In this document: positions 1 to 64,000 of the stretch, one piece after another
How the letters are laid out: each line of letters begins with the position of its first letter
How positions within the stretch are numbered: position 1 is the stretch's first letter
Assembly: GCF_019063845.1 (NCBI RefSeq)
Contig: NZ_CP077683.1
Coordinates: 310,001 to 374,000, forward strand
Length of the DNA stretch: 64,000 nucleotides
From: Geomonas subterranea
Lineage (GTDB): Bacteria; Desulfobacterota; Desulfuromonadia; Geobacterales; Geobacteraceae
Reading direction: 5' to 3'
The notes under the pieces: generated by a model
Seen by the model: only the letters and a program-made list of their open reading frames with translations
Databases searched by the model: none
What the model was told of the DNA's origin: nothing
Translations under genes and position numbers: made by a program

Positions 1-200
1 ATGTTGTTCCCTTCGGTGAACCAGACTATCAGCCCGAACACCACCAGGAAGGCGGCAAAAAGGATGGCGCTGGAGCGCAGTGCCGCCGAGCGGTTGCGGT
101 GCGGATATTGGCCCTTGAGGTAAGACACTCTTCCTCCGACAGGATTGGTGGCGATGCGTTCCTCATCGGCAATGTGCCCGAAATGTTGAGCCCCGGTCAT
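1..200 (-). CDS. Unknown membrane protein, 5' part only
   Basis: The gene reads leftward out of the window, so only about 66 N-terminal residues are visible. They form a polar head of about 45 residues (starting MTGAQHFGHIADEE, with several His and Arg) followed by one hydrophobic segment (SSAILFAAFLVVFGLIVWF). The ATG at 198-200 is the only usable start; the frame closes upstream at a TGA without another ATG, GTG or TTG, and the ribosome site is weak (CCGGA). The family is not recognised. It may be a small single-pass inner-membrane protein. Confidence 0.55.
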   Translation of the reverse strand, partial: MTGAQHFGHIADEERIATNPVGGRVSYLKGQYPHRNRSAALRSSAILFAAFLVVFGLIVWFTEGNN

Positions 201-247
201 TCCGGCCGGGGCAACTTCATGATAATACCAGCAAAGAACTCTTACTC

Positions 248-287
248 AAACAAATGAGCCCGCCGTTGCCGGCGGGCTCATTTGTTT
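248..287 (-). terminator. Rho-independent terminator after glutamate dehydrogenase
   Basis: A perfect stem of about 17 bp (core CAAATGAGCCCGCC paired with GGCGGGCTCATTTG, 6-nt loop) lies 65 bp past the stop of the leftward dehydrogenase gene. T-rich stretches flank both sides, so it could work in either direction. Confidence 0.8.
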
Positions 288-351
288 GTTGGATCAGCGC
301 CTGTCCCTCACCTGCGCCCCTTTCCCGGAGGGGGAGGAAACGAGGATGGTG

Positions 352-3315
352 TCAGGCGGCGAAGTTGCGGTCGATGTGCAGCCTCAGGATGTCCTCGAAC
401 TCGGTCTCCTGGTCGCCCCGGTACACCATGGAGGAGCCGAGTTCCGCGGCGAGGATGGCGCAGAGGTACTTCTGCGGGAGGGTGCCGATCCTGCGGCGGT
501 AAAGCGCCTTTTCCGCCACCAGCGCCGGGAGGTGCGCCAGGATAACCCGGCGGAACGGGGCCTGTCCCAGGAGTTCCGGCCTCCCCTGGAAGAACCGGAA
601 CAGGCGCGCGTAGTGTCCGTTGATCTCGGTGCTGATGGCGTCGGAGATCTCGGTGCAGGGGAGGGCCGGGTTCTCGCGGTGGCGCTTGAGGATGAGCCTT
701 GCCTCGTCGGCCGCCCGTTTCTCCAGTATGGAGATGACGCCGGCGACGTACTCCTCCTTCTCGGCCAGGAACTCGCTGTCCTTCATGAGGAGGTTGGCGA
801 TGATCTCGTAGGAGGAGGAGATCACGCCGCACTTGTTGGCGGAGGCGTCGCGCATGATGATGACGCCCCGTTTTTGCAGCGACATCCGCGCCTGCGGGGT
901 GATGAAGGAGTTGGCCCCCTCGATGATGGCCCGCGCGGAGGGGGTGCCGTCGGGGAGGAAGAAGCGCTCCCAGTTGCCGGCGTCGATCGTCTCCGGGCGG
1001 CCGCCGCCGGGGATGAAGAGGTCGGCCTGCGTGGTGAAGACGAGGTCCCCGAACTCGCGCGAGAACTCGTCGATGGAGATCCACTGCTCGCTGAGGGCGC
1101 CGCTCCCCATGGTCACCTTGCGGTACAGGGTCTTCAGCCCCTCGGTCCTGCTGCCGCTTCTAAAGAGCATGAAGCCCCCTTCGTGCAGCGCCTGCGGGTT
1201 GAAGCCGTCCAGGTCCTCGCGCAACAGGATGCGCCCCAGTTCCTCGTGGCGCGCCCCCTGCGGGTCGAAAAGCGCCGCCGTCCCGTCGAGGATCAGGCGG
1301 ATCTGCATCCTCGGGTAGCGCTCCAGCATGATGCGCATGGCGTTCCCCGCCACGTCCCCGTTGGGGCCGCCGGTGAACTTCACGCTGAAGGGATCGTTCA
1401 CCATGTCGATGCCGAGGCCGGCCATGGTGATCTCCGCGAAGCGGACCACGCCGGTGGAGGTGACGCCGAACTCCTTGTGGTTGATCCCCACGTTCTTGCT
1501 GGACATGATGCCGATCCCGAGCAGGTAGCCGCGCTCCTTGGAGATGCGGGCGATGCTCTCGATCATGGCGTCATGCATGTTCTCGTCCGGCCCGAGCTCG
1601 ATCGGCTCGTCCTCGCGGTAGTAGTCCACCACCGCCGGGAGTTTCGCCACGCCGTTTCCGGTCACGAAGATGTCCAAAAAGGCGTTGGCGACGCCGTACT
1701 GCAGCTTGTACAGGCGCAGCACCTCCTGGTCGCGCTCCCCGCTTCGCTGCAGGTCCCCCGCGTCGAGGATCAGCACCAGCTTCGATCCCCCCTCGTAGAT
1801 GTCCTTGTTCTTCAGGTGCTGGGTGTGGGCGAGGACGAAGTTCTCCCGGAAGATGGTGTTGGCGTTGGTGATGAAGTCGTCGCCGTTTCTGGCGATGACG
1901 GTGCGCCAGCCGCCGCGGGCGATGTCCGAGAAGCCGATGTGGTAGCCGAAACCGAAGCGGCTGAAGAAGAAGGTGACCCGGAAGGGGAGGGCGGACGGGA
2001 GATCCGAGGTGAAGTCGCTGCCCAGCTCGGTCAGGTAGGAGGGGTCGAGCCTGAAGGCGAGCGCCTGCTTCTCGAGGACGTAGAAGTTGGTCTTCAGTGT
2101 GTGCTTGATGAAGATGAGGCAGCAGCGGAAGATGGCGCGGCGCACCTCGTCCAGGTAGCGGTGCCCGGTGTTGTAGTCGGCGACCACACGCTCGGTTTCC
2201 TCCAGCTTGGCCGCGTAAAGGGGCTCGCGCTCGGCCACGGCCGGATCGAAGCGGACCGAGAAGAGTTCGGCCAACTGCAGGGCGATCTCGGGGTGCGAGA
2301 AGAAGGCGCTCTTCACGTCGTCCAGGCCGAAGCGGTCCGGCTGGTTGTGGGCGAGGTTCGTGTGGGTAAAGGCGATGAAGGCGTTGATGAGCGACCCCTC
2401 CCTGCCGCTGAAGGTACCCTTGGTGACGAAGTCGCGGTAGGCGATGGAGGTGGTGGCGAGGATCTGGGTGTTGCACAGCTCGTCCTTGAGCCGGCTGAAC
2501 AGCTCGCTGCCGCGGGAGAGCACCTCGCCGTCGCGGCGGCGCACGTAGAAGGTCCCCAGGAAGTAGGGGTGGTTGCCGTTGGAGATGGTGAGGCAGTAGG
2601 CGCGGTTCACGCCGAGGTCCAGGCGGTTGAAGACCTCCATCACCTGGAGCAGGAAGTCGTTTTGCGGCGGGTTGCCGACCGCGAAGTGGATGCGGGATTC
2701 ACGCCCTCCCTCCATCTCCTCGACGTCCAGGTGGAGCCCCCCGGCCTTCACCCCCTTCTGGTAGAGGTTCAGCACCTGGGCCACCCGCTCGGGCCAGGCC
2801 ATGCGCACGTACTTCTCGTTGTTGAGCCAGACCATGCGCAGCAGGCGGTCCAGTTCGCCCATGGCGAAGTCGGGGTAGCTCTTGCGGAGTGCCGAAGCGA
2901 CCCTGGCGCGGATGGCGGTGGGGATCTCCACCGTCCCCCCGTCCAGTATCTCCTTGTTGGTCCTGCGGTCGAACTCGAAGCGCTGGATCTCCAGGGTGCG
3001 GTCCGTCCCGGGCAGCGGGCTCTCGGAGTGGGCGATCATGGCGTAGGATATCTCACGCTCCGGGATGCGGCGCAGCGTGTCGTAGAGGGAACCCGGGACG
3101 TTGGGGAGCGCCTGGATCAGGCATTTCTCCCGGTCGGAGAGCACCAGTCGGCGGTTTTCGGCGAGGCTTCCCATCTCGCGTTCCAGCATGGCCATCGCCG
3201 CGGGCTCGTCCTTCATGGCGATGAAGAAGTACGGGGGGAACTGTTCCATGAGCCAGGCACGGTTGTCGATCGTTGCGGCGCTCAGTCTCTTGAATGCTGC
3301 GGTGTTCGTTTTCAT
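352..3315 (-). CDS. NAD-specific glutamate dehydrogenase, large type (987 aa)
   Basis: Catalyses reversible NAD-linked oxidative deamination of glutamate to 2-oxoglutarate and ammonium in the cytoplasm. The C-terminal half carries the Glu/Leu/Phe/Val dehydrogenase core: SDIARGGWRT, EGGSKLVL (substrate lysine region), the NAD-binding GGPNGDVAGNAM, and EGANSFITPQAR. The roughly 400-residue N-terminal region is the regulatory extension of large GDHs. At 987 aa it is close to the 115-kDa class and much shorter than the 180-kDa class. The ATG at 3315 follows a GGGAG ribosome site. The gene is monocistronic, with its own terminator downstream. An uninterrupted antisense frame covers almost all of it and is only a codon-bias shadow. 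Confidence 0.92.
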   Translation of the reverse strand: MKTNTAAFKRLSAATIDNRAWLMEQFPPYFFIAMKDEPAAMAMLEREMGSLAENRRLVLSDREKCLIQALPNVPGSLYDTLRRIPEREISYAMIAHSESPLPGTDRTLEIQRFEFDRRTNKEILDGGTVEIPTAIRARVASALRKSYPDFAMGELDRLLRMVWLNNEKYVRMAWPERVAQVLNLYQKGVKAGGLHLDVEEMEGGRESRIHFAVGNPPQNDFLLQVMEVFNRLDLGVNRAYCLTISNGNHPYFLGTFYVRRRDGEVLSRGSELFSRLKDELCNTQILATTSIAYRDFVTKGTFSGREGSLINAFIAFTHTNLAHNQPDRFGLDDVKSAFFSHPEIALQLAELFSVRFDPAVAEREPLYAAKLEETERVVADYNTGHRYLDEVRRAIFRCCLIFIKHTLKTNFYVLEKQALAFRLDPSYLTELGSDFTSDLPSALPFRVTFFFSRFGFGYHIGFSDIARGGWRTVIARNGDDFITNANTIFRENFVLAHTQHLKNKDIYEGGSKLVLILDAGDLQRSGERDQEVLRLYKLQYGVANAFLDIFVTGNGVAKLPAVVDYYREDEPIELGPDENMHDAMIESIARISKERGYLLGIGIMSSKNVGINHKEFGVTSTGVVRFAEITMAGLGIDMVNDPFSVKFTGGPNGDVAGNAMRIMLERYPRMQIRLILDGTAALFDPQGARHEELGRILLREDLDGFNPQALHEGGFMLFRSGSRTEGLKTLYRKVTMGSGALSEQWISIDEFSREFGDLVFTTQADLFIPGGGRPETIDAGNWERFFLPDGTPSARAIIEGANSFITPQARMSLQKRGVIIMRDASANKCGVISSSYEIIANLLMKDSEFLAEKEEYVAGVISILEKRAADEARLILKRHRENPALPCTEISDAISTEINGHYARLFRFFQGRPELLGQAPFRRVILAHLPALVAEKALYRRRIGTLPQKYLCAILAAELGSSMVYRGDQETEFEDILRLHIDRNFAA

Positions 3316-3334
3316 TGCTCGTTGCTCCCTGTGA

Positions 3335-3499
3335 AGGCGGGCGAATGGTTATTCGCCACTTGTGTATTTCCTGTGGTGGTGAGCTGTTGTAGGGGCAAAT
3401 AATTATTTGCCCAGCACCATTGCCCGATCACTGCCGATGGCGAGAGACGCCGAGGTGACAGATGCGGTAAAGGCGGGCGAATGATCATTCGCCCCTACA
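3335..3499. repeat. Three dispersed GGCGAAT-type palindromes
   Basis: The gap between the dehydrogenase and the Dcu carrier holds three copies of the palindrome found throughout this window, at about 3335-3360, 3390-3413 and 3471-3499. The last contains GGGCGAATGATCATTCGCCC followed by CTACA, the same edge as in the large array at 5.4-6.4 kb. The stem arms are conserved while the centre varies (GGTTATTC, AATTATTT, GATCATTC). No transposase is adjacent. They are probably REP-like elements. Confidence 0.75.
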
Positions 3500-3520
3500 G
3501 GTTTGTCGTCAGTTTTCTCC

Positions 3521-5161
3521 CTAGAACATCAGCTTCACCAGCAGGAACCCGATGCCGATGGACGAGAAGGTGGCGACCAGCCCCGGGATCATGAAGCTGT
3601 GGTTCAACACGTAGCGCCCGATACCGGTGGTGCCGGTACGGTCGAAGTTGATGGCGGCGACCACGGTCGGGTAGTTGGGGATGAAGAAGTAGCCGTTAAC
3701 CGCCGGGAACATGGCGATCAGAAACGGCGCCGGGATGCCGAGGCTTATCCCCAGCGGCATGAGCGCCCGGACCGTCGCGGCCTGGCTGTAGAGCAGGATG
3801 GAGAGGACGAAGAGCGCGAAGGCGAAGAGCCAGGGGGCGGTGGTGACCATCCCCTTGATGGAGCCGCTCAGAAACTCCATGTTCCCCTGGAAGAAGGTGT
3901 CACCCATCCAGGCGATGCCGAAGATGGCGATGACCGCCTGGATGCCGGCGATGAACACGCTCCCCTCGACCACGCGGGAGACCTTCACCTTGCACAAAAG
4001 GAGCATGAGCGCCGCGATGGTCAGCATGACGATCTCGATCACATGCGGCATCCCCATCTTCTCCTTGTTCTGGGCGGGGCGCTTGTCGTCGAACTTCACG
4101 ACGTGGTAGCCAAACGGAGTCTTGATGACCTCGGTGAGGTCGCCCGGCTTTTTCAGCTTGGCGCAGGCCTTCTCGAACTCGGGGATCATCTTACCCTTTG
4201 CCTGCCAGCCGAGGTCGCCGCCGGCCGTCGCGGTGGCGTCGATGGAGCACTGTTTGGCGACGTCGGAGAAGTTGCCGCCCGATTTCAACTGGGCGAGCAC
4301 CTGCTTCGCCTCGGTCTCGCTTTTCACCACGATATGGCTGATCCTGGTGTCGCTTCCCACGCTCCACTCCGGGCGCAGTTGCGGGAAGGAGCCGAAGAGC
4401 ACCACGAGGATGGTTCCCACCAGGAACAGGGCCACCGCAACCTTGGCGCTCGCCGGCGTGTTTTTGATCGCCTCGTTCACCTTGGCGCTGTCCGCGCCCG
4501 CGTTACGCGGAGGAGGAACCACCCCTTCCTGCAGGCGCTTTTGGTATTCCGGATCCTTGTCGAGGTCCTTGCCGAGCTTGTTGGAGACGAAGGCGGCGAT
4601 GATGACGCCGATCAGGGTGGAGGGGATACAGACCTTCAGGATGTCGATTAGTTCCACGTTGAAGCCGAACTTGGCGGCCGAGCCGCCGAGCAGTCCCAGC
4701 AGAGCCACGGTCGCGGCCGCGATGGGGCTAGCCGTGATGGCCTGTTGGGACGCGATCACCGAGATCGACATGGGGCGTTCCGGGCGGACGCCGGTCTCGC
4801 GCGCCACCTCGGCGATGACCGGGAGCACCGAGTAGGCCACGTGCCCCGTGCCCGCGAACAGGGTGAAGAAGTAGGTGACCATCGGGCCCAGGAAGGTGAT
4901 GCGGTCCGGGTTGTTCCTGAGAATTCTTTCCGCGAGGGAGACCAGGTAGTCGAGCCCCCCTGCCGCCTGCAGAACGCCAGCGGCCGTGACCACCGCGGCG
5001 ATCATCAGCATCACGTCGATGGGGGGCGCGGTCGGCTGCAGGTGGAAGAGGAAGGTGAGGACGGCGAGGCCGAGCCCTCCCATGACGCCCAGGCCGATGC
5101 CGCCCAGCCGGGCTCCGACGAAGATAGCTGCCAATACCACTACGAATTCTAGCCAGAACAT
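3521..5161 (-). CDS. Dcu-family C4-dicarboxylate carrier with inserted parvulin (PpiC) domain
   Basis: An inner-membrane exchanger or uptake carrier for fumarate, succinate and malate. The start at MFWLEFVVVL (ATG 5159-5161) is chosen because it aligns with E. coli DcuA and has AGGGGAG upstream; an in-frame ATG 12 codons earlier lacks support. The protein is about 546 aa, against 430-450 for ordinary DcuA/B. The surplus is a block at residues about 272-361 with a PpiC signature (ISHIVVKSE, GGNFSDVAKQ, GGDLGWQ, PFGYHVVKFDDKR) placed between two transmembrane helices, where DcuA has a short loop. By the positive-inside rule (Lys/Arg-rich loop KLGKDLDKD one helix earlier) the insert is probably periplasmic. 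It is flanked by dispersed palindromes. Confidence 0.9.
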   Translation of the reverse strand: MFWLEFVVVLAAIFVGARLGGIGLGVMGGLGLAVLTFLFHLQPTAPPIDVMLMIAAVVTAAGVLQAAGGLDYLVSLAERILRNNPDRITFLGPMVTYFFTLFAGTGHVAYSVLPVIAEVARETGVRPERPMSISVIASQQAITASPIAAATVALLGLLGGSAAKFGFNVELIDILKVCIPSTLIGVIIAAFVSNKLGKDLDKDPEYQKRLQEGVVPPPRNAGADSAKVNEAIKNTPASAKVAVALFLVGTILVVLFGSFPQLRPEWSVGSDTRISHIVVKSETEAKQVLAQLKSGGNFSDVAKQCSIDATATAGGDLGWQAKGKMIPEFEKACAKLKKPGDLTEVIKTPFGYHVVKFDDKRPAQNKEKMGMPHVIEIVMLTIAALMLLLCKVKVSRVVEGSVFIAGIQAVIAIFGIAWMGDTFFQGNMEFLSGSIKGMVTTAPWLFAFALFVLSILLYSQAATVRALMPLGISLGIPAPFLIAMFPAVNGYFFIPNYPTVVAAINFDRTGTTGIGRYVLNHSFMIPGLVATFSSIGIGFLLVKLMF

Positions 5162-5436
5162 GATGATTCTCCCCTCTGAGATGGTCGGGCGTTGCATCGC
5201 CCACGGCGGTTACATAGCATCGGTGATGCCAGGAAGGGCGCCGGGAAGAAAATAGCGGAGAAACGGCTGGTTGTCGTGGCAACTGGAGGGCGCTGGCCCT
5301 CGTGAGGGGTATGCCGCAGGTAATAGGGGGGAAGGTGTAAGCGAGGAATGATGAGCAACTTCGGCCGGTTAGGGCGATGTATGACAATCGGCATACTATG
5401 CCCGGGAGCATACCCCTTGTGTTGCGTTGTTCCGGT
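5162..5436. other. Intergenic stretch upstream of the dcu gene
   Basis: About 275 bp contain the ribosome site and presumably the promoter of the leftward carrier gene. I see no coding frame with support, no clear -10/-35 pair and no hairpin that stands out. Confidence 0.5.
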
Positions 5437-6445
5437 GAGGCGGGCGAATGGTTATTCGCCCATACAAGGACAGATGTCGCAGACAACCAAAACGCAGGTG
5501 GGCTGAGGACCTGTTGGGGGCGAATAATCATTCGCCCCTACATGGACAGATGTCGCAGACGACCAAAAACGCAGGTGGGGAGACGACCTGTTGGGGGCGA
5601 ATAATCATTCGCCCCTACAAGGACAGATGTCGCAGACAACCAAAACGTAGGTGGGGCGACGACCTGTTGGGGTCGAATAATCATTCGCCCCTACATGGAC
5701 AGATGCCGCAGACAACCAAAACATAGGTGGGGACGACCTGTTGGGGGCGAATAATCATTCGCCCCTACAAGGACAGATGTCGCAGACAACCAAAACGCAG
5801 GTGGGGCGACGACCTGTTGGGGGCGAATAATCATTCGCCCCTACATGGACAGATGCCGCAGACAACCAAAACGTAGGTGGGGACGACCTGTTGGGGGCGA
5901 ATAATCATTCGCCCCTACAAGGACAGATGTTGCAGACAACCAAAACGCAGGTGGGGCGAGGACCTGTTGGGGGCGAATAATCATTCGCCCCTACAAGGAC
6001 AGATGTCGCAGACAACCAAAAACGCAGGTGGGGCGAGGACCTGTTGGGGGCGAATAATCATTCGCCCCTACAAGGACAGATGTTGCAGACAACCAAAAAG
6101 GTAGGTGGGGCGACGACCAGTTGGGGGCGAATAATCATTCGCCCCTACATGGACAGATGTCGCAGACAACCAAAACATAGGTGGGGACGACCTGTTGGGG
6201 GCGAATAATCATTCGCCCCTACAAGGACAGATGTTGCAGACAACCAAAAAGGTAGGTGGGGCGAGGACCTGTTGGGGGCGAATAATCATTCGCCCCTACA
6301 TGGACAGATGCCGCAGACAACCAAAACGTAGGTGGGGACGACCTGTTGGGGGCGAATAATCATTCGCCCCTACATGGACAGATGTCGCAGACAACCAAAA
6401 CGTAGGTGGGGACGACCTGTAGGGGCGAATAATCATTCGCCCCCC
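5437..6445. repeat. Tandem array of about 13 units of 74-78 bp, each with a palindrome
   Basis: Fourteen copies of the palindrome GGCGAATAATCATTCGCC start at about 5442, 5520, 5597, 5673, 5747, 5823, 5897, 5973, 6050, 6127, 6201, 6278, 6352 and 6424. The spacer between copies is itself conserved (ACAGATGTCGCAGACAACCA, then GGTGGGGCGACGACCTGTTG), so this is not a CRISPR array. Units fall into two subtypes: 'acaagg...gggcgacgacc' (longer) and 'acatgg...ggggacgacc' (shorter). They largely alternate, which points to growth by duplicating two-unit blocks. Short ORFs through the array are artefacts of its periodicity. It sits 100 bp past the stop of the leftward response-regulator gene and upstream of the dcu gene. 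Confidence 0.9.
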
Positions 6446-6545
6446 GAAATGGCCTAACGGTGCCGCTGCAGGCATGCGGGACTGCCCCTCGTCATCTAAC
6501 TGTTCCCACGCGTACCCTGCGCGAAAACCCCTTTTCATATCGCCC

Positions 6546-7958
6546 CTAACCCCGCTGCTGCTTCAACCTCTTGCTCAGCGTGGGCTGCGACACCCCCAAA
6601 AGCCTGGCCGCGATGGACTGGTTCCCCTCCGCACGCCGTACCGCCTCGGCCACCAGGAGATCGATCGCCTCCGTGAACCCGGGGAGCCGCTCCACGCCGA
6701 AGAAAGGGTTCTCCGAAGGCTCCGACGGCTGCTCCGCGGCCGACTGCACCGGGCGCTCGCCGATGGCGCGCACGAACGCCTCCATGGAAAGGACCCCCCC
6801 CTGGTGCAGGCTCACCGCGTCGTAGACCATCGCCTTCAACTCGCGCACGTTGCCGGGGAAATCGTAGGTGGAAAGGAGCACGGTGAGCTCTTTCGGGAGG
6901 GTCGGCTTCTTCTTGCCGAACTCCCTGGCGGCCAGCTCCAGGAAGTGATCCAATAGCAGCGGCAGGTCCTCCTTCCTCTTCCTCAAGGGGGGGATGTGCA
7001 GGTGATGCGCCCGCAGCCGGTAGTAGAGATCCTTTCTGAACTCCCCCGCCGCCTGCCGCGCCGCCAGGTCCTGGTGCGTCGCCACCACCACGCGCGCCCG
7101 GATGCGGCGCGGGCGGTCGCTGCCGATCGGGTAGTATTCCCCCTCCTGTAACAGCCGCAGGAGCTTCACCTGGGAGCTCAGGCTCAGGTCCCCGATCTCG
7201 TCCAGGAAGAGGGTCCCGTCGGCTGCCTGCTCGATCATCCCCTTTCGCGCCTCGGCCGCGCCGGTATAGGCGCCCTTGACGTGCCCGAACAGGGTGTCCG
7301 AAACCATGGCATCGTCGAGCCCCGCCACGTTCACCGCCACCAGCTCCCCCTTGCGCCCCGACAGCCGGTGCAGCGCCGCCACGATGAGCTCCTTACCCAC
7401 GCCGCTTTCTCCCGTCACGAGGATCGGTTGCGAGGAGAGGGCAACCGCCTCGACGTACTGGAAGATGGATCGCATCCCCTTGTCGCCGGTGACGATGTCG
7501 CCAAACGCCTCCGGGTGCTCGAGCCGGTCGTAGAGGAACCGGTTTCTCAGCTCCCGGTTCTCAAGCTGCAGTTCCTTCTCCCGGACCGCCCGCTTCACCC
7601 CCTTGACGATGCGCCCCTCCTCCGAGGTCTTCACGTAGTAGTCGAAGGCGCCGCTTCTCATGCAGTTCACCGCGGTCTCCAGCTGGTTCAGCCCGCTCAC
7701 GATGATCACCGTCACCTCGGGGTGCTCCTCGGCGATCCGCTCCAGGAGCTCTTCGCCGGAGAGATGCGGCATGGTGAGGTCGAGCAGCACCACGCCCACC
7801 GTCTGCTCCGCCATCATCTTCAGGGCCTCGCGGCTGTCCGCGCAGGTGAGGATGTTGGTGAGCCCGGCGCGCTCCAGGGTGATGCTCATGGAGTAGAGCC
7901 AGTCCGGTTCGTCGTCCACCAGCAGGATGCCAAAGGATGGGTAGAGGGTCGTGTTCAT
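6546..7958 (-). CDS. Sigma54-dependent response regulator (NtrC family)
   Basis: 470 aa. An N-terminal receiver (acidic pocket VDDEPD, phospho-acceptor Asp in VVLLDLTMP, switch Lys in YYVKTSEE) is followed by an AAA+ sigma54-interaction domain with Walker A GESGVGKE, a GAYTGA loop in place of GAFTGA, and Walker B GTLFLDEIGD. A C-terminal Fis-type helix-turn-helix follows (NQSIAARLLGVSQPTLSKRL). It should activate sigma54 promoters when phosphorylated by the kinase encoded just upstream, whose stop codon it overlaps by 4 bp (translational coupling). Targets cannot be read from the window. Confidence 0.93.
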   Translation of the reverse strand: MNTTLYPSFGILLVDDEPDWLYSMSITLERAGLTNILTCADSREALKMMAEQTVGVVLLDLTMPHLSGEELLERIAEEHPEVTVIIVSGLNQLETAVNCMRSGAFDYYVKTSEEGRIVKGVKRAVREKELQLENRELRNRFLYDRLEHPEAFGDIVTGDKGMRSIFQYVEAVALSSQPILVTGESGVGKELIVAALHRLSGRKGELVAVNVAGLDDAMVSDTLFGHVKGAYTGAAEARKGMIEQAADGTLFLDEIGDLSLSSQVKLLRLLQEGEYYPIGSDRPRRIRARVVVATHQDLAARQAAGEFRKDLYYRLRAHHLHIPPLRKRKEDLPLLLDHFLELAAREFGKKKPTLPKELTVLLSTYDFPGNVRELKAMVYDAVSLHQGGVLSMEAFVRAIGERPVQSAAEQPSEPSENPFFGVERLPGFTEAIDLLVAEAVRRAEGNQSIAARLLGVSQPTLSKRLKQQRG

Positions 7959-9730
7959 GGTGCGGACTCCTTGTCGGCCACGGTGAAGGTGAGGCGGGCC
8001 GTGGTGCCCGCGCCGGGAACGGAGCTGAAGGAAAGTTCGCCGCCGTGCTCCTTGACGATGCCGCTCGACACGGACAGCCCGAGCCCCGTGCCGCCGCTCT
8101 CCCGTTTCGTGGTGAAAAAGGGATCGGTGAGGTGCGCCAGGTGCTCCGGCGCGATTCCGGTCCCCTGGTCACGCACCTCCAGGACCACCTGCCTGTGCTC
8201 CTGGTCAAACCAGGTGGCCAGCTCGATACCCCGGTCGGGGGAGGGGAGCGCCTGGCAGGCGTTCACCAGGAGGTTCACCACCACCTGCTCGATACGCTGG
8301 GCGCTGCCGTTTAGTTTCGGGATACCGTCCCCTAGGCTCACTATGAAATGCTCGGTGCTCTTTTCGATCAGGTTGGCCAGAAGGCGCAGCGCCGCCTGCA
8401 CCGTCTCGTTCAGGTCGAGCTCCGCCGTCTGCCCCGGTTCCTGCTGGCGTGCGAAATCCTTGAGGTCCTCGACGATCAGCTTCACCCGCCGCGACCCCTC
8501 CTGCATCTGCTGCATCAGCTTGGGGAGCGCCTCGCGCATCCGGCGATAGGAGAGCCCCCCGAACTCGAAATCGCCGTTTTTCTCGTAGTACTCCTCCAGG
8601 ATCGGCTCCGCGTCCCGGAAGGCCTCCATCACCACCGGCAGGTTCAACAGGATCAGGCCGTTGGGGTTGTTGATTTCGTGCGCCACCCCGGAGACCAGGA
8701 TCCCCAGCGCCGCCATCTTGTCGGCCTGGACCAGCTGCTGTTGCCGGTTTCTCAGCTCCTCCTCGGCATGGCGGCGCTCCTCCACCTCGCGGGTCAGCTC
8801 CGCGGTGCGGGCGGCCACTTCGCGGCGCAGGGCGCGCGACCAGAGCACCGAGCCTCCCGCCAGGAGGATGAGCGGCAACACCACGATCGCGCCATACCTG
8901 AACACCTCGCTCCAGGAAAGCCCCGGCGGTTCCAGCACGCCAAGCCACCTGTTGTAGATCCTCTGGTACTCCCCGGTGTTCTTCAGGATGGCGAGTCCCT
9001 CGTTGAAGCGGGCCAGAAGCGCCGCATTCCCCTTTTTCACCGCGAAGCAGTACTGCTGGGCGGAGACCGGGTCACCCACCGCCTCCAGGTTGGAAAGCCC
9101 CAGCTCCCTGATCAGGTAGAGGCCGGGGAGCTTTGCCATGACCGCGTAATCGTGCTTGCCGGAGGCCAGCGAGCGGAGCACGTCGGCGTGGGTCGGAACC
9201 GGCACCACCTTGGCGCCGACGCGATTCGCCGCCAGGAACTCCTGCATGATGCCGTCGTTCAGCACCAGGACCTCCTTGCCGCGCAGGTCCGCCAGGGTCG
9301 GATGCCTGTTCCCCCCTTTGCGGGCGAAGATGGAGTGGTGCACGATGGTGTGCGGCGGCGAGAAGTCGACGCTTTTGGCGCGCTCATCCGAGTACGACAT
9401 CCCCTCCAGGAGGTCGACGTCGCCCCTGACCAGGTCCTGGCGCCGTTGCGACCATGCCCCCAGGCGGATGTCCACCTTGAGCCCCATCACGCGGGCCACG
9501 GCGCGGGTGAGTTCCACGTTGTAGCCGCTGGGCCTGTCGTCCTTGTCCAGGAATTCGTAGGGAGGGTAGCTCCGGTCGCCGCCGACGATGACCAGCGACG
9601 GGGCGGGATCGGCGGCCCGGGCCGCCTGGGCGCAGATGACGGTGCAGAGGGAGAGCGCGGCGGCGAGGAGGAGAAGGTGCAGCTGCCGGTTGCGGCGGTT
9701 TTGGCGCTGGGGAGTGCTTGTTGGTGGCAT
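7955..9730 (-). CDS. Sensor histidine kinase with periplasmic solute-binding domain
   Basis: 591 aa. A signal/anchor helix (about 17-39) is followed by a family-3 extracellular solute-binding domain (about 45-275, start SLVIVGGDRSYPPYEF, typical of amino-acid-type ligands), a second transmembrane helix (GAIVVLPLILLAGGSVLW), a coiled linker, a HisKA domain with H-box GVAHEINNPNG, and an HATPase with NLLVNACQAL, DQGTGI and GGTGLGLSV. It senses an unknown small solute in the periplasm and should phosphorylate the overlapping sigma54 regulator. The ribosome site at ATG 9730 is weak. Confidence 0.92.
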   Translation of the reverse strand: MPPTSTPQRQNRRNRQLHLLLLAAALSLCTVICAQAARAADPAPSLVIVGGDRSYPPYEFLDKDDRPSGYNVELTRAVARVMGLKVDIRLGAWSQRRQDLVRGDVDLLEGMSYSDERAKSVDFSPPHTIVHHSIFARKGGNRHPTLADLRGKEVLVLNDGIMQEFLAANRVGAKVVPVPTHADVLRSLASGKHDYAVMAKLPGLYLIRELGLSNLEAVGDPVSAQQYCFAVKKGNAALLARFNEGLAILKNTGEYQRIYNRWLGVLEPPGLSWSEVFRYGAIVVLPLILLAGGSVLWSRALRREVAARTAELTREVEERRHAEEELRNRQQQLVQADKMAALGILVSGVAHEINNPNGLILLNLPVVMEAFRDAEPILEEYYEKNGDFEFGGLSYRRMREALPKLMQQMQEGSRRVKLIVEDLKDFARQQEPGQTAELDLNETVQAALRLLANLIEKSTEHFIVSLGDGIPKLNGSAQRIEQVVVNLLVNACQALPSPDRGIELATWFDQEHRQVVLEVRDQGTGIAPEHLAHLTDPFFTTKRESGGTGLGLSVSSGIVKEHGGELSFSSVPGAGTTARLTFTVADKESAP

Positions 9731-9921
9731 GGATGCAGCTTATCTATCAAATCTGCGGCTTGCAAGACCATCTGATGTCAGTGGCACCATAAGGCGGCGG
9801 CTCTTGCATTATTTTTTGCCAATCTGGCGGGGCTGTCCCTTATAGTCCTCAAGCGTGTTGCTCTTGGCGCCGAAACAATATGGATGAAACTTTCCTTCAG
9901 TAAGATTGTGAGAGGTGGCTT

Positions 9922-11820
9922 ATGAACCTGAGAAACAAAGTCAACGTGACGGTAGTTATTGCTTTCGCCATAGCGATCGTCGCCCTGATCGTCACCGCCG
10001 CCACCAGTTCGCGCAAGATCATGGGAAGCATGGTCAGCGCCTCCCAGCAGACTATTGCCGGCGACAACGCTGCCAGCGTCAACTCGTGGCTGCTGGGCAA
10101 GCAGGCCATCATCTCCGCGGGCGCCAAGGAGCTCTCCAGGGAGTCCGGCCAGTCCAGGGAGTACCTCACGGGCCTCATCAAGCTTCTGGCCGGTGCCGGC
10201 GGCTTCTCCACCGTATATCCCGGTTACGAGAACGGCCTCTTTGTCTCCTCCGACGGCTGGGTTCCCGACGCCAGCTGGGACCATCGCAAGAGGCCCTGGT
10301 ACGAGAAGGCAAAGTCTGAGATGAAGGTGTCGCAGACCGAGCCGTACGTGGACGCCCAGACCGGCAAAACCATCATTTCCTTCATCGCGCCGATCACTTC
10401 CGGGGGGAGCTTCACCGGCGTGCTCAGCTCCGACATCATGCTCGACGAGGTCATCAAGCAGGTTCTCAACGTGAAGGTCGGCAGCACCGGCTACGCCTTC
10501 ATCATGGACAAGACCGGAAAGATCCTGGTGCACCCGAAGAAGGAACTGGTGCTCAAGAAGAAGTTCCAGGAAGTCACCAGCGGGCTCGACGACCTGAGCG
10601 CCAGGCTCTCGGCCCAGCCCACGGGGAGTTTCGAGTACCGGATGGGGGATGTCGCCAAGACAGCCTCCTACGCGCGCATACCCGCCGCGGACTGGTACCT
10701 TTGCGTCACCGCGGACAAGGCCGACGTCTTCGCGCCGGTCAACCGCCAGGTGGAGGCGCTCATGGCCATCGGCGCCATCTTCCTCGCCGCGGGAATCGCA
10801 GTGATCTTCTTCATCGTCAGGAGTCTTTTGAGCCCGCTGGGTGTCCTCTGTCACCGCGTGGCGGACCTTGCGGAAGGGGAGGGGGACCTGACCAAGCGGG
10901 TCGACGTCGGTCACCGCCGCGACGAGATCGGGCTCTTGGCCGAGAAGCTGAACACCTTCGTCGAGAACATGGGGAGCATCATTTCGCAGATCGCCTCCGC
11001 CTCCAGGTCACTCGCCTCCGAGTCCAACGCGCTCACTTCCACCTCCATGTCCATCTCGGTCGGCGCCGAATCCGTGGCCGGGCAGACCGCCACCGTGGCC
11101 ACCGCCAGCGAGGAGATGGCCGCCACCGCCGCCGACATCGCCAGCAACTGTCACCGTGCCGCCGACAGCGCGCAGCACGCCGCCGATACCACCCAGGAAG
11201 GGTTCAAGGTGGTCTCCAGCACGGTGGAGGGTATCCGTCACCGTGGCCGGATGACCAGGCAGAACGCCGACCGGATTTCCTCGCTGGGCGAGCGCTCCGA
11301 ACAGATCGGTGCCATCGTGGCGACCATCGAGGACATCGCCGACCAGACCAACCTCCTTGCGCTCAATGCCGCCATCGAGGCAGCGCGGGCCGGGGAGCAG
11401 GGGCGCGGGTTCGCGGTGGTTGCCGACGAGGTGCGTGCCCTTGCCGAGCGCACCACCCGCGCCACCAAGGAGATCGGCGACATGATCAAGGCGATCCAGC
11501 TGGAGACCAGGGACGCCATCACCTCCATGGAGGAAGGAGTGCGCGGCACCGAGCAGGGCGCCGTCGAGGCCGAGCAGTTGGAGGGGGCGTTGAAGAAGAT
11601 CCTGGAGCAGGTGAACGATGTCACCACCCAGGTGAGCCAGATCGCCACCGCCGCCGAGGAGCAGGGAGCCACCACCGGCGAGATCACCAACAACATCCAG
11701 CAGGTGACCGCCGTGGTCCAGGAGACCGCCAGCGGCGCCCAGGACTCCGCCCAGTCCGCCTCCCGGCTCTCCGAGCTCTCCGGCGAGTTGCAGCGCATCG
11801 TAGGCAAGTTCAAGCTGTAA
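9922..11820 (+). CDS. Methyl-accepting chemotaxis protein, dCache type
   Basis: 632 aa. The architecture is a first transmembrane helix (about 10-30), a periplasmic double-Cache sensor (motifs [43 protein letters not shown]), a second helix ([20 protein letters not shown]), a HAMP domain (about 305-360) and a cytoplasmic signalling hairpin whose tip reads [21 protein letters not shown]. It reports ligand binding to a CheA/CheW complex that is not encoded here. A terminator follows. The 190 bp upstream show no clear promoter for sigma54 or the flagellar sigma factor. Confidence 0.93.
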
Positions 11821-11859
11821 GGTCGGCAAGGCGGATCATGCCCGAGCCAAAGTCGACGC

Positions 11860-11892
11860 GGGGGGTGAGTCTGTGACTCGCTCCCCTTTTTT
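11860..11892 (+). terminator. Terminator after the chemoreceptor gene
   Basis: A hairpin (GGGGTGAGTC / GACTCGCTCCCC, with one mismatch) is followed directly by TTTTTT, 40 bp past the stop codon. Confidence 0.8.
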
Positions 11893-11952
11893 GGCGCCCG
11901 CGGCAAGCTAACCCGCCCCTGCACCGCTTGACTTTTCCCGTCTTCCTTCCAC

Positions 11953-11980
11953 CGTAGGGGCGAATAATCATTCGCCCGGC
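11953..11980. repeat. Dispersed GGGGCGAATAATCATTCGCC palindrome
   Basis: A single copy of the palindrome amplified at 5.4-6.4 kb lies in the gap before the fibronectin-type-III gene, with GTAGGGG on its left edge. The rest of this gap (11893-12105) shows no further feature. Confidence 0.75.
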
Positions 11981-12105
11981 CTTTGTCTCTCCCTTTGCGC
12001 GAAGGGGGGCAGGGGAGGACTCGTCTGGAAAATATCCTCTTGAAATGACCGTTCCGCATGTTACTGTATTGGAGTTTTCTAATTCATCGAGCGGAGGACA
12101 AAGAC

Positions 12106-12732
12106 ATGGGTAAAAATCGTGACGGCGGGGGGAAGGATGACGAAATCATCCGCGCATCCGACGACCTCCTCACCAGCTTGAGCAAGGATCCCTCCATCAT
12201 GCAAAGCATCTATGCGCTCTTGCCGAATCAGGAGAAGTTACAAGGGGCCCGTGACCGGCACCGCAGTCTCTTCCACCAGGTTGTGGACGGCGCCCATGAC
12301 AAGGAGGCGGAACTGGAGGCGGCCCGTAACGACCTCATCGCACAGATGAGCCTGGTCAACGGCATGGCGAATCTCACCGGCAAGCACGACCCGACGATCC
12401 CGCAAAAACTGGGACTGGTGCATCAGACTGCCGGTAAGCGCCCTTCGGCCGCGGGTCTCTCGGTGCCGGAGAACTTCAGGATGGCATACGACGGGCGCAG
12501 CATCATTGTCCGCGGATCCGCTGTGAAGGGTGCCAGGAGTTACGAGATATGGGTTTGTGAAAGCGACCCCCTCACGGAGGCCAGCTGGAGACACCACGCG
12601 ACCTCAGGTAAGATCAACCGGATCGAAATAACCGGTCTCACGCCCGGCAGACTCTACTACTTCAGGATCAGGGCTGTGGGTGCCAGTGACACAGGGCCCT
12701 GGTCCAACTTCATCAGCATGATGGCGATCTAA
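12106..12732 (+). CDS. Fibronectin type III domain protein
   Basis: 208 aa. The start at ATG 12106 follows GGAGGACAAAGAC; an upstream in-frame ATG has no ribosome site. The N-terminal half is mostly helical and charged. The C-terminal roughly 90 residues form one FnIII fold (start VPENFRMAYDGRSIIVRG, core Trp in ASWRHH, then GLTPGRLYYFRIRAVGA and GPWSNF). No signal peptide or membrane helix is visible, so it is probably cytoplasmic. A degenerate copy of its 3' end lies about 300 bp downstream. Confidence 0.8.
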   Translation: MGKNRDGGGKDDEIIRASDDLLTSLSKDPSIMQSIYALLPNQEKLQGARDRHRSLFHQVVDGAHDKEAELEAARNDLIAQMSLVNGMANLTGKHDPTIPQKLGLVHQTAGKRPSAAGLSVPENFRMAYDGRSIIVRGSAVKGARSYEIWVCESDPLTEASWRHHATSGKINRIEITGLTPGRLYYFRIRAVGASDTGPWSNFISMMAI

Positions 12733-12833
12733 AATCTCTACAGTGCCACCACCCCCATCGTCACGAGGCGCCGTGACGGCCGGTGGTGGCACTCCCTCCC
12801 AACCTACCACAACGGTTTGCGAGCATTGCCGGT

Positions 12834-13022
12834 AAACTGGCAAACGTCGAGACGAAATCAGTAAATGTCACAGTAAAATCAGAAAACGTCCCCCTAAAAT
12901 CAGAAAACGTTCCCCTAAAATCAGAAAACGTCCTCCTAAAATCGGAAAACGTCCCCCTGAAATCGGAAAACGTCCCCCTGAAATCGGAAAACGCGGTGAC
13001 AAAATCGGAAAACGTGAACTGA
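12834..13022 (+). repeat. 21-bp tandem repeat, nine units, open in frame
   Basis: Nine units of 21 bp, with central units AAATCAGAAAACGTCCCCCT or its AAATCGG variant. The period is a multiple of three and one forward frame stays open (GTG 12783 to stop 13022), reading heptads such as KSENVPL. There is no ribosome site before the GTG, so translation is doubtful. The outer units are more diverged than the inner ones, as expected for slippage growth. Confidence 0.85.
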
Positions 13023-13029
13023 ACTCCTA

Positions 13030-13078
13030 AACGGTTGGTGCAACTTCGTCAGCATGACCGCGCTTTAGGCTCCTTTCA
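13030..13078 (+). pseudogene. Remnant of a second FnIII gene 3' end
   Basis: The frame around 13038-13069 reads CNFVSMTAL-stop, against WSNFISMMAI-stop at the end of the intact FnIII gene. The bases after the stop (CACGCCCCCATCGTC) resemble those after the intact gene (ACCACCCCCATCGTC). This suggests a tandem duplication whose body was lost, with the 21-bp repeat now between the two ends. The rest of the gap to 13221 holds nothing I can name. Confidence 0.5.
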
Positions 13079-13221
13079 TCACGCCCCCATCGTCGGACCA
13101 AGTTTTTGGGTCTTGTCGCCTTCCTTTCTACGCTGGATCCTCTCTTCAAATCAGCATCATTCATTGCAGCACATGCAGCACCGTTCACTACTTCACCTTA
13201 GTACAGCATGAGTTGAGGCGG

Positions 13222-13782
13222 TTAAAAGTCCAAAGGGCTTTTCGGTGCCTGCAGCGTAAGCACGGGGACGCAGTGGGTGTAGATCATGGTCGTCTTCAGG
13301 CTTGCGTGACCGCGTACCGCCAGTACATCGTCCCACTCTGGTGAATCTGATTTAACCTGGTATCCCGCCTCAACGTAGTTTGAGGTGCGAAGCAGTGATC
13401 GCGTTGCTGGCAGGCTATGGGCCGGCGCGATGACAGCGGCCTGAGGGGAGGACTCTGGAAAGGTTTCGGCAGGTTGGGGGGTGGGGATAGCGTCAGGAGG
13501 CCCGGGGGCGAGGCGCTCCTTTTTCTTTAAGAGGGTAAAGTATATAGAAACAGCATGGGCCGCACGTTGTCGCTGATTCGCTGTCCGGTTTCTCTCCTTC
13601 AATTTCTCACAAAACAGCCGCACCCGGTCTGATTTGGACTCAGGTGGAGAATACCTCTCGCAAAAATCAAGATAATATCTTAGCCACTGCAGGTACTCCG
13701 CATGCAGCGCAGGTGGGACCCGCGACTGCGTCAGAAGATGCAAGAATGCCGACACCACCGGTTCAGGAATACCATTCATCAC
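13222..13782 (-). pseudogene. intI: Integron integrase (intI) with internal in-frame deletion
   Basis: The ORF is 186 aa; Geobacter-type integron integrases are about twice that. Residues 1-75 match the N-terminal SAM-like domain (PEPVVSAFLHLL, QWLRYYLDFC). Residues about 130-155 (SNYVEAGYQVKSDSPEWDD) are the linker ahead of the core-binding region. At about residue 156 (near 13320) the frame jumps to the extreme C-terminus (RGHASLKTTMIYTHC ... SPLDF), which keeps the last box His and the catalytic Tyr (about 168). The region with the first catalytic Arg, the box-II HxxR and the integron-specific helix is missing, so recombination activity should be lost. Its divergent position next to a cassette array is canonical for an integron. 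Confidence 0.85.
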
Positions 13783-13789
13783 TTCGCCT

Positions 13790-13818
13790 TTGACATGTAT
13801 AGAGGATCTCTATATATT
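13790..13818 (+). promoter_or_regulatory. Candidate cassette promoter Pc
   Basis: TTGACA at 13790-13795, a 17-bp spacer, then TATATT at 13813-13818, pointing into the cassette array. It begins 8 bp outside the intI start codon, where a Pc is expected. Only one -10 base differs from the sigma70 consensus. A perfect inverted repeat lies in its spacer. Confidence 0.7.
13798..13814. promoter_or_regulatory. Inverted repeat between Pc and the integrase promoter
   Basis: TATAGAG-GAT-CTCTATA is a perfect 7-bp inverted repeat. It lies inside the Pc spacer and overlaps the -10 of the opposing integrase promoter, so a bound protein could control both. It does not resemble the LexA boxes seen in many integrons. 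Confidence 0.5.
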
Positions 13819-13839
13819 GCGATGGATTTGTTGTGGCAA
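13811..13839 (-). promoter_or_regulatory. Candidate integrase promoter
   Basis: On the minus strand, TTGCCA (13834-13839), a 17-bp spacer and TATATA (13811-13816) lie 29-57 bp upstream of the intI ATG. The -10 shares bases with the -10 of the divergent Pc. Confidence 0.55.
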
Positions 13840-13887
13840 ATGAAAGTTATTACAGGTGGTGCGTCTTCCCGCTGCAGAGAGGGGAAG

Positions 13888-13919
13888 GGAGGATGGCCGG
13901 TTTTCTGGCCATCCCCCCA
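13888..13919. other. Leader hairpin between Pc and the first cassette
   Basis: GGATGGCC and GGCCATCC form an 8-bp stem around a T-rich loop, with further G/C pairing at the base. There is no U-run, so it is not a standard terminator. It would lie in the leader of every Pc transcript. Confidence 0.5.
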
Positions 13920-13984
13920 ATTGGCACGAATTACGACTTTCACAGTGTGCCATATCAGCACCTTACGTCAATGTTGTTTATGTG

Positions 13985-14049
13985 TGTAAGTTATGTTGCC
14001 CCCGGCGTTGGAGGGATGGCGGCAATTTCCCACTAATAAGTAGTTGGAA
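13985..14049 (+). other. Candidate attI recombination site
   Basis: The first cassette begins at GTTGGAA (14043-14049), the expected attI core, 260 bp from the integrase start. A second GTTGGAG lies near 14006 and may be an accessory integrase-binding site. attI sequences are not conserved between integron classes, so the left boundary is uncertain. Confidence 0.55.
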
Positions 14050-14055
14050 GATAAA

Positions 14056-14616
14056 ATGACAGATACGATATTCAAAGCCAATATTTTCTGGATTCGAATT
14101 GCCAGCGTCATCTTAGTGGCGGGGGCAATTATCGTTTTTATCAGTCCAAACTTTGATTTGATCAAAGCTGTCTTTGCCCTTATTTGCATTGTTGGCGCTG
14201 TATTATGTTGGTCAGTTCCATCGCCTCTAATAATTGTCGATGACACAGGAATAAAATTGCTTCAACGAGGTATTTCAGGGAAGGGACATTTTGATTGGGC
14301 TGCCAATAAAAATGAATGTTGTGAGTGGGATGCCATATATTCAGTTTCAACATGGCGCTCATCAGTCGATTGCGGTTTGACGACCTTTCTCCATTATTCA
14401 ACAGACCCGAATAAACATAATATTGATGGCCAGTGGATTATTGATGAAAACTATCAACACGGAGCAATTCAAATAGAAGCAAGGATTTTTAGAGATTATT
14501 ATAAAATCCTAGAGACTGTAAATCAAAGGGCTGTTAAAGCGACTTATGACAGCAATTCGACGCAGTATGGAACACTGGAGAGGGTGAAGACCCCCGATAA
14601 ATCTGCCCTTGAGTAA
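14056..14616 (+). CDS. Cassette 1: two-helix membrane protein of unknown function
   Basis: 186 aa from ATG 14056, with GGAAG from the cassette's own core site as ribosome site. Two transmembrane helices (about 10-30 and 36-56) are followed by a soluble domain that starts PLIIVDDTGIKLL and contains CCEWDAIYSV. The pattern 'hydrophobic strand, GI, then W-D-x-hydrophobic' recalls the YcxB/bacterial PH-like membrane proteins and recurs in cassettes 5 and 8. It would be the first gene expressed from Pc. AT-rich relative to the flanks. Confidence 0.8.
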   Translation: MTDTIFKANIFWIRIASVILVAGAIIVFISPNFDLIKAVFALICIVGAVLCWSVPSPLIIVDDTGIKLLQRGISGKGHFDWAANKNECCEWDAIYSVSTWRSSVDCGLTTFLHYSTDPNKHNIDGQWIIDENYQHGAIQIEARIFRDYYKILETVNQRAVKATYDSNSTQYGTLERVKTPDKSALE

Positions 14617-14628
14617 TGAAATCGAGCT

Positions 14629-14685
14629 TCCAACCAGCCGGTTGCACGCGGCCTTGAGGCCGGTGAACCGGGCACCACGTTGGTC
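14629..14685 (+). repeat. attC site 1
   Basis: Begins TCCAACC (R'' box), has inner arms GCGGCC/GGCC around TTGA, and ends with the core GTTGGTC at 14679-14685, where the crossover falls after the G. About 57 bp. Confidence 0.85.
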
Positions 14686-14698
14686 AAGAATTGAAGAC

Positions 14699-15001
14699 AT
14701 GGCAGCAGTAAGGATAGATAGCATGTTCACATCCCTCATCATGACCATCATAGTCGGGAACTTGGCATTTTACCTTACGATGTTCAGATTGAACGCAAAG
14801 CATAAGTGTCTTCTCGATCAGTTGCAGTTGGATGGCCGGCTGTATTGTTATTCAATCCCTCAAACAGCCAAACTTATTCAGTTTATTTTACGCAACCTTG
14901 TTAATTTAAAGGATGGTTTGTTACTGATTGCTGGTTACACGATGGTAGCCTGTCTGCTGTTAACATTTGTACAAATAATTTATATGGTACTTTGGCACTA
15001 A
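14699..15001 (+). CDS. Cassette 2: small two-helix membrane protein (copy A)
   Basis: 100 aa from ATG 14699 (in-frame codons upstream are attC sequence). Two membrane helices (about 10-29 and 75-97) flank a roughly 45-residue loop rich in Lys, Gln and Tyr. The function is unknown. The same cassette recurs at 17643-18160 with one amino-acid change (Asn to His in ILRNLVNL), so the copies diverged recently. Confidence 0.75.
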   Translation: MAAVRIDSMFTSLIMTIIVGNLAFYLTMFRLNAKHKCLLDQLQLDGRLYCYSIPQTAKLIQFILRNLVNLKDGLLLIAGYTMVACLLLTFVQIIYMVLWH

Positions 15002-15101
15002 CAGCACCTCCACTCACAATCCAGATCGGACGCTGGAAAATACTCGAACCCACCCATATGGGGCGGGCAGATTTAATGGACAAGCACGTGGGATTGCGTA
15101 G

Positions 15102-15202
15102 GTGCCAACCACACGGATAGACGCGGTCTCTGCGGTGAGTAAAGAGTGGAAGGACGCCGGTACAAGTTGAACGCTCCGCCGGTCATCCGCAACCCGTTGA
15201 TA
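15102..15202 (+). repeat. attC site 2 (long form)
   Basis: Starts GTGCCAACC, ends AACCCGTTGATA with the core G at 15196. About 101 bp with an extended variable centre. It is the same attC as site 7 apart from single-base changes. Confidence 0.85.
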
Positions 15203-15214
15203 AATAGAGAAAAA

Positions 15215-15637
15215 ATGCCTTCAATGAAAAGACTCAGCAGCGTTTGCCATAGTATCGCTCATCACGCGGTGAGTGGTCTGTCCTACGTCCACCCACACCT
15301 CAGGCAAGCATGCAAGACAGTCGGTCTCGATACCATAACGATTGACTTGATGCGCGAGCAGCCATGCCCGGACCAATTCCTGACTATAAAAACGCTTCGT
15401 TTATCATTGAAAGCACTGCAAGAGAGATTAAAAGAGATTGTAAAAGCAGAGGGATTCACGATAAATGACATCGATAGAATTGAGCTGACATTCGAGTTCA
15501 CTGAAGAATTCCGTGATGACTATTGCAGTAACTGCTATGCGCGTCTTGTATCCAGAAGTGGCAAGGTATATGAGCACGCTGTAAACTACATCGGCAAGAG
15601 CATATACCCAACAAGGCCAGTGGACCGGTCGCGATAA
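15215..15637 (+). CDS. Cassette 3: conserved cassette protein of unknown function (copy A)
   Basis: 140 aa, starting MPSMKRLSSVCHSIAHHAV. Soluble and alpha/beta by appearance, with His pairs near the N-terminus and a CSNCYARLVSRSGKVYE strand region. I do not recognise a named family. The last codons (PTRPVDRSR-stop) are read from the attC, so protein end and recombination site overlap. The CDS and attC appear identical to cassette 13 at 21.0-21.5 kb. Confidence 0.75.
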   Translation: MPSMKRLSSVCHSIAHHAVSGLSYVHPHLRQACKTVGLDTITIDLMREQPCPDQFLTIKTLRLSLKALQERLKEIVKAEGFTINDIDRIELTFEFTEEFRDDYCSNCYARLVSRSGKVYEHAVNYIGKSIYPTRPVDRSR

Positions 15638-15669
15638 ACCTGCGCCGGTCACCGACCACGCCGTTGATC
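15606..15669 (+). repeat. attC site 3
   Basis: ACCCAAC at 15606-15612 to core GTTGATC at 15663-15669, 64 bp, with arms GGACCGGTCGCG / TGCGCCGGTCACC. It contains the stop codon of cassette 3. Confidence 0.85.
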
Positions 15670-15688
15670 ATCGAAATGAGGAGAAGGA

Positions 15689-16294
15689 ATGAATGAGTTG
15701 AAATTTCGCATAAAAAATGTCGATTCTGAGGACGAGCAAGAGGTAGATGACGCCTTCGATAGATATTCCTCCCACGTCAAATCCCTGAACCTAAACAAAG
15801 ACTGCGATCTGCTGAAATTTTTTGGCAATGACTTTTTCCACGACGGCGACATTTACGACTTGAAAATCTTTGACGGAAACAGAAACGTAACCTTTAAAGT
15901 GGATGCACTAAACATTCGTACCAAAGAAGAAGACTTCCAATATGTAAATACATCATTTGAGTGTATCTTCAAGGATGTCGTTTGGTTAACCATGGAGGGA
16001 CAACGGATAGATGACCTTAACGATCCGCTGACAGACAGTAATGGTTTGGAGTTTGCGTACAGTGAAATAGATACGCTGACAGAATACATAGAAGATTTCA
16101 AAAATAACTACCGTGGTTCAGAAGCGTTTATGGATGATGAGCCTGAGTTTCACTCAATAATCATTAGATTCACTACACCAGCTGGTTTCTTCGGAATGGT
16201 ATTCAGCAGCGTCTCTGTTGTGCCTTTAGAGCCGTTGGCCTGGCACCTCATACAGGAGAGCGGAAGATATGAGTTGTGTTTGTGGGGCCAGTAA
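15689..16294 (+). CDS. Cassette 4: acidic soluble protein of unknown function
   Basis: 201 aa with a good ribosome site (GAGGAGAAGG) 3-4 bp before ATG 15689. Strongly acidic, no signal or membrane helix. A motif FFHDGDIYDLKIF followed by beta-strand-like sequence resembles the FHDxxI motif seen in immunity-like small proteins; this is a weak similarity, not a family call. It ends before attC 4. Confidence 0.75.
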   Translation: MNELKFRIKNVDSEDEQEVDDAFDRYSSHVKSLNLNKDCDLLKFFGNDFFHDGDIYDLKIFDGNRNVTFKVDALNIRTKEEDFQYVNTSFECIFKDVVWLTMEGQRIDDLNDPLTDSNGLEFAYSEIDTLTEYIEDFKNNYRGSEAFMDDEPEFHSIIIRFTTPAGFFGMVFSSVSVVPLEPLAWHLIQESGRYELCLWGQ

Positions 16295-16308
16295 AAACGA
16301 GAGGTAAG

Positions 16309-16360
16309 AGATCAACCAGTCGTAACAGCGGCCATGCCGCTGTACTCTCAGGCGTTGGCT
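16309..16360 (+). repeat. attC site 4
   Basis: GATCAAC through paired arms CAGCGGC/GCCGCTG to core GTTGGCT at 16354-16360. A short form of about 52 bp. Confidence 0.8.
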
Positions 16361-16376
16361 GAAAAGAAGGAAGGTC

Positions 16377-16973
16377 ATGACTATCGGATTACCTGGAACG
16401 ATAAAGCGCCGAGAGATTCTTACCGCTTCCAAACTGTTGACAGTTGAGGCGGAGGGCATGCCATTGTCAAAGTTTACTAAAGGGCTCATGGTGGGCACAT
16501 TGACGCTTCTGTACTGCATGTTCATTGGTGGCTCAGTCTACAACATTATTAACCATCGATTTCGGGACACTGATGCATTTATTAAAATATTTGCTGCAGT
16601 GTCTGTAATAGCCACAGTTGGTTATGCTGCTGCCACTCTCTTAATTATCAAGAAGAATCGTTCCTCTCTTATTTTTACAGAAGTCGGAATTGCAGGAAAT
16701 GCATTGATATCAGCGAAGTATGAAGATTTATGCGGTTATGCTTGGGAGTCAAGTAGTGGTTTTCTCACAACTGGACAAGCATCAAAAGAGAAGAAAAAGT
16801 CACTTTTTATAACAGCAAATAAAGGATGGTTTCCTGAAGTGAGGTACGCAACACGTTTTGGGACATCAGTATTGGCAAGCTTTGGGTACTATTTTAATTC
16901 TGAGCAAATACAGAAGGTTGAAGAGATTATGGCCAGTCGCGGAATAACGCGACTTCAAGACAGAGAGAGATAG
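16377..16973 (+). CDS. Cassette 5: two-helix membrane protein with PH-like tail
   Basis: 198 aa from ATG 16377, ribosome site AAGGAAGG. A roughly 35-residue N-terminal region, two transmembrane helices (about 39-58 and 70-91), then a soluble domain (start SLIFTEVGIAGNALISAKYE, then CGYAWESSSG). The layout matches cassettes 1 and 8: two helices, a short strand, GI, then a Trp-containing strand, as in YcxB/PH-like proteins (inference). The stop codon overlaps the first base of attC 5. Confidence 0.75.
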   Translation: MTIGLPGTIKRREILTASKLLTVEAEGMPLSKFTKGLMVGTLTLLYCMFIGGSVYNIINHRFRDTDAFIKIFAAVSVIATVGYAAATLLIIKKNRSSLIFTEVGIAGNALISAKYEDLCGYAWESSSGFLTTGQASKEKKKSLFITANKGWFPEVRYATRFGTSVLASFGYYFNSEQIQKVEEIMASRGITRLQDRER

Positions 16974-17042
16974 CCAACCATGCGCTCAGACCATGACCGG
17001 GCGATAAGGCTGCCCGGCAGGTCAAGCGCAGCCCCGTTGGAA
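16972..17042 (+). repeat. attC site 5
   Basis: AGCCAAC to core GTTGGAA at 17036-17042, 71 bp, with paired arms GACCGGGCG-like and TGCCCGG. Confidence 0.85.
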
Positions 17043-17051
17043 CAGGAAATA

Positions 17052-17609
17052 ATGAAACCAGACGAAATTCATGTAGCTGGAATGATCTTGTTATTGGTTG
17101 CGACCGTAGGCGTGACGGCGAGGTTTGGGCGAAAGACATTGAAAAATGTTTTTTGGAATCGACTACTCATCGCAATTTCGGCAGGTGTAATCACTTTTTT
17201 TGCCCTTCCCATGGGCATGATTGTTCAGTTGAAATCGCAAGCATCCAGCAATCCAGCATATCAAAGCCTGCTAACTTCATTGTGTCTTATCATTGTGATC
17301 TTGTGTATAGAAAAGAGAATAGTGGCAATAATTAGCTGCCTAGTCATTTTGATCACTGGGTATAAACTTTGTTCACAATACCAATATATCGTGAATCACA
17401 CTGGCAAATATGCCTATGCTGACCCACTCAGCGGCGAGTTTTTTAACTACCCAAGCTATGATTCCTGGTCAAAAGGGGTGAGTGCACGGCCATTATGGCA
17501 TACATCCTTTACCGGTATCTACAGTGTAGAAGGGTTAAACAGTAGAAATTCCAACCAAACGGGTGGAGACGGACTCCGCGGGGCAGTAAGAGCCAATAAA
17601 AGTCAATAA
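17052..17609 (+). CDS. Cassette 6: four-helix membrane protein of unknown function
   Basis: 185 aa from ATG 17052 (AGGAAAT upstream). Four predicted membrane helices in the first 115 residues (VAGMILLLVATVGV, AISAGVITFFALPMG, TSLCLIIVILCI, IISCLVILITGY), then a roughly 70-residue hydrophilic tail with FFNYPSYDSWSKG. The last 20 or so codons are translated from attC 6. No family recognised. Confidence 0.7.
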   Translation: MKPDEIHVAGMILLLVATVGVTARFGRKTLKNVFWNRLLIAISAGVITFFALPMGMIVQLKSQASSNPAYQSLLTSLCLIIVILCIEKRIVAIISCLVILITGYKLCSQYQYIVNHTGKYAYADPLSGEFFNYPSYDSWSKGVSARPLWHTSFTGIYSVEGLNSRNSNQTGGDGLRGAVRANKSQ

Positions 17610-17649
17610 GAGTTAAGCCGCTCCGCCGCTCACCCTGAAGGCGTTGGTC
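17550..17649 (+). repeat. attC site 6 (long form)
   Basis: TCCAACC to core GTTGGTC at 17643-17649, about 100 bp. It shares ACGGACTCCGCGGG and CCGCTCCGCCGCTCACCC with attC 10, so sites 6 and 10 belong to one subfamily. It contains the stop codon of cassette 6. Confidence 0.85.
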
Positions 17650-17662
17650 AAGAATTGAAGAC

Positions 17663-17965
17663 ATGGCAGCAGTAAGGATAGATAGCATGTTCACATCCCT
17701 CATCATGACCATCATAGTCGGGAACTTGGCATTTTACCTTACGATGTTCAGATTGAACGCAAAGCATAAGTGTCTTCTCGATCAGTTGCAGTTGGATGGC
17801 CGGCTGTATTGTTATTCAATCCCTCAAACAGCCAAACTTATTCAGTTTATTTTACGCCACCTTGTTAATTTAAAGGACGGTTTGTTACTGATTGCTGGTT
17901 ACACGATGGTAGCCTGTCTGCTGTTAACATTTGTACAAATAATTTATATGGTACTTTGGCACTAA
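17663..17965 (+). CDS. Cassette 7: small two-helix membrane protein (copy B of cassette 2)
   Basis: 100 aa, identical to the protein at 14699-15001 except His for Asn in the loop (ILRHLVNL). The match covers the whole cassette including its attC, with only a few base changes, and stops at the core sites. That is the signature of a cassette re-inserted or duplicated as a unit. Function unknown. Confidence 0.75.
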   Translation: MAAVRIDSMFTSLIMTIIVGNLAFYLTMFRLNAKHKCLLDQLQLDGRLYCYSIPQTAKLIQFILRHLVNLKDGLLLIAGYTMVACLLLTFVQIIYMVLWH

Positions 17966-18065
17966 CAGCACCTCCACTCACAATCCAGATCGGACGCTGG
18001 AAAATACTCGAACCCACCCATATCGGGCGGGCAGATTTAATGGACAAGCACGTGGGATTGCGTAG

Positions 18066-18166
18066 TTGCCAACCACACGGATAGACGCGGTCTCTGCGGT
18101 GAGTAAAGAGTGGAAGGACGCCGGTACAAGTTGAACGCTCCGCCGGTCATCCGCAACCCGTTGGAT
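18066..18166 (+). repeat. attC site 7 (long form)
   Basis: TTGCCAACC to core GTTGGAT at 18160-18166. The near-twin of attC 2. Confidence 0.85.
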
Positions 18167-18192
18167 GACTAAAAGATAAATGGGGCTTGTTG

Positions 18193-18644
18193 ATGACCGA
18201 GAAAGAGTACTCCTATAGGTTGAGTAGCTTCGTGTTTGATATGGCAATTGTGGCTTTGTTTCCGATCGCAGGATTTTATCTAAGCTATTTTGCATTGACG
18301 CATGATCTTGATCCGGCAATTAAAGCCATTGTGGTCACTTTTCACCTGCTGACGTTCCTTCCACCGGTGTTCATATTCATAAAATCAAAACAAAAGATAA
18401 CAATTCTAGAGAACGGCATCAGGATGAAGGTGTCTGGAGTGATAGATTGATACTGTGGCAGGACGTTACCCGCACCAAATATGATAAAATTGCGACCCCG
18501 TTTTCACGCAGTAGATTTTGCCTTCCAAACGATTTGGTCATTGAGTCCAAAAAAACGAAGATTTACATCATGGATTCAATAGAACAGTACGATGAAATAC
18601 TCAGGATGCTGGCGGAGAAAATCTCACTACCAGCGAAAAGCTAA
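18193..18644 (+). pseudogene. Cassette 8: PH-like membrane protein, probably frameshifted
   Basis: Two reading frames meet at 18447-18450. The first (ATG 18193 to TGA 18450) encodes two membrane helices and ITILENGIRMKVSGVID. The second continues ILWQDVTRTKYDKI to a stop at 18644. Joined, they give a roughly 150-aa protein with the same two-helix plus GI...W-D pattern as cassettes 1 and 5, so a one-base loss is the simplest reading. The alternative is two coupled genes overlapping by TTGA with a TTG start, which lacks a clear ribosome site. Confidence 0.65.
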
Positions 18645-18647
18645 AAC

Positions 18648-18706
18648 ATCCAACAAGGAGGCGGCACACAGACGCTGACGCGCTGGTGCGCCCCACGACG
18701 TTGAGC
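18648..18706 (+). repeat. attC site 8
   Basis: ATCCAAC to core GTTGAGC at 18700-18706, 59 bp, with inner arms GGCGGCAC and TGGTGCGCC. Confidence 0.85.
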
Positions 18707-18713
18707 AAGAGAG

Positions 18714-19199
18714 ATGACAAAAGGGATAAGAATGTTTCTTTTTGAAAGAAGTTGCGGGATCGAGATTCGGACGGAGGGTGAGCCTTCAATAGACGCCATA
18801 AAAAACGAACTTTACCACTAATTATATCGGTCTGGAGCTTTTGCTGAAAAAACAGATGATGGCATCACTTTTAAACAAGATTTCTTCAGCTCGATGGCAC
18901 GGAAACCTATTGCTGGGATATCTTTCGGAAGAATCATTATTGAGAGGACTGAAAATGGAATTTCGCTGAAATGCCAGCTGAAACTGAAAAATTACCTCAT
19001 TGGTTCAATGCTTTGTGTTGCTTGGCTGGCTGGAATTCAATGGTACACGGAGGGGAAATTAGCCTCTGCGATTATATACCTTTCCTTTTGGGCAGTACTA
19101 TTTGCAGTCATTCATATAATCAGTCATTTTGAGTTTAAGGGCTTTCTGCGTCGAAGTGTAATGACAAGCTCAACCAGCGGCGGCAGCGGTCTCCGCTAG
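18714..19199 (+). pseudogene. Cassette 9: membrane protein gene with in-frame stop
   Basis: ATG 18714 (beside GAGCAAGAGAG) opens MTKGIRMFLFERSCGIEI and meets TAA at 18819-18821. The same frame then runs open to TAG 19197-19199 with coherent sequence (KTDDGITFKQDF, GRIIIERTENGISL) and two membrane helices. One nonsense mutation in a roughly 161-codon gene explains this best. A shorter product from ATG 18894 (101 aa) remains possible but has no ribosome site. The end is read from attC 9. Confidence 0.65.
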
Positions 19200-19230
19200 C
19201 GCTCCGCCGGTGCGCCTTGAGACGTTGGCC
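19168..19230 (+). repeat. attC site 9
   Basis: GCTCAACC to core GTTGGCC at 19224-19230, 63 bp; arms CAGCGGTCTCCGC / GCGCTCCGCCGGTGCGCC. It contains the stop codon of cassette 9. Confidence 0.8.
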
Positions 19231-19261
19231 GCGGGGCCGGAGCCTAATAAAAGAGAAGGCC

Positions 19262-19651
19262 ATGAAAATAGACTTCATCGAAAGTGGTTCCCCGGACTGC
19301 CCACTTCTCCGGATTTATGGAAATGAACCTGGCTCAGCTGCTCTTCTCATTTCAGTTTTCGATCAGCTCGCCAGTGGACATACCAATGAAGTAGCAATTC
19401 ACAGTTTGCCAGATATCGAGTCGGTGAACGGCTGTAAGTTATTTGCCCGCTTGCATCATGAAGATATCGGGATAAGGAAGTGCAGCGAGAAGAACACACT
19501 AGAATGCTTGCTGTCATCAGAGAGTTGGACAAGAATTTCTGGACTGTTAGAGCCATTTACAGAACCAAAGGCTGACGTCCGATATCAGTGGCTTGATGAA
19601 ACGTCGGATATTTCCTTGTTGATCAGCAGTAGCGAGTATGGTGAATGGTGA
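19262..19651 (+). CDS. Cassette 10: soluble protein of unknown function
   Basis: 129 aa from ATG 19262 with AGAAGG upstream. It has DCPLLRIYGNEPGSAALL near the start and ends with a roughly 45-residue segment from ESWTRISGLLEPF to LLISSSEYGEW. No membrane helix or signal peptide. The pattern looks like a conserved stand-alone domain, but I cannot name it. Confidence 0.7.
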   Translation: MKIDFIESGSPDCPLLRIYGNEPGSAALLISVFDQLASGHTNEVAIHSLPDIESVNGCKLFARLHHEDIGIRKCSEKNTLECLLSSESWTRISGLLEPFTEPKADVRYQWLDETSDISLLISSSEYGEW

Positions 19652-19676
19652 AGGGAATTGAATAGAACCCGTTACC

Positions 19677-19702
19677 CCCAAGGGGTCAGGGACAATTAAT
19701 CT
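19677..19702 (+). repeat. REP-transposase-type motif inside cassette 10
   Basis: AGGGGTCAGGGACAATTAAT, a sequence type often seen flanking IS200-like REP-associated transposase genes (from memory). No transposase gene is near, so it would be a solo remnant in the cassette's 3' part. Confidence 0.35.
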
Positions 19703-19718
19703 GAAGCGGGATTGTAAA

Positions 19719-19820
19719 GTGCCAACCACACGGGTGGAGACGGACTCCGCGGGCCGGTGTAAGCGGATAAGAGCCTAAGAAAGCAAAGCCGCTCCGCCGC
19801 TCACCCGCAGCCCGTTAGGC
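19719..19820 (+). repeat. attC site 10 (long form)
   Basis: GTGCCAACC to core GTTAGGC at 19814-19820, about 102 bp. Same subfamily as attC 6; the only site here with the classical GTTAGGC core. Confidence 0.85.
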
Positions 19821-19828
19821 AGGAACAA

Positions 19829-20188
19829 ATGAAATTTGAAGAGCTATACAATCGCATCATTGAGCTATGGCCCGAGGAAGTTGACATTTCCGACGGTTTT
19901 CCATCAGGGGAAAACGGTTACATGTTCCCTACGCTCAGCAGAATAAAAAACCAAATCGAAAACTCAATTGACTTTGAGAACGACCATTGGGGCAACGTCG
20001 GGGCGTGGGCCTTTTTCCAGGCATTCCATGAAACTGCTAAAAAGATGAAGACAAAAGGCGAGAAAACCTTAAAGACACGACTAGTCGAGAAGAAACTCAT
20101 AGACAAGAAAATCCATGCCAACTTGGCACCCGGCAAATGGGATGACGAGTGGGCAGAGTTGCGCGGCGATTATAAAGGATTAGCCTAA
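19829..20188 (+). CDS. Cassette 11: soluble protein of unknown function
   Basis: 119 aa, start ATG 19829 with AGGCAGGAAC upstream (partly from the core site). Mostly helical and charged; WGNVGAWAFFQAFHETAKKM is the most distinctive stretch. Ends KWDDEWAELRGDYKGLA, with its stop inside attC 11. No family recognised. Confidence 0.7.
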   Translation: MKFEELYNRIIELWPEEVDISDGFPSGENGYMFPTLSRIKNQIENSIDFENDHWGNVGAWAFFQAFHETAKKMKTKGEKTLKTRLVEKKLIDKKIHANLAPGKWDDEWAELRGDYKGLA

Positions 20189-20242
20189 CCACTCGGCGGC
20201 ACGCAGGCGCCGACGCGCTGGTGCGCCTCGACACCGTTGGGT
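20183..20242 (+). repeat. attC site 11
   Basis: GCCTAACC to core GTTGGGT at 20236-20242, 60 bp, arms CGGCGGCACGCAG / CTGGTGCGCC. Same short subfamily as sites 8 and 14. Confidence 0.85.
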
Positions 20243-20256
20243 GAAGAAAAATAGAA

Positions 20257-20556
20257 ATGAATCCAATCCCTCCAAGATCAATAGTGCGCCTCAAGAAACT
20301 GTGGCCCCATGCACGACGGCAAGGTCACGAGAAAGGCGAAATAAGAATTATAGGCTACTACTCGAAGCAGGATGGTCTCGACTGTGTGTGGTTAGTAGGT
20401 ACGAATGGGGAGTACGATTGGACGACGGATCATGCGTGGCTATATGACAAATTTGAAATTGTTGAATACTCGAACGAAACGGATTTATTCGGAGAGAACA
20501 GGGATGAAATTCAAGTACTAACAGAAGAAACCATTGAGAGGCTAAAGAATACATGA
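20257..20556 (+). CDS. Cassette 12, first gene: small soluble protein of unknown function
   Basis: 99 aa from ATG 20257. Beta-rich appearance (PPRSIVRLKKLW, then IRIIGYYSKQDGLDCVWLVG and GEYDWTTDHAWLYDKFEIV), similar in style to short SH3-like folds. Its stop overlaps the start of the next gene by 4 bp (ATGA), making this the only clearly bicistronic cassette in the array. Confidence 0.7.
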   Translation: MNPIPPRSIVRLKKLWPHARRQGHEKGEIRIIGYYSKQDGLDCVWLVGTNGEYDWTTDHAWLYDKFEIVEYSNETDLFGENRDEIQVLTEETIERLKNT

Positions 20557-20987
20557 GTTGTACACTGAGAGCAGGCGGTTTAAATTTTGATGTCGATTCC
20601 TTCCTTGCCACAAGCAGTCTCACGCCGTGTGCGATCTTTCGGCGCGGTGAACCGAAATTCCCTGTTTCAAACCCGAAGGGCCGAATTTGCGAAACCTCTT
20701 CCTTCAATGTGGGGGTAAGTGACGCGGAGTTTGGTGATGAGAAGAGCCAGACGCATGATGCGCTGCTGTTTTTGGAAAAGCATGAGAATGAGCTGAAACG
20801 CTTAGCTGAATTTCCGGGAAATGAAGGGACCCAACTCGATTTCGCTATTTATGTTGAACCTCCCGTTTTTGCACAAAGCTACTGTCTCCCACCAAACCTA
20901 CTGCTCCAGATGGGACGTCTAGGCATCGAGTTGTGCATTTCGTGCTATGCGGCACCCGAGGAAGAGTCACACCCAACACCGGCGTAG
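20553..20987 (+). CDS. Cassette 12, second gene: DUF4279-like protein
   Basis: 144 aa, coupled to the preceding gene by the ATGA overlap. An N-terminal strand (GGLNFDVDSFLATSSLTP), an RRGEPKFP motif and a C-terminal half with ALLFLEKHENELKRL and GIELCISCY resemble DUF4279 proteins; this is a judgement by eye. Soluble. The last codons (HPTPA-stop) come from attC 12. A coupled pair in one cassette could be a two-component unit such as effector and partner, but nothing shows toxicity or immunity. Confidence 0.65.
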   Translation: MSCTLRAGGLNFDVDSFLATSSLTPCAIFRRGEPKFPVSNPKGRICETSSFNVGVSDAEFGDEKSQTHDALLFLEKHENELKRLAEFPGNEGTQLDFAIYVEPPVFAQSYCLPPNLLLQMGRLGIELCISCYAAPEEESHPTPA

Positions 20988-21038
20988 ACACTGACGCGGC
21001 AAAACCCGTCGCGCAGGTCACGCCGAGCACCGTTGATA
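20970..21038 (+). repeat. attC site 12
   Basis: CACCCAAC to core GTTGATA at 21032-21038, 69 bp, arms GACGCGGC-like / GTCGCGC. Confidence 0.85.
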
Positions 21039-21050
21039 AATAGAGAAAAA

Positions 21051-21473
21051 ATGCCTTCAATGAAAAGACTCAGCAGCGTTTGCCATAGTATCGCTCATCA
21101 CGCGGTGAGTGGTCTGTCCTACGTCCACCCACACCTCAGGCAAGCATGCAAGACAGTCGGTCTCGATACCATAACGATTGACTTGATGCGCGAGCAGCCA
21201 TGCCCGGACCAATTCCTGACTATAAAAACGCTTCGTTTATCATTGAAAGCACTGCAAGAGAGATTAAAAGAGATTGTAAAAGCAGAGGGATTCACGATAA
21301 ATGACATCGATAGAATTGAGCTGACATTCGAGTTCACTGAAGAATTCCGTGATGACTATTGCAGTAACTGCTATGCGCGTCTTGTATCCAGAAGTGGCAA
21401 GGTATATGAGCACGCTGTAAACTACATCGGCAAGAGCATATACCCAACAAGGCCAGTGGACCGGTCGCGATAA
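21051..21473 (+). CDS. Cassette 13: conserved cassette protein (copy B of cassette 3)
   Basis: 140 aa, the same protein as 15215-15637. The nucleotide sequence from the core site through the attC also appears identical, with different cassettes on both sides. This is recent duplication or repeat capture of one cassette. Function unknown. Confidence 0.75.
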   Translation: MPSMKRLSSVCHSIAHHAVSGLSYVHPHLRQACKTVGLDTITIDLMREQPCPDQFLTIKTLRLSLKALQERLKEIVKAEGFTINDIDRIELTFEFTEEFRDDYCSNCYARLVSRSGKVYEHAVNYIGKSIYPTRPVDRSR

Positions 21474-21505
21474 ACCTGCGCCGGTCACCGACCACGCCGT
21501 TGGGC
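21442..21505 (+). repeat. attC site 13
   Basis: ACCCAAC to core GTTGGGC at 21499-21505. The twin of attC 3, diverging only at the core tail, as expected because that tail belongs to the next cassette. Confidence 0.85.
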
Positions 21506-21519
21506 AATACTGAGGAATA

Positions 21520-21942
21520 ATGAACAGACGAGAAACTTACTTAATGGGGTTGGCCATGCTCTTCTTCTCTGGAAGCATCGCCCTTTGTGCCGCTTGGATT
21601 AGTGGAATCATTAATCCTCTTTTCAAGGACTTCCCCAAAGAACAGATAATAATCAACGTCGTAATTTACTTTACGCCATACCTGGTATTGCTCGGGAACT
21701 TACAATCAGGAATGAAGCTGCACAGAATCAAATCAATTGAAAAAGGCCATAAAAATGCCTTTAATGCCTATGTCTCTGGCACTCTTATCTCGTATGCCGT
21801 TTACATAGCTGCGTTTGTAGTTCCAGTAAAAAGCTTTGCTGGAGGCGCGGCTATCATTGATGGTATATGGATCTTTTTCTCCATAGCCGTAACTGCTGCA
21901 TTGATGTGGCCTGCATTCAAATACAAAAATATCGAAATATAG
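21520..21942 (+). CDS. Cassette 14: four-helix membrane protein of unknown function
   Basis: 140 aa, start ATG 21520 after GAGGAAT. Four membrane helices nearly fill the protein (MGLAMLFFSGSIALCAAWI, INVVIYFTPYLVLLGNL, YVSGTLISYAVYIAAFVV, GIWIFFSIAVTAALMWPAF), separated by basic cytoplasmic loops (KLHRIKSIEKGHK). No family recognised. Confidence 0.75.
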   Translation: MNRRETYLMGLAMLFFSGSIALCAAWISGIINPLFKDFPKEQIIINVVIYFTPYLVLLGNLQSGMKLHRIKSIEKGHKNAFNAYVSGTLISYAVYIAAFVVPVKSFAGGAAIIDGIWIFFSIAVTAALMWPAFKYKNIEI

Positions 21943-21944
21943 AG

Positions 21945-22006
21945 CGCCCAACACTCGGCGACACGCCGACCGCTGACGCGGCGGGTGCGCCTCATTCACG
22001 TTGTGC
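21945..22006 (+). repeat. attC site 14
   Basis: CGCCCAAC to core GTTGTGC at 22000-22006, 62 bp. The core has T instead of a purine at the fifth position. Confidence 0.8.
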
Positions 22007-22017
22007 GAGAAAAAGAA

Positions 22018-22527
22018 ATGATAGACTGGATTTTGAAAAAATTAATTGCCAAACGAAAAGAGCGGTCTTACCTCGAATATAGAAAAAAGGTTCGACCAAG
22101 TATTTCACTGCATAAAAATATCAAAACCCAGGACTTCGTAATAATCGAATGGGCAGCTTGGACTCTGACACACGCACTGCCACGGTCTCAAGGACCTTTG
22201 ATTAAAGTTTCGCATGCGGTAATGAAATCTAAAGCAAAGGAAATAATTACTAAAAGCCTCAACAACTACGGATTTGATGGCCCTAAGGCTCCAAGCCAAA
22301 TTGATTCGATGGAAAAGACAGAAAGCCAAAAATTTCACCGCGAACATCTGGAAGTAAACATTCAGTCTAAGAATGACAACACTGTTCAAGTTTGGCCAAT
22401 GCGGAGACGCAGGAATGATCGATCTATAGCAGTTGGAGAGCCTGAAGATATGTCAGAGATTTCTTTTGATTGCACGGAAGAGGAGTTTTTTCAGGAAATT
22501 GAGTTGGCCTTTGAAAGAGCAAAATAG
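22018..22527 (+). CDS. Cassette 15: basic soluble protein of unknown function
   Basis: 169 aa from ATG 22018. Lys/Arg-rich N-terminal half (LIAKRKERSYLEYRKKV, SKAKEIITKSL), a PMRRRRNDRS cluster and an acidic tail (EEEFFQEIELAFERAK). No motif ties it to a known activity; nucleic-acid binding is a guess from charge alone. Confidence 0.7.
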   Translation: MIDWILKKLIAKRKERSYLEYRKKVRPSISLHKNIKTQDFVIIEWAAWTLTHALPRSQGPLIKVSHAVMKSKAKEIITKSLNNYGFDGPKAPSQIDSMEKTESQKFHREHLEVNIQSKNDNTVQVWPMRRRRNDRSIAVGEPEDMSEISFDCTEEEFFQEIELAFERAK

Positions 22528-22533
22528 GAATTA

Positions 22534-22608
22534 GGCACAACACCGGCATAGACGCTGTCGCGGCAGGATAAACCCCTGCCGCGCAGATCATGCCGAGCCC
22601 CGTTGGCG
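22534..22608 (+). repeat. attC site 15
   Basis: GGCACAAC to core GTTGGCG at 22602-22608, 75 bp, with inner arms GCGGCAGG / CCTGCCGC. Confidence 0.8.
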
Positions 22609-22633
22609 TCACCCGGACACCAGGCCCTTACGC

Positions 22634-22984
22634 TCATGCATCGATCGGTTTGTTAATTTCGTAGCTGTTGTCGCGGAAGGACTGTTTGAGTGAGGAAAGC
22701 TGCTCTTCTGTCATTTCAGCCAGGATTTCGCGCATGTTGGTCTTCGTCACACCCGGCGCACATATCGCCTCTTTGATCCGGTCTTGCAGCGATTGGGGAA
22801 GCGCTGACCCGGCAACGATGCGCCCGATATCGCCGGAATCGCAGAGCAGGCGTTGCCGTGCCTCGCAGTTTCTAGTGATGAAAAAGTTGCTGCCATCCTT
22901 ATACACGAGAAAGTTGTTGCTGCCACAGCCGCCTGCTATCAGTGCCAAGACAGTAATGACAATACCCGAACCTGACCAGCGCAT
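22634..22984 (-). CDS. Cassette 16: reverse-oriented putative lipoprotein
   Basis: 116 aa on the minus strand, with GGAGG 5 bp before ATG 22984. The N-terminus is a lipoprotein-like signal (VITVLALIAGGC), although the -3 position is Ala instead of the usual Leu. The mature part is polar, with two Cys near ITRNCEARQRLLCDSG and a helical C-terminus (EILAEMTEEQLSSLKQSF). The gene runs against the array and has its own candidate promoter, so it does not depend on Pc. Confidence 0.7.
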   Translation of the reverse strand: MRWSGSGIVITVLALIAGGCGSNNFLVYKDGSNFFITRNCEARQRLLCDSGDIGRIVAGSALPQSLQDRIKEAICAPGVTKTNMREILAEMTEEQLSSLKQSFRDNSYEINKPIDA

Positions 22985-23026
22985 GGTTTACCTCCATATC
23001 GAGCTGAACGTTTGCGGTTGCATGTT

Positions 23027-23059
23027 ACCGACTGTACGTCGGTTACACACCTTGTCAAC
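23027..23059 (-). promoter_or_regulatory. Candidate promoter of the reverse cassette gene
   Basis: On the minus strand, TTGACA (23054-23059), a 16-17-bp spacer and TACAGT (about 23031-23036). An inverted repeat ACCGAC-N5-GTCGGT (23027-23043) overlaps the -10 and may be an operator. Confidence 0.45.
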
Positions 23060-23123
23060 GAGCTGGCTCATCGCACGATCGAGAAGCTAAAAGGTCTGCC
23101 CTTGAAAATGGGAAATTAATGAC

Positions 23124-23197
23124 GTCCCAACCAACCGGTTTGACGCCGCCAGCCAAAGAATGCCGGGCTTGCGGGTCAACCGGGCGCCCCGTTGGGG
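23124..23197 (+). repeat. attC site 16
   Basis: GTCCCAACC to core GTTGGGG at 23191-23197, 74 bp, arms AACCGGTTTGACGC / GCGGGTCAACCGGGCG. Confidence 0.85.
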
Positions 23198-23226
23198 GAA
23201 TAGATCTGAGGGGATCTGGAGGACAT

Positions 23227-23703
23227 ATGCTGAGACTGGAGCAGACAGCGGTGACGGGGCGGGAGGATAAACAGGGGTTGCCACCCCATTTAGCTGCCTT
23301 GTCAACGTTTTACGCGGCACTCAACGGGCGCAACCTTGAGTTGATGGCCTCCAACTGGCTGCAGAGCAATGAGGCGGCGATGGATAACCCACTCGGGGGT
23401 ATAAAGCGGGGATGGGAGGAAATCAAGTCCGTCTACCAACGGCTTTTCGCTAGCCCGTCAGAGTACTGGTTCGAATTCTATGATTTCACCCTGCACCTGG
23501 ACGGTAATGTTTTCTACGTGGTGGGGCGGGAGCGGGGAGAGTTCAAGACCGTCGGCACCGTCCTCTCCATGGCGATCCGGACCACCAGGATCTTCACTCA
23601 CCGCGATGGCCGATGGCAGCAGGTTCACCACCACGGATCGATTGATGACCCGGATCTGCTGGCACGGTACCAGGCGGCAGTGAGACCGGGTATTGATAAA
23701 TGA
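23227..23703 (+). CDS. Cassette 17: NTF2/SnoaL-like protein
   Basis: 158 aa from ATG 23227 with GGAGGACAT upstream. It has the cone-fold pattern of NTF2-like proteins (DUF4440/SnoaL type): LAALSTFYAALNGRNLELMA, GWEEIKSVYQRLF, VGRERGEFKTVGTVLSMAIRTTRIF, and DGRWQQVHHHGS at the end. Such domains serve as small-molecule binders or isomerase-like enzymes; the ligand is unknown. Its base composition is closer to the host chromosome than most other cassettes. Confidence 0.75.
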   Translation: MLRLEQTAVTGREDKQGLPPHLAALSTFYAALNGRNLELMASNWLQSNEAAMDNPLGGIKRGWEEIKSVYQRLFASPSEYWFEFYDFTLHLDGNVFYVVGRERGEFKTVGTVLSMAIRTTRIFTHRDGRWQQVHHHGSIDDPDLLARYQAAVRPGIDK

Positions 23704-23732
23704 ATAACTGACTGAGGACGGGCAAAAGGGCA

Positions 23733-23754
23733 AAAGGGGACAGGCTACTTTTCT
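23733..23754 (+). repeat. AAAAGGGGACAGGCTACTTTT motif, copy 1
   Basis: Recurs at 25841-25861 with one change (CTAG for CTAC). The motif is common near REP-associated (IS200-like) transposase genes (from memory); none is present here. Copy 1 sits in the 3' part of cassette 17, copy 2 just past the methyltransferase gene. Confidence 0.45.
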
Positions 23755-23783
23755 GGAGTTGGAGCATCAGCAGAGAACGGTAG

Positions 23784-23832
23784 AGCCCAACCAGACGGCG
23801 GACACCGCCGGTCAAGGCCGCCCCCGTTGGCG
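23784..23832 (+). repeat. attC site 17
   Basis: AGCCCAACC to core GTTGGCG at 23826-23832, only 49 bp, arms GGCGGACACCGCC. The last complete attC of the array. Confidence 0.8.
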
Positions 23833-23842
23833 AAGAAGAGAT

Positions 23843-24130
23843 ATGGACATCTTTCTTGTAGCAGCAATTACAATATCGGAGATCATCACGGGGTGTTGCC
23901 TGTATCACCTCTGGAAAAGCAGGGACAGGTGGCTAGCGAAATTTTTTTGGTCCCTGTTACTTCTTATCCCAGTGATTGGTCCTGCATTTTACGGCTCCAT
24001 GCATAATCCGCCTCCTCCGCAACCAGATGATTTAAAAGCCCCTTTTTCAGATGAGAGTTATTGGGAGAATACCGATGCACGTGAGCCCACAGGTAGCCAT
24101 GAACACCATGACGAGGCGGACCATGGCTAA
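23843..24130 (+). CDS. Cassette 18: small PLDc_N-like membrane protein
   Basis: 95 aa from ATG 23843 (GAAGAAGAG upstream). Two helices, with WSLLLLIPVIGPAFYG closely resembling the phospholipase-D/cardiolipin-synthase N-terminal (PLDc_N) membrane domain, followed by a Pro- and His-rich polar tail. No catalytic HKD domain follows. Its 3' end overlaps the start of the next gene. Confidence 0.7.
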   Translation: MDIFLVAAITISEIITGCCLYHLWKSRDRWLAKFFWSLLLLIPVIGPAFYGSMHNPPPPQPDDLKAPFSDESYWENTDAREPTGSHEHHDEADHG

Positions 24131-24938
24131 ACCAGAGAGAGGACCGGTCCCAACCAAGTGGGTGGACCGGTCTTTTATGCCAGCTGTTATTGCGTTAATG
24201 CTTTTTATCCAGGTTTTACTGCTATCCAGCCATTGGGTCGAAGCCCAGGAAAACAATGCCTTTAAGAACTACAGAAAGGTCGGTTTGAACGACCATCTCT
24301 TGCTTTTGGATCCTCAGTTAGTTTTCAAGAAAGTCCAGACGGATCCCGCAATTGAAGAGGCTGATAGTTCTGAATTTGGAGATGAATTCATCAGTGTCCA
24401 ATGCGGCCGAAGAACGTTGGTCATCGGCTTTAGCAACGGGCCAAGTGAAGATCCGAATTATGAAATCATAGCTCGCAAGGATAAAAAGGTCGTACGCCGG
24501 AATATAGGAGCAACCAGTTTAGCGGTCTCATCATCTTGTCAGATATACGCTGCAGGTCATACCGACAACAGTTTCGATATGCATAGAAAATTTGTCATCA
24601 CAGACACAGCTATCAACGAGGTGAGGCAACCCTTTTACTTGGTCGACAAAGTGTGTCCTACCAGCACCGCAGCGACATTAACAACAGAACCATGTGGCAA
24701 AGGAAGTGTTGTTGCAACGCTGCCAAAGGGGGCAGAGGTTCGCGTATTACTCTCGGAATGGTTCCTTACCGATGAGTACGACGATAAGCATAGCAATTGC
24801 AAATCAGGCGACGGGACTAAGGAAAGTTATCTGGTGAGTACTCCATTTGGCCTTGTCGGTTGGGTTGACACAACAAAGGGAACCATTTGGGGAACCCCGG
24901 GCATGCCGCTTTCCTGCATTGTTTATAATGGTGATTGA
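24123..24938 (+). CDS. Exported protein with SH3-like domain, at the broken end of the array
   Basis: 271 aa from ATG 24123. A secretion signal (PAVIALMLFIQVLLLSSHWVEA) precedes a polar domain, and residues about 185-260 look like a bacterial SH3 domain (GSVVATLPKGAEVRVLL, then FGLVGWVDT). The positively charged n-region (KWVDRSF) is translated from half an attC (24147-24172). A start at ATG 24178 would avoid the attC sequence but leave no basic residue before the hydrophobic core. It overlaps the previous gene by 8 bp. Confidence 0.65.
   Translation: MAKPERGPVPTKWVDRSFMPAVIALMLFIQVLLLSSHWVEAQENNAFKNYRKVGLNDHLLLLDPQLVFKKVQTDPAIEEADSSEFGDEFISVQCGRRTLVIGFSNGPSEDPNYEIIARKDKKVVRRNIGATSLAVSSSCQIYAAGHTDNSFDMHRKFVITDTAINEVRQPFYLVDKVCPTSTAATLTTEPCGKGSVVATLPKGAEVRVLLSEWFLTDEYDDKHSNCKSGDGTKESYLVSTPFGLVGWVDTTKGTIWGTPGMPLSCIVYNGD
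24147..24172 (+). repeat. Half attC remnant 18
   Basis: GTCCCAACCAAGTGGGTGGA has the R''/L'' half of an attC, but no matching L'/R' half with a GTTRRRY core follows. It is the downstream edge of cassette 18, cut by deletion. Confidence 0.55.
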
Positions 24939-24979
24939 CTGGGCAGGGTGTGACGTCAGGAACAGGCGTAAAGAGAAGG

Positions 24980-25030
24980 GTGCCAACAAGGCTTGTGATC
25001 CGCCGGTGCGTCCCCGCGCGGTCAGGGGCG
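24980..25030 (+). repeat. Degenerate attC remnant 19
   Basis: GGTGCCAACAAGG followed by TCCGCCGGTGCGTCCCCGCGCGG looks like an attC 5' half plus arm, again without a GTTRRRY core. It marks the downstream end of the integron. Confidence 0.45.
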
Positions 25031-25069
25031 TAATCCAATCTATTCCCACTTGAAAGGAATTTTCCCACC

Positions 25070-25816
25070 ATGGACATCCCACGGATATTCAACATCACTG
25101 AGAGTGCCCACCGCATCCACAACCCGATCACACCCGAAAAGCTCGCCACTCTCGGTGCAGCACTACGTCTGGAAGCGGGGGCTCGAGTGCTCGACCTCGG
25201 CAGCGGTTCGGGGGAGATGCTGTGCACCTGGGCACGCGATCACGGCGTCACCGGCACCGGCATCGACATGAGCCAGTTGTTCACCGAGCACGCGAAACTT
25301 CGTGCCGTGGAACTCGGCGTTGCCGGTCAAGTCACGTTCATCCATGGCGATGCTGCCGGATATGTCTCTGACGAGAAGGTCAGTGTGGCAGCCTGTGTCG
25401 GTGCCACCTGGATCGCGGGTGGTGTCGCCGGCACCATCGAGCTTCTGGCCCGGAGCCTGCGCACGGGAGGGATCATCCTCATCGGTGAGCCCTACTGGCG
25501 GCAGTTACCGCCAACGGAAGATGTTGCCAGGGGGTGCCTTGCCCACTCAATCTCCGACTTCCTCTTGCTTCCAGAACTTCTTGCGTCTTTCGGCAACCTT
25601 GGCTACGACGTCGTTGAAATGGTTCTGGCTGACCAGGACGGCTGGGACAGGTACGAGGCGGCCAAGTGGCTCACCATGCGCCGATGGCTTGAAGCCAATC
25701 CCGACGACGAGTTAGTGAAAGAGGTGCGAGCCCAACTGACCTCGGAGCCCGAGCGCTACGCCGCTTACACGCGTGAATACCTGGGCTGGGGTGTGTTTGC
25801 GCTGATGCCGCGGTGA
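25070..25816 (+). CDS. Class I SAM-dependent methyltransferase
   Basis: 248 aa. SAM-binding motif I is VLDLGSGSGE and motif II is GTGIDMS; a GDA at motif III and IGEPYWRQLPP follow. The closest style is the YjhP-type small-molecule methyltransferases (from memory). The substrate is unknown. GC-rich like the flanks, so it is probably outside the integron or a host gene behind it. Ribosome site AAGGAA, 11 bp before ATG 25070. The gap from 25817 to the next gene holds only the AAAAGGGGACAGGC motif. Confidence 0.8.
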   Translation: MDIPRIFNITESAHRIHNPITPEKLATLGAALRLEAGARVLDLGSGSGEMLCTWARDHGVTGTGIDMSQLFTEHAKLRAVELGVAGQVTFIHGDAAGYVSDEKVSVAACVGATWIAGGVAGTIELLARSLRTGGIILIGEPYWRQLPPTEDVARGCLAHSISDFLLLPELLASFGNLGYDVVEMVLADQDGWDRYEAAKWLTMRRWLEANPDDELVKEVRAQLTSEPERYAAYTREYLGWGVFALMPR

Positions 25817-25952
25817 TGTGCGTTGTCGCACCGTCAAGGAAAAGGGGACAGGCTAGTTTTTCCACAGGCGGATCCGGATGATAAGGGGGCGGTAACCGTA
25901 AGGATGATACCTATGAATTCAAGAGTCAGAGTTGGGAACAGCAGGTCCTCTT

Positions 25953-26171
25953 TTACTTCGCTCTCTTGTCGGAGAAATTGTCGTCGAAGCAACTCGGGCA
26001 GATGCCGTGACTGAACTGGGCCTCGGTATGCTGGGATATGTAGGACTCCATCTGTTGCCAGCTCTTTTCGTCCTTTCTTACCTTCTTGCAGTACATGCAC
26101 ACCGGAATGATCCCTTCCAGCACCTTTGACACCTTTGACAGGGCCTGCTCGAGTTCATGGTTGCGCTGCAT
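25953..26171 (-). CDS. Detached C-terminal Cys-rich signalling tail
   Basis: 72 aa. LEQALSKVSKVLEGIIPVC, CMYCKKVR, ESYISQHTEAQFSHG and CPSCFDDNF match the Cys-rich tail that ends many PAS/sensor proteins of Geobacter (two CxxC pairs, probably a metal-binding knuckle; from memory). Its start overlaps the stop of the upstream sensor-like gene by 17 bp in another frame. The two probably formed one protein before a frameshift; translational coupling is the alternative. Confidence 0.55.
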   Translation of the reverse strand: MQRNHELEQALSKVSKVLEGIIPVCMYCKKVRKDEKSWQQMESYISQHTEAQFSHGICPSCFDDNFSDKRAK

Positions 26172-27327
26172 CTGCGGCGTCCCTGTGGATCTTCAGGTTC
26201 TTGCGGCTGTTGATCAGCTTGATGAAACTCGTGGCAAGGGCCAGCAAAAGCAGCACGGATATGGCCGACAGTATCTCCAGCCGGTGGCTCCAGAGGTAAC
26301 CCGGCGGCTCGTTGATCACGATGCTGTCCGCCGGAAGCTTCCCCTTCGTGATGCCGAAGCGTCTCAACTCGTTGTAATCGAACTTGTCCTTGTTCGGGCT
26401 CGGGCTGACCAGGGGAAGGGTGTCCGTGGGCTCCCCCCTGAGCACCCGCACGGCCAGCGCCGCGGCCGCGGCACCGTGCTCGCGAAGGTTCAGTAGCCGC
26501 CCCCCCACGATGCCTTTGCCCAGGTTGAATTCCCAGCCGCCGTACACGGGGACGGGGCTCACGTCGGAAATCCTGCGCAGTGCCTCGTTGCTGCTGAACC
26601 GTTCGCCGCTTCCGTCCTGCACGAAGGAAGCGAAATAGACGATGACGCTTCCCTTTTTCAGCTGCTTTACCCGGCTGGTCAGCTCCTCAAGGCGCAGCCC
26701 CGCCCAGTCGGGGAAGAGGGCTTTCCCCTGAAACTGCGCCGCTGCCTGCCGGAACTCCCGGTTGTTGAGCTGACCGGTAACGGAATCATCCCGGATGACC
26801 ACGACATTGCCGGTACCGGGATGGAGGGTGAAGATGAGGTCGAGAGTGTCCTTGAAGCTGGGACGCTCGTCGATGCCGATGATGCCGTGCTTGCCGGAGA
26901 GCCTGGAGCGGTCAAACGAGTTGGTGCCGCAAAAGACCAGCGGGGTGGCGCCGAAAAGTTCGCCCCTGTGGGCCTCGATGATGTTGAAGGCATAATCGTC
27001 GGTGGAGAGGATCAGGTCGAAGTGGCGTTGCTGGTACTTGAACCTGAGCAGATCTACGACCCTCGCGTCGAATTCCTTGCCGCTGTAGTTCTTGGAATCG
27101 AGATACTCGACCTGTATGTCGGTTTCCGGCAGCGCCTTGAGCAGTGTCTCTTTGATGCCTTGGACGGCGTCATCGGACCCCTCGTAGCCGGAGTGGTAGG
27201 AGTTGAGGATCAGGACCTTGTTGTGGTGTAAGGGGACGGCCCAGGCGGCGCCACCGCCTGAAGCCAAGAGGCAGGCGCATACCAGCGCGTAAAGGTACAG
27301 CCAGCGTTGCAATGAAATCCTGGTCAT
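26155..27327 (-). CDS. Membrane-anchored ABC-type solute-binding sensor protein
   Basis: 390 aa from ATG 27327; codons upstream belong to the kinase gene's shadow. A signal peptide (YLYALVCACLLASGGGAAWA) is followed by an ABC_sub_bind domain (NKVLILNSYHSGYEGSDDAV, FDLILSTDDYAFN, TPLVFCGTNSF) to about residue 330 and a transmembrane helix (ILSAISVLLLLALATSFI). It stops after a few coiled-coil residues. The output part is the Cys-rich tail now in another frame (25953-26171). The neighbouring kinase upstream reads in the same direction. Confidence 0.8.
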   Translation of the reverse strand: MTRISLQRWLYLYALVCACLLASGGGAAWAVPLHHNKVLILNSYHSGYEGSDDAVQGIKETLLKALPETDIQVEYLDSKNYSGKEFDARVVDLLRFKYQQRHFDLILSTDDYAFNIIEAHRGELFGATPLVFCGTNSFDRSRLSGKHGIIGIDERPSFKDTLDLIFTLHPGTGNVVVIRDDSVTGQLNNREFRQAAAQFQGKALFPDWAGLRLEELTSRVKQLKKGSVIVYFASFVQDGSGERFSSNEALRRISDVSPVPVYGGWEFNLGKGIVGGRLLNLREHGAAAAALAVRVLRGEPTDTLPLVSPSPNKDKFDYNELRRFGITKGKLPADSIVINEPPGYLWSHRLEILSAISVLLLLALATSFIKLINSRKNLKIHRDAADAAQP

Positions 27328-27467
27328 GCGCGTTCTCCGTACTTCGGGCAGGCGGGGCTTCTCTTCGCACGCCAAGGGGGAGGCCGCAACGGCCCCTGTG
27401 GACCGTATCGGCAGTATGCACCTGCACTTGAGAAGATCGGGGCATAACACCTGCTGTACCGCCCTTG

Positions 27468-29189
27468 TTACCCCTTGTGCCGCGGAGCCGGCAGCGTGAA
27501 GTAAAAGCAGGCACCCTTGCCAACCTCGCCCTCCGCCCGCAACTGGCCGCCGTGCCGGTCGACGATCCTCGACACCGTGGCGAGCCCGACCCCGGTGCCG
27601 GGGAAGTCGCTGGAGCGCTGCAGGCGCTGGAACGGCTTGAAGATCGTTGCCGCCTCGCTCATGTCGAAGCCGACGCCGTTGTCGCGTACGAAATACTCGC
27701 GCTGTCCGTCGCGCGCCACCTCTCCGAACTCGATGCGGGGATGCTCGTTCCTGGAGGTGTACTTCCAGGCGTTGCCGAGCAGGTTCTGCAAAAGGACCCG
27801 CGCGAGGTGCGGGTCGCACCAGGCCGTCATCTCCACGGGGCGGTTCCACTGGCACGGGCGTTCCAGGTCGCAGACGCGCAGTTCAGCCATGATCTCGTCG
27901 GCCAGCCCCGCCAGGTCCACCTCCACGCAGCTAAGCTCCGTGCTCGTCACCTGGAACAGCACCAGCATCGCCTCGATGAACTCTTCCATGTTCTCGCAGC
28001 CGGCATGAATGGCGTGCAGCAGGCTCTGCCCTGTTTCGTCCAGTTGATCACGGTAGATGTCGGCCAGGGCCTGTCCCGCTCCATAGACGGTGGTGAGCGG
28101 GGTGCGCAGGTCGTGCGACAGCGAATAGCTGAAGGCCTCCAGTTCCCGGTTCTTGGCCTGCAGGTCGAGAGTCTGCTGGCGCAGGCTGCCGTTTAGCTTG
28201 CGGATCGCCTCCTCGGCTTCCTTGCGCTGCGAGATGTCGCGCACGACGCAGATGATGCCCCCGTCCTCCAGAAGCGTGAGGGAGATCTCCTGGGGGAACA
28301 GGGTGCCGTCCTTCTTGAGGCCGGTCGCCTCGCCGCGCCACCCGTGTCCCTTTTGGAACTCGCTGTATATGAGCGGCTCCAGGCGCCGGCGTTCCTCGTC
28401 GGTGTACAGGAGCCGCCAGGTGCTGCCGACCAGCTCTTCATGGCAGGGATAGCCATAGATGGCGGCATGTGCTTTGTTCAGGTAGAGGTACTCGCCGTCG
28501 GCGTTCAAAAGGGCGATGCCGTCCATGGATGCCTCTATGGCTGCGGACTGCCGCTTCAGGATGTTTTCCTTGTTCTTGCGCTCGGTGATGTCGCGCACCA
28601 GTTCGATGGTCGCGATGATGGCGCCGGTGGCATCCTTGAGCGGTGCCGCCGCCGTTTCGAGGTGACGGGTCACCCCGTTGAAGACATGCGTCTTCTCCTG
28701 CCGGTGCGGCGTACCGTCCTGGTAACACTCGCTGACGACGCAGCCGGGGCAGACGCTATCCCTGTCGTGGTAGGCAGCGTAGCAGTGCTCCCCCAGATGT
28801 TCTCCCTTGAACTCCCTGGCCACAGGGTTCTGGTACAGGATCCTGAATTCCGGGTCCTGGACGGTTACCGCGTCGGGGACACTGGCGAGGACTGCTTCCG
28901 TTCTGGCTTTTTCCAGAGCCAGTTTTGCCACGGTATCTGTGAGCCGAGCGGTCGCTTCTTCCTCTCCGCGGGACTTGCGCCGGGCACAGGTCATGAAGAT
29001 CAGCAGGAAAAAGATGGTCTGTAAACGGTAGGTCAGTTCCTGTGCCCGGGGGTGCAGGAGCTGCTGAACAAAACTGCCATCTGAAAAGACGACCGCGTCC
29101 AGAAAGCTGTCGAGCACCCAGGATGCAAGTATCAGGATGCTCGCGGTGCCGATGAAATACGGGCAGCCGTTGCGGATCCGCGATGACAT
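27468..29189 (-). CDS. Membrane histidine kinase with two PAS domains
   Basis: 573 aa. Two N-terminal membrane helices (about 11-35 and 53-70), PAS 1 (about 95-205, with Cys residues in [16 protein letters not shown] that could bind a cofactor or metal), PAS 2 (about 220-335), HisKA with [10 protein letters not shown], and an HATPase with [21 protein letters not shown] and GTGVGLATV. It lacks a receiver domain and no response regulator is adjacent. It lies 140 bp upstream of the solute-binding sensor gene on the same strand, so the two may share a transcript. Confidence 0.9.
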
Positions 29190-29502
29190 AAAATCTCCTT
29201 CTGAAACAGTTGTGACCGGGGATGGAATGCCAGGTTCAGATCAACTCGGGTCGCGGGCACGATCGATCTGGGCTTGGCGGCACATCGTATACCGGTTCAT
29301 ATATCATGTTAAACTCAATGGCCATAGCACTTTTTGCCGATGGGGCAGGCAAAGATGCCTTTCTTCACTTGCCAGTTCCACTGGATTGAGCTTTTATAGG
29401 TGTGCCGCACCGGCCGGGACGCCGCGACCCGCGGCCATCGCCGCGGGCCGGCGCCGTCGGGCGCCGTCGGGCGCCGAAATCTTCAAAAAAACGGAGCATA
29501 TC
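29190..29502. other. Divergent intergenic region between kinase and adenine deaminase
   Basis: It should hold promoters for both genes, but I see no convincing -35/-10 pair. It contains a hairpin CCCGCGGC-N4-GCCGCGGG at about 29429-29449 and two copies of GGGCGCCGTC just before the deaminase, without a U-run. No purine-riboswitch core was recognised. Confidence 0.4.
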
Positions 29503-30549
29503 ATGAACCTCGCATCCATCCCGCGGCAGGAACTGCCGGACATCCTGCGCCGCATGCCCAAGGCGGAACTGCATATCCATATAGAAGGGTCACTGGAACC
29601 GGAACTGATCTTCGCCATGGCGCGGCGCAACGGCATCGAACTGCCGTACCCGTCGGTCGAGGCCCTGCGCGCCGCCTATGCCTTCACGGACCTGCAGAGT
29701 TTTCTCGACATCTACTATGCCGGCGCGGGCGTGCTGATAACGGAAGAGGATTTCTTCGACATGGCCTGGAGCTACCTGGTAAGGGCCAGGGAGGAGAACG
29801 TGATCCACTCGGAGATCTTCTTCGATCCCCAGACCCACACGGCCAGGGGGGTCCCCTTCGCCGCGGTCATCAACGGGCTGGACCGGGCCGTTCGGCGTGG
29901 GCGCGAGGAGCTGGGGCTCTCCGCGTCCCTCATCCTCTGCTTCTTGCGCCACCTGAGCGAAGCGGACGCTCTTGCCACCCTGGAACAGGCCTTGCCGTTT
30001 CGGGACAAATTCATCGGTGTGGGGTTGGACAGCGGTGAACGCGGCAACCCGCCAGAAAAGTTCGCCGCCGTTTTCGGCCGCTGCCGGGAACTGGGGCTGC
30101 ACCTCGTGGCGCACGCCGGGGAGGAGGGGCCGGCGCGGTACATATCGGACGCGCTGGACCTGTTGAAGGCGGAAAGGATCGACCACGGGGTGCGTTGCCT
30201 GGAAGACCCGGCGCTGGTCGCACGTCTGGCCGCGGAGGGGGTCGCGCTGACGGTGTGCCCGCTGTCGAACGTGAAACTGAAGGTGTTTCCGGAACTGTGC
30301 CGGCACAACATCGGCGAACTGCTCGCCCGGGGGATCGTCGCCACCATAAACTCCGACGATCCAGCCTACTTCGGGGGATATCTCAACGAGAACTTCACGG
30401 CGATTTTCGAGGCGCTCCCGGAACTTGGGGCGGGGGAGGCGTACCGTTTGGCGCGCAACAGCTTCGAGGCCAGCTTCGTCCCTGAGGAGACGCGGAAAGG
30501 GTGGATTGAAGGGCTCGACTCCTTCTTCGCCGGTTGTTGTGCCAGGTGA
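29503..30549 (+). CDS. Adenine deaminase (ADA-superfamily type)
   Basis: 348 aa from ATG 29503; the frame is open further upstream without support. A TIM-barrel amidohydrolase with metal ligands in [16 protein letters not shown] (HxH), [20 protein letters not shown] and [10 protein letters not shown]. The EGSLEPEL start and HAGEEGP motif fit adenine deaminase (adenine to hypoxanthine, purine salvage) better than adenosine deaminase, though the two are close. A terminator follows. Confidence 0.85.
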
Positions 30550-30674
30550 GCCAAGCTGTGACGGCATGGGGCTACGTGCCGGTGGAGGCTGTCGCAAAGG
30601 GGGGGACATGACAGCGGGTAAGTCTTTAAAGGGACAGAACCGCTTTCCGGTCTTCTCCGGAGAACCAGATGAAA

Positions 30675-30715
30675 GAGCCGTAGGGCCGGCATTGCCGGGC
30701 CCTACGGCTCCTTTT
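30675..30715 (+). terminator. Terminator after adenine deaminase
   Basis: GAGCCGTAGGGCC and GGCCCTACGGCTC form a 13-bp stem followed by CTTTTC. On the other strand it is preceded by the end of the DUF3135 gene, so it may serve both convergent genes. Confidence 0.75.
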
Positions 30716-30750
30716 CGTTATGCCGCGGATGCCGCGCTGCACCTGCACCG

Positions 30751-31116
30751 TTAAACCCTGCGCAGCTTGACGTTCTCCTCTTCCTTACCCAGTATCTGCT
30801 GCTTCTTGCCGATCGCGCGCAGCAGGGAGTTGCAGTTATCCACCAGTTGCTCCAGCTGTCCTCCCTTTCCGTAGACCTGGGTGTAGAAGATGTTTTCCAT
30901 GATGTGCATCCTGCCGAGGTTGCTGCTCGCCCGGCGCATCTGCATGGTCATCGACCACTGCATCTGTTGCAGCTTCAATGTTTTCTCCGGTGTCCTCGCG
31001 GCGCATGCCCTCTTTAAAGCCTCGTCCGCCAGTTCGTCGAACAGGGCGGGATCCTCCTTATATAGTTCCCGCAACTCATCCGGGGTATAGGATGTAAATT
31101 CTTTTTTGGTACTCAT
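30751..31116 (-). CDS. DUF3135-like protein
   Basis: 121 aa from ATG 31116 (AGGAGCGTGTC upstream). The N-terminal part (SYTPDELRELYKEDPALFDEL) and the following QQMQWSMTMQMRRA fit the short helical DUF3135 family by eye. Entirely helical and soluble; function unknown. Convergent with adenine deaminase across the shared terminator. Confidence 0.65.
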   Translation of the reverse strand: MSTKKEFTSYTPDELRELYKEDPALFDELADEALKRACAARTPEKTLKLQQMQWSMTMQMRRASSNLGRMHIMENIFYTQVYGKGGQLEQLVDNCNSLLRAIGKKQQILGKEEENVKLRRV

Positions 31117-31527
31117 GACACGCTCCTTCTCCTTGCATAACAATAAAAGTTGTGACAGAGGTGGTGATTGAGTTTTTCTAATTGTGTACTAAACCCGCAA
31201 ATTTTTCCAGCAAATTGTGTATACGGCGGGAGGGGTGGGACAGTAACACAATCCGGCCGGATTTTCCAATGCTCATCACCATATCCTCCAATGCTCATCA
31301 CCATATCCGCCCTCCATGCCCCCCCGACTGCCGACGGCAGGCTGCAGGGCGGACCGGCTCACGGCGTCACGGAGGGCGGGGCAGCGTTTGATCTGCCTCC
31401 CGGATTTCTTCGCGCTGCCGTGTTCGCGCCAATAACCTTGCAATTAGGAGCGAGATTTCTTAACATTAAGCTGTGTAAATATTGATTCGAGCCTAGCAGT
31501 TCAACGAACGGCGAAAAGGAGGCTGCC
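31117..31527. other. Intergenic stretch with a 22-bp tandem duplication
   Basis: 411 bp. TCCAATGCTCATCACCATAT plus CC is present twice in tandem (31265-31286 and 31287-31308). The left side holds upstream signals of the DUF3135 gene, the right side those of the holin-like operon. No ORF with support. Confidence 0.55.
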
Positions 31528-31971
31528 ATGGCGGATAAAGGTGAAAGGAGTATTGGCGAACTGGTGTCCGAGTTGACCGGGGAGGTGCGTCTGCTTTTCC
31601 GGCAGGAACTGGACCTTTTCACGGCGGAGATGAAAGAGAAGGTGGTTGCGCTGGCTAAGGATGCCGCCGCCATCGGGGTAGGCGGGGTTCTTCTCTACAC
31701 GGGTCTCCTGGTGCTCGTTGCTGCTGTTGTTCTGGGCCTTGCTACGGTGATGCCCGCGTGGGGTGCTGCGCTCCTGGTGGCTTTCGGGTTGATCGCAACC
31801 GGAGCGGTGCTGGTCCTTAAGGGCGGCAAGAACGCTAAGGAGATGGATGCGAAGCCCGAGCAGACGGTTGGGGCTTTGAAGGAGACGGTACAATGGGCGA
31901 AAACGTTAAAGTTGACGAGCAGTCGCCGGAGAGGATTCGCGAACAAATCCGGCATACGGAAAGCGATATAA
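31528..31971 (+). CDS. Phage-holin-superfamily-like membrane protein
   Basis: 147 aa, GGAGG ribosome site. An amphipathic N-terminus (SIGELVSELTGEVRLLFRQE) and two hydrophobic helices (IGVGGVLLYTGLLVLVAAVV and AALLVAFGLIATGAVLVL) fit the Phage_holin_3_6 family, which in bacteria without a phage context is an envelope-stress-type protein. The 3' end overlaps the next gene by 79 bp, which is long; the last 25 or so residues may not be essential. Confidence 0.75.
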   Translation: MADKGERSIGELVSELTGEVRLLFRQELDLFTAEMKEKVVALAKDAAAIGVGGVLLYTGLLVLVAAVVLGLATVMPAWGAALLVAFGLIATGAVLVLKGGKNAKEMDAKPEQTVGALKETVQWAKTLKLTSSRRRGFANKSGIRKAI

Positions 31972-32480
31972 CGCAAACGGTACAGACCCTCGAGCAGAGA
32001 CTATCCCTGCGGTCCTTGAAGCGCCGCGGGCTGCGGAAGGCGGAGCTGTTCGGCTGGCAGGGTATCGCCAAAGCGCTCGAAATGGCCCAGAGGACCTCGG
32101 TGCAGGTTGCACTGGTGGGAGGGAGCGCGCTGCTGATGCTGTTTGCGAACAGGCGGGTGCGCGACAAAGTTGCCTTTAGCCGGAAACCGGTCGTGGAGGT
32201 GCATCCTGGCCAGGCGGCGGCGCGCGCGGCCGGGGCGAGTGCGCTCTGGCTGTTGGTGCGAAAACTTGGTCTCGGTAAAGACGCGCCCCGCGCGAAACAT
32301 CCGGTGTCGGGACTGGCCCTGGCGGCTACCGTCGCCAAGGCTTTCCTGAGCGGCAAGCGGGCCTCGGAGAAAAGCGGCAGCACCCGTGAGGGGAAGAAGG
32401 TGGCGTGGCGCGGGGTGGCAACGAGTATCGGAGCGGCTCTCGGGAATTACTGGTACACCCACAAGACCCGCAGGGCCTAA
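31893..32480 (+). CDS. DUF3618 domain protein
   Basis: 195 aa. The N-terminal PERIREQIRHTESDITQTV is the DUF3618 signature; a central hydrophobic segment (SVQVALVGGSALLMLFA) and a basic C-terminal half follow. DUF3618 genes are usually found between holin-like and YtxH genes, as here. Its stop codon lies in the first unit of a 17-bp triple repeat. Confidence 0.75.
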   Translation: MGENVKVDEQSPERIREQIRHTESDITQTVQTLEQRLSLRSLKRRGLRKAELFGWQGIAKALEMAQRTSVQVALVGGSALLMLFANRRVRDKVAFSRKPVVEVHPGQAAARAAGASALWLLVRKLGLGKDAPRAKHPVSGLALAATVAKAFLSGKRASEKSGSTREGKKVAWRGVATSIGAALGNYWYTHKTRRA

Positions 32481-32519
32481 AGATTCGCAGGGCCTAAAGA
32501 CCCACAGGGCCTAAAGAGC
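32469..32519 (+). repeat. 17-bp repeat, three tandem units
   Basis: CRCAGGGCCTAAAGAYY three times (32469, 32486, 32503). The first unit contains the stop of the DUF3618 gene, so the repeat copies the stop-codon region into the leader of the next gene. Confidence 0.8.
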
Positions 32520-32532
32520 AAAGGAGGATGTC

Positions 32533-32808
32533 ATGAGAAGACATGCAAGCACCACGGCTGAGGTAGTCAGCTTCTCCGCGGGGGCATTGGTAGGCGCCGG
32601 GCTGGCCCTGCTGTACGCCCCGAAGACCGGGAGCGAGATGAGGGAGAAAGTATCCGACGTGACCGGGGATGCTATATCCAGGATGAAGGGGCTCACCACC
32701 GAGGTTCAGGACAAGCTGAACAAAAACCTGCGCAAAGGGCGCGAGTACGCAGAGGAAAAGGTGTCGGAGTTATCATCAAATATTGAGGAAAGGGAACAGT
32801 ATCACTAA
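32533..32808 (+). CDS. YtxH-family protein
   Basis: 91 aa, AGGAGG ribosome site. One N-terminal hydrophobic glycine-rich helix (VVSFSAGALVGAGLALLYAP, then KTGSEMREK) followed by an amphipathic coiled coil is the YtxH pattern. It is the last gene of the envelope trio, followed by a terminator. Confidence 0.85.
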   Translation: MRRHASTTAEVVSFSAGALVGAGLALLYAPKTGSEMREKVSDVTGDAISRMKGLTTEVQDKLNKNLRKGREYAEEKVSELSSNIEEREQYH

Positions 32809-32838
32809 TGCCGGTGTTCGGCCGGCTGTTCACCGAAG

Positions 32839-32869
32839 CGGGCTGTCCGGCAACGGACAGCCTTTTTTA
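32839..32869 (+). terminator. Terminator after the YtxH gene
   Basis: GGCTGTCCG-GCAA-CGGACAGCC followed by TTTTTT, 30 bp past the stop. Confidence 0.9.
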
Positions 32870-33042
32870 AATTGCGCGCGCGGAGCATGAAGGAGACAGG
32901 TGCAAAGCAGGTTGACGGGGAAGCTTGCCTGTGACACAGTAGCTGCCGGCCTGAAGCCGGTGCTTCGCATTGTTTGCATTACGACGAACGTCATGTACCA
33001 TCTGTTGAACCTGTGCCATCTCTACCTCTTAAGCGGGTCTCT

Positions 33043-34092
33043 ATGACAAGTTCATCCTTTTTCATGTCCAGCGAGCTGTCGCTAAAGTCAATGTTGTTAG
33101 CCGCCGTGGTACTGCTGGCATCATGGTGCCGTCCCTGCCATGCCGAGCCGCTGGAGATCACCCCCTTTCATACCTTCAACCAGAGCCCTCTGGTCCAGAT
33201 ATACGGGCTGCCCGCCGCGGAAAGCGCCGTCGTGCAGCCGGCGGGAAAGGGGTGGACGCTGCTTGCCGTCGATGTCGCCAACAGTTACCTGAAGCGGGAA
33301 ACGGCGCGCGAGGAGCTCTTTTTGGACGGCGAAGGGGAGCGGATCACCCTGGCGCTCCGCTACGGCGTCGCCAGCAGGATGGAACTGGGGATGGATCTTC
33401 CCCTGGTCGCCTATAACGGGGGGGTCTTCGACGGTTTCATCGAGGACTGGCACGAGTTCTTCGGGCTTCCCCAAGGGCAGAGGCCAGGCGCTCCCAAGGG
33501 GGGGCTCGGCTTCGCGTACGCGAGGGACGGCCGGCAGCGCCTGGAAATGGATGAGGCCGGCCTGCGGGTCGGCGACCTGAGGTTCACCGGGGGATGGCAG
33601 CTCTACAACGATGGCGGCGACAACCCGGTCGCGCTGGCACTGCGGGGGAGCCTCAAGGTCCCCACCGGGAGCAGCTCCCGCCTGACCGGAAGCGGCGGCA
33701 CCGACATGGCCTTGTGGCTTACCGGCAGCAGCGACTACGCCCTGCCAGGAAAATGGGGGCACGCCACGATCTTCGCGGCGGGCGGCGGCCTGGCCACGTC
33801 GGACGGGCAGGTGCTGAAAGAGCAGCGCCGTAACCTGGTCGGCTTTGGTACCCTTGGCTTTGGCTGGTCCCCGGCCGACAGCTTCGCCTTGAAGGCGCAA
33901 CTCTCCGGACACAGCGCCTTCTATAGGGACAGCGAATTCTCCGAGCTCAGCTCCGGGGCGATGCAGGCTGTTTTCGGAGGAACCGTCGCGTTCTCGCCGC
34001 GCACCACCCTGGACATCGCGCTCTCCGAGGACGTCACCGTCGGGGCCTCGCCGGACGTGGCGCTGCACCTGGGGATGGGACACCGGTTCTGA
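33043..34092 (+). CDS. DUF3187 outer-membrane protein
   Basis: 349 aa from ATG 33043; ATG 33064 and an upstream TTG are alternatives and none has a strong ribosome site. A signal peptide (SMLLAAVVLLASWCRPCHA) is followed by NQSPLVQIYGLPAAESAVV, a DUF3187 hallmark, then alternating beta-strands ending in Phe (LHLGMGHRF), as in beta-barrels. Probably an outer-membrane barrel of unknown cargo. The 234 bp between the YtxH stop and this start hold that gene's terminator and nothing else I can name. Confidence 0.8.
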   Translation: MTSSSFFMSSELSLKSMLLAAVVLLASWCRPCHAEPLEITPFHTFNQSPLVQIYGLPAAESAVVQPAGKGWTLLAVDVANSYLKRETAREELFLDGEGERITLALRYGVASRMELGMDLPLVAYNGGVFDGFIEDWHEFFGLPQGQRPGAPKGGLGFAYARDGRQRLEMDEAGLRVGDLRFTGGWQLYNDGGDNPVALALRGSLKVPTGSSSRLTGSGGTDMALWLTGSSDYALPGKWGHATIFAAGGGLATSDGQVLKEQRRNLVGFGTLGFGWSPADSFALKAQLSGHSAFYRDSEFSELSSGAMQAVFGGTVAFSPRTTLDIALSEDVTVGASPDVALHLGMGHRF

Positions 34093-34127
34093 TTTTTTCG
34101 CCTTTACCCCCGCGGCAGGAGGATGTG

Positions 34128-35318
34128 ATGGGTACGTCGGTAGGAATAGGGTTCAGCATGCGCAAGAACCCGGTCGAGGCTGGGCACGAGGCGGCCCGGA
34201 CCGCACTGGAACGGGCGGGTGTCGGCAAGCCCGACTTCGTGATGGTTTTCGCCACAGTGGGGTACCATCAGCAGAGGCTGATCGCCGCCATCCGGGAGGT
34301 GACTTCCGGGGCACCGCTGTGCGGCTGCTCGGGGGAAGGGATCATCGCGCAGGAGGACGTGGCCGAAACGAACTTCGCCGTCGGCGTCATGGTGATCGCC
34401 TCGGACGAGCTGCGCTTCGGGATAGCCTCCATATCGGGAATAGAGGAGCGGGGCGATCTTGCCGGCGAGCGCCTCGCCGCGAAGATCGCGCCCTTGGTGG
34501 CTTCGGACAGCCGCGCTTTCTTCCTTCTGGCCGACGGCCTCCGTTTCGACTTCGATCCTTTTGTCTCGGCCTTCGAGGGGGTCCTTTCCCCTTCGGCGCG
34601 CCTGCCGATCTTCGGGGGGCTCGCCGCGGACAACTGGGCCTCCCGCAAGACCTACCAGTACCACGACGACCAAGTCCTCAGTGACGGGGCCTGCTGCGTG
34701 GTCATGTCGGGTAAGGGGCAGGTCGCCTGGGGGATCAACCACGGCTGCGTCCCGGTCGGCACCAAGCGGACCATAACGCGCAGCAAGGGGAACATCATTT
34801 ACGAGATCGACGGCGTGCCGGCCCTCGAGGTCCTCAAGGAGTATCTGGACGAGGAGTGGTCCATCAAGTGGAACAAGGCGACCCTGAACCTCTGCCTGGG
34901 GTTCAAGACGCCGGAACACCTGCGCCAGGGGTACGAGGAGTACTTCGTCCGCTACATAACGGACAAGGACGAGCGGGAAGGGTCCGTGACCATCCAGTCC
35001 GACGTCGCGGAGGGGACCGAGCTCTGGATCGTGCGCCGCGACAAGGAGCTGATGATGAACGGCCTGCGCTCCATACCGCGCCAGATCAAGGAACAGCTTT
35101 GCGGCGACACGCCGAAGTTCGTGCTGCAGTTTGAATGCATGGGGCGGGGGAGGGTCGTCTTCAAGGAGCAGGAGCGCATGGACCTGGTCAAGTCCCTGCA
35201 GCGTGACCTCGGGGAGCGGGTCCCCTGGCTTGGGTTCTACACCTACGGCGAGATCGGGCCGATCAGGACGTACAACTGTTTCCACAACTTCACCTCGGTC
35301 GTCACCGTGGTGTACTGA
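34128..35318 (+). CDS. FIST domain sensory protein
   Basis: 396 aa from ATG 34128, with AGGAGG 5 bp upstream. FIST_N (VGIGFSMRKNPVEAG, LCGCSGEGII, GGLAADNW) and FIST_C (HGCVPVGTKRTITRS, PWLGFYTYGEIGPI, NCFHNFTSVVTVVY) together form the small-molecule sensor module thought to bind amino-acid-like ligands. Cytoplasmic. It is encoded 19 bp ahead of a hybrid kinase and probably feeds into it. Confidence 0.9.
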   Translation: MGTSVGIGFSMRKNPVEAGHEAARTALERAGVGKPDFVMVFATVGYHQQRLIAAIREVTSGAPLCGCSGEGIIAQEDVAETNFAVGVMVIASDELRFGIASISGIEERGDLAGERLAAKIAPLVASDSRAFFLLADGLRFDFDPFVSAFEGVLSPSARLPIFGGLAADNWASRKTYQYHDDQVLSDGACCVVMSGKGQVAWGINHGCVPVGTKRTITRSKGNIIYEIDGVPALEVLKEYLDEEWSIKWNKATLNLCLGFKTPEHLRQGYEEYFVRYITDKDEREGSVTIQSDVAEGTELWIVRRDKELMMNGLRSIPRQIKEQLCGDTPKFVLQFECMGRGRVVFKEQERMDLVKSLQRDLGERVPWLGFYTYGEIGPIRTYNCFHNFTSVVTVVY

Positions 35319-35337
35319 AGCCCAAAGATTGCAGCGT

Positions 35338-37902
35338 ATGAACGAATCCGCAAAAGACACGCCGCCGGCAGCCGAGCTGGAGAAGCTGCGCCGGGAGAAC
35401 GAGATCCTGTCGGAGCAGGTGAAGAGGCTGGTCAAGGCCGAGAGCAGGCTCTACGACTACCAGGAGAAGCTCGACGCCCAGGTCAAGGAGTACAGCGAGC
35501 TGTACGACCTGAGCCGCAGGCTCTCCACCTGCTCCGACCTCCCGGCCATCTTCGAGTTCGCCGCCGGGTACGTCATCAACAGCCTCAACTACGAGCGGGT
35601 GCTCTTCTTCCAGAAATCCGACGACGGTGCCGCGTACGCGGTCTGCGCCTGGGACGGCTTTTACGACCCCGAGGAGGAGAGCGCGGTTTCATCCCTCAGC
35701 ATCCCTCGCAAGGCCCCCTTCCTGTCCCCGCTCTTTTCCGGTGAGAGCTACCGCGTCTGCACGGAGGGGTCGCGGCAGCACGCACTCTCCGAGTACCGCG
35801 CCAGGCTCCTGATGAACGAGTACCTCCTCTGTCCGCTGGGGAACCCCTCCGACCCCCCGGTCCTGATCGCGGTGGGGAACTCCGCGGAGAACGCCGAGTT
35901 CAACCGCCGTGTCAGCGGCGGCGAGGAGGCGCTGTTCGGCATCGGCAACCTGGTGGGGCTCCTCTCGTCGGCGATCGAGAACCTGATCCACTATGCCGGC
36001 ATGAAGAAGGCGCTGGAGCAGGAGCGGCTCGCGGAGGCGAAGTACCGCGGCATCTTTGAAAACGCCATGGAGGGGATCTTCCAGACCACCCCCGAGGGGA
36101 AGTTTCTCAGCTGCAATTTCGCCACCGCCGCCATCCTCGGGTACCAGACGCCGGAAGAGGTGCTGGAAAACGTGGTGGACATCGGGCCGCAACTCTACGT
36201 CGATCCCACGCGGCGCGATGAGCTGTACGGGATGATGAACCAGCGGCAAAACGTGAAGAATTTCGAGGTGGAGTTCTACCGCAACGACGGCAGCAGGATC
36301 TGGGTCAATCTCAGCACGCGCCCCACCTTCGACGAAAGCGGCTCGCTCGCCCACATCGACGGCATCATGCAGGACATCACCGAGCGCAAGCGGGACGAGG
36401 ACGCCCTGCGCAAGCTCTCCCAGGTGGTCGAGCAAAGTCCCGTCTCCATCGTCATCACCGACACCTCCGGCCGGATCGAGTTCGTGAACCCGAAGTTCGT
36501 GCAGTTGACGGGGTACACGCAGGAGGAGGTCACCGGCAGGAATCCGAGGTTCCTGAAGTCGGGGAAATCCGACCCGGAGGAGTCCAAGAGACTGTGGCAG
36601 ACCATCTCCAGCGGCAAGGTGTGGGAAGGGGAGTTCCTCAACAAGAAGAAAAACGGGGAGCTTTTTTCCGAGCACGCCACCGTCTCCCCCATAAGGGACA
36701 GAAACGGCGTCATCACCCACTTTTTGGCGGTCAAGGAGGACATCACCGAGCGCAAGCTTCTTGAAGCGCAGCTGTTCCAGTCGCAGAAGATGGAGTCGAT
36801 CGGGCGGCTTGCGGGGGGGGTGGCCCATGACTTCAACAACATGCTGAGCGTCATCCTGGGCTGCGCCCAGCTGGCACTGCGCGACGCCCAGGAGGGGAGT
36901 CCGCTGTGGCAGGATCTCGACCAGATCATCCACGCCGCCAAGCGCTCCAGCGACATCACCAGGCAGCTGCTCGCTTTCTCGCGCAACGAGGTGATCGCGC
37001 CGCGGGAGGTGAACCTGAACGATCACTTCGCCGAGATGCAGAAAACGCTGGGACGGCTCATCGGCGAGGACATCAAGATGACCTTCCAGCCCGCTCCGGA
37101 GCTGTGGCCGGTCAACGCCGACACGACGCAGCTGGACCAGATCCTGGTCAACCTCGCGGTCAACGCACGGGACGCCATGGAGAACGGGGGAGTCCTCACC
37201 GTGGCGACCTCCAACGTCACCGTGGACCAAAGTTACAGCCAGTACCACCTGGACGCCTCTCCGGGGGAGTACGTCCAGCTTTCGGTGGGCGACACCGGGT
37301 GCGGCATGGACCGCGACACCCTCGATCGCATCTTCGAACCTTTTTTCACGACCAAGGAGGTGGGGAAGGGGACGGGGCTGGGGCTTGCTACCGTGTACGG
37401 CATCGTGCGGCAGCATAACGGTTTCATCAACGTCTACAGCGAGCCGGGGCAGGGGACCATCTTCCAGATCAACTTCCCCAGGTTCGCGGGAGCCGGCGCG
37501 GGCGGGGAGAGTGCGGCAGCAGAGGGGGGGCTCTCCGGCTCAGGGACCGTGCTGCTGGTCGAGGACGATGCCCTGGTGCGCAAGATGACGCTGCGGGCCC
37601 TGAGGGACCTGGGTTACACCGTGATCCATGCGTCGGGTGCCGACGAGGCCATCGCCATCTGCAGGGACGGCGGGACGCACATCGACGTGATCCTGACCGA
37701 CGTGGTCATGCCGGGGATGAACGGCAAGGAGATGGTTGACGCCATCGAGGCCTTTCGCCCCGGCCTGAAGGTGCTCTTCATGTCGGGGTACACCAGGGAC
37801 CTCGTGGCCCAGCGCGGGGTGGTGGACGAGGGGCGGCATTTCATCCAGAAGCCGTTCGACCTGCAGTCGCTGGGCAGGAAACTGAAGGAAACACTGCGGT
37901 AA
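35338..37902 (+). CDS. Hybrid histidine kinase partnered with FIST protein
   Basis: 854 aa from ATG 35338. An N-terminal coiled coil (about 10-65), GAF-like region (about 70-215), two PAS domains (about 235-360 and 365-485), HisKA with AGGVAHDFNNMLSVI, HATPase (LVNLAVNARDAM, DTGCGMD, KGTGLGLATV) and a C-terminal receiver (LLVEDDALVRK, Asp in DVILTDVVMPGMNG, Lys in FIQKPFD). No membrane helix, so it is cytoplasmic. FIST plus kinase operons are a recurring pattern; the final output is not in the window. Confidence 0.9.
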   Translation: MNESAKDTPPAAELEKLRRENEILSEQVKRLVKAESRLYDYQEKLDAQVKEYSELYDLSRRLSTCSDLPAIFEFAAGYVINSLNYERVLFFQKSDDGAAYAVCAWDGFYDPEEESAVSSLSIPRKAPFLSPLFSGESYRVCTEGSRQHALSEYRARLLMNEYLLCPLGNPSDPPVLIAVGNSAENAEFNRRVSGGEEALFGIGNLVGLLSSAIENLIHYAGMKKALEQERLAEAKYRGIFENAMEGIFQTTPEGKFLSCNFATAAILGYQTPEEVLENVVDIGPQLYVDPTRRDELYGMMNQRQNVKNFEVEFYRNDGSRIWVNLSTRPTFDESGSLAHIDGIMQDITERKRDEDALRKLSQVVEQSPVSIVITDTSGRIEFVNPKFVQLTGYTQEEVTGRNPRFLKSGKSDPEESKRLWQTISSGKVWEGEFLNKKKNGELFSEHATVSPIRDRNGVITHFLAVKEDITERKLLEAQLFQSQKMESIGRLAGGVAHDFNNMLSVILGCAQLALRDAQEGSPLWQDLDQIIHAAKRSSDITRQLLAFSRNEVIAPREVNLNDHFAEMQKTLGRLIGEDIKMTFQPAPELWPVNADTTQLDQILVNLAVNARDAMENGGVLTVATSNVTVDQSYSQYHLDASPGEYVQLSVGDTGCGMDRDTLDRIFEPFFTTKEVGKGTGLGLATVYGIVRQHNGFINVYSEPGQGTIFQINFPRFAGAGAGGESAAAEGGLSGSGTVLLVEDDALVRKMTLRALRDLGYTVIHASGADEAIAICRDGGTHIDVILTDVVMPGMNGKEMVDAIEAFRPGLKVLFMSGYTRDLVAQRGVVDEGRHFIQKPFDLQSLGRKLKETLR

Positions 37903-37908
37903 ACTTAC

Positions 37909-38325
37909 TCACGGCTCCTTTTCGTTAAAGAGCGCGAACTGCTTCATCATCTTCTGCCGATACCCCACGATGTCTTGTCTTAGCAACGCCAGTTGCGCCA
38001 TCTTTTCATCCACCTTGGCGACATGAAGGTCCAGGATCTCGATGAGCCGCGGGATCATCTTCTCGGTCTGCTTGGCATCCCCATAGGCCGCGTAAAGATC
38101 CTGCATCTCCTTGATGGTCAGCCCCAACTCTTTGAGCCTGATGATGAACTTTATCCTTCTGACATAGTAGGGTGTGTACCCCCTGGTGGCGCCGTCCTGC
38201 CGCTCCACCGATTCAACGATCCCCACCTCTTCCCAGTAACGCAGAGTCCTCGTTGTCAGTCCCAAATCCTTCGCCAGGTCGCTGATCGAGACGATGGTCT
38301 CGCCTTCCTTCTGCACATTCGCCAT
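37909..38325 (-). CDS. MerR-family regulator, probably of acyl-CoA catabolism
   Basis: 138 aa from ATG 38325, chosen over an upstream ATG because AGGTGAAG precedes it. The winged helix starts VSISDLAKDLGLTTRTLRYW; YVRRIKFIIRLKELGLTIKE and a long coiled coil follow. No Cys metal site, so it should sense an organic effector. The lack of an effector domain, the position next to a fatty-acid island and the TTTACGTAAA-type sites suggest a LiuR-like regulator (known in other proteobacteria for branched-chain and short-chain acyl-CoA genes); this is inference. Confidence 0.85.
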   Translation of the reverse strand: MANVQKEGETIVSISDLAKDLGLTTRTLRYWEEVGIVESVERQDGATRGYTPYYVRRIKFIIRLKELGLTIKEMQDLYAAYGDAKQTEKMIPRLIEILDLHVAKVDEKMAQLALLRQDIVGYRQKMMKQFALFNEKEP

Positions 38326-38335
38326 TTGCTTCACC

Positions 38336-38381
38336 TTTACGTAAATTGGGACATTTTCAGCGAAGCACCGGCTTTTGTCAA
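38336..38381 (-). promoter_or_regulatory. MerR gene promoter and autoregulatory palindrome
   Basis: On the minus strand, TTGACA (38376-38381), a 17-bp spacer and GAAAAT (38353-38358) precede the palindrome TTTACGTAAA (38336-38345), which is 11 bp from the MerR start codon. The palindrome shares ACGTAAA with the two operator-like sites on the other strand. Confidence 0.5.
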
Positions 38382-38465
38382 CCAATACTCTGGGCCGGGA
38401 GAACGCGCCGGAACGGGCGCAGAGAATTCAATAAACACTTTAGTATAATTCTGTTTTATTTATGG

Positions 38466-38494
38466 TTGACATTAACGTAAACCACTGATATTTT
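38466..38494 (+). promoter_or_regulatory. Operator-promoter of the MerR regulon, copy 1
   Basis: TTGACA, 17-bp spacer with TTAACGTAAACC, TATTTT. Over 25 bp it matches the site at 48580-48604 with only three differences. It points at the truncated CoA-transferase remnant (38827-39180), presumably its former client gene. Confidence 0.65.
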
Positions 38495-38826
38495 TTTAGC
38501 GCGACCTGGGGTCTCCTTGTGTAAGTCGCTATAAAAACGCAAATTACCTCATATTTTTACCGCAACTAAAAAAGTAGCAACGCTGCGTATTTACCCCTTG
38601 CGGTAAGTACACTGACAAATTGTTGGTTGAGCTTGGTGCGGATCATAATGCGGTAGTGCCCAGTAAGGGGGTTGGTTAACCGGCTGTCGACTCATTTTAA
38701 CCGATGAATAATAACTTTGTTTTGTAGAATCTGGTACCGTAAAATCACCAGTGATTTCAGATTATTATAACAATAAGCCCTCTAAGTGTGAGTCTTGGAG
38801 TGATTCGTTAAATAACGCAGGTTGAA
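38495..38826. other. AT-rich intergenic stretch
   Basis: 332 bp, clearly richer in A/T than the surroundings. No ORF, clear hairpin with U-run or known riboswitch seen. It links the copy-1 promoter to a gene remnant and probably contains the scar of the deletion. Confidence 0.4.
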
Positions 38827-39180
38827 ATGACCGAGCTGCACAAGAGGATCAGATGGTCGACATGGTGCGCCAAGGGGACCACGCAGGTGATGCCGGTGGG
38901 ATCGGTCTTCGAGGGGCCCGAGCACGACCTGGACGTCCCGGTAACCGAGCAGGGGCTCGCGGACCTGCGGGGGCTCTCCCCCCGGGAACGCGCGAAGACC
39001 ATCATCAACAACTGCATCCATCCCGACTACAAGCCCCTGATGCAGGAGTACTACGATAGGGCCAAGCGGGAGTGCTGCGAGCTCAACGTGGGGCACGAAC
39101 CGCACCTGCTCTTCAAGGTGTTCAAGATGCAGCAGCACCTCGTGGGAAAAGGGACCATGAAGATCAACAAATGGAATTAG
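38827..39180 (+). pseudogene. C-terminal remnant of acetyl-CoA hydrolase/CoA-transferase
   Basis: 117 codons. DLDVPVTEQGLADLRGLSPR, RAKTIINNCIHPDYKPLMQE and GHEPHLLFKVF match the C-terminus of Cat1/acetyl-CoA hydrolase family proteins, which are about 500 aa. The catalytic Glu region and the whole N-terminal domain are absent, and no ribosome site precedes the ATG. It would have fitted the adjacent fatty-acid island. Confidence 0.75.
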
Positions 39181-39203
39181 GTTCGCATCGTGAGGGTGGA
39201 CGG

Positions 39204-40043
39204 ATGGAAACGGAGAAAGGTGAGCTTTCGCGTGACGAGTTGCAGAAGGCGGTCGAGCTCCTCGAGATAGTGGCGGCCCGGAGCAAGGGATGCTCCCTGT
39301 CGGCGCTGGCGCGCCAGGCGGCGATCACCCCCTACCGGGTGCGGCTCCTCCTGGCGCTTTTGGAGGACAAGGGGCTGGTGCAGTGCGCGGTTCAAAGCGG
39401 GAAGTACGACGAAAGCCGCGCCCGGAAGCTCGCCAGGAGCCTGCTGCAAAACGCCCGCAGCAGCAGGGTCCTCGGCCCTCTGGTCCGGGCGGTGCTGTCG
39501 GAGCACGACGACGACCTGAAGGTGACCATACTGAAGGATGCCCGGCCGGTCCTGGAAGCGCTGGCCCGGCGGCACAACGAGGCGATCTTCATGGCGATCC
39601 CCAAGGGTGATGAAGTGCTGCTGCTAGACATGGTGGATCCCCTGCAGCAGGGGAGGGGTGAGCCCTTAGTCGGGAGGCGCTTCCCCTTTTTCGCCAACGC
39701 CGCCGGCAAGGTGATGCGGGCCATCGATTCGTGGGACCTGTTGGAGCAGATCGGGCGGAGGTGGCGCGGCGGCCGGGGCGGTTGCCCGGACCTGGCTGCC
39801 TTGAGGGTCGAACTGGAGCAGATCAGGGAGAACGGGGTCGCCGTGGAGTGCAGCGGCATGGGGGAGGGAGTGGTCACCGTGGCGGTGGCGGTGAGGGACT
39901 ACGCCGGCAAGGTGGTGGGCGCGCTGATGCTGTTCGGTCCGTCGTTTAGGCTCCTTGGCGACAGGCTGGAGCAGGAGATCATCCCCTCCCTGCGTCTGAG
40001 CGCCGAACTCCTCTCCGCCAGGTTCGGCTACGCCCCTCCTTGA
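39204..40043 (+). CDS. IclR-type transcriptional regulator
   Basis: 279 aa from ATG 39204 (GAGGGTGGAC). An N-terminal winged helix (GCSLSALARQAAITPYRVRLLLALLEDKG) and a C-terminal GAF-like effector domain (RRHNEAIFMAIPKGDEVLLL, ANAAGKVMRA, VAVRDYAGKVVGALMLFG) follow the IclR layout. Some recognition residues are unusual. It lies directly upstream of the DUF485/symporter pair on the same strand and is a candidate regulator of it. Confidence 0.75.
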   Translation: METEKGELSRDELQKAVELLEIVAARSKGCSLSALARQAAITPYRVRLLLALLEDKGLVQCAVQSGKYDESRARKLARSLLQNARSSRVLGPLVRAVLSEHDDDLKVTILKDARPVLEALARRHNEAIFMAIPKGDEVLLLDMVDPLQQGRGEPLVGRRFPFFANAAGKVMRAIDSWDLLEQIGRRWRGGRGGCPDLAALRVELEQIRENGVAVECSGMGEGVVTVAVAVRDYAGKVVGALMLFGPSFRLLGDRLEQEIIPSLRLSAELLSARFGYAPP

Positions 40044-40158
40044 AACACGCAAGCCTCTCCTGGAGCTATTGGCCCCCCTGGCGCAGGCGGGGGGATTGGG
40101 AAGGAAGCGGCGGCGCCGCTTTCAGACGCTGGCAACCCTAACAGAAGGAGTGACGGCC

Positions 40159-40464
40159 ATGTCGGAAAAACAGCAATGGGAAGCAATCGCCAACCACAGC
40201 AAGTTCATCGAGCTAAAGCGCAGGAAACGGAACTTCCTCTTCAGCTGGTGGATCATCTCGACCATCTACTACCTCCTGCTCCCGGTCATCTCGGGGTACT
40301 TCCCCGAGGCCTTCAGGGTCAAGGTGATCGGCCCCATCAATTTCGGCTACCTCTTCATCCTGTCCCAGTTCGTCATGGCCATCGGGGTGGCGATCTACTA
40401 CGCCCATGTCGCCAACAAGACCTTCGACCGGCTCACCAAGCAACTCTTGGAAGCGCTGCAATAG
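40159..40464 (+). CDS. DUF485 membrane protein (YjcH-like)
   Basis: 101 aa from ATG 40159 (AGAAGGAG). Two membrane helices (FLFSWWIISTIYYLLLPVIS and YLFILSQFVMAIGVAIYYA) with the DUF485 flanks KFIELKRRKRN and ANKTFDRLTKQ. Usually encoded immediately before ActP-type symporters, as here, and thought to assist them. The 115 bp upstream contain no recognised riboswitch. Confidence 0.9.
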   Translation: MSEKQQWEAIANHSKFIELKRRKRNFLFSWWIISTIYYLLLPVISGYFPEAFRVKVIGPINFGYLFILSQFVMAIGVAIYYAHVANKTFDRLTKQLLEALQ

Positions 40465-40497
40465 ATACGTCCATCAATTAAAGAGGGGGGACCAGGT

Positions 40498-42501
40498 ATG
40501 AAAAAGAGGATCGCCGCTTTAACCGTAGCACTGTCACTATCGATGTTCGGCGCGGCCGCCGTGTGCGCCCAGGCGCCCGCCAGCGCCGCCGCACCTCAGG
40601 CTGCCACCGCCGCCGCTCCTCAGGCCACCGCTCCAGCCACCGCCGCACCTGCCCAGGCCGCGGCTCCCTCGGCTAACGCCGCCGCCAAGGCCGTGGCCGC
40701 GCCGGCCAAGGGGGGCGCGGCACCGGCCAAAATCACCCCCAACCGCGGCATCACCATCGGCATGTTCGCGCTCATCATCGCGGTCACCATGGGCGTGGTG
40801 GTCTGGGCGGCCAAGAAAACGCAGACCGCGTCGGACTTCTACACCGCCGGCGGGGGGATAACCGGCTTCCAGAACGGCTGGGCCATCGCCGGCGACTACA
40901 TGTCCGCCGCCTCGTTCCTGGGGATGTCCGGCCTCATCTCGCTCTACGGCATCGACGGCTTCATGTACGCGGTGGGACCGATGTTCTCCTTCATCGCCAT
41001 CCTCCTGGTCATCGCCGAGCCCTGCCGCAACGCCGGCAAGTACACATTAGGCGACATCCTCTGCTTCAGGAGTTCGCCCAAGGTGGTGCGCGGCGTCGCC
41101 GCGCTGTCGACCGTGACCGTCTCCATCTTCTACCTGATCGCCCAGATGGTGGGTGCGGGCAAACTGATGCAGATGCTGCTGAACATCCCGTACCGCGTCT
41201 CCGTCATCGGCGTCGGCGCGCTGATGGTGGCCTACGTGGTCTTCGGCGGCATGAAGGCGACCACATGGGTGCAGATCATCAAGGCCTCGCTGCTGATGGG
41301 CGCAACCACCGTCCTGTGCCTGCTGGTCGCCATCAAGGCGGGCTTCAACCCGGTCCGCTTCTTCACCGACGTGGTCAGTAACGGCGCCATCCAGGAGCAC
41401 GTGCGGATGAACGTGTTGAAGGACGTGATCGCCAAACCCGGGGTCGACTACGGCCAGCGGTTCCTGGAGCCGGGCCTCTTCCTGAAGAACCCCCTGGACC
41501 AGATCTCCCTGGGCCTCGCCTGGGCGCTGGGCGCCGCCGGGCTCCCCCACATCCTGATGCGCTTTTTCACCGTCCCCAGCGCGAAGGATGCCAGGAAGTC
41601 CATCATCGTGGCCCTGTTCCTCAATTCCAGCTTCTTCTTCATGATCAGCGTGATCGGCTTCGGCGCCGCGCTCTACCTCACCCCGCAGGCGATCTCCGCC
41701 GTGGACAAGGGGGGGAACATGGCGACCCTGCTTCTCGCCCAGCACATGGGCGGCGGCGCGGGGAGCCTCGGCGGCGACATCTTCCTCGCCTTCATCTGCG
41801 CGGTCGCCTTCGCCACCATCCTCGCCGTGGTCTCCGGCCTGGTGCTCGCCGCCTCCGCGGCCATCGCCCACGACGTCTACGTCAACATCATCAAGGACGG
41901 CAAGGCGGATCAGCAACTGCAGGTGAAGGTGGCCCGCATCACCTCGCTGTTCGTGGGGAGCTCGGCCATCGTGATGGGTCTCATGGCGGAGAAGGAGAAC
42001 GTGGTGGCCCTGGTGGCGCTGGCCTTCGCGGTCGCCGCTTCCGGCAACTTCCCGGTCATCATGTTGTCCCTGTTCTGGCGCAAGTTCAACACGGCGGGGA
42101 TCGTTTCCGGCCTGGTGGTAGGCACCATCTCCGCCCTGACACTGGTCATGGTCTCGCCGGTAATGACCTATCCGAAAAAGATCGCTGCCGACGCCAAGAA
42201 GGTGGTGGAAACCCTTGAGAAGAAGCAGGCCGGCGGCGCGGTGCTGGCCGAGAAGGAAGTGCAGGCCCTGGAGAAATCGCGGACGGAGTACGTGAAGAAC
42301 AAGGACGGCAAGTCCATGGTCGGCCTGGACGCCCCGATCTTCCCGCTCAAGAACCCGGGTATCGTCTCGGTCCCGCTCGGCTTCCTGGCCGCCGTCTTTG
42401 GCTGTCTCCTGTTCCGGGAGCGCCGTGCCGAGGAGATGTTCGACGAGATCGACGTGCGCCAGAATACCGGCATCGGCATCACCAGCGCCGCCGATCATTA
42501 G
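40498..42501 (+). CDS. Sodium:solute symporter, acetate/short-chain acid permease (ActP-like)
   Basis: 667 aa. The core is an SSS-family symporter (DFYTAGGGITGFQNGWAIAG, GDYMSAASFLGMSGLI, AAGLPHILMRFFTVP, NFPVIMLSLFW) typical of acetate/monocarboxylate uptake. Two oddities are present. A cleavable-looking signal (MKKRIAALTVALSLSMFGAA) is followed by about 55 residues of Ala/Pro/Gln. A roughly 45-residue charged coiled segment (KKVVETLEKKQAGGAV, VQALEKSRTEY) lies between the last two helices. It lies next to the (iso)butyrate island and could feed it. Confidence 0.88.
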   Translation: MKKRIAALTVALSLSMFGAAAVCAQAPASAAAPQAATAAAPQATAPATAAPAQAAAPSANAAAKAVAAPAKGGAAPAKITPNRGITIGMFALIIAVTMGVVVWAAKKTQTASDFYTAGGGITGFQNGWAIAGDYMSAASFLGMSGLISLYGIDGFMYAVGPMFSFIAILLVIAEPCRNAGKYTLGDILCFRSSPKVVRGVAALSTVTVSIFYLIAQMVGAGKLMQMLLNIPYRVSVIGVGALMVAYVVFGGMKATTWVQIIKASLLMGATTVLCLLVAIKAGFNPVRFFTDVVSNGAIQEHVRMNVLKDVIAKPGVDYGQRFLEPGLFLKNPLDQISLGLAWALGAAGLPHILMRFFTVPSAKDARKSIIVALFLNSSFFFMISVIGFGAALYLTPQAISAVDKGGNMATLLLAQHMGGGAGSLGGDIFLAFICAVAFATILAVVSGLVLAASAAIAHDVYVNIIKDGKADQQLQVKVARITSLFVGSSAIVMGLMAEKENVVALVALAFAVAASGNFPVIMLSLFWRKFNTAGIVSGLVVGTISALTLVMVSPVMTYPKKIAADAKKVVETLEKKQAGGAVLAEKEVQALEKSRTEYVKNKDGKSMVGLDAPIFPLKNPGIVSVPLGFLAAVFGCLLFRERRAEEMFDEIDVRQNTGIGITSAADH

Positions 42502-42504
42502 CCG

Positions 42505-42650
42505 TTTGCCAAACCTGCCCCCCTCCCGGCCTCCCCCTCCCGGTGGAGGGGGCGTCCACCAAAGCGTTCCCTCCCTCTTCCAAGGGGAGGGGGCGTCCAC
42601 CACAGCGTTCCCTCCCCGGAGGGGGAGGGACAGGGAGGGGGAAGGATTCG
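42505..42650. repeat. CCCTCCCC/GGGGAGGG palindromic block
   Basis: Three alternating blocks of CCCTCCC and GGAGGGGG with two copies of GGGCGTCCACCA. This is the second intergenic repeat family of the window; related blocks lie at about 46625-46665, 51522-51640, 52833-52872, 55850-55875, 56883-56998 and 60360-60390. Confidence 0.6.
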
Positions 42651-42719
42651 CTTGCATGCGACCTGTGTAATGGAACCGCCGCGACTGGCGCCGAGCAAAC
42701 TCATCAAGGAGGTGCAACC

Positions 42720-43298
42720 GTGACACACGTTAACAACCTGCAGGAGATCGCGGCCGTTTCGCAGCCGGCGGGGGACGAGGGGATCCAACTCCTCTACTCG
42801 CTCAGCAAGGAGGAGCTGGTGAGGATCATCGTCGACGACGCCAAGAACTGGCTCGCCCATGACGGGGTCTGGTTCCAGTCGCTGGAGCAAAAATACGGCA
42901 TGGACGTCGCGGTGGACATCGACACCGACGCCTGGCGGCTCTTCACGGTCATCGAGGCCAAGCGGATCATGGAGCGGCTCTCCATTAAGCCCGGCGGCGG
43001 CATCCCGGCCCTGGTGGAGTGCCTGAAGCACCGCTTCTACGCCCGGCTCAACCTCCAGGAATCCGTCGAGGTGAGCGAGACCCGGGCCGTGTTCCGGATG
43101 CTCGACTGCCGGGTGCAATCCGCCCGAAAGCGCAAGGGGCTCCCGGACCATCCATGCAAGTCGGTGGGAATCGTCGAATACTCCGAGTTCGCCCGGACCA
43201 TCGACCCCCGCATCGTAACCCGCTGCCTCGCCTGCCCTCCAGATCCGCACCCCGAAGAATTCTGGTGCGCCTGGGAGTTCACCTTGAAAGCCGATTAG
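42720..43298 (+). CDS. DUF6125-like protein
   Basis: 192 aa with a GTG start and a strong ribosome site (AAGGAGGTG). [20 protein letters not shown] and [14 protein letters not shown] are followed by a Cys-containing second half ([46 protein letters not shown]) in which four or five Cys could bind a cluster or metal. The family assignment is from memory. It lies 31 bp upstream of icmF and probably in its operon. Confidence 0.65.
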
Positions 43299-43329
43299 CA
43301 GTACAGACCACCTCGCAAGGAGAAACGAC

Positions 43330-46300
43330 ATGCACATAGCCGCTGCGGAGCCTTATCGCTCCAGACACAAGATCCGTTTCGTCACGGCGACCAGTCTCTT
43401 CGACGGGCACGATGCCGCCACCAACATCATCAGGCGGATGCTCCAGTCCTCGGGCGCGGAGGTGATCCACCTGGGACACAACCGCTCCGTGGACGCCATC
43501 GTCACCGCCGCCATCCAGGAGGACGCACAGGGGATCGCGGTGAGCTGCTACCAGGGGGGGCATGTCCCGTTCTTCAAGTACATCTGCGACCTGCTCCGGG
43601 AGCGCGGCGCCGACCACATCAGGGTGTTCGGGGGGGGGGGCGGGGTCATCGTCCCGGAGGAGATCCGCGAGATCGAGGAGTACGGCGTCAGCAAGATCTT
43701 CTCCCCCGAGGACGGCAGGCGCATGGGGCTGCAGGGGATGATCAACCACATGATGGCGCTGTGCGACTTCACGCCTGAGCGCGACACGGAGCGGGAGATC
43801 GAGCGGCTCAAGGAGCGGGATATCCGCGCCGTCAACACGCTGATCACCCTGGCCGAGCAGGCGGTCCACGACCAGAACGAAGGGTACGGGGCGGTTCGGA
43901 ACCGGATCAGGAGCATGGCTCGCGACGTACCGGTGGTCGGGATCACGGGGACCGGCGGGGCGGGGAAAAGCTCGCTCACCGACGAACTGGTGCGCCGCTT
44001 TGTCAGGGACTTCCCGGAGAAGAGCGTGGCGATCCTGGCGGTGGACCCCTCGCGGCAGCGCACCGGCGGCGCGCTCCTGGGCGACCGGATCAGGATGAAT
44101 TCCATCAACAGCGACCGGATCTACATGCGCTCCCTGGCCACCCGCGATTCCCGTTCGGAGCTCTCGGCGGCGATACGGGATGCCCTTGACGTCGTGCGCG
44201 CCTCGGGCTTCGACCTGGTCATCGTGGAGACCTCCGGGATCGGGCAGGGGGATGCGGGGGTGGTCGAAATTTGCGATGTGTCGCTCTACGTCATGACCTG
44301 CGAGTTCGGAGCACCGACCCAGCTCGAGAAGATCGACATGCTGGACTTCGCCGACCTGGTGGCGCTCAACAAGTTCGAGCGCAAGGGGGCCGAGGACGCG
44401 CTGCGCAACGTGCGCAAGCAGTACCGCCGCAACCGGAACCTCTTCGAGATCCCCGATGCTGAACTCCCGGTCTACGGCACCATCGCCTCGCAGTTCAACG
44501 ACCCCGGCACCAACGTGCTGTACCGTGCCCTCTTGGACCGGGTCAACGAGAAGAAGGAGAGCGGATGGCAGTCGCGCCTGCAGATCGCCGAGCGAGAGAG
44601 CCTGAAGCAGTACATCATCCCGCCGGACCGGGTGCACTACCTGGGCGAGATCGTCCAGGCCGTGCGCGGCTACCGCAAGGGAGTGGAGGAGCAGGCGGCC
44701 GTGGCGCGGACCCTGTTTCAGCTCTCCGGGGCCAGGAGGGAGGTGAAGGGCGAGGGGACCATCGCCGAACTGGAGCAACTGATCGGTTCTTTCTCCGCCA
44801 GGCTGCAGGAAGAGCCGCGCCGCATCATCGACGGCTGGAAGGGGCTCAAGGAGTGCTACCGCCAGGACGCCCAGGTGACCAAGGTACGCGACAAGGAGAT
44901 CCGCACCGAACTCTACACCACGTCCCTCTCCGGGACGAAGATCCCCAAGGTCTGTCTCCCGGACTACGAGGACTGGGGGGAGATCGTCAAGTGGTCCATG
45001 AAGGAGAACCTCCCCGGCTTCTTCCCATTCACGGCTGGCGTCTTCCCCTTCAAGCGCGCGGAGGAGGATCCCAAGCGTCAGTTCGCCGGGGAGGGGACCC
45101 CGGAGCGGACCAACAGGCGCTTCCATTACCTGTGCCAGGACGATGGCGCCAAGCGCCTTTCCACCGCCTTCGACAGCGTCACCCTCTACGGCGAGGACCC
45201 GGATTACCCCCCCGACATCTACGGCAAGGTGGGGGAGAGCGGGGTTTCCATCTGCACCGTCGAGGACATGGAGAAGCTCTACGCCGGCTTCGACCTCTGC
45301 GCCCCCTCGACCAGCGTTTCCATCACCATCAATGGGCCGGCGCCGATCATGCTCGCCTTCTTCTTCAACGCGGCCATCAGGCAGCAGCTGGAGCAGTTCA
45401 AAAACGCGCATGGGCGCGAGCCGTCGCCGGCGGAGTACGCTGAGCTGAAAGCCCGCACCCTGCAGACCGTGCGCGGCACCGTCCAGGCCGACATCCTCAA
45501 GGAGGACCAGGGGCAGAACACCTGCATCTTCTCCACGGAATTCGCGCTCAGGATGATGGGGGACATCCAGCAGTACTTCATCGAGCAGCAGGTGCGTAAC
45601 TACTACTCGGTCTCCATCAGCGGCTACCACATCGCAGAGGCCGGGGCGAACCCGATCTCGCAGCTCGCTTTCACCCTGTCCAACGGCTTCACCTACGTCG
45701 AGTACTACCTCTCGCGCGGCATGAAGATCGACGATTTCGCCCCGAACCTCTCCTACTTCTTCAGTAACGGCCTCGACCCGGAGTACACGGTGATCGGCCG
45801 GGTGGCGCGGCGCATCTGGGCGGTGGTGATGCGGGAGAAGTACGGCGCCAACGACCGCAGCCAGAAGCTCAAGTACCACATCCAGACCAGCGGCCGTTCC
45901 CTGCACGCCCAGGAGATGGATTTCAACGACATCCGCACCACGCTGCAGGCCCTGATGGCCCTCTACGACAACTGCAACTCGCTGCACACCAACGCCTACG
46001 ACGAGGCGGTCACCACCCCCTCCGAGGAGTCGGTGCGCCGGGCCATGGCGGTGCAGATGATCATCACCAAGGAACTCGGGCTCGCCAGGAACGAGAATCC
46101 CCTCCAAGGCGCCTTCATCATCGATGAACTCACCGACCTGGTGGAGGAGGCGGTCCTCGCAGAATTCGAGAGAATAGACCAGCGCGGCGGCGTGCTGGGC
46201 GCCATGGAAACCCAGTACCAGCGCAGCAAGATCCAGGATGAGTCCATGCTCTACGAGGCGCGGAAGCATTCCGGCGAACTCCCCATCATCGGCGTCAACA

Positions 46301-46578
46301 CCTTCCTGAACCCGCACGCGGGCGAAGAGGGATACCAGATCCCCGGGGAGTTGGCCCGCGCCACCGTGGAGGAGAAGGAGCAGCAGATCAGGAACCTGCG
46401 TGCCTTCCAGGAGCGCCACAAGGATGAGGCGCCCCTCGCCCTGAAGCGGCTCCAGGAAACCGCGGTGGCGGGCGGCAACATCTTCGCCGAGCTGATGGAA
46501 ACGGTGCGGTGCGCATCGCTGGGGCAGATCACCCGGGCGCTCTACGAGGTAGGCGGCGAGTACCGACGCAACATGTAG
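43330..46578 (+). CDS. icmF: Fused isobutyryl-CoA mutase (B12-dependent)
   Basis: 1082 aa. Interconverts isobutyryl-CoA and n-butyryl-CoA with adenosylcobalamin. Domain order: B12-binding (about 15-145, [17 protein letters not shown]), MeaB-like GTPase chaperone (about 195-430, P-loop [12 protein letters not shown]), linker, then the mutase TIM barrel (about 510-1080, [45 protein letters not shown]). This order and length are diagnostic of IcmF rather than methylmalonyl-CoA mutase. The B12 motif reads DGHDAA, the variant seen in IcmF. AGGAG precedes ATG 43330. It may also accept related branched acyl-CoAs. Confidence 0.93.
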
Positions 46579-46693
46579 CCAGGCGCAGCTGGTCCATACC
46601 GCCGGGACCCGACAAGAGTGCCGCCCCGCGTCCCCTCCCCGGAGGGGGAGGGACAGGGAGGGGGCTTTGCGCTGCAGACGACGAGGAGGATTC

Positions 46694-47227
46694 ATGGATG
46701 TGTTCCAAGCGATAAACGACAGAAGAAGCATCAGGAAGTATCAAGACACCCCGGTCGAGTGGGACAAGGTGAGCCAGGTGCTCGATGCTGGGCGGCTGGC
46801 ACCTTCCTGGAAGAACATGCAGTGCTGGCGCTTCCTGGTCCTGTCCGCCGCCGGTAAGCGGAACGCGCTTTTGGACGCCTTCCCCGATGACAACCCGGGC
46901 AAGAAGGCACTGGCACAGGCGCCGGTGACCATCGTGGTCTGTGCCGACCCGGTCCAGTCCGGTGTCGAGAACGGCATCGAGTACTATGTCGCCGACACCG
47001 CCATCGCCTTCGAGCACATCTGCCTTGCGGCCCACGGGCTGGGGCTCGGCACCTGCTGGATGGGGCTCTTCGACGAACCGACCCTGAAGGAGTCGCTGGG
47101 CATTCCGGCAGGGATACGGGTGGTCGGGGTGACGCCCTTGGGCTACCCGGATCAGGAACCCAAGGCGCGGCCGCGCAAGGAGCTGGCGGAGATCGCCTAT
47201 CACAACGACTGGGGGAAGGCATGCTGA
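46694..47227 (+). CDS. Nitroreductase-family flavoprotein
   Basis: 177 aa, GAGGAGG ribosome site. FMN-binding NDRRSIRKYQDTPVEW, the GRLAPSWKNMQCW segment and GLGLGTCWMG fit the nitroreductase superfamily. The physiological substrate is unknown. Its last bases overlap the next gene by 7 bp, so the two are coupled. It follows icmF after a palindromic repeat block. Confidence 0.85.
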   Translation: MDVFQAINDRRSIRKYQDTPVEWDKVSQVLDAGRLAPSWKNMQCWRFLVLSAAGKRNALLDAFPDDNPGKKALAQAPVTIVVCADPVQSGVENGIEYYVADTAIAFEHICLAAHGLGLGTCWMGLFDEPTLKESLGIPAGIRVVGVTPLGYPDQEPKARPRKELAEIAYHNDWGKAC

Positions 47228-48387
47228 CCAGGACCGAATCGGAGCAAAGGATAGCCAGGCTGCAGGAAGGGCTGAAGGAGAAAGGGGTGGATGCCGCCCT
47301 CTTTATCTATCCTATTGATATCTATTATTTTTCCGGCACGCGCCAGAATTCGGTGCTCTTCGTTCCCGCCGAAGGAAAGCCGCGCCTGATGGTGCGCAAG
47401 AGCTACTTCCGCGCCCAAGGGGAGAGCGTCATCGACGATACGCGCCCCTTTCCTTCCAGCAAGGAGTTCCCCTCCCTGTTTCCGCCCCAGGTGAAGCGGA
47501 TCGGCTTCACCTTCGACGTGGCGCCGGTGCAGCAATACCAGTACTACGCCAGGCTCCTGCCCGGGGTGGAGTTCGTCGACATCTCCTCCCTGAACCGGGA
47601 GCTGCGCAGCGTGAAGTCGAAACTGGAACTGGAGCGGATGCGCGAAAGCGGGGCGCGGCTTTGCGGCGTGTTCAAAGAAATCCCCGGTTTCCTGAAGGAG
47701 GGGATGCGCGAGCTCGACCTCGCCGCCGAGTTCGAATACCGGCTGAGGAAGGCGGGGGGCGAAGGGTACGTCCGGATGCGCGCCTACAACCAGGAGCTGT
47801 TCCAGGGGCTCGCTGTCAGCTCCAGCGCCAGCAATCCCGGTTTCTTCGACGGCGCGGTCACCGGCCGGGGGCTCTCCAACGCCTCTCCCCACGGCGCCTC
47901 GACCGACACCATCCAGGCGAACGTGCCGGTGCTGGTGGACTACACCGGGGTCTTCAACGGCTACATCGTCGACATGACCCGCATGTTCGTGGTGGGGAGA
48001 CTGGAGCCCGAGCTGGAGCGCGCCTTCGCCACCTCGCTGCAGATCCAGCAGCACCTGGCCGAGAACCTGAAGCCCGGCGCGGTGTGCGAGGAGCTTTTCG
48101 CCCAGGCCGCCGAGATTGCCGGGAGCGCTGGGCTGGCGCGCAACTTCATGGGCGCGCCCGGCGAGAATGCCAAGTTCGTGGGGCATGGCGTGGGGCTCGA
48201 GCTGGACGAGTTCCCGGTTCTGGCACAGGGGTTCAGGTCGCCGCTGCAGGAGGGGCAGACCGTCGCCATCGAGCCCAAGTTCGTTCTTCCCGGTCTCGGC
48301 GCGGTCGGAATTGAAAATACGTTTGCCGTGGCCCTGGACGGCGGGGTGAAGCTGACCGATCTGGCGGACAATATCGTCTGTGTGTAA
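47221..48387 (+). CDS. M24-family Xaa-Pro aminopeptidase-like protein
   Basis: 388 aa. An N-terminal creatinase-like domain (YPIDIYYFSGTRQN) and a C-terminal pita-bread domain with the five metal ligands visible: Asp in LVDYTG, Asp in IVDMTR, His in GHGVGLELDE, Glu in AIEPKF and Glu in GIENTF. Likely a dinuclear-metal aminopeptidase acting on Xaa-Pro peptides in the cytoplasm. No signal peptide. Ends the nitroreductase transcript, with a terminator downstream. Confidence 0.88.
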   Translation: MLTRTESEQRIARLQEGLKEKGVDAALFIYPIDIYYFSGTRQNSVLFVPAEGKPRLMVRKSYFRAQGESVIDDTRPFPSSKEFPSLFPPQVKRIGFTFDVAPVQQYQYYARLLPGVEFVDISSLNRELRSVKSKLELERMRESGARLCGVFKEIPGFLKEGMRELDLAAEFEYRLRKAGGEGYVRMRAYNQELFQGLAVSSSASNPGFFDGAVTGRGLSNASPHGASTDTIQANVPVLVDYTGVFNGYIVDMTRMFVVGRLEPELERAFATSLQIQQHLAENLKPGAVCEELFAQAAEIAGSAGLARNFMGAPGENAKFVGHGVGLELDEFPVLAQGFRSPLQEGQTVAIEPKFVLPGLGAVGIENTFAVALDGGVKLTDLADNIVCV

Positions 48388-48415
48388 ACACGAAAAACAA
48401 TTTTTGTTTTAATGT

Positions 48416-48443
48416 GGGGCTCGTGAAAACGAGCCCCTTTTTT
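48416..48443 (+). terminator. Terminator after the M24 peptidase
   Basis: GGGGCTCG-TGAAAA-CGAGCCCC followed by TTTTTT. It separates the peptidase from the independently promoted thiolase operon. Confidence 0.9.
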
Positions 48444-48579
48444 GCGGCATCAGCTTGTTAAGCTAGCGCTATTAAGGTGTTACCGGTTGTAGTGTCCTGT
48501 CTGTTCCGCGTCCCGCTGCGGTAGATCCATTACTGTGTTAAAATTATTTCGCTTGTTTATAATCATGTTATACTTTTGC

Positions 48580-48608
48580 TTGACTTTAACGTAAACGACA
48601 GATAAAGT
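48580..48608 (+). promoter_or_regulatory. Operator-promoter of the thiolase operon (MerR site copy 2)
   Basis: TTGACT, 17-bp spacer containing TTAACGTAAACG, TAAAGT, ending 35 bp before the thiolase start codon. The 25 bp from 48580 match 38466-38490 with three substitutions, far above what shared promoter elements would give, and include the ACGTAAA half of the palindrome before the MerR gene. Confidence 0.7.
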
Positions 48609-48642
48609 TCTACACAACACAAACAACCGCGGGAGGGAAACC

Positions 48643-49818
48643 ATGCAAGACGTCTTCGTTGTGGAATCACTGAGAACCCCATTTGGCTCCTTTGGCGGCT
48701 CCCTCTCAGAGGTGGAGGCGCCCGTATTGGGGGGCAGCGTGATAAAGGCGCTCCTGGAGCGAGCCGACCTCAACCCGGCCCAGGTCGACGAAGTCATCGC
48801 GGGGCAGGTGCTCGCCGCCGGGGTGGGGCAGGCTCCCGCCCGCCAGGCCATGCGCTACGCGGGCATCCCCGACTCCGCCCACGCGATGACCATCAACAAG
48901 GTGTGTGGCAGCGGTTTGAAGTCGATCATGCTCGGCGCAGGCTCCATCATGCTGGGCGATTCCGAAGTGGTCATCGCCGGGGGGATGGAGAACATGTCGC
49001 TCGCCCCTTTCGTGCTGAAGAAGGCCCGCTACGGCTACCGCATGGGGCACGGTGAGCTCATCGATCTGATGATCTACGATGGCCTGCAGGATCCTTATTC
49101 CGGACGGCACATGGGTGACATTGCCGAGGAAGCCGCTCACCGCCACGCACTCTCCCGCGAGACCCAGGATCAGTTCGCCGTCCGCTCCTACACAAGGGCA
49201 CAGGAGGCGGTCCGGGGCGGCATCTTCAAGGACGAGATCGTGCCGGTGCTGAAAAAGGGGCGCGGCGGAGAGGTGACGGTGGCCGAGGACGAGGAGCCCT
49301 TCAAGGTCGACTTCGGCAAGCTCCCCACCCTGAAGCCGGTCTTCAAAAAGGACGGTACCATCACGGCGGCCAACGCCTCGACCATTAACGACGGCGCGGC
49401 GTTTTCCCTGCTGGCCGGCGCCGACGCGGTGAAGCGCCTGAACCTGAAGCCCCGCGCGCGCATCGTCGCCCACGCCACCTGCAGCCTCCACCCCGAGCGC
49501 TACACCGAGGCCCCGGTAGGCGCCATCGAGGTTGCCTGTGCCAAGGCCGGGTTGAAGACCTCCGACATCGACCTCTTCGAGATAAACGAGGCCTTCGCCA
49601 TTGTCGCCATGATCGCCATCAAGGAGCTCGGCCTGGACCCGGAGAAGGTGAACGTGAACGGCGGCGCCTGCGCCATCGGCCATCCCATCGGCGCCAGCGG
49701 CGGCAGGTTGACCGCGACGCTCGTGCGCGAGCTGCACCGGCGCCAGGCCCGCTACGGGCTCGCCACCCTTTGCATCGGCGGAGGCGAGGCGGTCGCGGTA
49801 GTATTCGAGAGGATCTGA
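48643..49818 (+). CDS. Thiolase (acetyl-CoA C-acetyltransferase type)
   Basis: 391 aa; GGGAGG ribosome site. Final step of beta-oxidation, acetoacetyl-CoA plus CoA to two acetyl-CoA, or a longer 3-ketoacyl-CoA. Nucleophile Cys in NKVCGSGLKS, His in EINEAFAIVA and GHPIGASGG, second Cys in LCIGGGEAVA. Length is normal for the family. First gene after the MerR-type operator; the next four genes follow at short distances. Confidence 0.93.
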   Translation: MQDVFVVESLRTPFGSFGGSLSEVEAPVLGGSVIKALLERADLNPAQVDEVIAGQVLAAGVGQAPARQAMRYAGIPDSAHAMTINKVCGSGLKSIMLGAGSIMLGDSEVVIAGGMENMSLAPFVLKKARYGYRMGHGELIDLMIYDGLQDPYSGRHMGDIAEEAAHRHALSRETQDQFAVRSYTRAQEAVRGGIFKDEIVPVLKKGRGGEVTVAEDEEPFKVDFGKLPTLKPVFKKDGTITAANASTINDGAAFSLLAGADAVKRLNLKPRARIVAHATCSLHPERYTEAPVGAIEVACAKAGLKTSDIDLFEINEAFAIVAMIAIKELGLDPEKVNVNGGACAIGHPIGASGGRLTATLVRELHRRQARYGLATLCIGGGEAVAVVFERI

Positions 49819-49855
49819 CCCGCACTTAGAATCCACGTTTTGATAGGAGGTTGAC

Positions 49856-50707
<852 letters not shown>

Positions 50708-50725
50708 GCCCGGGGAGCGATCATC

Positions 50726-51508
50726 ATGGAAAACCAGAACATCCTTTGCGAGATCGCCGAGGGAGTGGCGACCGTTACGGTGAACCGCCCGGCGAGCCTG
50801 AACGCGCTGAACAGCCAGGTGCTCAAAGAGCTGGAGTGTACCCTCTACAAGCTGGAGCAGGACCCCGCCGTGAGAGTCGTCATCCTCACCGGGGCCGGAG
50901 AAAAGGCGTTCGTCGCCGGCGCCGACATCAAGGAGATGGCGGACATGAGCTCCTTCGAGGGGCACCGTTTCGCCCTCCAGGGGCAGCGGGTCATGCTTTT
51001 CATGGAGAAGATGACTAAACCCGTCATCGCCGCGGTAAATGGATACGCCCTGGGGGGCGGCCTGGAGTTGGCTCTCGCCTGCGACGTCATCTACGCCTCC
51101 GACAACGCCAAGCTCGGCTTCCCCGAGGTCACCCTGGGGATCATCCCCGGCTTCGGCGGCACCCAGAACCTCTCCCGCCTCATCGGCCCCAACCGGGCCA
51201 AGGAGCTGATCTATAGCGGCCGGATGATCAACGCGCAGAAGGCGCTCGCCTGGGGCGTGGTCAACGAGGTCGTCGCGCAGGCGGAACTTGCGGCGAAGGC
51301 CCTGGAGCTGGCGCGGGAGATCGCGAAGAATGGCAGCCTCGGTGTCGGCTACGCCAAGAACGCCATCGTCAACGGCCTCAACATGACCAAGGAGGACGGT
51401 TTCCGCTACGAGAGTTCCCTCTTCGGCGTCCTCTTCGCCACCGAGGATCAGAAAGAAGGGATGGGGGCGTTCGTCGAGAAGCGCAAGGCGCAGTTCCGAG
51501 GCAAATAG
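50726..51508 (+). CDS. Enoyl-CoA hydratase (crotonase)
   Basis: 260 aa. Hydrates crotonyl-CoA to 3-hydroxybutyryl-CoA. The oxyanion-hole segments KAFVAGADIKEM and GYALGGGLELALACD, and the catalytic Glu residues in the latter and in FPEVTLGIIPGFGGTQ, are intact. It lies 18 bp after the dehydrogenase gene. Confidence 0.93.
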   Translation: MENQNILCEIAEGVATVTVNRPASLNALNSQVLKELECTLYKLEQDPAVRVVILTGAGEKAFVAGADIKEMADMSSFEGHRFALQGQRVMLFMEKMTKPVIAAVNGYALGGGLELALACDVIYASDNAKLGFPEVTLGIIPGFGGTQNLSRLIGPNRAKELIYSGRMINAQKALAWGVVNEVVAQAELAAKALELAREIAKNGSLGVGYAKNAIVNGLNMTKEDGFRYESSLFGVLFATEDQKEGMGAFVEKRKAQFRGK

Positions 51509-51521
51509 TGTCCGACGCCAA

Positions 51522-51640
51522 ATCCCTCTCCCTTTGGGAGAGGGTGGCCGGAGGCCGGGTGAGGGCGCTGCTGATTGCAGGGCAATTGCTGGGTCGCGAT
51601 CCCTCACCCCCGCCCCTCTCCCAGAGGGAGAGGGGGAATA
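51522..51640. repeat. CCCTCTCCC/GGGAGAGGG palindromic element
   Basis: CCTCTCCCTTTGGGAGAGG, then GGCCGGAGGCCGGGTGAGGG, a centre, then CCCTCACCC and CCCAGAGGGAGAGG. It is the same composite design as at 56883-56998 (CCCTTCGGGAGAGGG, GGGCGGGTGAGGG, CCCTCACCC, GGGGAGAGGGG). Both copies sit directly before an acyl-CoA dehydrogenase gene. Confidence 0.7.
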
Positions 51641-51687
51641 ACCGTTACGAGTCGTTCTCTAAACAGGTAACCAAAAGGGAGGATGCG

Positions 51688-52827
51688 ATGGATTTTGAAC
51701 TGAGCCAGGACCACAAGGTATTGAGGGATTCGGTGCGCGAGTTCGTGGAGAAGGAGATCAAGCCGATCGCGATGAAGATCGACGAGGAGCACATGATCCC
51801 GGACGCGCTGGTCAACAAGATGGCGGAGATGGGCTTCCTGGGGAGCTACTTTCCCGAGGAGTACGAGGGGGCCGGCCTCGACATGCTCTCCTACGCCATC
51901 GTGGTCGAGGAAGTCTCCAAGGCGTGCGGCTCCAGCGGCGTGCTCATCTCGGCCCACACCTCGCTGGCCTGCGGCCCGATCTACACCTTCGGCACCGAGG
52001 CCCAGAAGAAGAAGTGGCTCCCGGCGCTCAACACAGGCAAGGTGATCGGCTGTTTCCTCCTCACCGAGCCCGATGCCGGCAGCGACGCCGGGGCCATTTC
52101 CACCACCTACCGGCGCGAGGGGGACGAGTTCGTCATCAACGGCTCCAAGATCTTCATCACCAACGGCGGTTACCGCGGCACCGGCGTCCTCTTCGCCACC
52201 TCCGACAAGAGCCTCAAGCACAGGGGCGTCTCCGCCTTCATCATCGACCTCAACTCCCCCGGGGTCGAAATCCTCAAGAACGAGAAAAAGCTCGGCATCC
52301 GCGGCAGCTACACCACCGCCTTCGCGCTGGACAGCGTGCGCATCCCGGCGGAGAACCTCCTGGGGCAGGAAGGGCAGGGGTTCAAGATTGCCATGGACAC
52401 CTTGAACGGCGGGCGCATCGGCATCGCCTCCCAGGCGCTCGGCATCGCCGAAGGCGCCTTCGAGCGGGCGCTCGCGTACTCCAAGGAGCGCAAGCAGTTC
52501 GACCACCCCATCTGCGAGCTGCAGGCGGTCCAGTTCAAGCTGGCGGACATGTACACCCGCATCGAGACCAGCAAGCTGATGACCTACAAGGCCGCCTGCC
52601 TCAAGGACGCCAAGAAGAACTACACGGTGGAGTCGGCCATGTGCAAGATGCTCGCTTCCGAGGCAGCCACCTACGTTACCAAGGAGGCGATCCAGATCCA
52701 CGGCGGCTACGGCTTCATCTGCGACTACGAGGTGGAGCGCATGTTCCGCGACGCCAAGATCACCGAGATTTACGAGGGAACCAACGAGGTGCAGCGGGTG
52801 GTCATCTCGAAGATGCTGCTCTCGTAA
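51688..52827 (+). CDS. Acyl-CoA dehydrogenase 1 (short/branched-chain type)
   Basis: 379 aa from ATG 51688 (AGGGAGGATGCG). FAD enzyme transferring electrons to ETF. Signatures CFLLTEPDAGSDAG and TKEAIQIHGGYGFICDYEVE; the catalytic Glu is in IYEGTNEVQRVVI, the position used by short-chain enzymes. Probably butyryl-CoA dehydrogenase; an isobutyryl- or 2-methylbutyryl-CoA enzyme cannot be excluded. Confidence 0.9.
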   Translation: MDFELSQDHKVLRDSVREFVEKEIKPIAMKIDEEHMIPDALVNKMAEMGFLGSYFPEEYEGAGLDMLSYAIVVEEVSKACGSSGVLISAHTSLACGPIYTFGTEAQKKKWLPALNTGKVIGCFLLTEPDAGSDAGAISTTYRREGDEFVINGSKIFITNGGYRGTGVLFATSDKSLKHRGVSAFIIDLNSPGVEILKNEKKLGIRGSYTTAFALDSVRIPAENLLGQEGQGFKIAMDTLNGGRIGIASQALGIAEGAFERALAYSKERKQFDHPICELQAVQFKLADMYTRIETSKLMTYKAACLKDAKKNYTVESAMCKMLASEAATYVTKEAIQIHGGYGFICDYEVERMFRDAKITEIYEGTNEVQRVVISKMLLS

Positions 52828-52917
52828 GGCCTTCACTCCTCCCCCCGGAGGGGGAGGCGGGGAGGGGGGAAGCTGGCAGCGGCGCAATCCGCATCAGTTA
52901 ACACGCAGGAGTGAATC

Positions 52918-55035
52918 ATGGAAGCTACCAGGGAAATCTATTGGAACGTAGGGCACGGCGTGGTGCTCCCGATGTACCTGCTCACCCTCATGGCCTTCGC
53001 CGCCTGTGCCTACGGGTGCTGGAAGCGGATCGAGGTCTACCGGCAGGGGAGGCCCCTGAACCGCCTGGACAACCTCCGTGAACGGATCGCGCTGATGGCC
53101 ACCAACCTGTTCGGCCAGATCAGGGTGCTGCGCGTCGCCGGCCCCGGGATTCCGCATGCGCTGTTCTTCTGGGGCTTCGTCGTCCTCTTCATCGGGACCC
53201 TCCTGGTCATGGCCCAGGCCGACGTCTCGCAGCCGCTCTTCGGCGTCAGGATTCTCACCGGCGGCTTCTACAAGGCCTACTCGCTGGTGCTGGACCTCGC
53301 TGGCCTGGCCGCGCTGGTCACCCTGTTCGGCCTGGCGCTCAGGCGCTTTGTGGCGCGGCCGGAGGGGCTCAAGATCACCCGCGACGACTACCTGATGCAC
53401 GGCCTTTTATCCGCCATCATCGTCACCGGTTTCTTCGCCGAAGGGGTGCGCATGGCCGCCACGGAGCTGCGTCAGAACCCGGACCTGGCCCGTTTCTCGC
53501 CCATAGGGCTCATGGTTGCAGGCCAGTTCGCCGCGCTCGACCTCCAGTCCCTCAAGGAGCTGCACCGGCTCTGGTGGTGGTGCCATTTTCTGCTGGTCAC
53601 CGGTTTCATCGCCGCCATCCCCTGGACCAAGTTCCGTCACCTGATCACCACCCCCGCCAACTACCTCTTCGTCGATCTCAGGCCGAAGGGGAGCATCGGC
53701 ACCATCGACCTCGAAGCCGAAGGGGTGGAGCATTTCGGGGTGGACAAGGTCGCCGACCTCACCTGGAAGGACATCTTCGACGCCGATGCCTGCACCAGCT
53801 GCAAGAGGTGCCAGGACCGCTGTCCCGCCTTCAACACGGAGAAACCGCTCTCGCCGATGCAGGTGGTGCAGCAGATAGGGGAGGCCGCGTGCACGGCGCC
53901 GCAGGCGGACCTGATCGAGACGGTGGGACGGGACGCCCTCTGGGCCTGCACCACCTGCCGCTCCTGCCAGGAGATCTGCCCGGCACAGGTGGAACACGTC
54001 AACAAGGTGATCGAGATGAGACGCAACCTGGTCCTCATGCAGGGGGAGTTCCCCGGCGAGGAGGTCATGGTCGCGGCCAACAACGTCGAGGTGAACGGCA
54101 ACCCCTTCGGCATGGCCTACGCCGAGCGCGGCAAGTGGTCCGACGGCCTCCCCGTGCGGCACCTCTCCGAGGGGGAGGAGGCGGACATCCTCTACTTCGT
54201 GGGGTGCTACGCCTCCTTCGACAAGAGAAACCAGGAGGTCGCCAAAAGCTTCGTGAAGATCTGCAACGCGGCGGGGGTGAGCGTCGGCATCCTGGGCAAG
54301 GAGGAGCGCTGCTGCGGCGAGCCGCTGCGCAAGCTGGGCAACGAGTACCTCTACCAGATGACCGCGCAGGAGAACATTGAGCAGATCAAGGGATACGGGG
54401 TCAAGAAGATCGTCACCACCTGCCCGCACTGTCTCAACACCCTGGGGCGCGACTACCGCGACCTGGGGCTCGACCTCGAGGTCGAACACTACACCGTCTT
54501 CATCGACCGCCTGATCGGGGAAGGGGCGCTCGCCCTCGCTCCGCACCAGTTCGACTACACCTACCACGACTCCTGCTACCTCGGGCGCTACCAGGGAATA
54601 ATGGAGCAGCCGCGCAACGTGCTGCAAGTCGCCGGGGGCAGGATCAACGAGATGCAGAGGTCCGGGCTGGAGAGCTTCTGCTGCGGCGCCGGCGGCGGCC
54701 GGATCCTCGCCGAGGAAAAGCTGGGGAGCCGGATCAACGTGCAGCGGGTCCGGATGGCCGAGGCGACCGGGGCGCCGCTCATCGTCTCCAACTGTCCCTT
54801 CTGCCTGACCATGTTCGAGGACGGCATCAAGACCGGCGACTGCGAAGGAAAGCTGGCGGTGCGGGACCTGGCCGAGGTGGTGGCGGAACGGCTGGCGACG
54901 CCGCTCGAGTTGGGCAAGGCGGGACCGGAACTGAGCATGGCCGCCGTTACCGCCCTGGCCGAGGTGGCCGGGAGAATCGAGCCGGCGTCACCTGAAGAAC
55001 AGCGGTTGGCGGCTGCGGAAGGCGTGTCTGCATGA
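52918..55035 (+). CDS. Membrane ETF:menaquinone oxidoreductase (EMO type)
   Basis: 705 aa. About five N-terminal membrane helices of NarI type with His residues for heme b (LHRLWWWCHFLL), then two 4Fe-4S motifs (CTSCKRCQDRC and CTTCRSCQEIC) and two CCG domains (FVGCYASFD, CCGEPLRKLG, CPHCLNTLG; then HDSCYLGRYQG, CCGAGGGR, NCPFCLTMF). It accepts electrons from reduced ETF and passes them to menaquinone, the role described for EMO proteins in fatty-acid- and aromatic-degrading anaerobes. Encoded directly before etfB and etfA. Confidence 0.88.
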   Translation: MEATREIYWNVGHGVVLPMYLLTLMAFAACAYGCWKRIEVYRQGRPLNRLDNLRERIALMATNLFGQIRVLRVAGPGIPHALFFWGFVVLFIGTLLVMAQADVSQPLFGVRILTGGFYKAYSLVLDLAGLAALVTLFGLALRRFVARPEGLKITRDDYLMHGLLSAIIVTGFFAEGVRMAATELRQNPDLARFSPIGLMVAGQFAALDLQSLKELHRLWWWCHFLLVTGFIAAIPWTKFRHLITTPANYLFVDLRPKGSIGTIDLEAEGVEHFGVDKVADLTWKDIFDADACTSCKRCQDRCPAFNTEKPLSPMQVVQQIGEAACTAPQADLIETVGRDALWACTTCRSCQEICPAQVEHVNKVIEMRRNLVLMQGEFPGEEVMVAANNVEVNGNPFGMAYAERGKWSDGLPVRHLSEGEEADILYFVGCYASFDKRNQEVAKSFVKICNAAGVSVGILGKEERCCGEPLRKLGNEYLYQMTAQENIEQIKGYGVKKIVTTCPHCLNTLGRDYRDLGLDLEVEHYTVFIDRLIGEGALALAPHQFDYTYHDSCYLGRYQGIMEQPRNVLQVAGGRINEMQRSGLESFCCGAGGGRILAEEKLGSRINVQRVRMAEATGAPLIVSNCPFCLTMFEDGIKTGDCEGKLAVRDLAEVVAERLATPLELGKAGPELSMAAVTALAEVAGRIEPASPEEQRLAAAEGVSA

Positions 55036-55063
55036 CGCCGCAAAGAATCCATAGGAGGAAGCT

Positions 55064-55840
55064 ATGAAGATACTGGTATGCATCAAACAGGTGCCGGACA
55101 TGGAGTCCCGCTTCAGGCCCAACGGCGAAAAGACCTGGTACGACGAGAGCGATCTCGCCTTCCGCATGAACGAATACGACGAGTACGCGGTGGAGCAGGC
55201 GGTCCAGCTCAAGGAGCAACTGGGCGGTGAGCCCGAGATCACGGTCCTCTCCATCGGCCCCGAGCGGACGGTGGAGGCGATCAAGAAGGCCCTCGCCATG
55301 GGGGGGGACCGCGCCGTCCATATCCGGGACGACAGGCACTACCAGAAAGATCCCTGGCAGATCGCCTCGATGATCGCGAGCTACGCCAAGGGGGAAGGGT
55401 TCGACCTGATCTTCACCGGGATGCAGTCCCAGGACCGGGGTTCGGCACAGGTCGGCGTCATCGTGGCGGAGCTTCTCGGCCTCTCCTGCGCCACCACCCT
55501 GGTTGGCTTCAGCTATGACGGCGGCACCATCACCGTCAAGAGAGAGCTGGAAGGGGGGATCAAGGGAGTGGCGAAGCTGAAGCTCCCGGCGCTGGTCACC
55601 TGCCAGTTGGGGCTCAACACCCCGCGCTACCCGACGCTTCCCAACATCATGAAGGCGAAGAAGAAGGAGATCGCCTCCCTGACGCCGGCCGAACTCTCCG
55701 GCGAAGCGGAACTGACCGCCACCGCGGCGATCTACCCTCCCGCCAAGAAAGGGGGCGGCCTCGTACTGGAAGGGGAGATAGGTGTTCAGGTGGACCGGCT
55801 GATGGGGATCCTGAAGGAAAAGACCGCGGTGCTCAGATAG
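55064..55840 (+). CDS. etfB: Electron transfer flavoprotein beta subunit
   Basis: 258 aa, AGGAGG ribosome site. Starts KILVCIKQVPDMES; AMP/FAD-domain motif TGMQSQDRGSAQVG and KRELEGGIKGVAKLKLPALV. Carries electrons from the acyl-CoA dehydrogenases to EMO. It has Phe-Arg-Pro-Asn-Gly in place of the common Asp-Pro segment near residue 18. Confidence 0.92.
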   Translation: MKILVCIKQVPDMESRFRPNGEKTWYDESDLAFRMNEYDEYAVEQAVQLKEQLGGEPEITVLSIGPERTVEAIKKALAMGGDRAVHIRDDRHYQKDPWQIASMIASYAKGEGFDLIFTGMQSQDRGSAQVGVIVAELLGLSCATTLVGFSYDGGTITVKRELEGGIKGVAKLKLPALVTCQLGLNTPRYPTLPNIMKAKKKEIASLTPAELSGEAELTATAAIYPPAKKGGGLVLEGEIGVQVDRLMGILKEKTAVLR

Positions 55841-55927
55841 CGCAAAGATCAAGTTCCCCCGCCCCTTGCGGGAGGGGGAGCCGATGACGGGAACCACGAA
55901 ACCGAGAACGCTGCTACGGAGGGATCA

Positions 55928-56845
55928 ATGAAAGCGTTACTGATAGGGGAATACCGGCAGGGGAAGCTCCTCGACACCACCTACGAACTCAAGGCCTTCG
56001 CCGATCGCCTCGGCGCCGACAGCGTCATGCTGCTGGTCGGTAGCGAAGCCGAACTCCCCAAATACGACGGAAGGCTCTACCTGGCCGATGCCGGCGCGTA
56101 TGGCGAATACAACCCGGACCTGCACAAGCAGCTGGTGCTGCAGGCGGTCGAGAAGGAGAAACCCGACTGCGTCGTCTTTGTCCATTCATCCTACGGCTGG
56201 GACCTCGCCCCGCGCGTGGCCGTCGCCCTGAAGGCCGGGCAGGTCTCGGAAATCGTGGCGCTCAACGAGGGGGCGTACGAGGTGAATGCCTGCAACGCGA
56301 AGCTGCGCCGGACCGTGACCCCCAGAAGCGGCCGTTGCGTCCTCACCATCCAGGCGGGTGCCTTCAGCCCTTCCGGCGAGCCGCAGGGTACGCCGCAACT
56401 GGAACGGTTGGAGCTGTCGGGCGCTCCCTCCGGTATCGACTTCGTGGGTTACGAGGCCGCCGAGCAGAAAGGGGTCGACCTCAGTAAGGCTGAGGTCATC
56501 GTCAGCGCCGGCCGCGGCGTGGGCAAGAAGGACAACGTCCCGGTCATCGCCGCCCTGGCCGATGCCCTTGGGGGCGAACTCGGCGCGAGCCGTCCGGTGG
56601 TCGACGCCGGCTGGGTCGATCACAGCCACCAGGTGGGGACCACCGGGCAGACGGTGAGCCCCAAGCTCTACGTCGCCTGCGGCATCAGCGGCGCCATTCA
56701 GCACCTGGCGGGAATGAAGAAGGCCGACTTCATCGTGGCCATCAACAAGGACAAGGATGCCCCGATCGGGGAGATCGCCGACGTCCTGGTGGTGGCGGAC
56801 GTGATGCAGTTCGTCCCCGCCTTCACCGCCAGGTGCGCGAGATGA
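55928..56845 (+). CDS. etfA: Electron transfer flavoprotein alpha subunit
   Basis: 305 aa. The C-terminal FAD domain is clear (VSAGRGVGKKDNVP, ASRPVVDAGW, HQVGTTGQTVSPKLYVACG, SGAIQHLAGM). The N-terminal domain is diverged. Partner of EtfB, 87 bp downstream of it with a short palindromic block between. Confidence 0.92.
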   Translation: MKALLIGEYRQGKLLDTTYELKAFADRLGADSVMLLVGSEAELPKYDGRLYLADAGAYGEYNPDLHKQLVLQAVEKEKPDCVVFVHSSYGWDLAPRVAVALKAGQVSEIVALNEGAYEVNACNAKLRRTVTPRSGRCVLTIQAGAFSPSGEPQGTPQLERLELSGAPSGIDFVGYEAAEQKGVDLSKAEVIVSAGRGVGKKDNVPVIAALADALGGELGASRPVVDAGWVDHSHQVGTTGQTVSPKLYVACGISGAIQHLAGMKKADFIVAINKDKDAPIGEIADVLVVADVMQFVPAFTARCAR

Positions 56846-56882
56846 ACCAGTAACCATCCTTATTGAAAGGATCTTCCGCCAG

Positions 56883-56998
56883 TTCCCTCTCCCTTCGGGA
56901 GAGGGTGCCCGAAGGGCGGGTGAGGGCGCTGCCGGCTGCCGTTATGTCGCCTTTGGCAACTCCCTCACCCTGACCCTCTCCCGGGGGGAGAGGGGATG
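56883..56998. repeat. CCCTCTCCC/GGGAGAGGG palindromic element, second copy
   Basis: Same composite structure as 51522-51640. Its right edge, GAGGGGATGTGGACG, reappears at 60376-60391 joined to an etfB fragment, so the element edge marks a rearrangement point there. Confidence 0.7.
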
Positions 56999-57052
56999 TG
57001 GACGTGTGTGGCGGAAGAACCTGCCAAAGCAGGTAACCAAGGGGAGACACCG

Positions 57053-58210
57053 ATGTTTCTCGAACTTACCGAAGAACAGAAGCTGATTCAGGAAACCGCC
57101 CGCAACTTCGCCCGCTCCGAGCTGGAACCGCTTGCGGCCAAGCTGGACCGGGAGGGGGACCGCCCCGCGTTCCTCGCCAACCTGAAGAAGCTGGCTGAGC
57201 TGGGTTTCATGGGGTTGAACGTCCAGGAGGAGTACGGCGGTTCCGAGGCCGGGGTGGTTGCCTTCAGCGTCGCCATGACCGAGATCGCCCGCGCCTGCGC
57301 CTCCACCGCGGTCACCGTCTCGGTCAACAACATGGTCTGCGAGGTGATCCAGGCGATCGGCTCGCCGGAGCAGAAGCAAAAGTACATCCCGCGCATCTGC
57401 TCCGGCGCCTACGCCGCAGGGAGCTTCGCCCTCACCGAGACCGGTGCCGGCTCGGACCCCGCCGGCATGACCACCACCGCACTCCTGGACGGTGACAGCT
57501 GGGTGCTGAACGGCTCCAAGATATTCATCACCAGCGCGCCCTACGCCGGCGTCTTCGTGGTCTGGGCCGTGACCGACAGGGAGGCCCCCAAAGGGAAGGG
57601 GATCAGCTGCTTTCTCGTGGAGCAGGGGACGCCGGGCCTCGTGATCGGCAAGCAGGAGGAGAAGACCGGCCAGCACGCCTCGGCCACCAACGAACTGGTC
57701 TTCGAGAACTGCCGCATCCCGAAGGACGCCCTGATGGGGAAGCTTAACGACGGATTCCGGATCGCCGTCGCCGAGCTGGGCGGCGGGAGGATCGGCATCG
57801 GCTCCCTGGCGCTCGGCATCGGTCTCGCCGCCATGGACTACGCCACCAGGTACAGCACGGAGAGGGTGCAGTTCGGGCAGAAGATAAGCGCTTTCCAGGC
57901 CACCCAGTGGAAGATCGCCGACAGCTACACCGAACTGGAGGCGGCGCGCCTGCTGCTCATGAATGCTGCCTTCCGCAAGGAGAGCGGCCGTCCCTTCGCC
58001 AAGGAGGCGTCCATGGCCAAGCTCTTCGCCACCGAGGCCGCCAACCGCGCCTGCTACAACGCGGTGCAGATGCTGGGGGGCTACGGCTACACCGCCGATT
58101 TCCCGGTGGAGCGCTACGCCCGCGACGTCAGGATCACCTCCATCTACGAGGGGACCAGCGAAATCCAGCGGGTCATCATCGCCCGGGAGATCCTGAAAAA
58201 CATCAGCTAG
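57053..58210 (+). CDS. Acyl-CoA dehydrogenase 2 (butyryl-CoA type)
   Basis: 385 aa from ATG 57053 (GGGGAGACACC). SFALTETGAGSDPAGM, NAVQMLGGYGYTADFPVE and catalytic Glu in IYEGTSEIQRVII. The last motif is the classical butyryl/short-chain form, so of the two paralogues this is the better candidate for butyryl-CoA dehydrogenase. Confidence 0.9.
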   Translation: MFLELTEEQKLIQETARNFARSELEPLAAKLDREGDRPAFLANLKKLAELGFMGLNVQEEYGGSEAGVVAFSVAMTEIARACASTAVTVSVNNMVCEVIQAIGSPEQKQKYIPRICSGAYAAGSFALTETGAGSDPAGMTTTALLDGDSWVLNGSKIFITSAPYAGVFVVWAVTDREAPKGKGISCFLVEQGTPGLVIGKQEEKTGQHASATNELVFENCRIPKDALMGKLNDGFRIAVAELGGGRIGIGSLALGIGLAAMDYATRYSTERVQFGQKISAFQATQWKIADSYTELEAARLLLMNAAFRKESGRPFAKEASMAKLFATEAANRACYNAVQMLGGYGYTADFPVERYARDVRITSIYEGTSEIQRVIIAREILKNIS

Positions 58211-58287
58211 CAAGGCTGCCTGATAGTCCCATCTCCCAGGGGGCAGGGGTGAGGGGTTCCTTGCACGCCGCGTCACTCGTACGTCCT

Positions 58288-58394
58288 GTAGGGGCGAATA
58301 ATTATTCGCCCAGCCGCCGCTGCCCCGCCCCCCGGCCTTGGCAAGCGAGGCGGAGGTGCGATCAAGGGGGGCGAATGATTATTCGCCCCTACAC
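58288..58394. repeat. Two dispersed GGCGAAT-type palindromes
   Basis: GTAGGGGCGAATAATTATTC at 58288 on and GGGGGCGAATGATTATTCGC at 58364-58394 lie in opposite orientation by their CTACA edges. A decayed third copy may sit at about 58424-58446. They are the same family as the 5.4 kb array. The remaining gap to 58530 holds a CCCTC/GGAGG block. Confidence 0.75.
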
Positions 58395-58530
58395 GTGGAC
58401 CGCATTTATCAGGTGCATTGGCCGTAGGGGCAAAAAATGTTTACCCCTCGCCCTCCGGGGCGGGGGGCAGCCACGAAGCGTAGTCCTCCCGCAAGGGGAG
58501 GGTAGATGGTCACAGTTCAAGGAGGGACGC

Positions 58531-59496
58531 ATGAGTAGCGGCAAGCGGATCACGTTGCAGCAGGCGGCCGAGATCGTGAAAAACGGCTCCAGCCTGACCT
58601 TTTCCGGCTTCACCATCTGGCGGCGCCCCTTTGCGCTCGTCTACGAGCTGATCAGGCAGCGGAGGAAGGGACTCCACCTCATCGAGGTGAACGGCGGGCC
58701 GCAGACCGAGTTCCTGGTGGGCGCGGGGTGCGTCGACATCTGGGAGTCGTGCTGGGTCGGCCACGAGCTCTACGGCAAGTACGGCGCCAACCTCTCCAGG
58801 AAGGTCGGCAACAAGGAGATCCTGGTCGAGGATTACAGCCACGCGGAGATGATGTTCCGCTTCAGCGCCGCGGCCTCGGGCGCCCCCTACGCCGTGACCC
58901 AGACCTCGCTCGGCACCGACATTCACAACCCGGCCTACGACACGCTGGGCAACGCCGGGCTCCGGGACGGCAGGCGCATTCCAAAGCACAAGTACCGCTT
59001 CACCGAGGATCCCTTCTTCGGCGCCGGCGCCCAGGTCATGGTCCCCGCGGCCAAGGTGGACATCGCCATCCTCTGCGTCCAGCAGGTGGGGGAGGAGGGG
59101 ACGGTGCGGGTGAACGGCCAGTTCTACTCCGACCCCGAGGTGGCCAGGGCGGCCGACGTCACCATCGTCATGGCGGAAGAAATCGTCCCGGAAGAGTACC
59201 TGCGCCGGGAAAGCGACCTGAACACCATCACGAGCTTCGAAGTGGACCACATCCTCGAGGTCCCCTTCGGCGCCCACCCCACCGGCATGTTCGGCCGCTA
59301 CGACGTGGACGGCGCCTTCCTCAAGGATTTCTACGCCAGGACCAGGACCCAGGAAGGGTTCGACGACTTCGCCAAGGAATGGATCTACGGCCTGGACCAC
59401 CTGGGCTACCTCGAGAAACTCGGCTGGCCGAAGATGCTGAACCTGAAGGCGAACACCGCCCTCAAGTACAGCACCGGCGTGAAAAGGGGGCAGTGA
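58531..59496 (+). CDS. CoA-transferase alpha subunit (glutaconate/3-oxoacid type)
   Basis: 321 aa from ATG 58531 (AAGGAGG); the long open frame upstream is a shadow. GGPQTEFLVGAGCVDIWE, YDTLGNAGLRDGRRIP and PAAKVDIAILCVQQVGEEG fit class I CoA-transferase A subunits of the glutaconate CoA-transferase branch. With the next gene it should activate a short-chain acid (for example butyrate or isobutyrate) using another acyl-CoA. Confidence 0.88.
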   Translation: MSSGKRITLQQAAEIVKNGSSLTFSGFTIWRRPFALVYELIRQRRKGLHLIEVNGGPQTEFLVGAGCVDIWESCWVGHELYGKYGANLSRKVGNKEILVEDYSHAEMMFRFSAAASGAPYAVTQTSLGTDIHNPAYDTLGNAGLRDGRRIPKHKYRFTEDPFFGAGAQVMVPAAKVDIAILCVQQVGEEGTVRVNGQFYSDPEVARAADVTIVMAEEIVPEEYLRRESDLNTITSFEVDHILEVPFGAHPTGMFGRYDVDGAFLKDFYARTRTQEGFDDFAKEWIYGLDHLGYLEKLGWPKMLNLKANTALKYSTGVKRGQ

Positions 59497-59497
59497 C

Positions 59498-60319
59498 ATG
59501 GACAAAGAGTTCGCGAAACCGGAAGAATACGGACTGGCCGACCTCCTCTGCTGCGCCGCCTCCCGCGAGGTGCAGGACAACGAGATCGTCTTCGCCGGCA
59601 CGGGGCTCCCCATGGTGGCCATCATGCTGGCGCAAAAGACCCACGCGCCGAACCTCAAGCTGATCTTCGAAGCGGGGACGCTGGACGGCCGCCCCCCCGA
59701 GATCCCCACCTCGGTCGGCGATGCCCGCTGCGAGATGGGCGCCTCGCGCTCCTCGGGCCTGCACGACGCCTTCAGCATCGCACAACGCGGCTATGTCGAC
59801 CTGGGCTTTCTGGGAGGGGCCGAGGTGGACCAGTACGGCAACGTGAACACCACCTGCATCGGCGACTACCTGAACCCCGAGCTGCGCCTGACGGGCAGCG
59901 GCGGCAACCCCGACATCAACTCCTTTGCCAGGCGCACCGTCTTCATCATGGTGCACGAGAAGCGCCGCTTCACCGAGCAGGTGAGCTACATCACCAGCCC
60001 CGGGTGGCGGGTGCGCAAGTGGCCGGGAGGCGAGACGGTGCACCGGCGCGAGCTCTACGGCGCGGCTTACCGCGGCGGCCCCTCGGCGGTGATCTCCACG
60101 CTCGGGGTGTTCCGCTTCGACGACGAGAGCGGCCGGATCTACCTCGACACCTGCCATGCCGGCAACTCTCCCGAGCAGGTCCGGGACATGTGCCAGTTTG
60201 ACCTCGACATCACGCGGGTGAGCGGCGAGACCCTCCCCCCCACCAGGGAGGAACTGCACTTCATCCACGAGGTGCTCGATCCGGGACAGATCTTCATTCC
60301 CAAGGTAAAACCGGTGTAA
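59498..60319 (+). CDS. CoA-transferase beta subunit
   Basis: 273 aa, ATG one base after the alpha-subunit stop. The catalytic Glu is expected in LIFEAGTLDGRPPEIP; FLGGAEVDQYGNVNTTCIGD and the C-terminal RVSGETLPPTREEL also fit the family. Substrate specificity cannot be read from the sequence. Confidence 0.88.
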   Translation: MDKEFAKPEEYGLADLLCCAASREVQDNEIVFAGTGLPMVAIMLAQKTHAPNLKLIFEAGTLDGRPPEIPTSVGDARCEMGASRSSGLHDAFSIAQRGYVDLGFLGGAEVDQYGNVNTTCIGDYLNPELRLTGSGGNPDINSFARRTVFIMVHEKRRFTEQVSYITSPGWRVRKWPGGETVHRRELYGAAYRGGPSAVISTLGVFRFDDESGRIYLDTCHAGNSPEQVRDMCQFDLDITRVSGETLPPTREELHFIHEVLDPGQIFIPKVKPV

Positions 60320-60387
60320 CGCAAAACTATTTCCTCATAGGCGATGATCTTCCATTAGTCCCCTCTCCCAGATGGAGAGGGGATGTG

Positions 60388-60507
60388 GACGCAGATCGAC
60401 CCGGTGACCAACCCCTTGTGCGCGAGGGAATCCCCTTCATCGTCAACCCGTACGACGCCCACGCCCTGGAGGAGCCCCTCAGGCTGAAGGAGCTGGCGGC
60501 TCGATAA
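60388..60507 (+). pseudogene. Fragment of a second etfB
   Basis: Two frames around 60392-60420 read QIDPVTNPL and then LVREGIPFIVNPYDAHALEE, matching the N-terminal region of ordinary EtfB (typically IDPVTNTLIREGVPSIVNPYD). A frameshift separates them at about 60412-60418. It ends RLKELAAR-stop at 60507. The first codons are replaced by a CCCTCTCCC palindrome edge. Only about 40 of roughly 260 codons remain. The rest of the gap to 60590 is featureless. Confidence 0.8.
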
Positions 60508-60590
60508 CATTAAAATTCTTTTTTATCCTGTCTTAACGTGGTAGCCTGTCCCGGTTGCGCAGCACTCGGCCAAAGCCGGAAGGGACCACA

Positions 60591-62282
60591 ATGGGAGACG
60601 ACCCAGCCAAATACCACGCCCTGTTCGACCAGATGGCCCAGGGGGCGTTCTTTCAGTCGGCGGATGGCACGCTGACCGATGTCAATCCCGCTGCGCTGGA
60701 GATGTTCGGCCTGACCCGTGACGAGTTCCTGGGGCGGACCTCTATGAACCCCGACTGGCGCGTCATAGCGGAGGACGGCTCCGACCTTCCTCCCGAGCGG
60801 CACCCTTCCATGGCTGCCCTCGGCAGCGGCCGCCCCGTCCGCGATTTCATCGCGGGTGTGTTCAACCCGCGAAAAAGATGTATCTGCTGGTTCAATCTCA
60901 ACGCCCTTCCCATGTTCAGGCCCGGCGACTCCTCACCGCACCAGGTCTTCGTGACCATGCATGACATCTCCAGCCATAAGCGGATCAACGACATCCACCT
61001 CTCCCGCATCCGCCTGATCCAATGCGCCGGTGTCCACCCTCTCGATGAACTGATGGTGCAAGCGCTGGACGAGGTGGAAAAGCTGACCGGCAGCGCCATC
61101 GGCTTTTACCACCTCTTCGACGCCGCCACCGGTTCCGTAGCGCTTAAGGCTTGGTCCACCAGCACCTTGGAGCGGTTCTGCGGCATCGACGACCGGGATC
61201 AGCACTACAGCGTGGAGCAGGCGGGCGTCTGGGCCGATTGCCTGCGCTCAGGCAAGGCCACCATCTACAACGACTACAACATCATTCCCCACCGGAAAGG
61301 TTTTCCGCCCGGGCACACCCCGGTCCGGCGCATCCTGGTGGTGCCGGTGCAAAGAAACGGGGAGGTGGTCGCCATCCTGGGGGTGGGAAACAAGCCCTCC
61401 GACTACACCGAGACTGACGTCCATACCGTCACTCTCTTCGCCGACCTCACCTGGGACGTGGCCCAGCAAAAGCAGATGCAGGACAGGCTGCTCGCCAAGA
61501 CGGGCGAACTGAAAGAGGCCAACGAGCTTCTCGAACAGCGGGTGAACCAGCGCACGGCCGACCTCCAGGCCGCCATCCGGGAGCGCGAGTCCTTCAGCTA
61601 CTCCGTATCGCACGATCTGCGGGCGCCCTTGCGGCACATCAGCAGCTACAGCTCCATCCTCATCGAGGAGTACGGCCCGGCTCTCCCCTACGAGGCCCGC
61701 ACGTACCTGGACCGGATGCGGGGTGCCGCGAACCAGATGGGCGCGCTCATCGACCACCTGCTGGAGCTCTCCAAGGTGGCGAGGGCCGTCATAAGTCCCG
61801 AGCCGATCGACTTGAGCGCCGCTGCGGCCGGCATCCTGCAGATGCTGCAGGAAACCGAGCCGCACCGGATGGTCTACCAGGAGATCCAGCCGGGACTGAC
61901 CACACAGGGGGACGTCCACCTGGTCAACCAGCTCCTGGGCAACCTGTTGGGGAACGCCTGGAAGTACACCTTGAAGACCCCCTTCCCCAGGATCGCGGTG
62001 GGCAAGACCACGGCCGCCGGCGAGGAGGTCTTCTTCGTGACCGACAACGGCGCCGGCTTCGACATGAGCTACCAGTCCAAGCTGTTCAAGCCCTTCGAGC
62101 GTCTGCACGGTTCCGAGTTCGACGGGGTGGGGATAGGGCTTGCGACGTCGCACCAGATAGTCGAGCGGCACGGCGGCAGGATCTGGGGCGAAGGGACGGT
62201 GGGCAGGGGCGCTACCTTCTACTTCACCCTGGGGGGACGATGTGAGCACGAGGTAACAGCAGCAGGGGACGTGGCTCGTTAA
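60591..62282 (+). CDS. Soluble PAS-GAF histidine kinase
   Basis: 563 aa from ATG 60591 (AAGGGACCACA). PAS (about 8-135, YHALFDQMAQGAFFQSADG), GAF (about 150-300, VEKLTGSAIGFYHLF, VPVQRNGEVVAILGVGNK), a coiled linker, HisKA with SVSHDLRAPLRHI, and HATPase with [21 protein letters not shown] and GVGIGLATS. No receiver and no membrane helix. The kinase core resembles that of the 27.5-29.2 kb kinase. Its partner regulator is not visible. Confidence 0.9.
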   Translation: MGDDPAKYHALFDQMAQGAFFQSADGTLTDVNPAALEMFGLTRDEFLGRTSMNPDWRVIAEDGSDLPPERHPSMAALGSGRPVRDFIAGVFNPRKRCICWFNLNALPMFRPGDSSPHQVFVTMHDISSHKRINDIHLSRIRLIQCAGVHPLDELMVQALDEVEKLTGSAIGFYHLFDAATGSVALKAWSTSTLERFCGIDDRDQHYSVEQAGVWADCLRSGKATIYNDYNIIPHRKGFPPGHTPVRRILVVPVQRNGEVVAILGVGNKPSDYTETDVHTVTLFADLTWDVAQQKQMQDRLLAKTGELKEANELLEQRVNQRTADLQAAIRERESFSYSVSHDLRAPLRHISSYSSILIEEYGPALPYEARTYLDRMRGAANQMGALIDHLLELSKVARAVISPEPIDLSAAAAGILQMLQETEPHRMVYQEIQPGLTTQGDVHLVNQLLGNLLGNAWKYTLKTPFPRIAVGKTTAAGEEVFFVTDNGAGFDMSYQSKLFKPFERLHGSEFDGVGIGLATSHQIVERHGGRIWGEGTVGRGATFYFTLGGRCEHEVTAAGDVAR

Positions 62283-62300
62283 ACCGCGTCCCCTGGTCTG
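62263..62300. terminator. Possible bidirectional terminator hairpin
   Basis: CAGGGGACG and CGTCCCCTG form a 9-bp stem across the kinase stop codon, between two convergent genes. It is followed only by GTCTGTT, so termination strength is uncertain. Confidence 0.4.
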
Positions 62301-62316
62301 TTAATGGGAGTGCAAA

Positions 62317-63177
62317 TTATTTGAGCGGCAGGTAGATGTCGGTGACCAACTCGTGCTCGGCCACGTCCGGCATCAGGTTCAGGTAGTGGAAAAAGAGCGG
62401 GAAATCCCTCAATTCCTCTCCGCTTTTGGGGAACCAGTCGCGGTAGAGCGGATAGACGCTATCGCCGATCCGGTCGTGGGAGCCCAGGTGCCGCACCACG
62501 GCGCAGCGGCCGCCCGGGATCACGCCGTTTAACACCCCCTGCTGGTTCTCCGGCACCTCCTGTGAAACCTCGCCGCAGATATCGAAACGGAACTGCTCCG
62601 GCTCCACGTTCGCGGGATCGTCGTAGACTATGCCGAAGGTTCGCGACTCCTTTACCGGCGACAACCCGCTTTGCTTGCGCCACTCGATGAACTTCAGCGC
62701 CGAATCGTCCAGCTTTTCCGGCGCGCCCCGGTGGGCCAGGACCGCAATCCGCGTCTCGGTGAACTCCATTGTTTTCACGTCCATATCTCCTCTCCTTTCA
62801 TTGGGCGGCAGCCGGAAGCGTTCCTTCCAAGGCTGCCATCTGGGTGATTTCCTGAACTGAGAGGGGGACTGTCCGAATATCTGCCGGAAGGCGCGGGCAA
62901 ACGCTTCCGGGCTTTCGAATCCTGCGTCGAGTGCGATGTCGATGATGCGCTCGTCGCGGCGGTAGACAAGCCGGTAGGAGGCGTGCTTCAGCCGCAGTTG
63001 CCGGATGTAGGCGAGGACCCCGGTGCCGGTGTAGAGCGAGAATTGCCGGTGGAAGTGGAACTTGGAGAAATGCGCCACCCGGCTCAGCCGCTCGACCGTC
63101 AACGGTTCGTCCAGGTGCCGCTCGATGTAACGCAACACCCTGTCGAACCTCTCCGCGTATGCCTGTGCTTTATCCAT
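62317..63177 (-). CDS. AraC-type regulator with GyrI-like effector domain
   Basis: 286 aa. Two N-terminal helix-turn-helix units (LTVERLSRVAHFSKFHFHRQ and RIIDIALDAGFESPEAFARAFR) are followed by a GyrI/SOUL-type ligand domain (RIAVLAHRGAPEKLDDS, GGRCAVVRHLGSHDRIGDSV, ELVTDIYLPLK). This is the Rob/YtfH-like arrangement for sensing small hydrophobic or drug-like compounds. It has its own upstream region; targets unknown. Confidence 0.9.
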   Translation of the reverse strand: MDKAQAYAERFDRVLRYIERHLDEPLTVERLSRVAHFSKFHFHRQFSLYTGTGVLAYIRQLRLKHASYRLVYRRDERIIDIALDAGFESPEAFARAFRQIFGQSPSQFRKSPRWQPWKERFRLPPNERRGDMDVKTMEFTETRIAVLAHRGAPEKLDDSALKFIEWRKQSGLSPVKESRTFGIVYDDPANVEPEQFRFDICGEVSQEVPENQQGVLNGVIPGGRCAVVRHLGSHDRIGDSVYPLYRDWFPKSGEELRDFPLFFHYLNLMPDVAEHELVTDIYLPLK

Positions 63178-63214
63178 GTTGATGCCCCTCTCGATTCGCC
63201 GCTCATCCTACGTG

Positions 63215-63300
63215 ATCTTCGAGAGAGATTCCTGACCGAAATTGCTCAAATCGCGGCGCCAGTTTGCCTTCAGGTAGGATTGAGCATCGGTGGATGCGGT
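63215..63300 (-). pseudogene. Possible remnant of a paralogue of the 63.7 kb gene
   Basis: The minus strand around 63260-63290 reads DAQSYLKANW, close to the C-terminus of the gene at 63710-63991 (DAQSYLKPN-stop), and stays open to about 63215. No start or upstream body is visible. Confidence 0.35.
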
Positions 63301-63442
63301 GCCAGGTCTTGAAAAATCACTTTTCATATACAAGCATGTGCAATTTGGGCCAAGTACCGGAAGAACCTTGTTTCATATTTCACCTCAATTTCCTTATAAT
63401 CAAAGGGGATGCAGCGTGTCCCTTATGAAAAGGAGCACAGAG

Positions 63443-63607
63443 ATGAAAACGAAAATCCGGTACCTGGTTGCACTCGTGGTGTTACCGGCACTGCTGTCGG
63501 CCTGCATTGTCGTGCCGGTGGACGGTTATTACGGGCACCCCCACGGATATTATTACGACGGCTATGATGGCCATTATGGTCGCGGCCCGTATGGCGGGCG
63601 CAGGTAG
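63443..63607 (+). CDS. Small lipoprotein with Tyr/Gly/His-rich tail
   Basis: 54 aa from ATG 63443, with AGGAG 8 bp upstream (ATG 63425 overlaps that site). Lipobox LLSAC at residues 17-21. The mature part is short and rich in Tyr, Gly and His (YYGHPHGYYYDGYDGHYG), as in small envelope lipoproteins of unknown role. A GGACCACC/GGTGGTCC hairpin follows at 63615-63647 without a U-run. Confidence 0.7.
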   Translation: MKTKIRYLVALVVLPALLSACIVVPVDGYYGHPHGYYYDGYDGHYGRGPYGGRR

Positions 63608-63709
63608 AAAGTACGGACCACCTCCAAGGTAAGGCTGCCGGTGGTCCATGAGGCCTGTGGCAATGAGCCGGCACCGACAGCGAGACCTTGCGGCAGTTGT
63701 CAATAGTGC

Positions 63710-63991
63710 CTAGTTCGGCTTCAGGTACGATTGAGCGTCGTACGAGAACTGGCGGGCGGTCGCGTCAAAGGCCTCGTCTTCGCTGTAGGTAAAGGCGTTG
63801 ACCCAGGCAAACGGCAGGAGACCAAGCCATAGCGCACCCTTTCTCGTGATGTCATACCTGTACGTGTCCTTCATCTGACCATCGACGTAGACGTTGTACT
63901 GGACGATGTAGCCGTCCCTCGTGCTCCAGACCGGCAACAACGTCAGGGTGGAAACAGAGAGGTATCCGAAAGCGAACGCTGGAATCGTCAT
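63710..63991 (-). CDS. Unknown protein, possibly cut by the window end
   Basis: 93 codons visible to the stop at 63710. An ATG lies at 63991, but the frame stays open to the window end (WKP before it), so the true start may be outside. A hydrophobic N-terminal stretch (AFAFGYLSVSTLTLLPVW) could be the end of a signal or a membrane helix. YNVYVDGQMKDTYRYDITRK and ALWLGLLPFAWVNAFTYSE follow. No family recognised. Confidence 0.55.
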   Translation of the reverse strand: MTIPAFAFGYLSVSTLTLLPVWSTRDGYIVQYNVYVDGQMKDTYRYDITRKGALWLGLLPFAWVNAFTYSEDEAFDATARQFSYDAQSYLKPN

Positions 63992-64000
63992 CGGTTTCCA

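Follow-up and report, generated by a model that had tools for sequence, protein, structure and literature searches.

How does a cassette array come to stand beside an integrase gene that has lost its core, and can such an array still move? The question is raised by a locus of a Geomonas-like bacterium, in which a long series of small ORFs and attC sites lies next to a shortened intI gene (Table 1). The window, by which we mean the whole stretch of 64,000 nucleotides analysed here, corresponds to bases 310001-374000 of a single-contig genome of 4.99 Mb, and the array stands out from it by its GC content (0.47 vs 0.60 for the window). Our analysis makes it very probable that the locus is a sedentary chromosomal integron, whose array was built and whose IntI was then disabled by an in-frame deletion of about 840 bp, while attI and the likely Pc were kept.

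Table 1. Features of the integron and its intI-side flank, with positions numbered from the first base of the window
Feature	Position	Strand	Remarks
21-bp tandem repeats	12855..13015	.	just beyond intI 3' end; flank, outside integron; TRF
intI relic, 186 aa	13222..13782	-	extra N-terminal SAM-like domain and C-terminal tail with Tyr; ~840 bp lost vs L107
deletion junction	13311..13331	-	19 nt aligning to neither L107 flank
candidate Pc, TTGACA-17-TATATT	13790..13818	+	faces array; 11/12 consensus matches
attI region	13900..14049	+	ends in crossover core GTTGGAA at 14043
cassette 1	14043..14678	+	attC 14628-14685; R1, box match
cassette 2	14679..15195	+	attC 15103-15202; copy of cassette 7
cassette 3	15196..15662	+	attC 15606-15669; identical to cassette 13
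cassette 4	15663..16353	+	attC 16310-16360
cassette 5	16354..17035	+	attC 16972-17042
cassette 6	17036..17642	+	attC 17549-17649
cassette 7	17643..18159	+	attC 18067-18166; copy of cassette 2
cassette 8	18160..18699	+	attC 18648-18706; gene apparently frame-broken (ORF reading)
cassette 9	18700..19223	+	attC 19168-19230; gene apparently interrupted/frame-broken (ORF reading)
cassette 10	19224..19813	+	attC 19720-19820
cassette 11	19814..20235	+	attC 20183-20242
cassette 12	20236..21031	+	two ORFs; attC 20971-21038
cassette 13	21032..21498	+	attC 21442-21505; identical to cassette 3
cassette 14	21499..21999	+	attC 21946-22006
cassette 15	22000..22601	+	attC 22535-22608
cassette 16	22602..23190	+	attC 23125-23197; likely gene on minus strand, 22634-22984
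cassette 17	23191..23825	+	attC 23785-23832; SnoaL-like protein
cassette 18	23826..25037	+	two ORFs; degenerate terminal attC ~24981-25037 (sequence; missed by R1)

attC sites and cassettes

A chromosomal integron is recognised by at least two attC sites, each with R''/R' boxes and arms that form an imperfect hairpin, and the region 14043-25037 holds 17 complete ones of 48-101 bp between its small ORFs. A sequence-only reading had proposed 17 sites of 49-102 bp, all of which are present, and 18 cassettes; this latter count stands with the qualification that the last cassette ends in a decayed site, with GTAATCC in place of GTTRRRY, and it also contains half an attC-like R'' near 24149. Rfam at gathering scores gave no match in the window and a script requiring long ungapped complementarity returned 1 attC only; since these searches were too strict or had no fitting family, they were dropped for a covariance model, R1, built from the window's own 17 sites. 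Recovery of these sites (17/17 at E 2.3e-5 or better; next match 12 bits, E 0.75) is by construction, and the independent test was a search of the intI loci of 20 relatives, where R1 found a total of 56 sites, every one of them on the strand opposite intI; they fall in 15 loci, and L008, L010, L035, L044 and L062 have none. The check by attC models that the earlier reading had called for thus came out in favour of the array. Bottom-strand folding gave a mean z of -1.6 for the 17 sites vs 0.0 (sd 1.0) for 81 control stretches; because z lies above -0.5 in 4 of the 17 and the top strand scores similarly, we regard this test as supportive only.

Across the genus, R1 gave attC-like matches in at least 18 of 19 genomes among the matches listed, the genome of the window being counted. 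Within genus genomes such as G017, G008 and G011, attC-like sites, many of them 95-102 bp long, are dispersed over many contigs or positions distant from any intI found. They may represent CALINs, which are attC arrays without a functional integrase, or single sites. A lone attC-like site (39.6 bits; G000:C1:389491-389552, minus strand; L223 5492-5553) also lies about 15 kb past the window, and a membrane-like ORF of 411 aa is situated downstream of it.

In a true array the R' box at the start of a cassette, having come with that cassette, is expected to be complementary to the R'' box that closes the same cassette. This is what we observed: 54 of 68 variable positions were complementary and 10 of 17 cassettes perfect, compared with 31 of 68 positions and 0 of 17 in the control pairing of R' and R'' within a site, and none of 100,000 permutations reached 54/68. 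An earlier placement of the start of cassette 1 at 14007, with which the box match was 51/68, was replaced by 14043. Moreover, the array contains duplications: cassettes 3 and 13 match base for base over 467 bp, while cassettes 2 and 7 show 4 differences in 517. On the left the repeats run 1-2 nt beyond the cassette, and on the right 4 nt, which fits units moved at the G|TT crossover, and duplications with such edges indicate site-specific cassette mobility in the past. Gene conversion, or integrase activity in the very recent past, could also account for the identity of cassettes 3 and 13. As for cassette contents, Pfam gave a single clear match among the cassette ORFs other than the fragments of cassettes 8 and 9 (SnoaL-like, cassette 17), and PADLOC, run for defence functions on 10 cassette ORFs, again without these fragments, returned nothing with E below 0.01.

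The integrase relic, attI and the candidate Pc

Alignment to full-length IntI proteins of the same group bears out the earlier claim that the 186-aa ORF has lost most of its core in frame: on a 464-position profile of 24 intact proteins it matches positions 8-153 and 435-464, and 154-434 are missing. By arithmetic from the alignment, the net loss relative to the intact copy L107 is 840 bp, or 280 codons, and the remaining ORF is free of stops. The N-terminal domain and the final Tyr had also been described as kept. This holds for the Tyr, which is retained together with the last GH of the tail, while the first Arg, the Lys and the HxxR motif, which together with the tail Tyr we take to be the catalytic residues of IntI, are lost. 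The surviving N-terminal part, by contrast, is the extra SAM-like domain of this group (PF13495, 31.1 bits, cut-off 27), which assigns the relic to the N-extended type of IntI; the canonical SAM-like domain and most of the catalytic domain have gone. In intact relatives the open frame spans 450-567 aa, and in the intact protein L006 the canonical SAM-like domain (153-234) and the catalytic domain (255-449) follow behind the N-terminal extra part. The best whole-protein TIGR02249 score is 25.3 bits vs a cut-off of 265, and with its core deleted the relic does not qualify as a functional IntI.

The search for a second intact intI that the sequence-only reading had recommended found none in the 4.99-Mb genome: a full-length IntI query detected two relics and nothing else at or below E 1e-15, and the best TIGR02249 match was 83 bits vs the cut-off of 265. 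Matches below this cut-off are uninformative because 14 of 14 control genomes give them too. The second relic, L120, at 2.20 Mb (G000:C1:2202005-2202429), has a promoter-like stretch, and we found neither attI similarity at this relic nor an attC match in 12 kb.

At the intI end of the array, the sequence identifies an attI region, which up to GTTGG is common to L107 and to the broken loci L109 and L113 and is not shared by the second relic. The candidate Pc lies 8 bases upstream of the intI start and is conserved in 5 aligned copies except for one base in L120 (TTGACT). A promoter scan returned 2 promoter-like sites vs 0.8 +/- 0.9 expected in shuffles, a count not above chance, and the conserved stretch might serve intI instead of the array. 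By eye, an inverted repeat (TATAGAG-GAT-CTCTATA, 13800-13817) is seen between the promoter hexamers near the intI start and is a possible operator.

Relatives within the genus share parts of this neighbourhood. The methyl-accepting chemotaxis gene beside intI is also found at the intact L107 and at L118, where only the last 47 codons of intI are left, and an fn3 gene is common to the window, L109 and L113, the latter two retaining only the first ~54-61 codons of intI. The relic was matched in 13 of 19 genus genomes, five of which have long open frames (G002, G008, G014, G015 and G016) and eight broken copies only. The 21-bp tandem repeat beyond the 3' end of intI comprises 5 units in the window, and its pattern occurs nowhere else in the genome. 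Tandem repeats of 21 bp, with units that differ among loci, also lie downstream of the intI remnants of L118 and L120; none were reported beside L107, L110, L111 and L115.

Recurrent core deletions and the history of the locus

A profile of the N-terminal part of IntI was run against 141 genomes of the order and matched in 71 of them, with 103 rows corresponding to 101 loci, since two loci give two rows. An open frame of at least 450 aa without known break is present at 45 loci, not all of which have been individually inspected; two further frames of at least 450 aa are altered, by a 31-codon deletion in G019 and by a displaced end in G067:C14, and several of the remaining loci are truncated by contig ends. 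Furthermore, a protein search restricted to 102-325 aa yielded 82 relatives; in 32 of them an N-terminal start and the C-terminal end are both present and the part between has gone. Breakpoints lie scattered over 40-237 on the left and 245-443 on the right. Junction overlaps vary between none and 15 nt, in keeping with mixed illegitimate recombination. A deletion made by the integrase itself at GTT cores was considered and set aside, as no shared core motif was apparent by eye, an informal judgement.

In the order, 22 junctions allowed both an N-part and a C-part to be placed, and 15 of them are in frame (p 0.0009 vs one third). The 22 exclude L192, whose frames differ by model although its deletion is a multiple of 3 by alignment, L120 with several breaks, L169 with 424 nt between its parts, and L180 and L184, which have no N-part; L176b was merged with L168b as the same event. 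They include, despite weaknesses, L170 (tail 16 bits), L168a (one stop), L185 (not in frame according to the model, although its deletion measures a multiple of 3 in a short gapped alignment), L197 (absent from the junction alignment) and L207 (left flank misplaced there). As a control, short direct repeats of 4-8 nt or more within these intI genes were found to be in phase in 41-54% of cases, in 49 sequences freed of exact duplicates only and thus including near-identical copies and one 31-codon deletion allele (L013). Accordingly, p for 15 of 22 becomes 0.007 at an expected share of 0.40, 0.024 at 0.45 and 0.067 at 0.50, and phase-biased short repeats account for much of the in-frame excess over one third.

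These numbers bear on a rival explanation, in which the truncated IntI has been retained as a small functional protein and, with the extra SAM-like domain and the tail, might for instance regulate by binding DNA or by poisoning oligomers. The raw in-frame count, the two-ended form among the homologous proteins and the stop-free relic speak for it. However, the scattered breakpoints leave no common core domain, the repeat-phase control takes much of the weight from the in-frame count, and the protein search is biased towards open frames. Selection for a small protein, to which the 15 of 22 had pointed, was thereby reduced to a minority reading that we consider very improbable for this locus. 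Only marginally less improbable is the broader proposal that core-deleted IntI of this clade still act, for example by occupying attI or by poisoning integrase multimers, so that in-frame two-ended deletions persist in greater numbers than the way they arise would account for; if true, deletion would serve as a switch, thrown repeatedly, that turns a moving array into a fixed one.

Somewhat better placed, and still unlikely, is an array that continues to move because mobile elements or co-resident strains provide an integrase in trans. The identity of cassettes 3 and 13 agrees with it, as does the presence of cassette 2, at 92%, in the array of G011, whose intI is likewise broken; but the searches of the own genome yielded no intact IntI, and the identity may predate the deletion or reflect gene conversion. 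That the deletion is an artefact of assembly or sequencing is hardly credible, since the genome is in a single contig, the junction lies outside any long repeat and many different deletions of this kind occur in independent genomes.

Our preferred history is that of an array built before its integrase was lost. Box matching and the base-exact duplications show that an extended, double SAM-like IntI built the array through attI x attC and attC x attC recombination. Comparison with intact relatives shows that an internal in-frame deletion then took out the canonical DNA-binding domain together with the greater part of the catalytic domain, which left 186 codons. Judging from the literature and from the recurrence in relatives, illegitimate recombination is the probable source of the deletion, which was probably kept because an active integrase was costly or useless in this lineage. 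With attI and the likely Pc remaining, the first cassettes would probably still be transcribed, with the order of the cassettes fixed. The array is presumably frozen, as the sequence-only reading had proposed, and an integrase could still come on a mobile element.

Comparison with known integrons

Inactivation of integrases is common in soil and freshwater (PMC2426708, PMC3108266): intI pseudogenes were described in about a third of cases (PMC2426708), and 43-46% of intI genes were reported as inactivated (PMC3108266). In Xanthomonas, the chromosomal integrons descend from one ancestral locus that was inactivated repeatedly in individual lineages, through a frameshift, a stop or a large deletion, with arrays kept (PMC12444791), and a fitness cost has been measured for active IntI1 (PMC3510236). 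Taken together, this widespread inactivation, its recurrence in Xanthomonas and the cost of IntI1 make an ordinary reason for the loss likely. Our searches of open-access literature for work on Geobacter or deltaproteobacterial integrons and on inactivated intI genes listed no paper dealing with internal deletions in this clade, a weak sign that none exists.

The integron described here is thus a well-resolved further case of an already documented process. What our analysis adds is the architecture with two SAM-like domains, a corrected start for the first cassette, a conserved attI and a likely Pc, own-genome searches without a second intact IntI and the recurrence of core deletions. The locus is a clean natural example of an integron that presumably froze once its array had been built, with a single integrase lesion and with attI and the likely Pc kept. 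Since the same flanking gene is found at an intact congener and other congeners carry other lesions, the question of arrays kept and integrases lost can be tested within one genus. The intact congener is Geomonas propionica Red259 (L006/L107), whose integron has the same chemotaxis neighbour, a related attI and promoter and similar attC sites, and differs in having a complete IntI of 465 residues.

Nemergut et al. 2008 defined IntI clade 15, which is deltaproteobacterial and includes Geobacter, and described its N-terminal gain of ~120 aa as a gene fusion (PMC2426708). The present integrase is alike in being a deltaproteobacterial IntI with such a gain, which is seen here as an extra SAM-like domain (PF13495) that survives together with the tail. 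As in Xanthomonas (PMC12444791), one locus was repeatedly inactivated and arrays were retained, but phylum and IntI clade differ, and the locus lies beside ilvD there and beside a chemotaxis-receptor gene here. Finally, the array resembles a CALIN in having attC sites without a working integrase; unlike in a CALIN, attI, the likely Pc and both ends of intI are in place, so that its origin can still be read.
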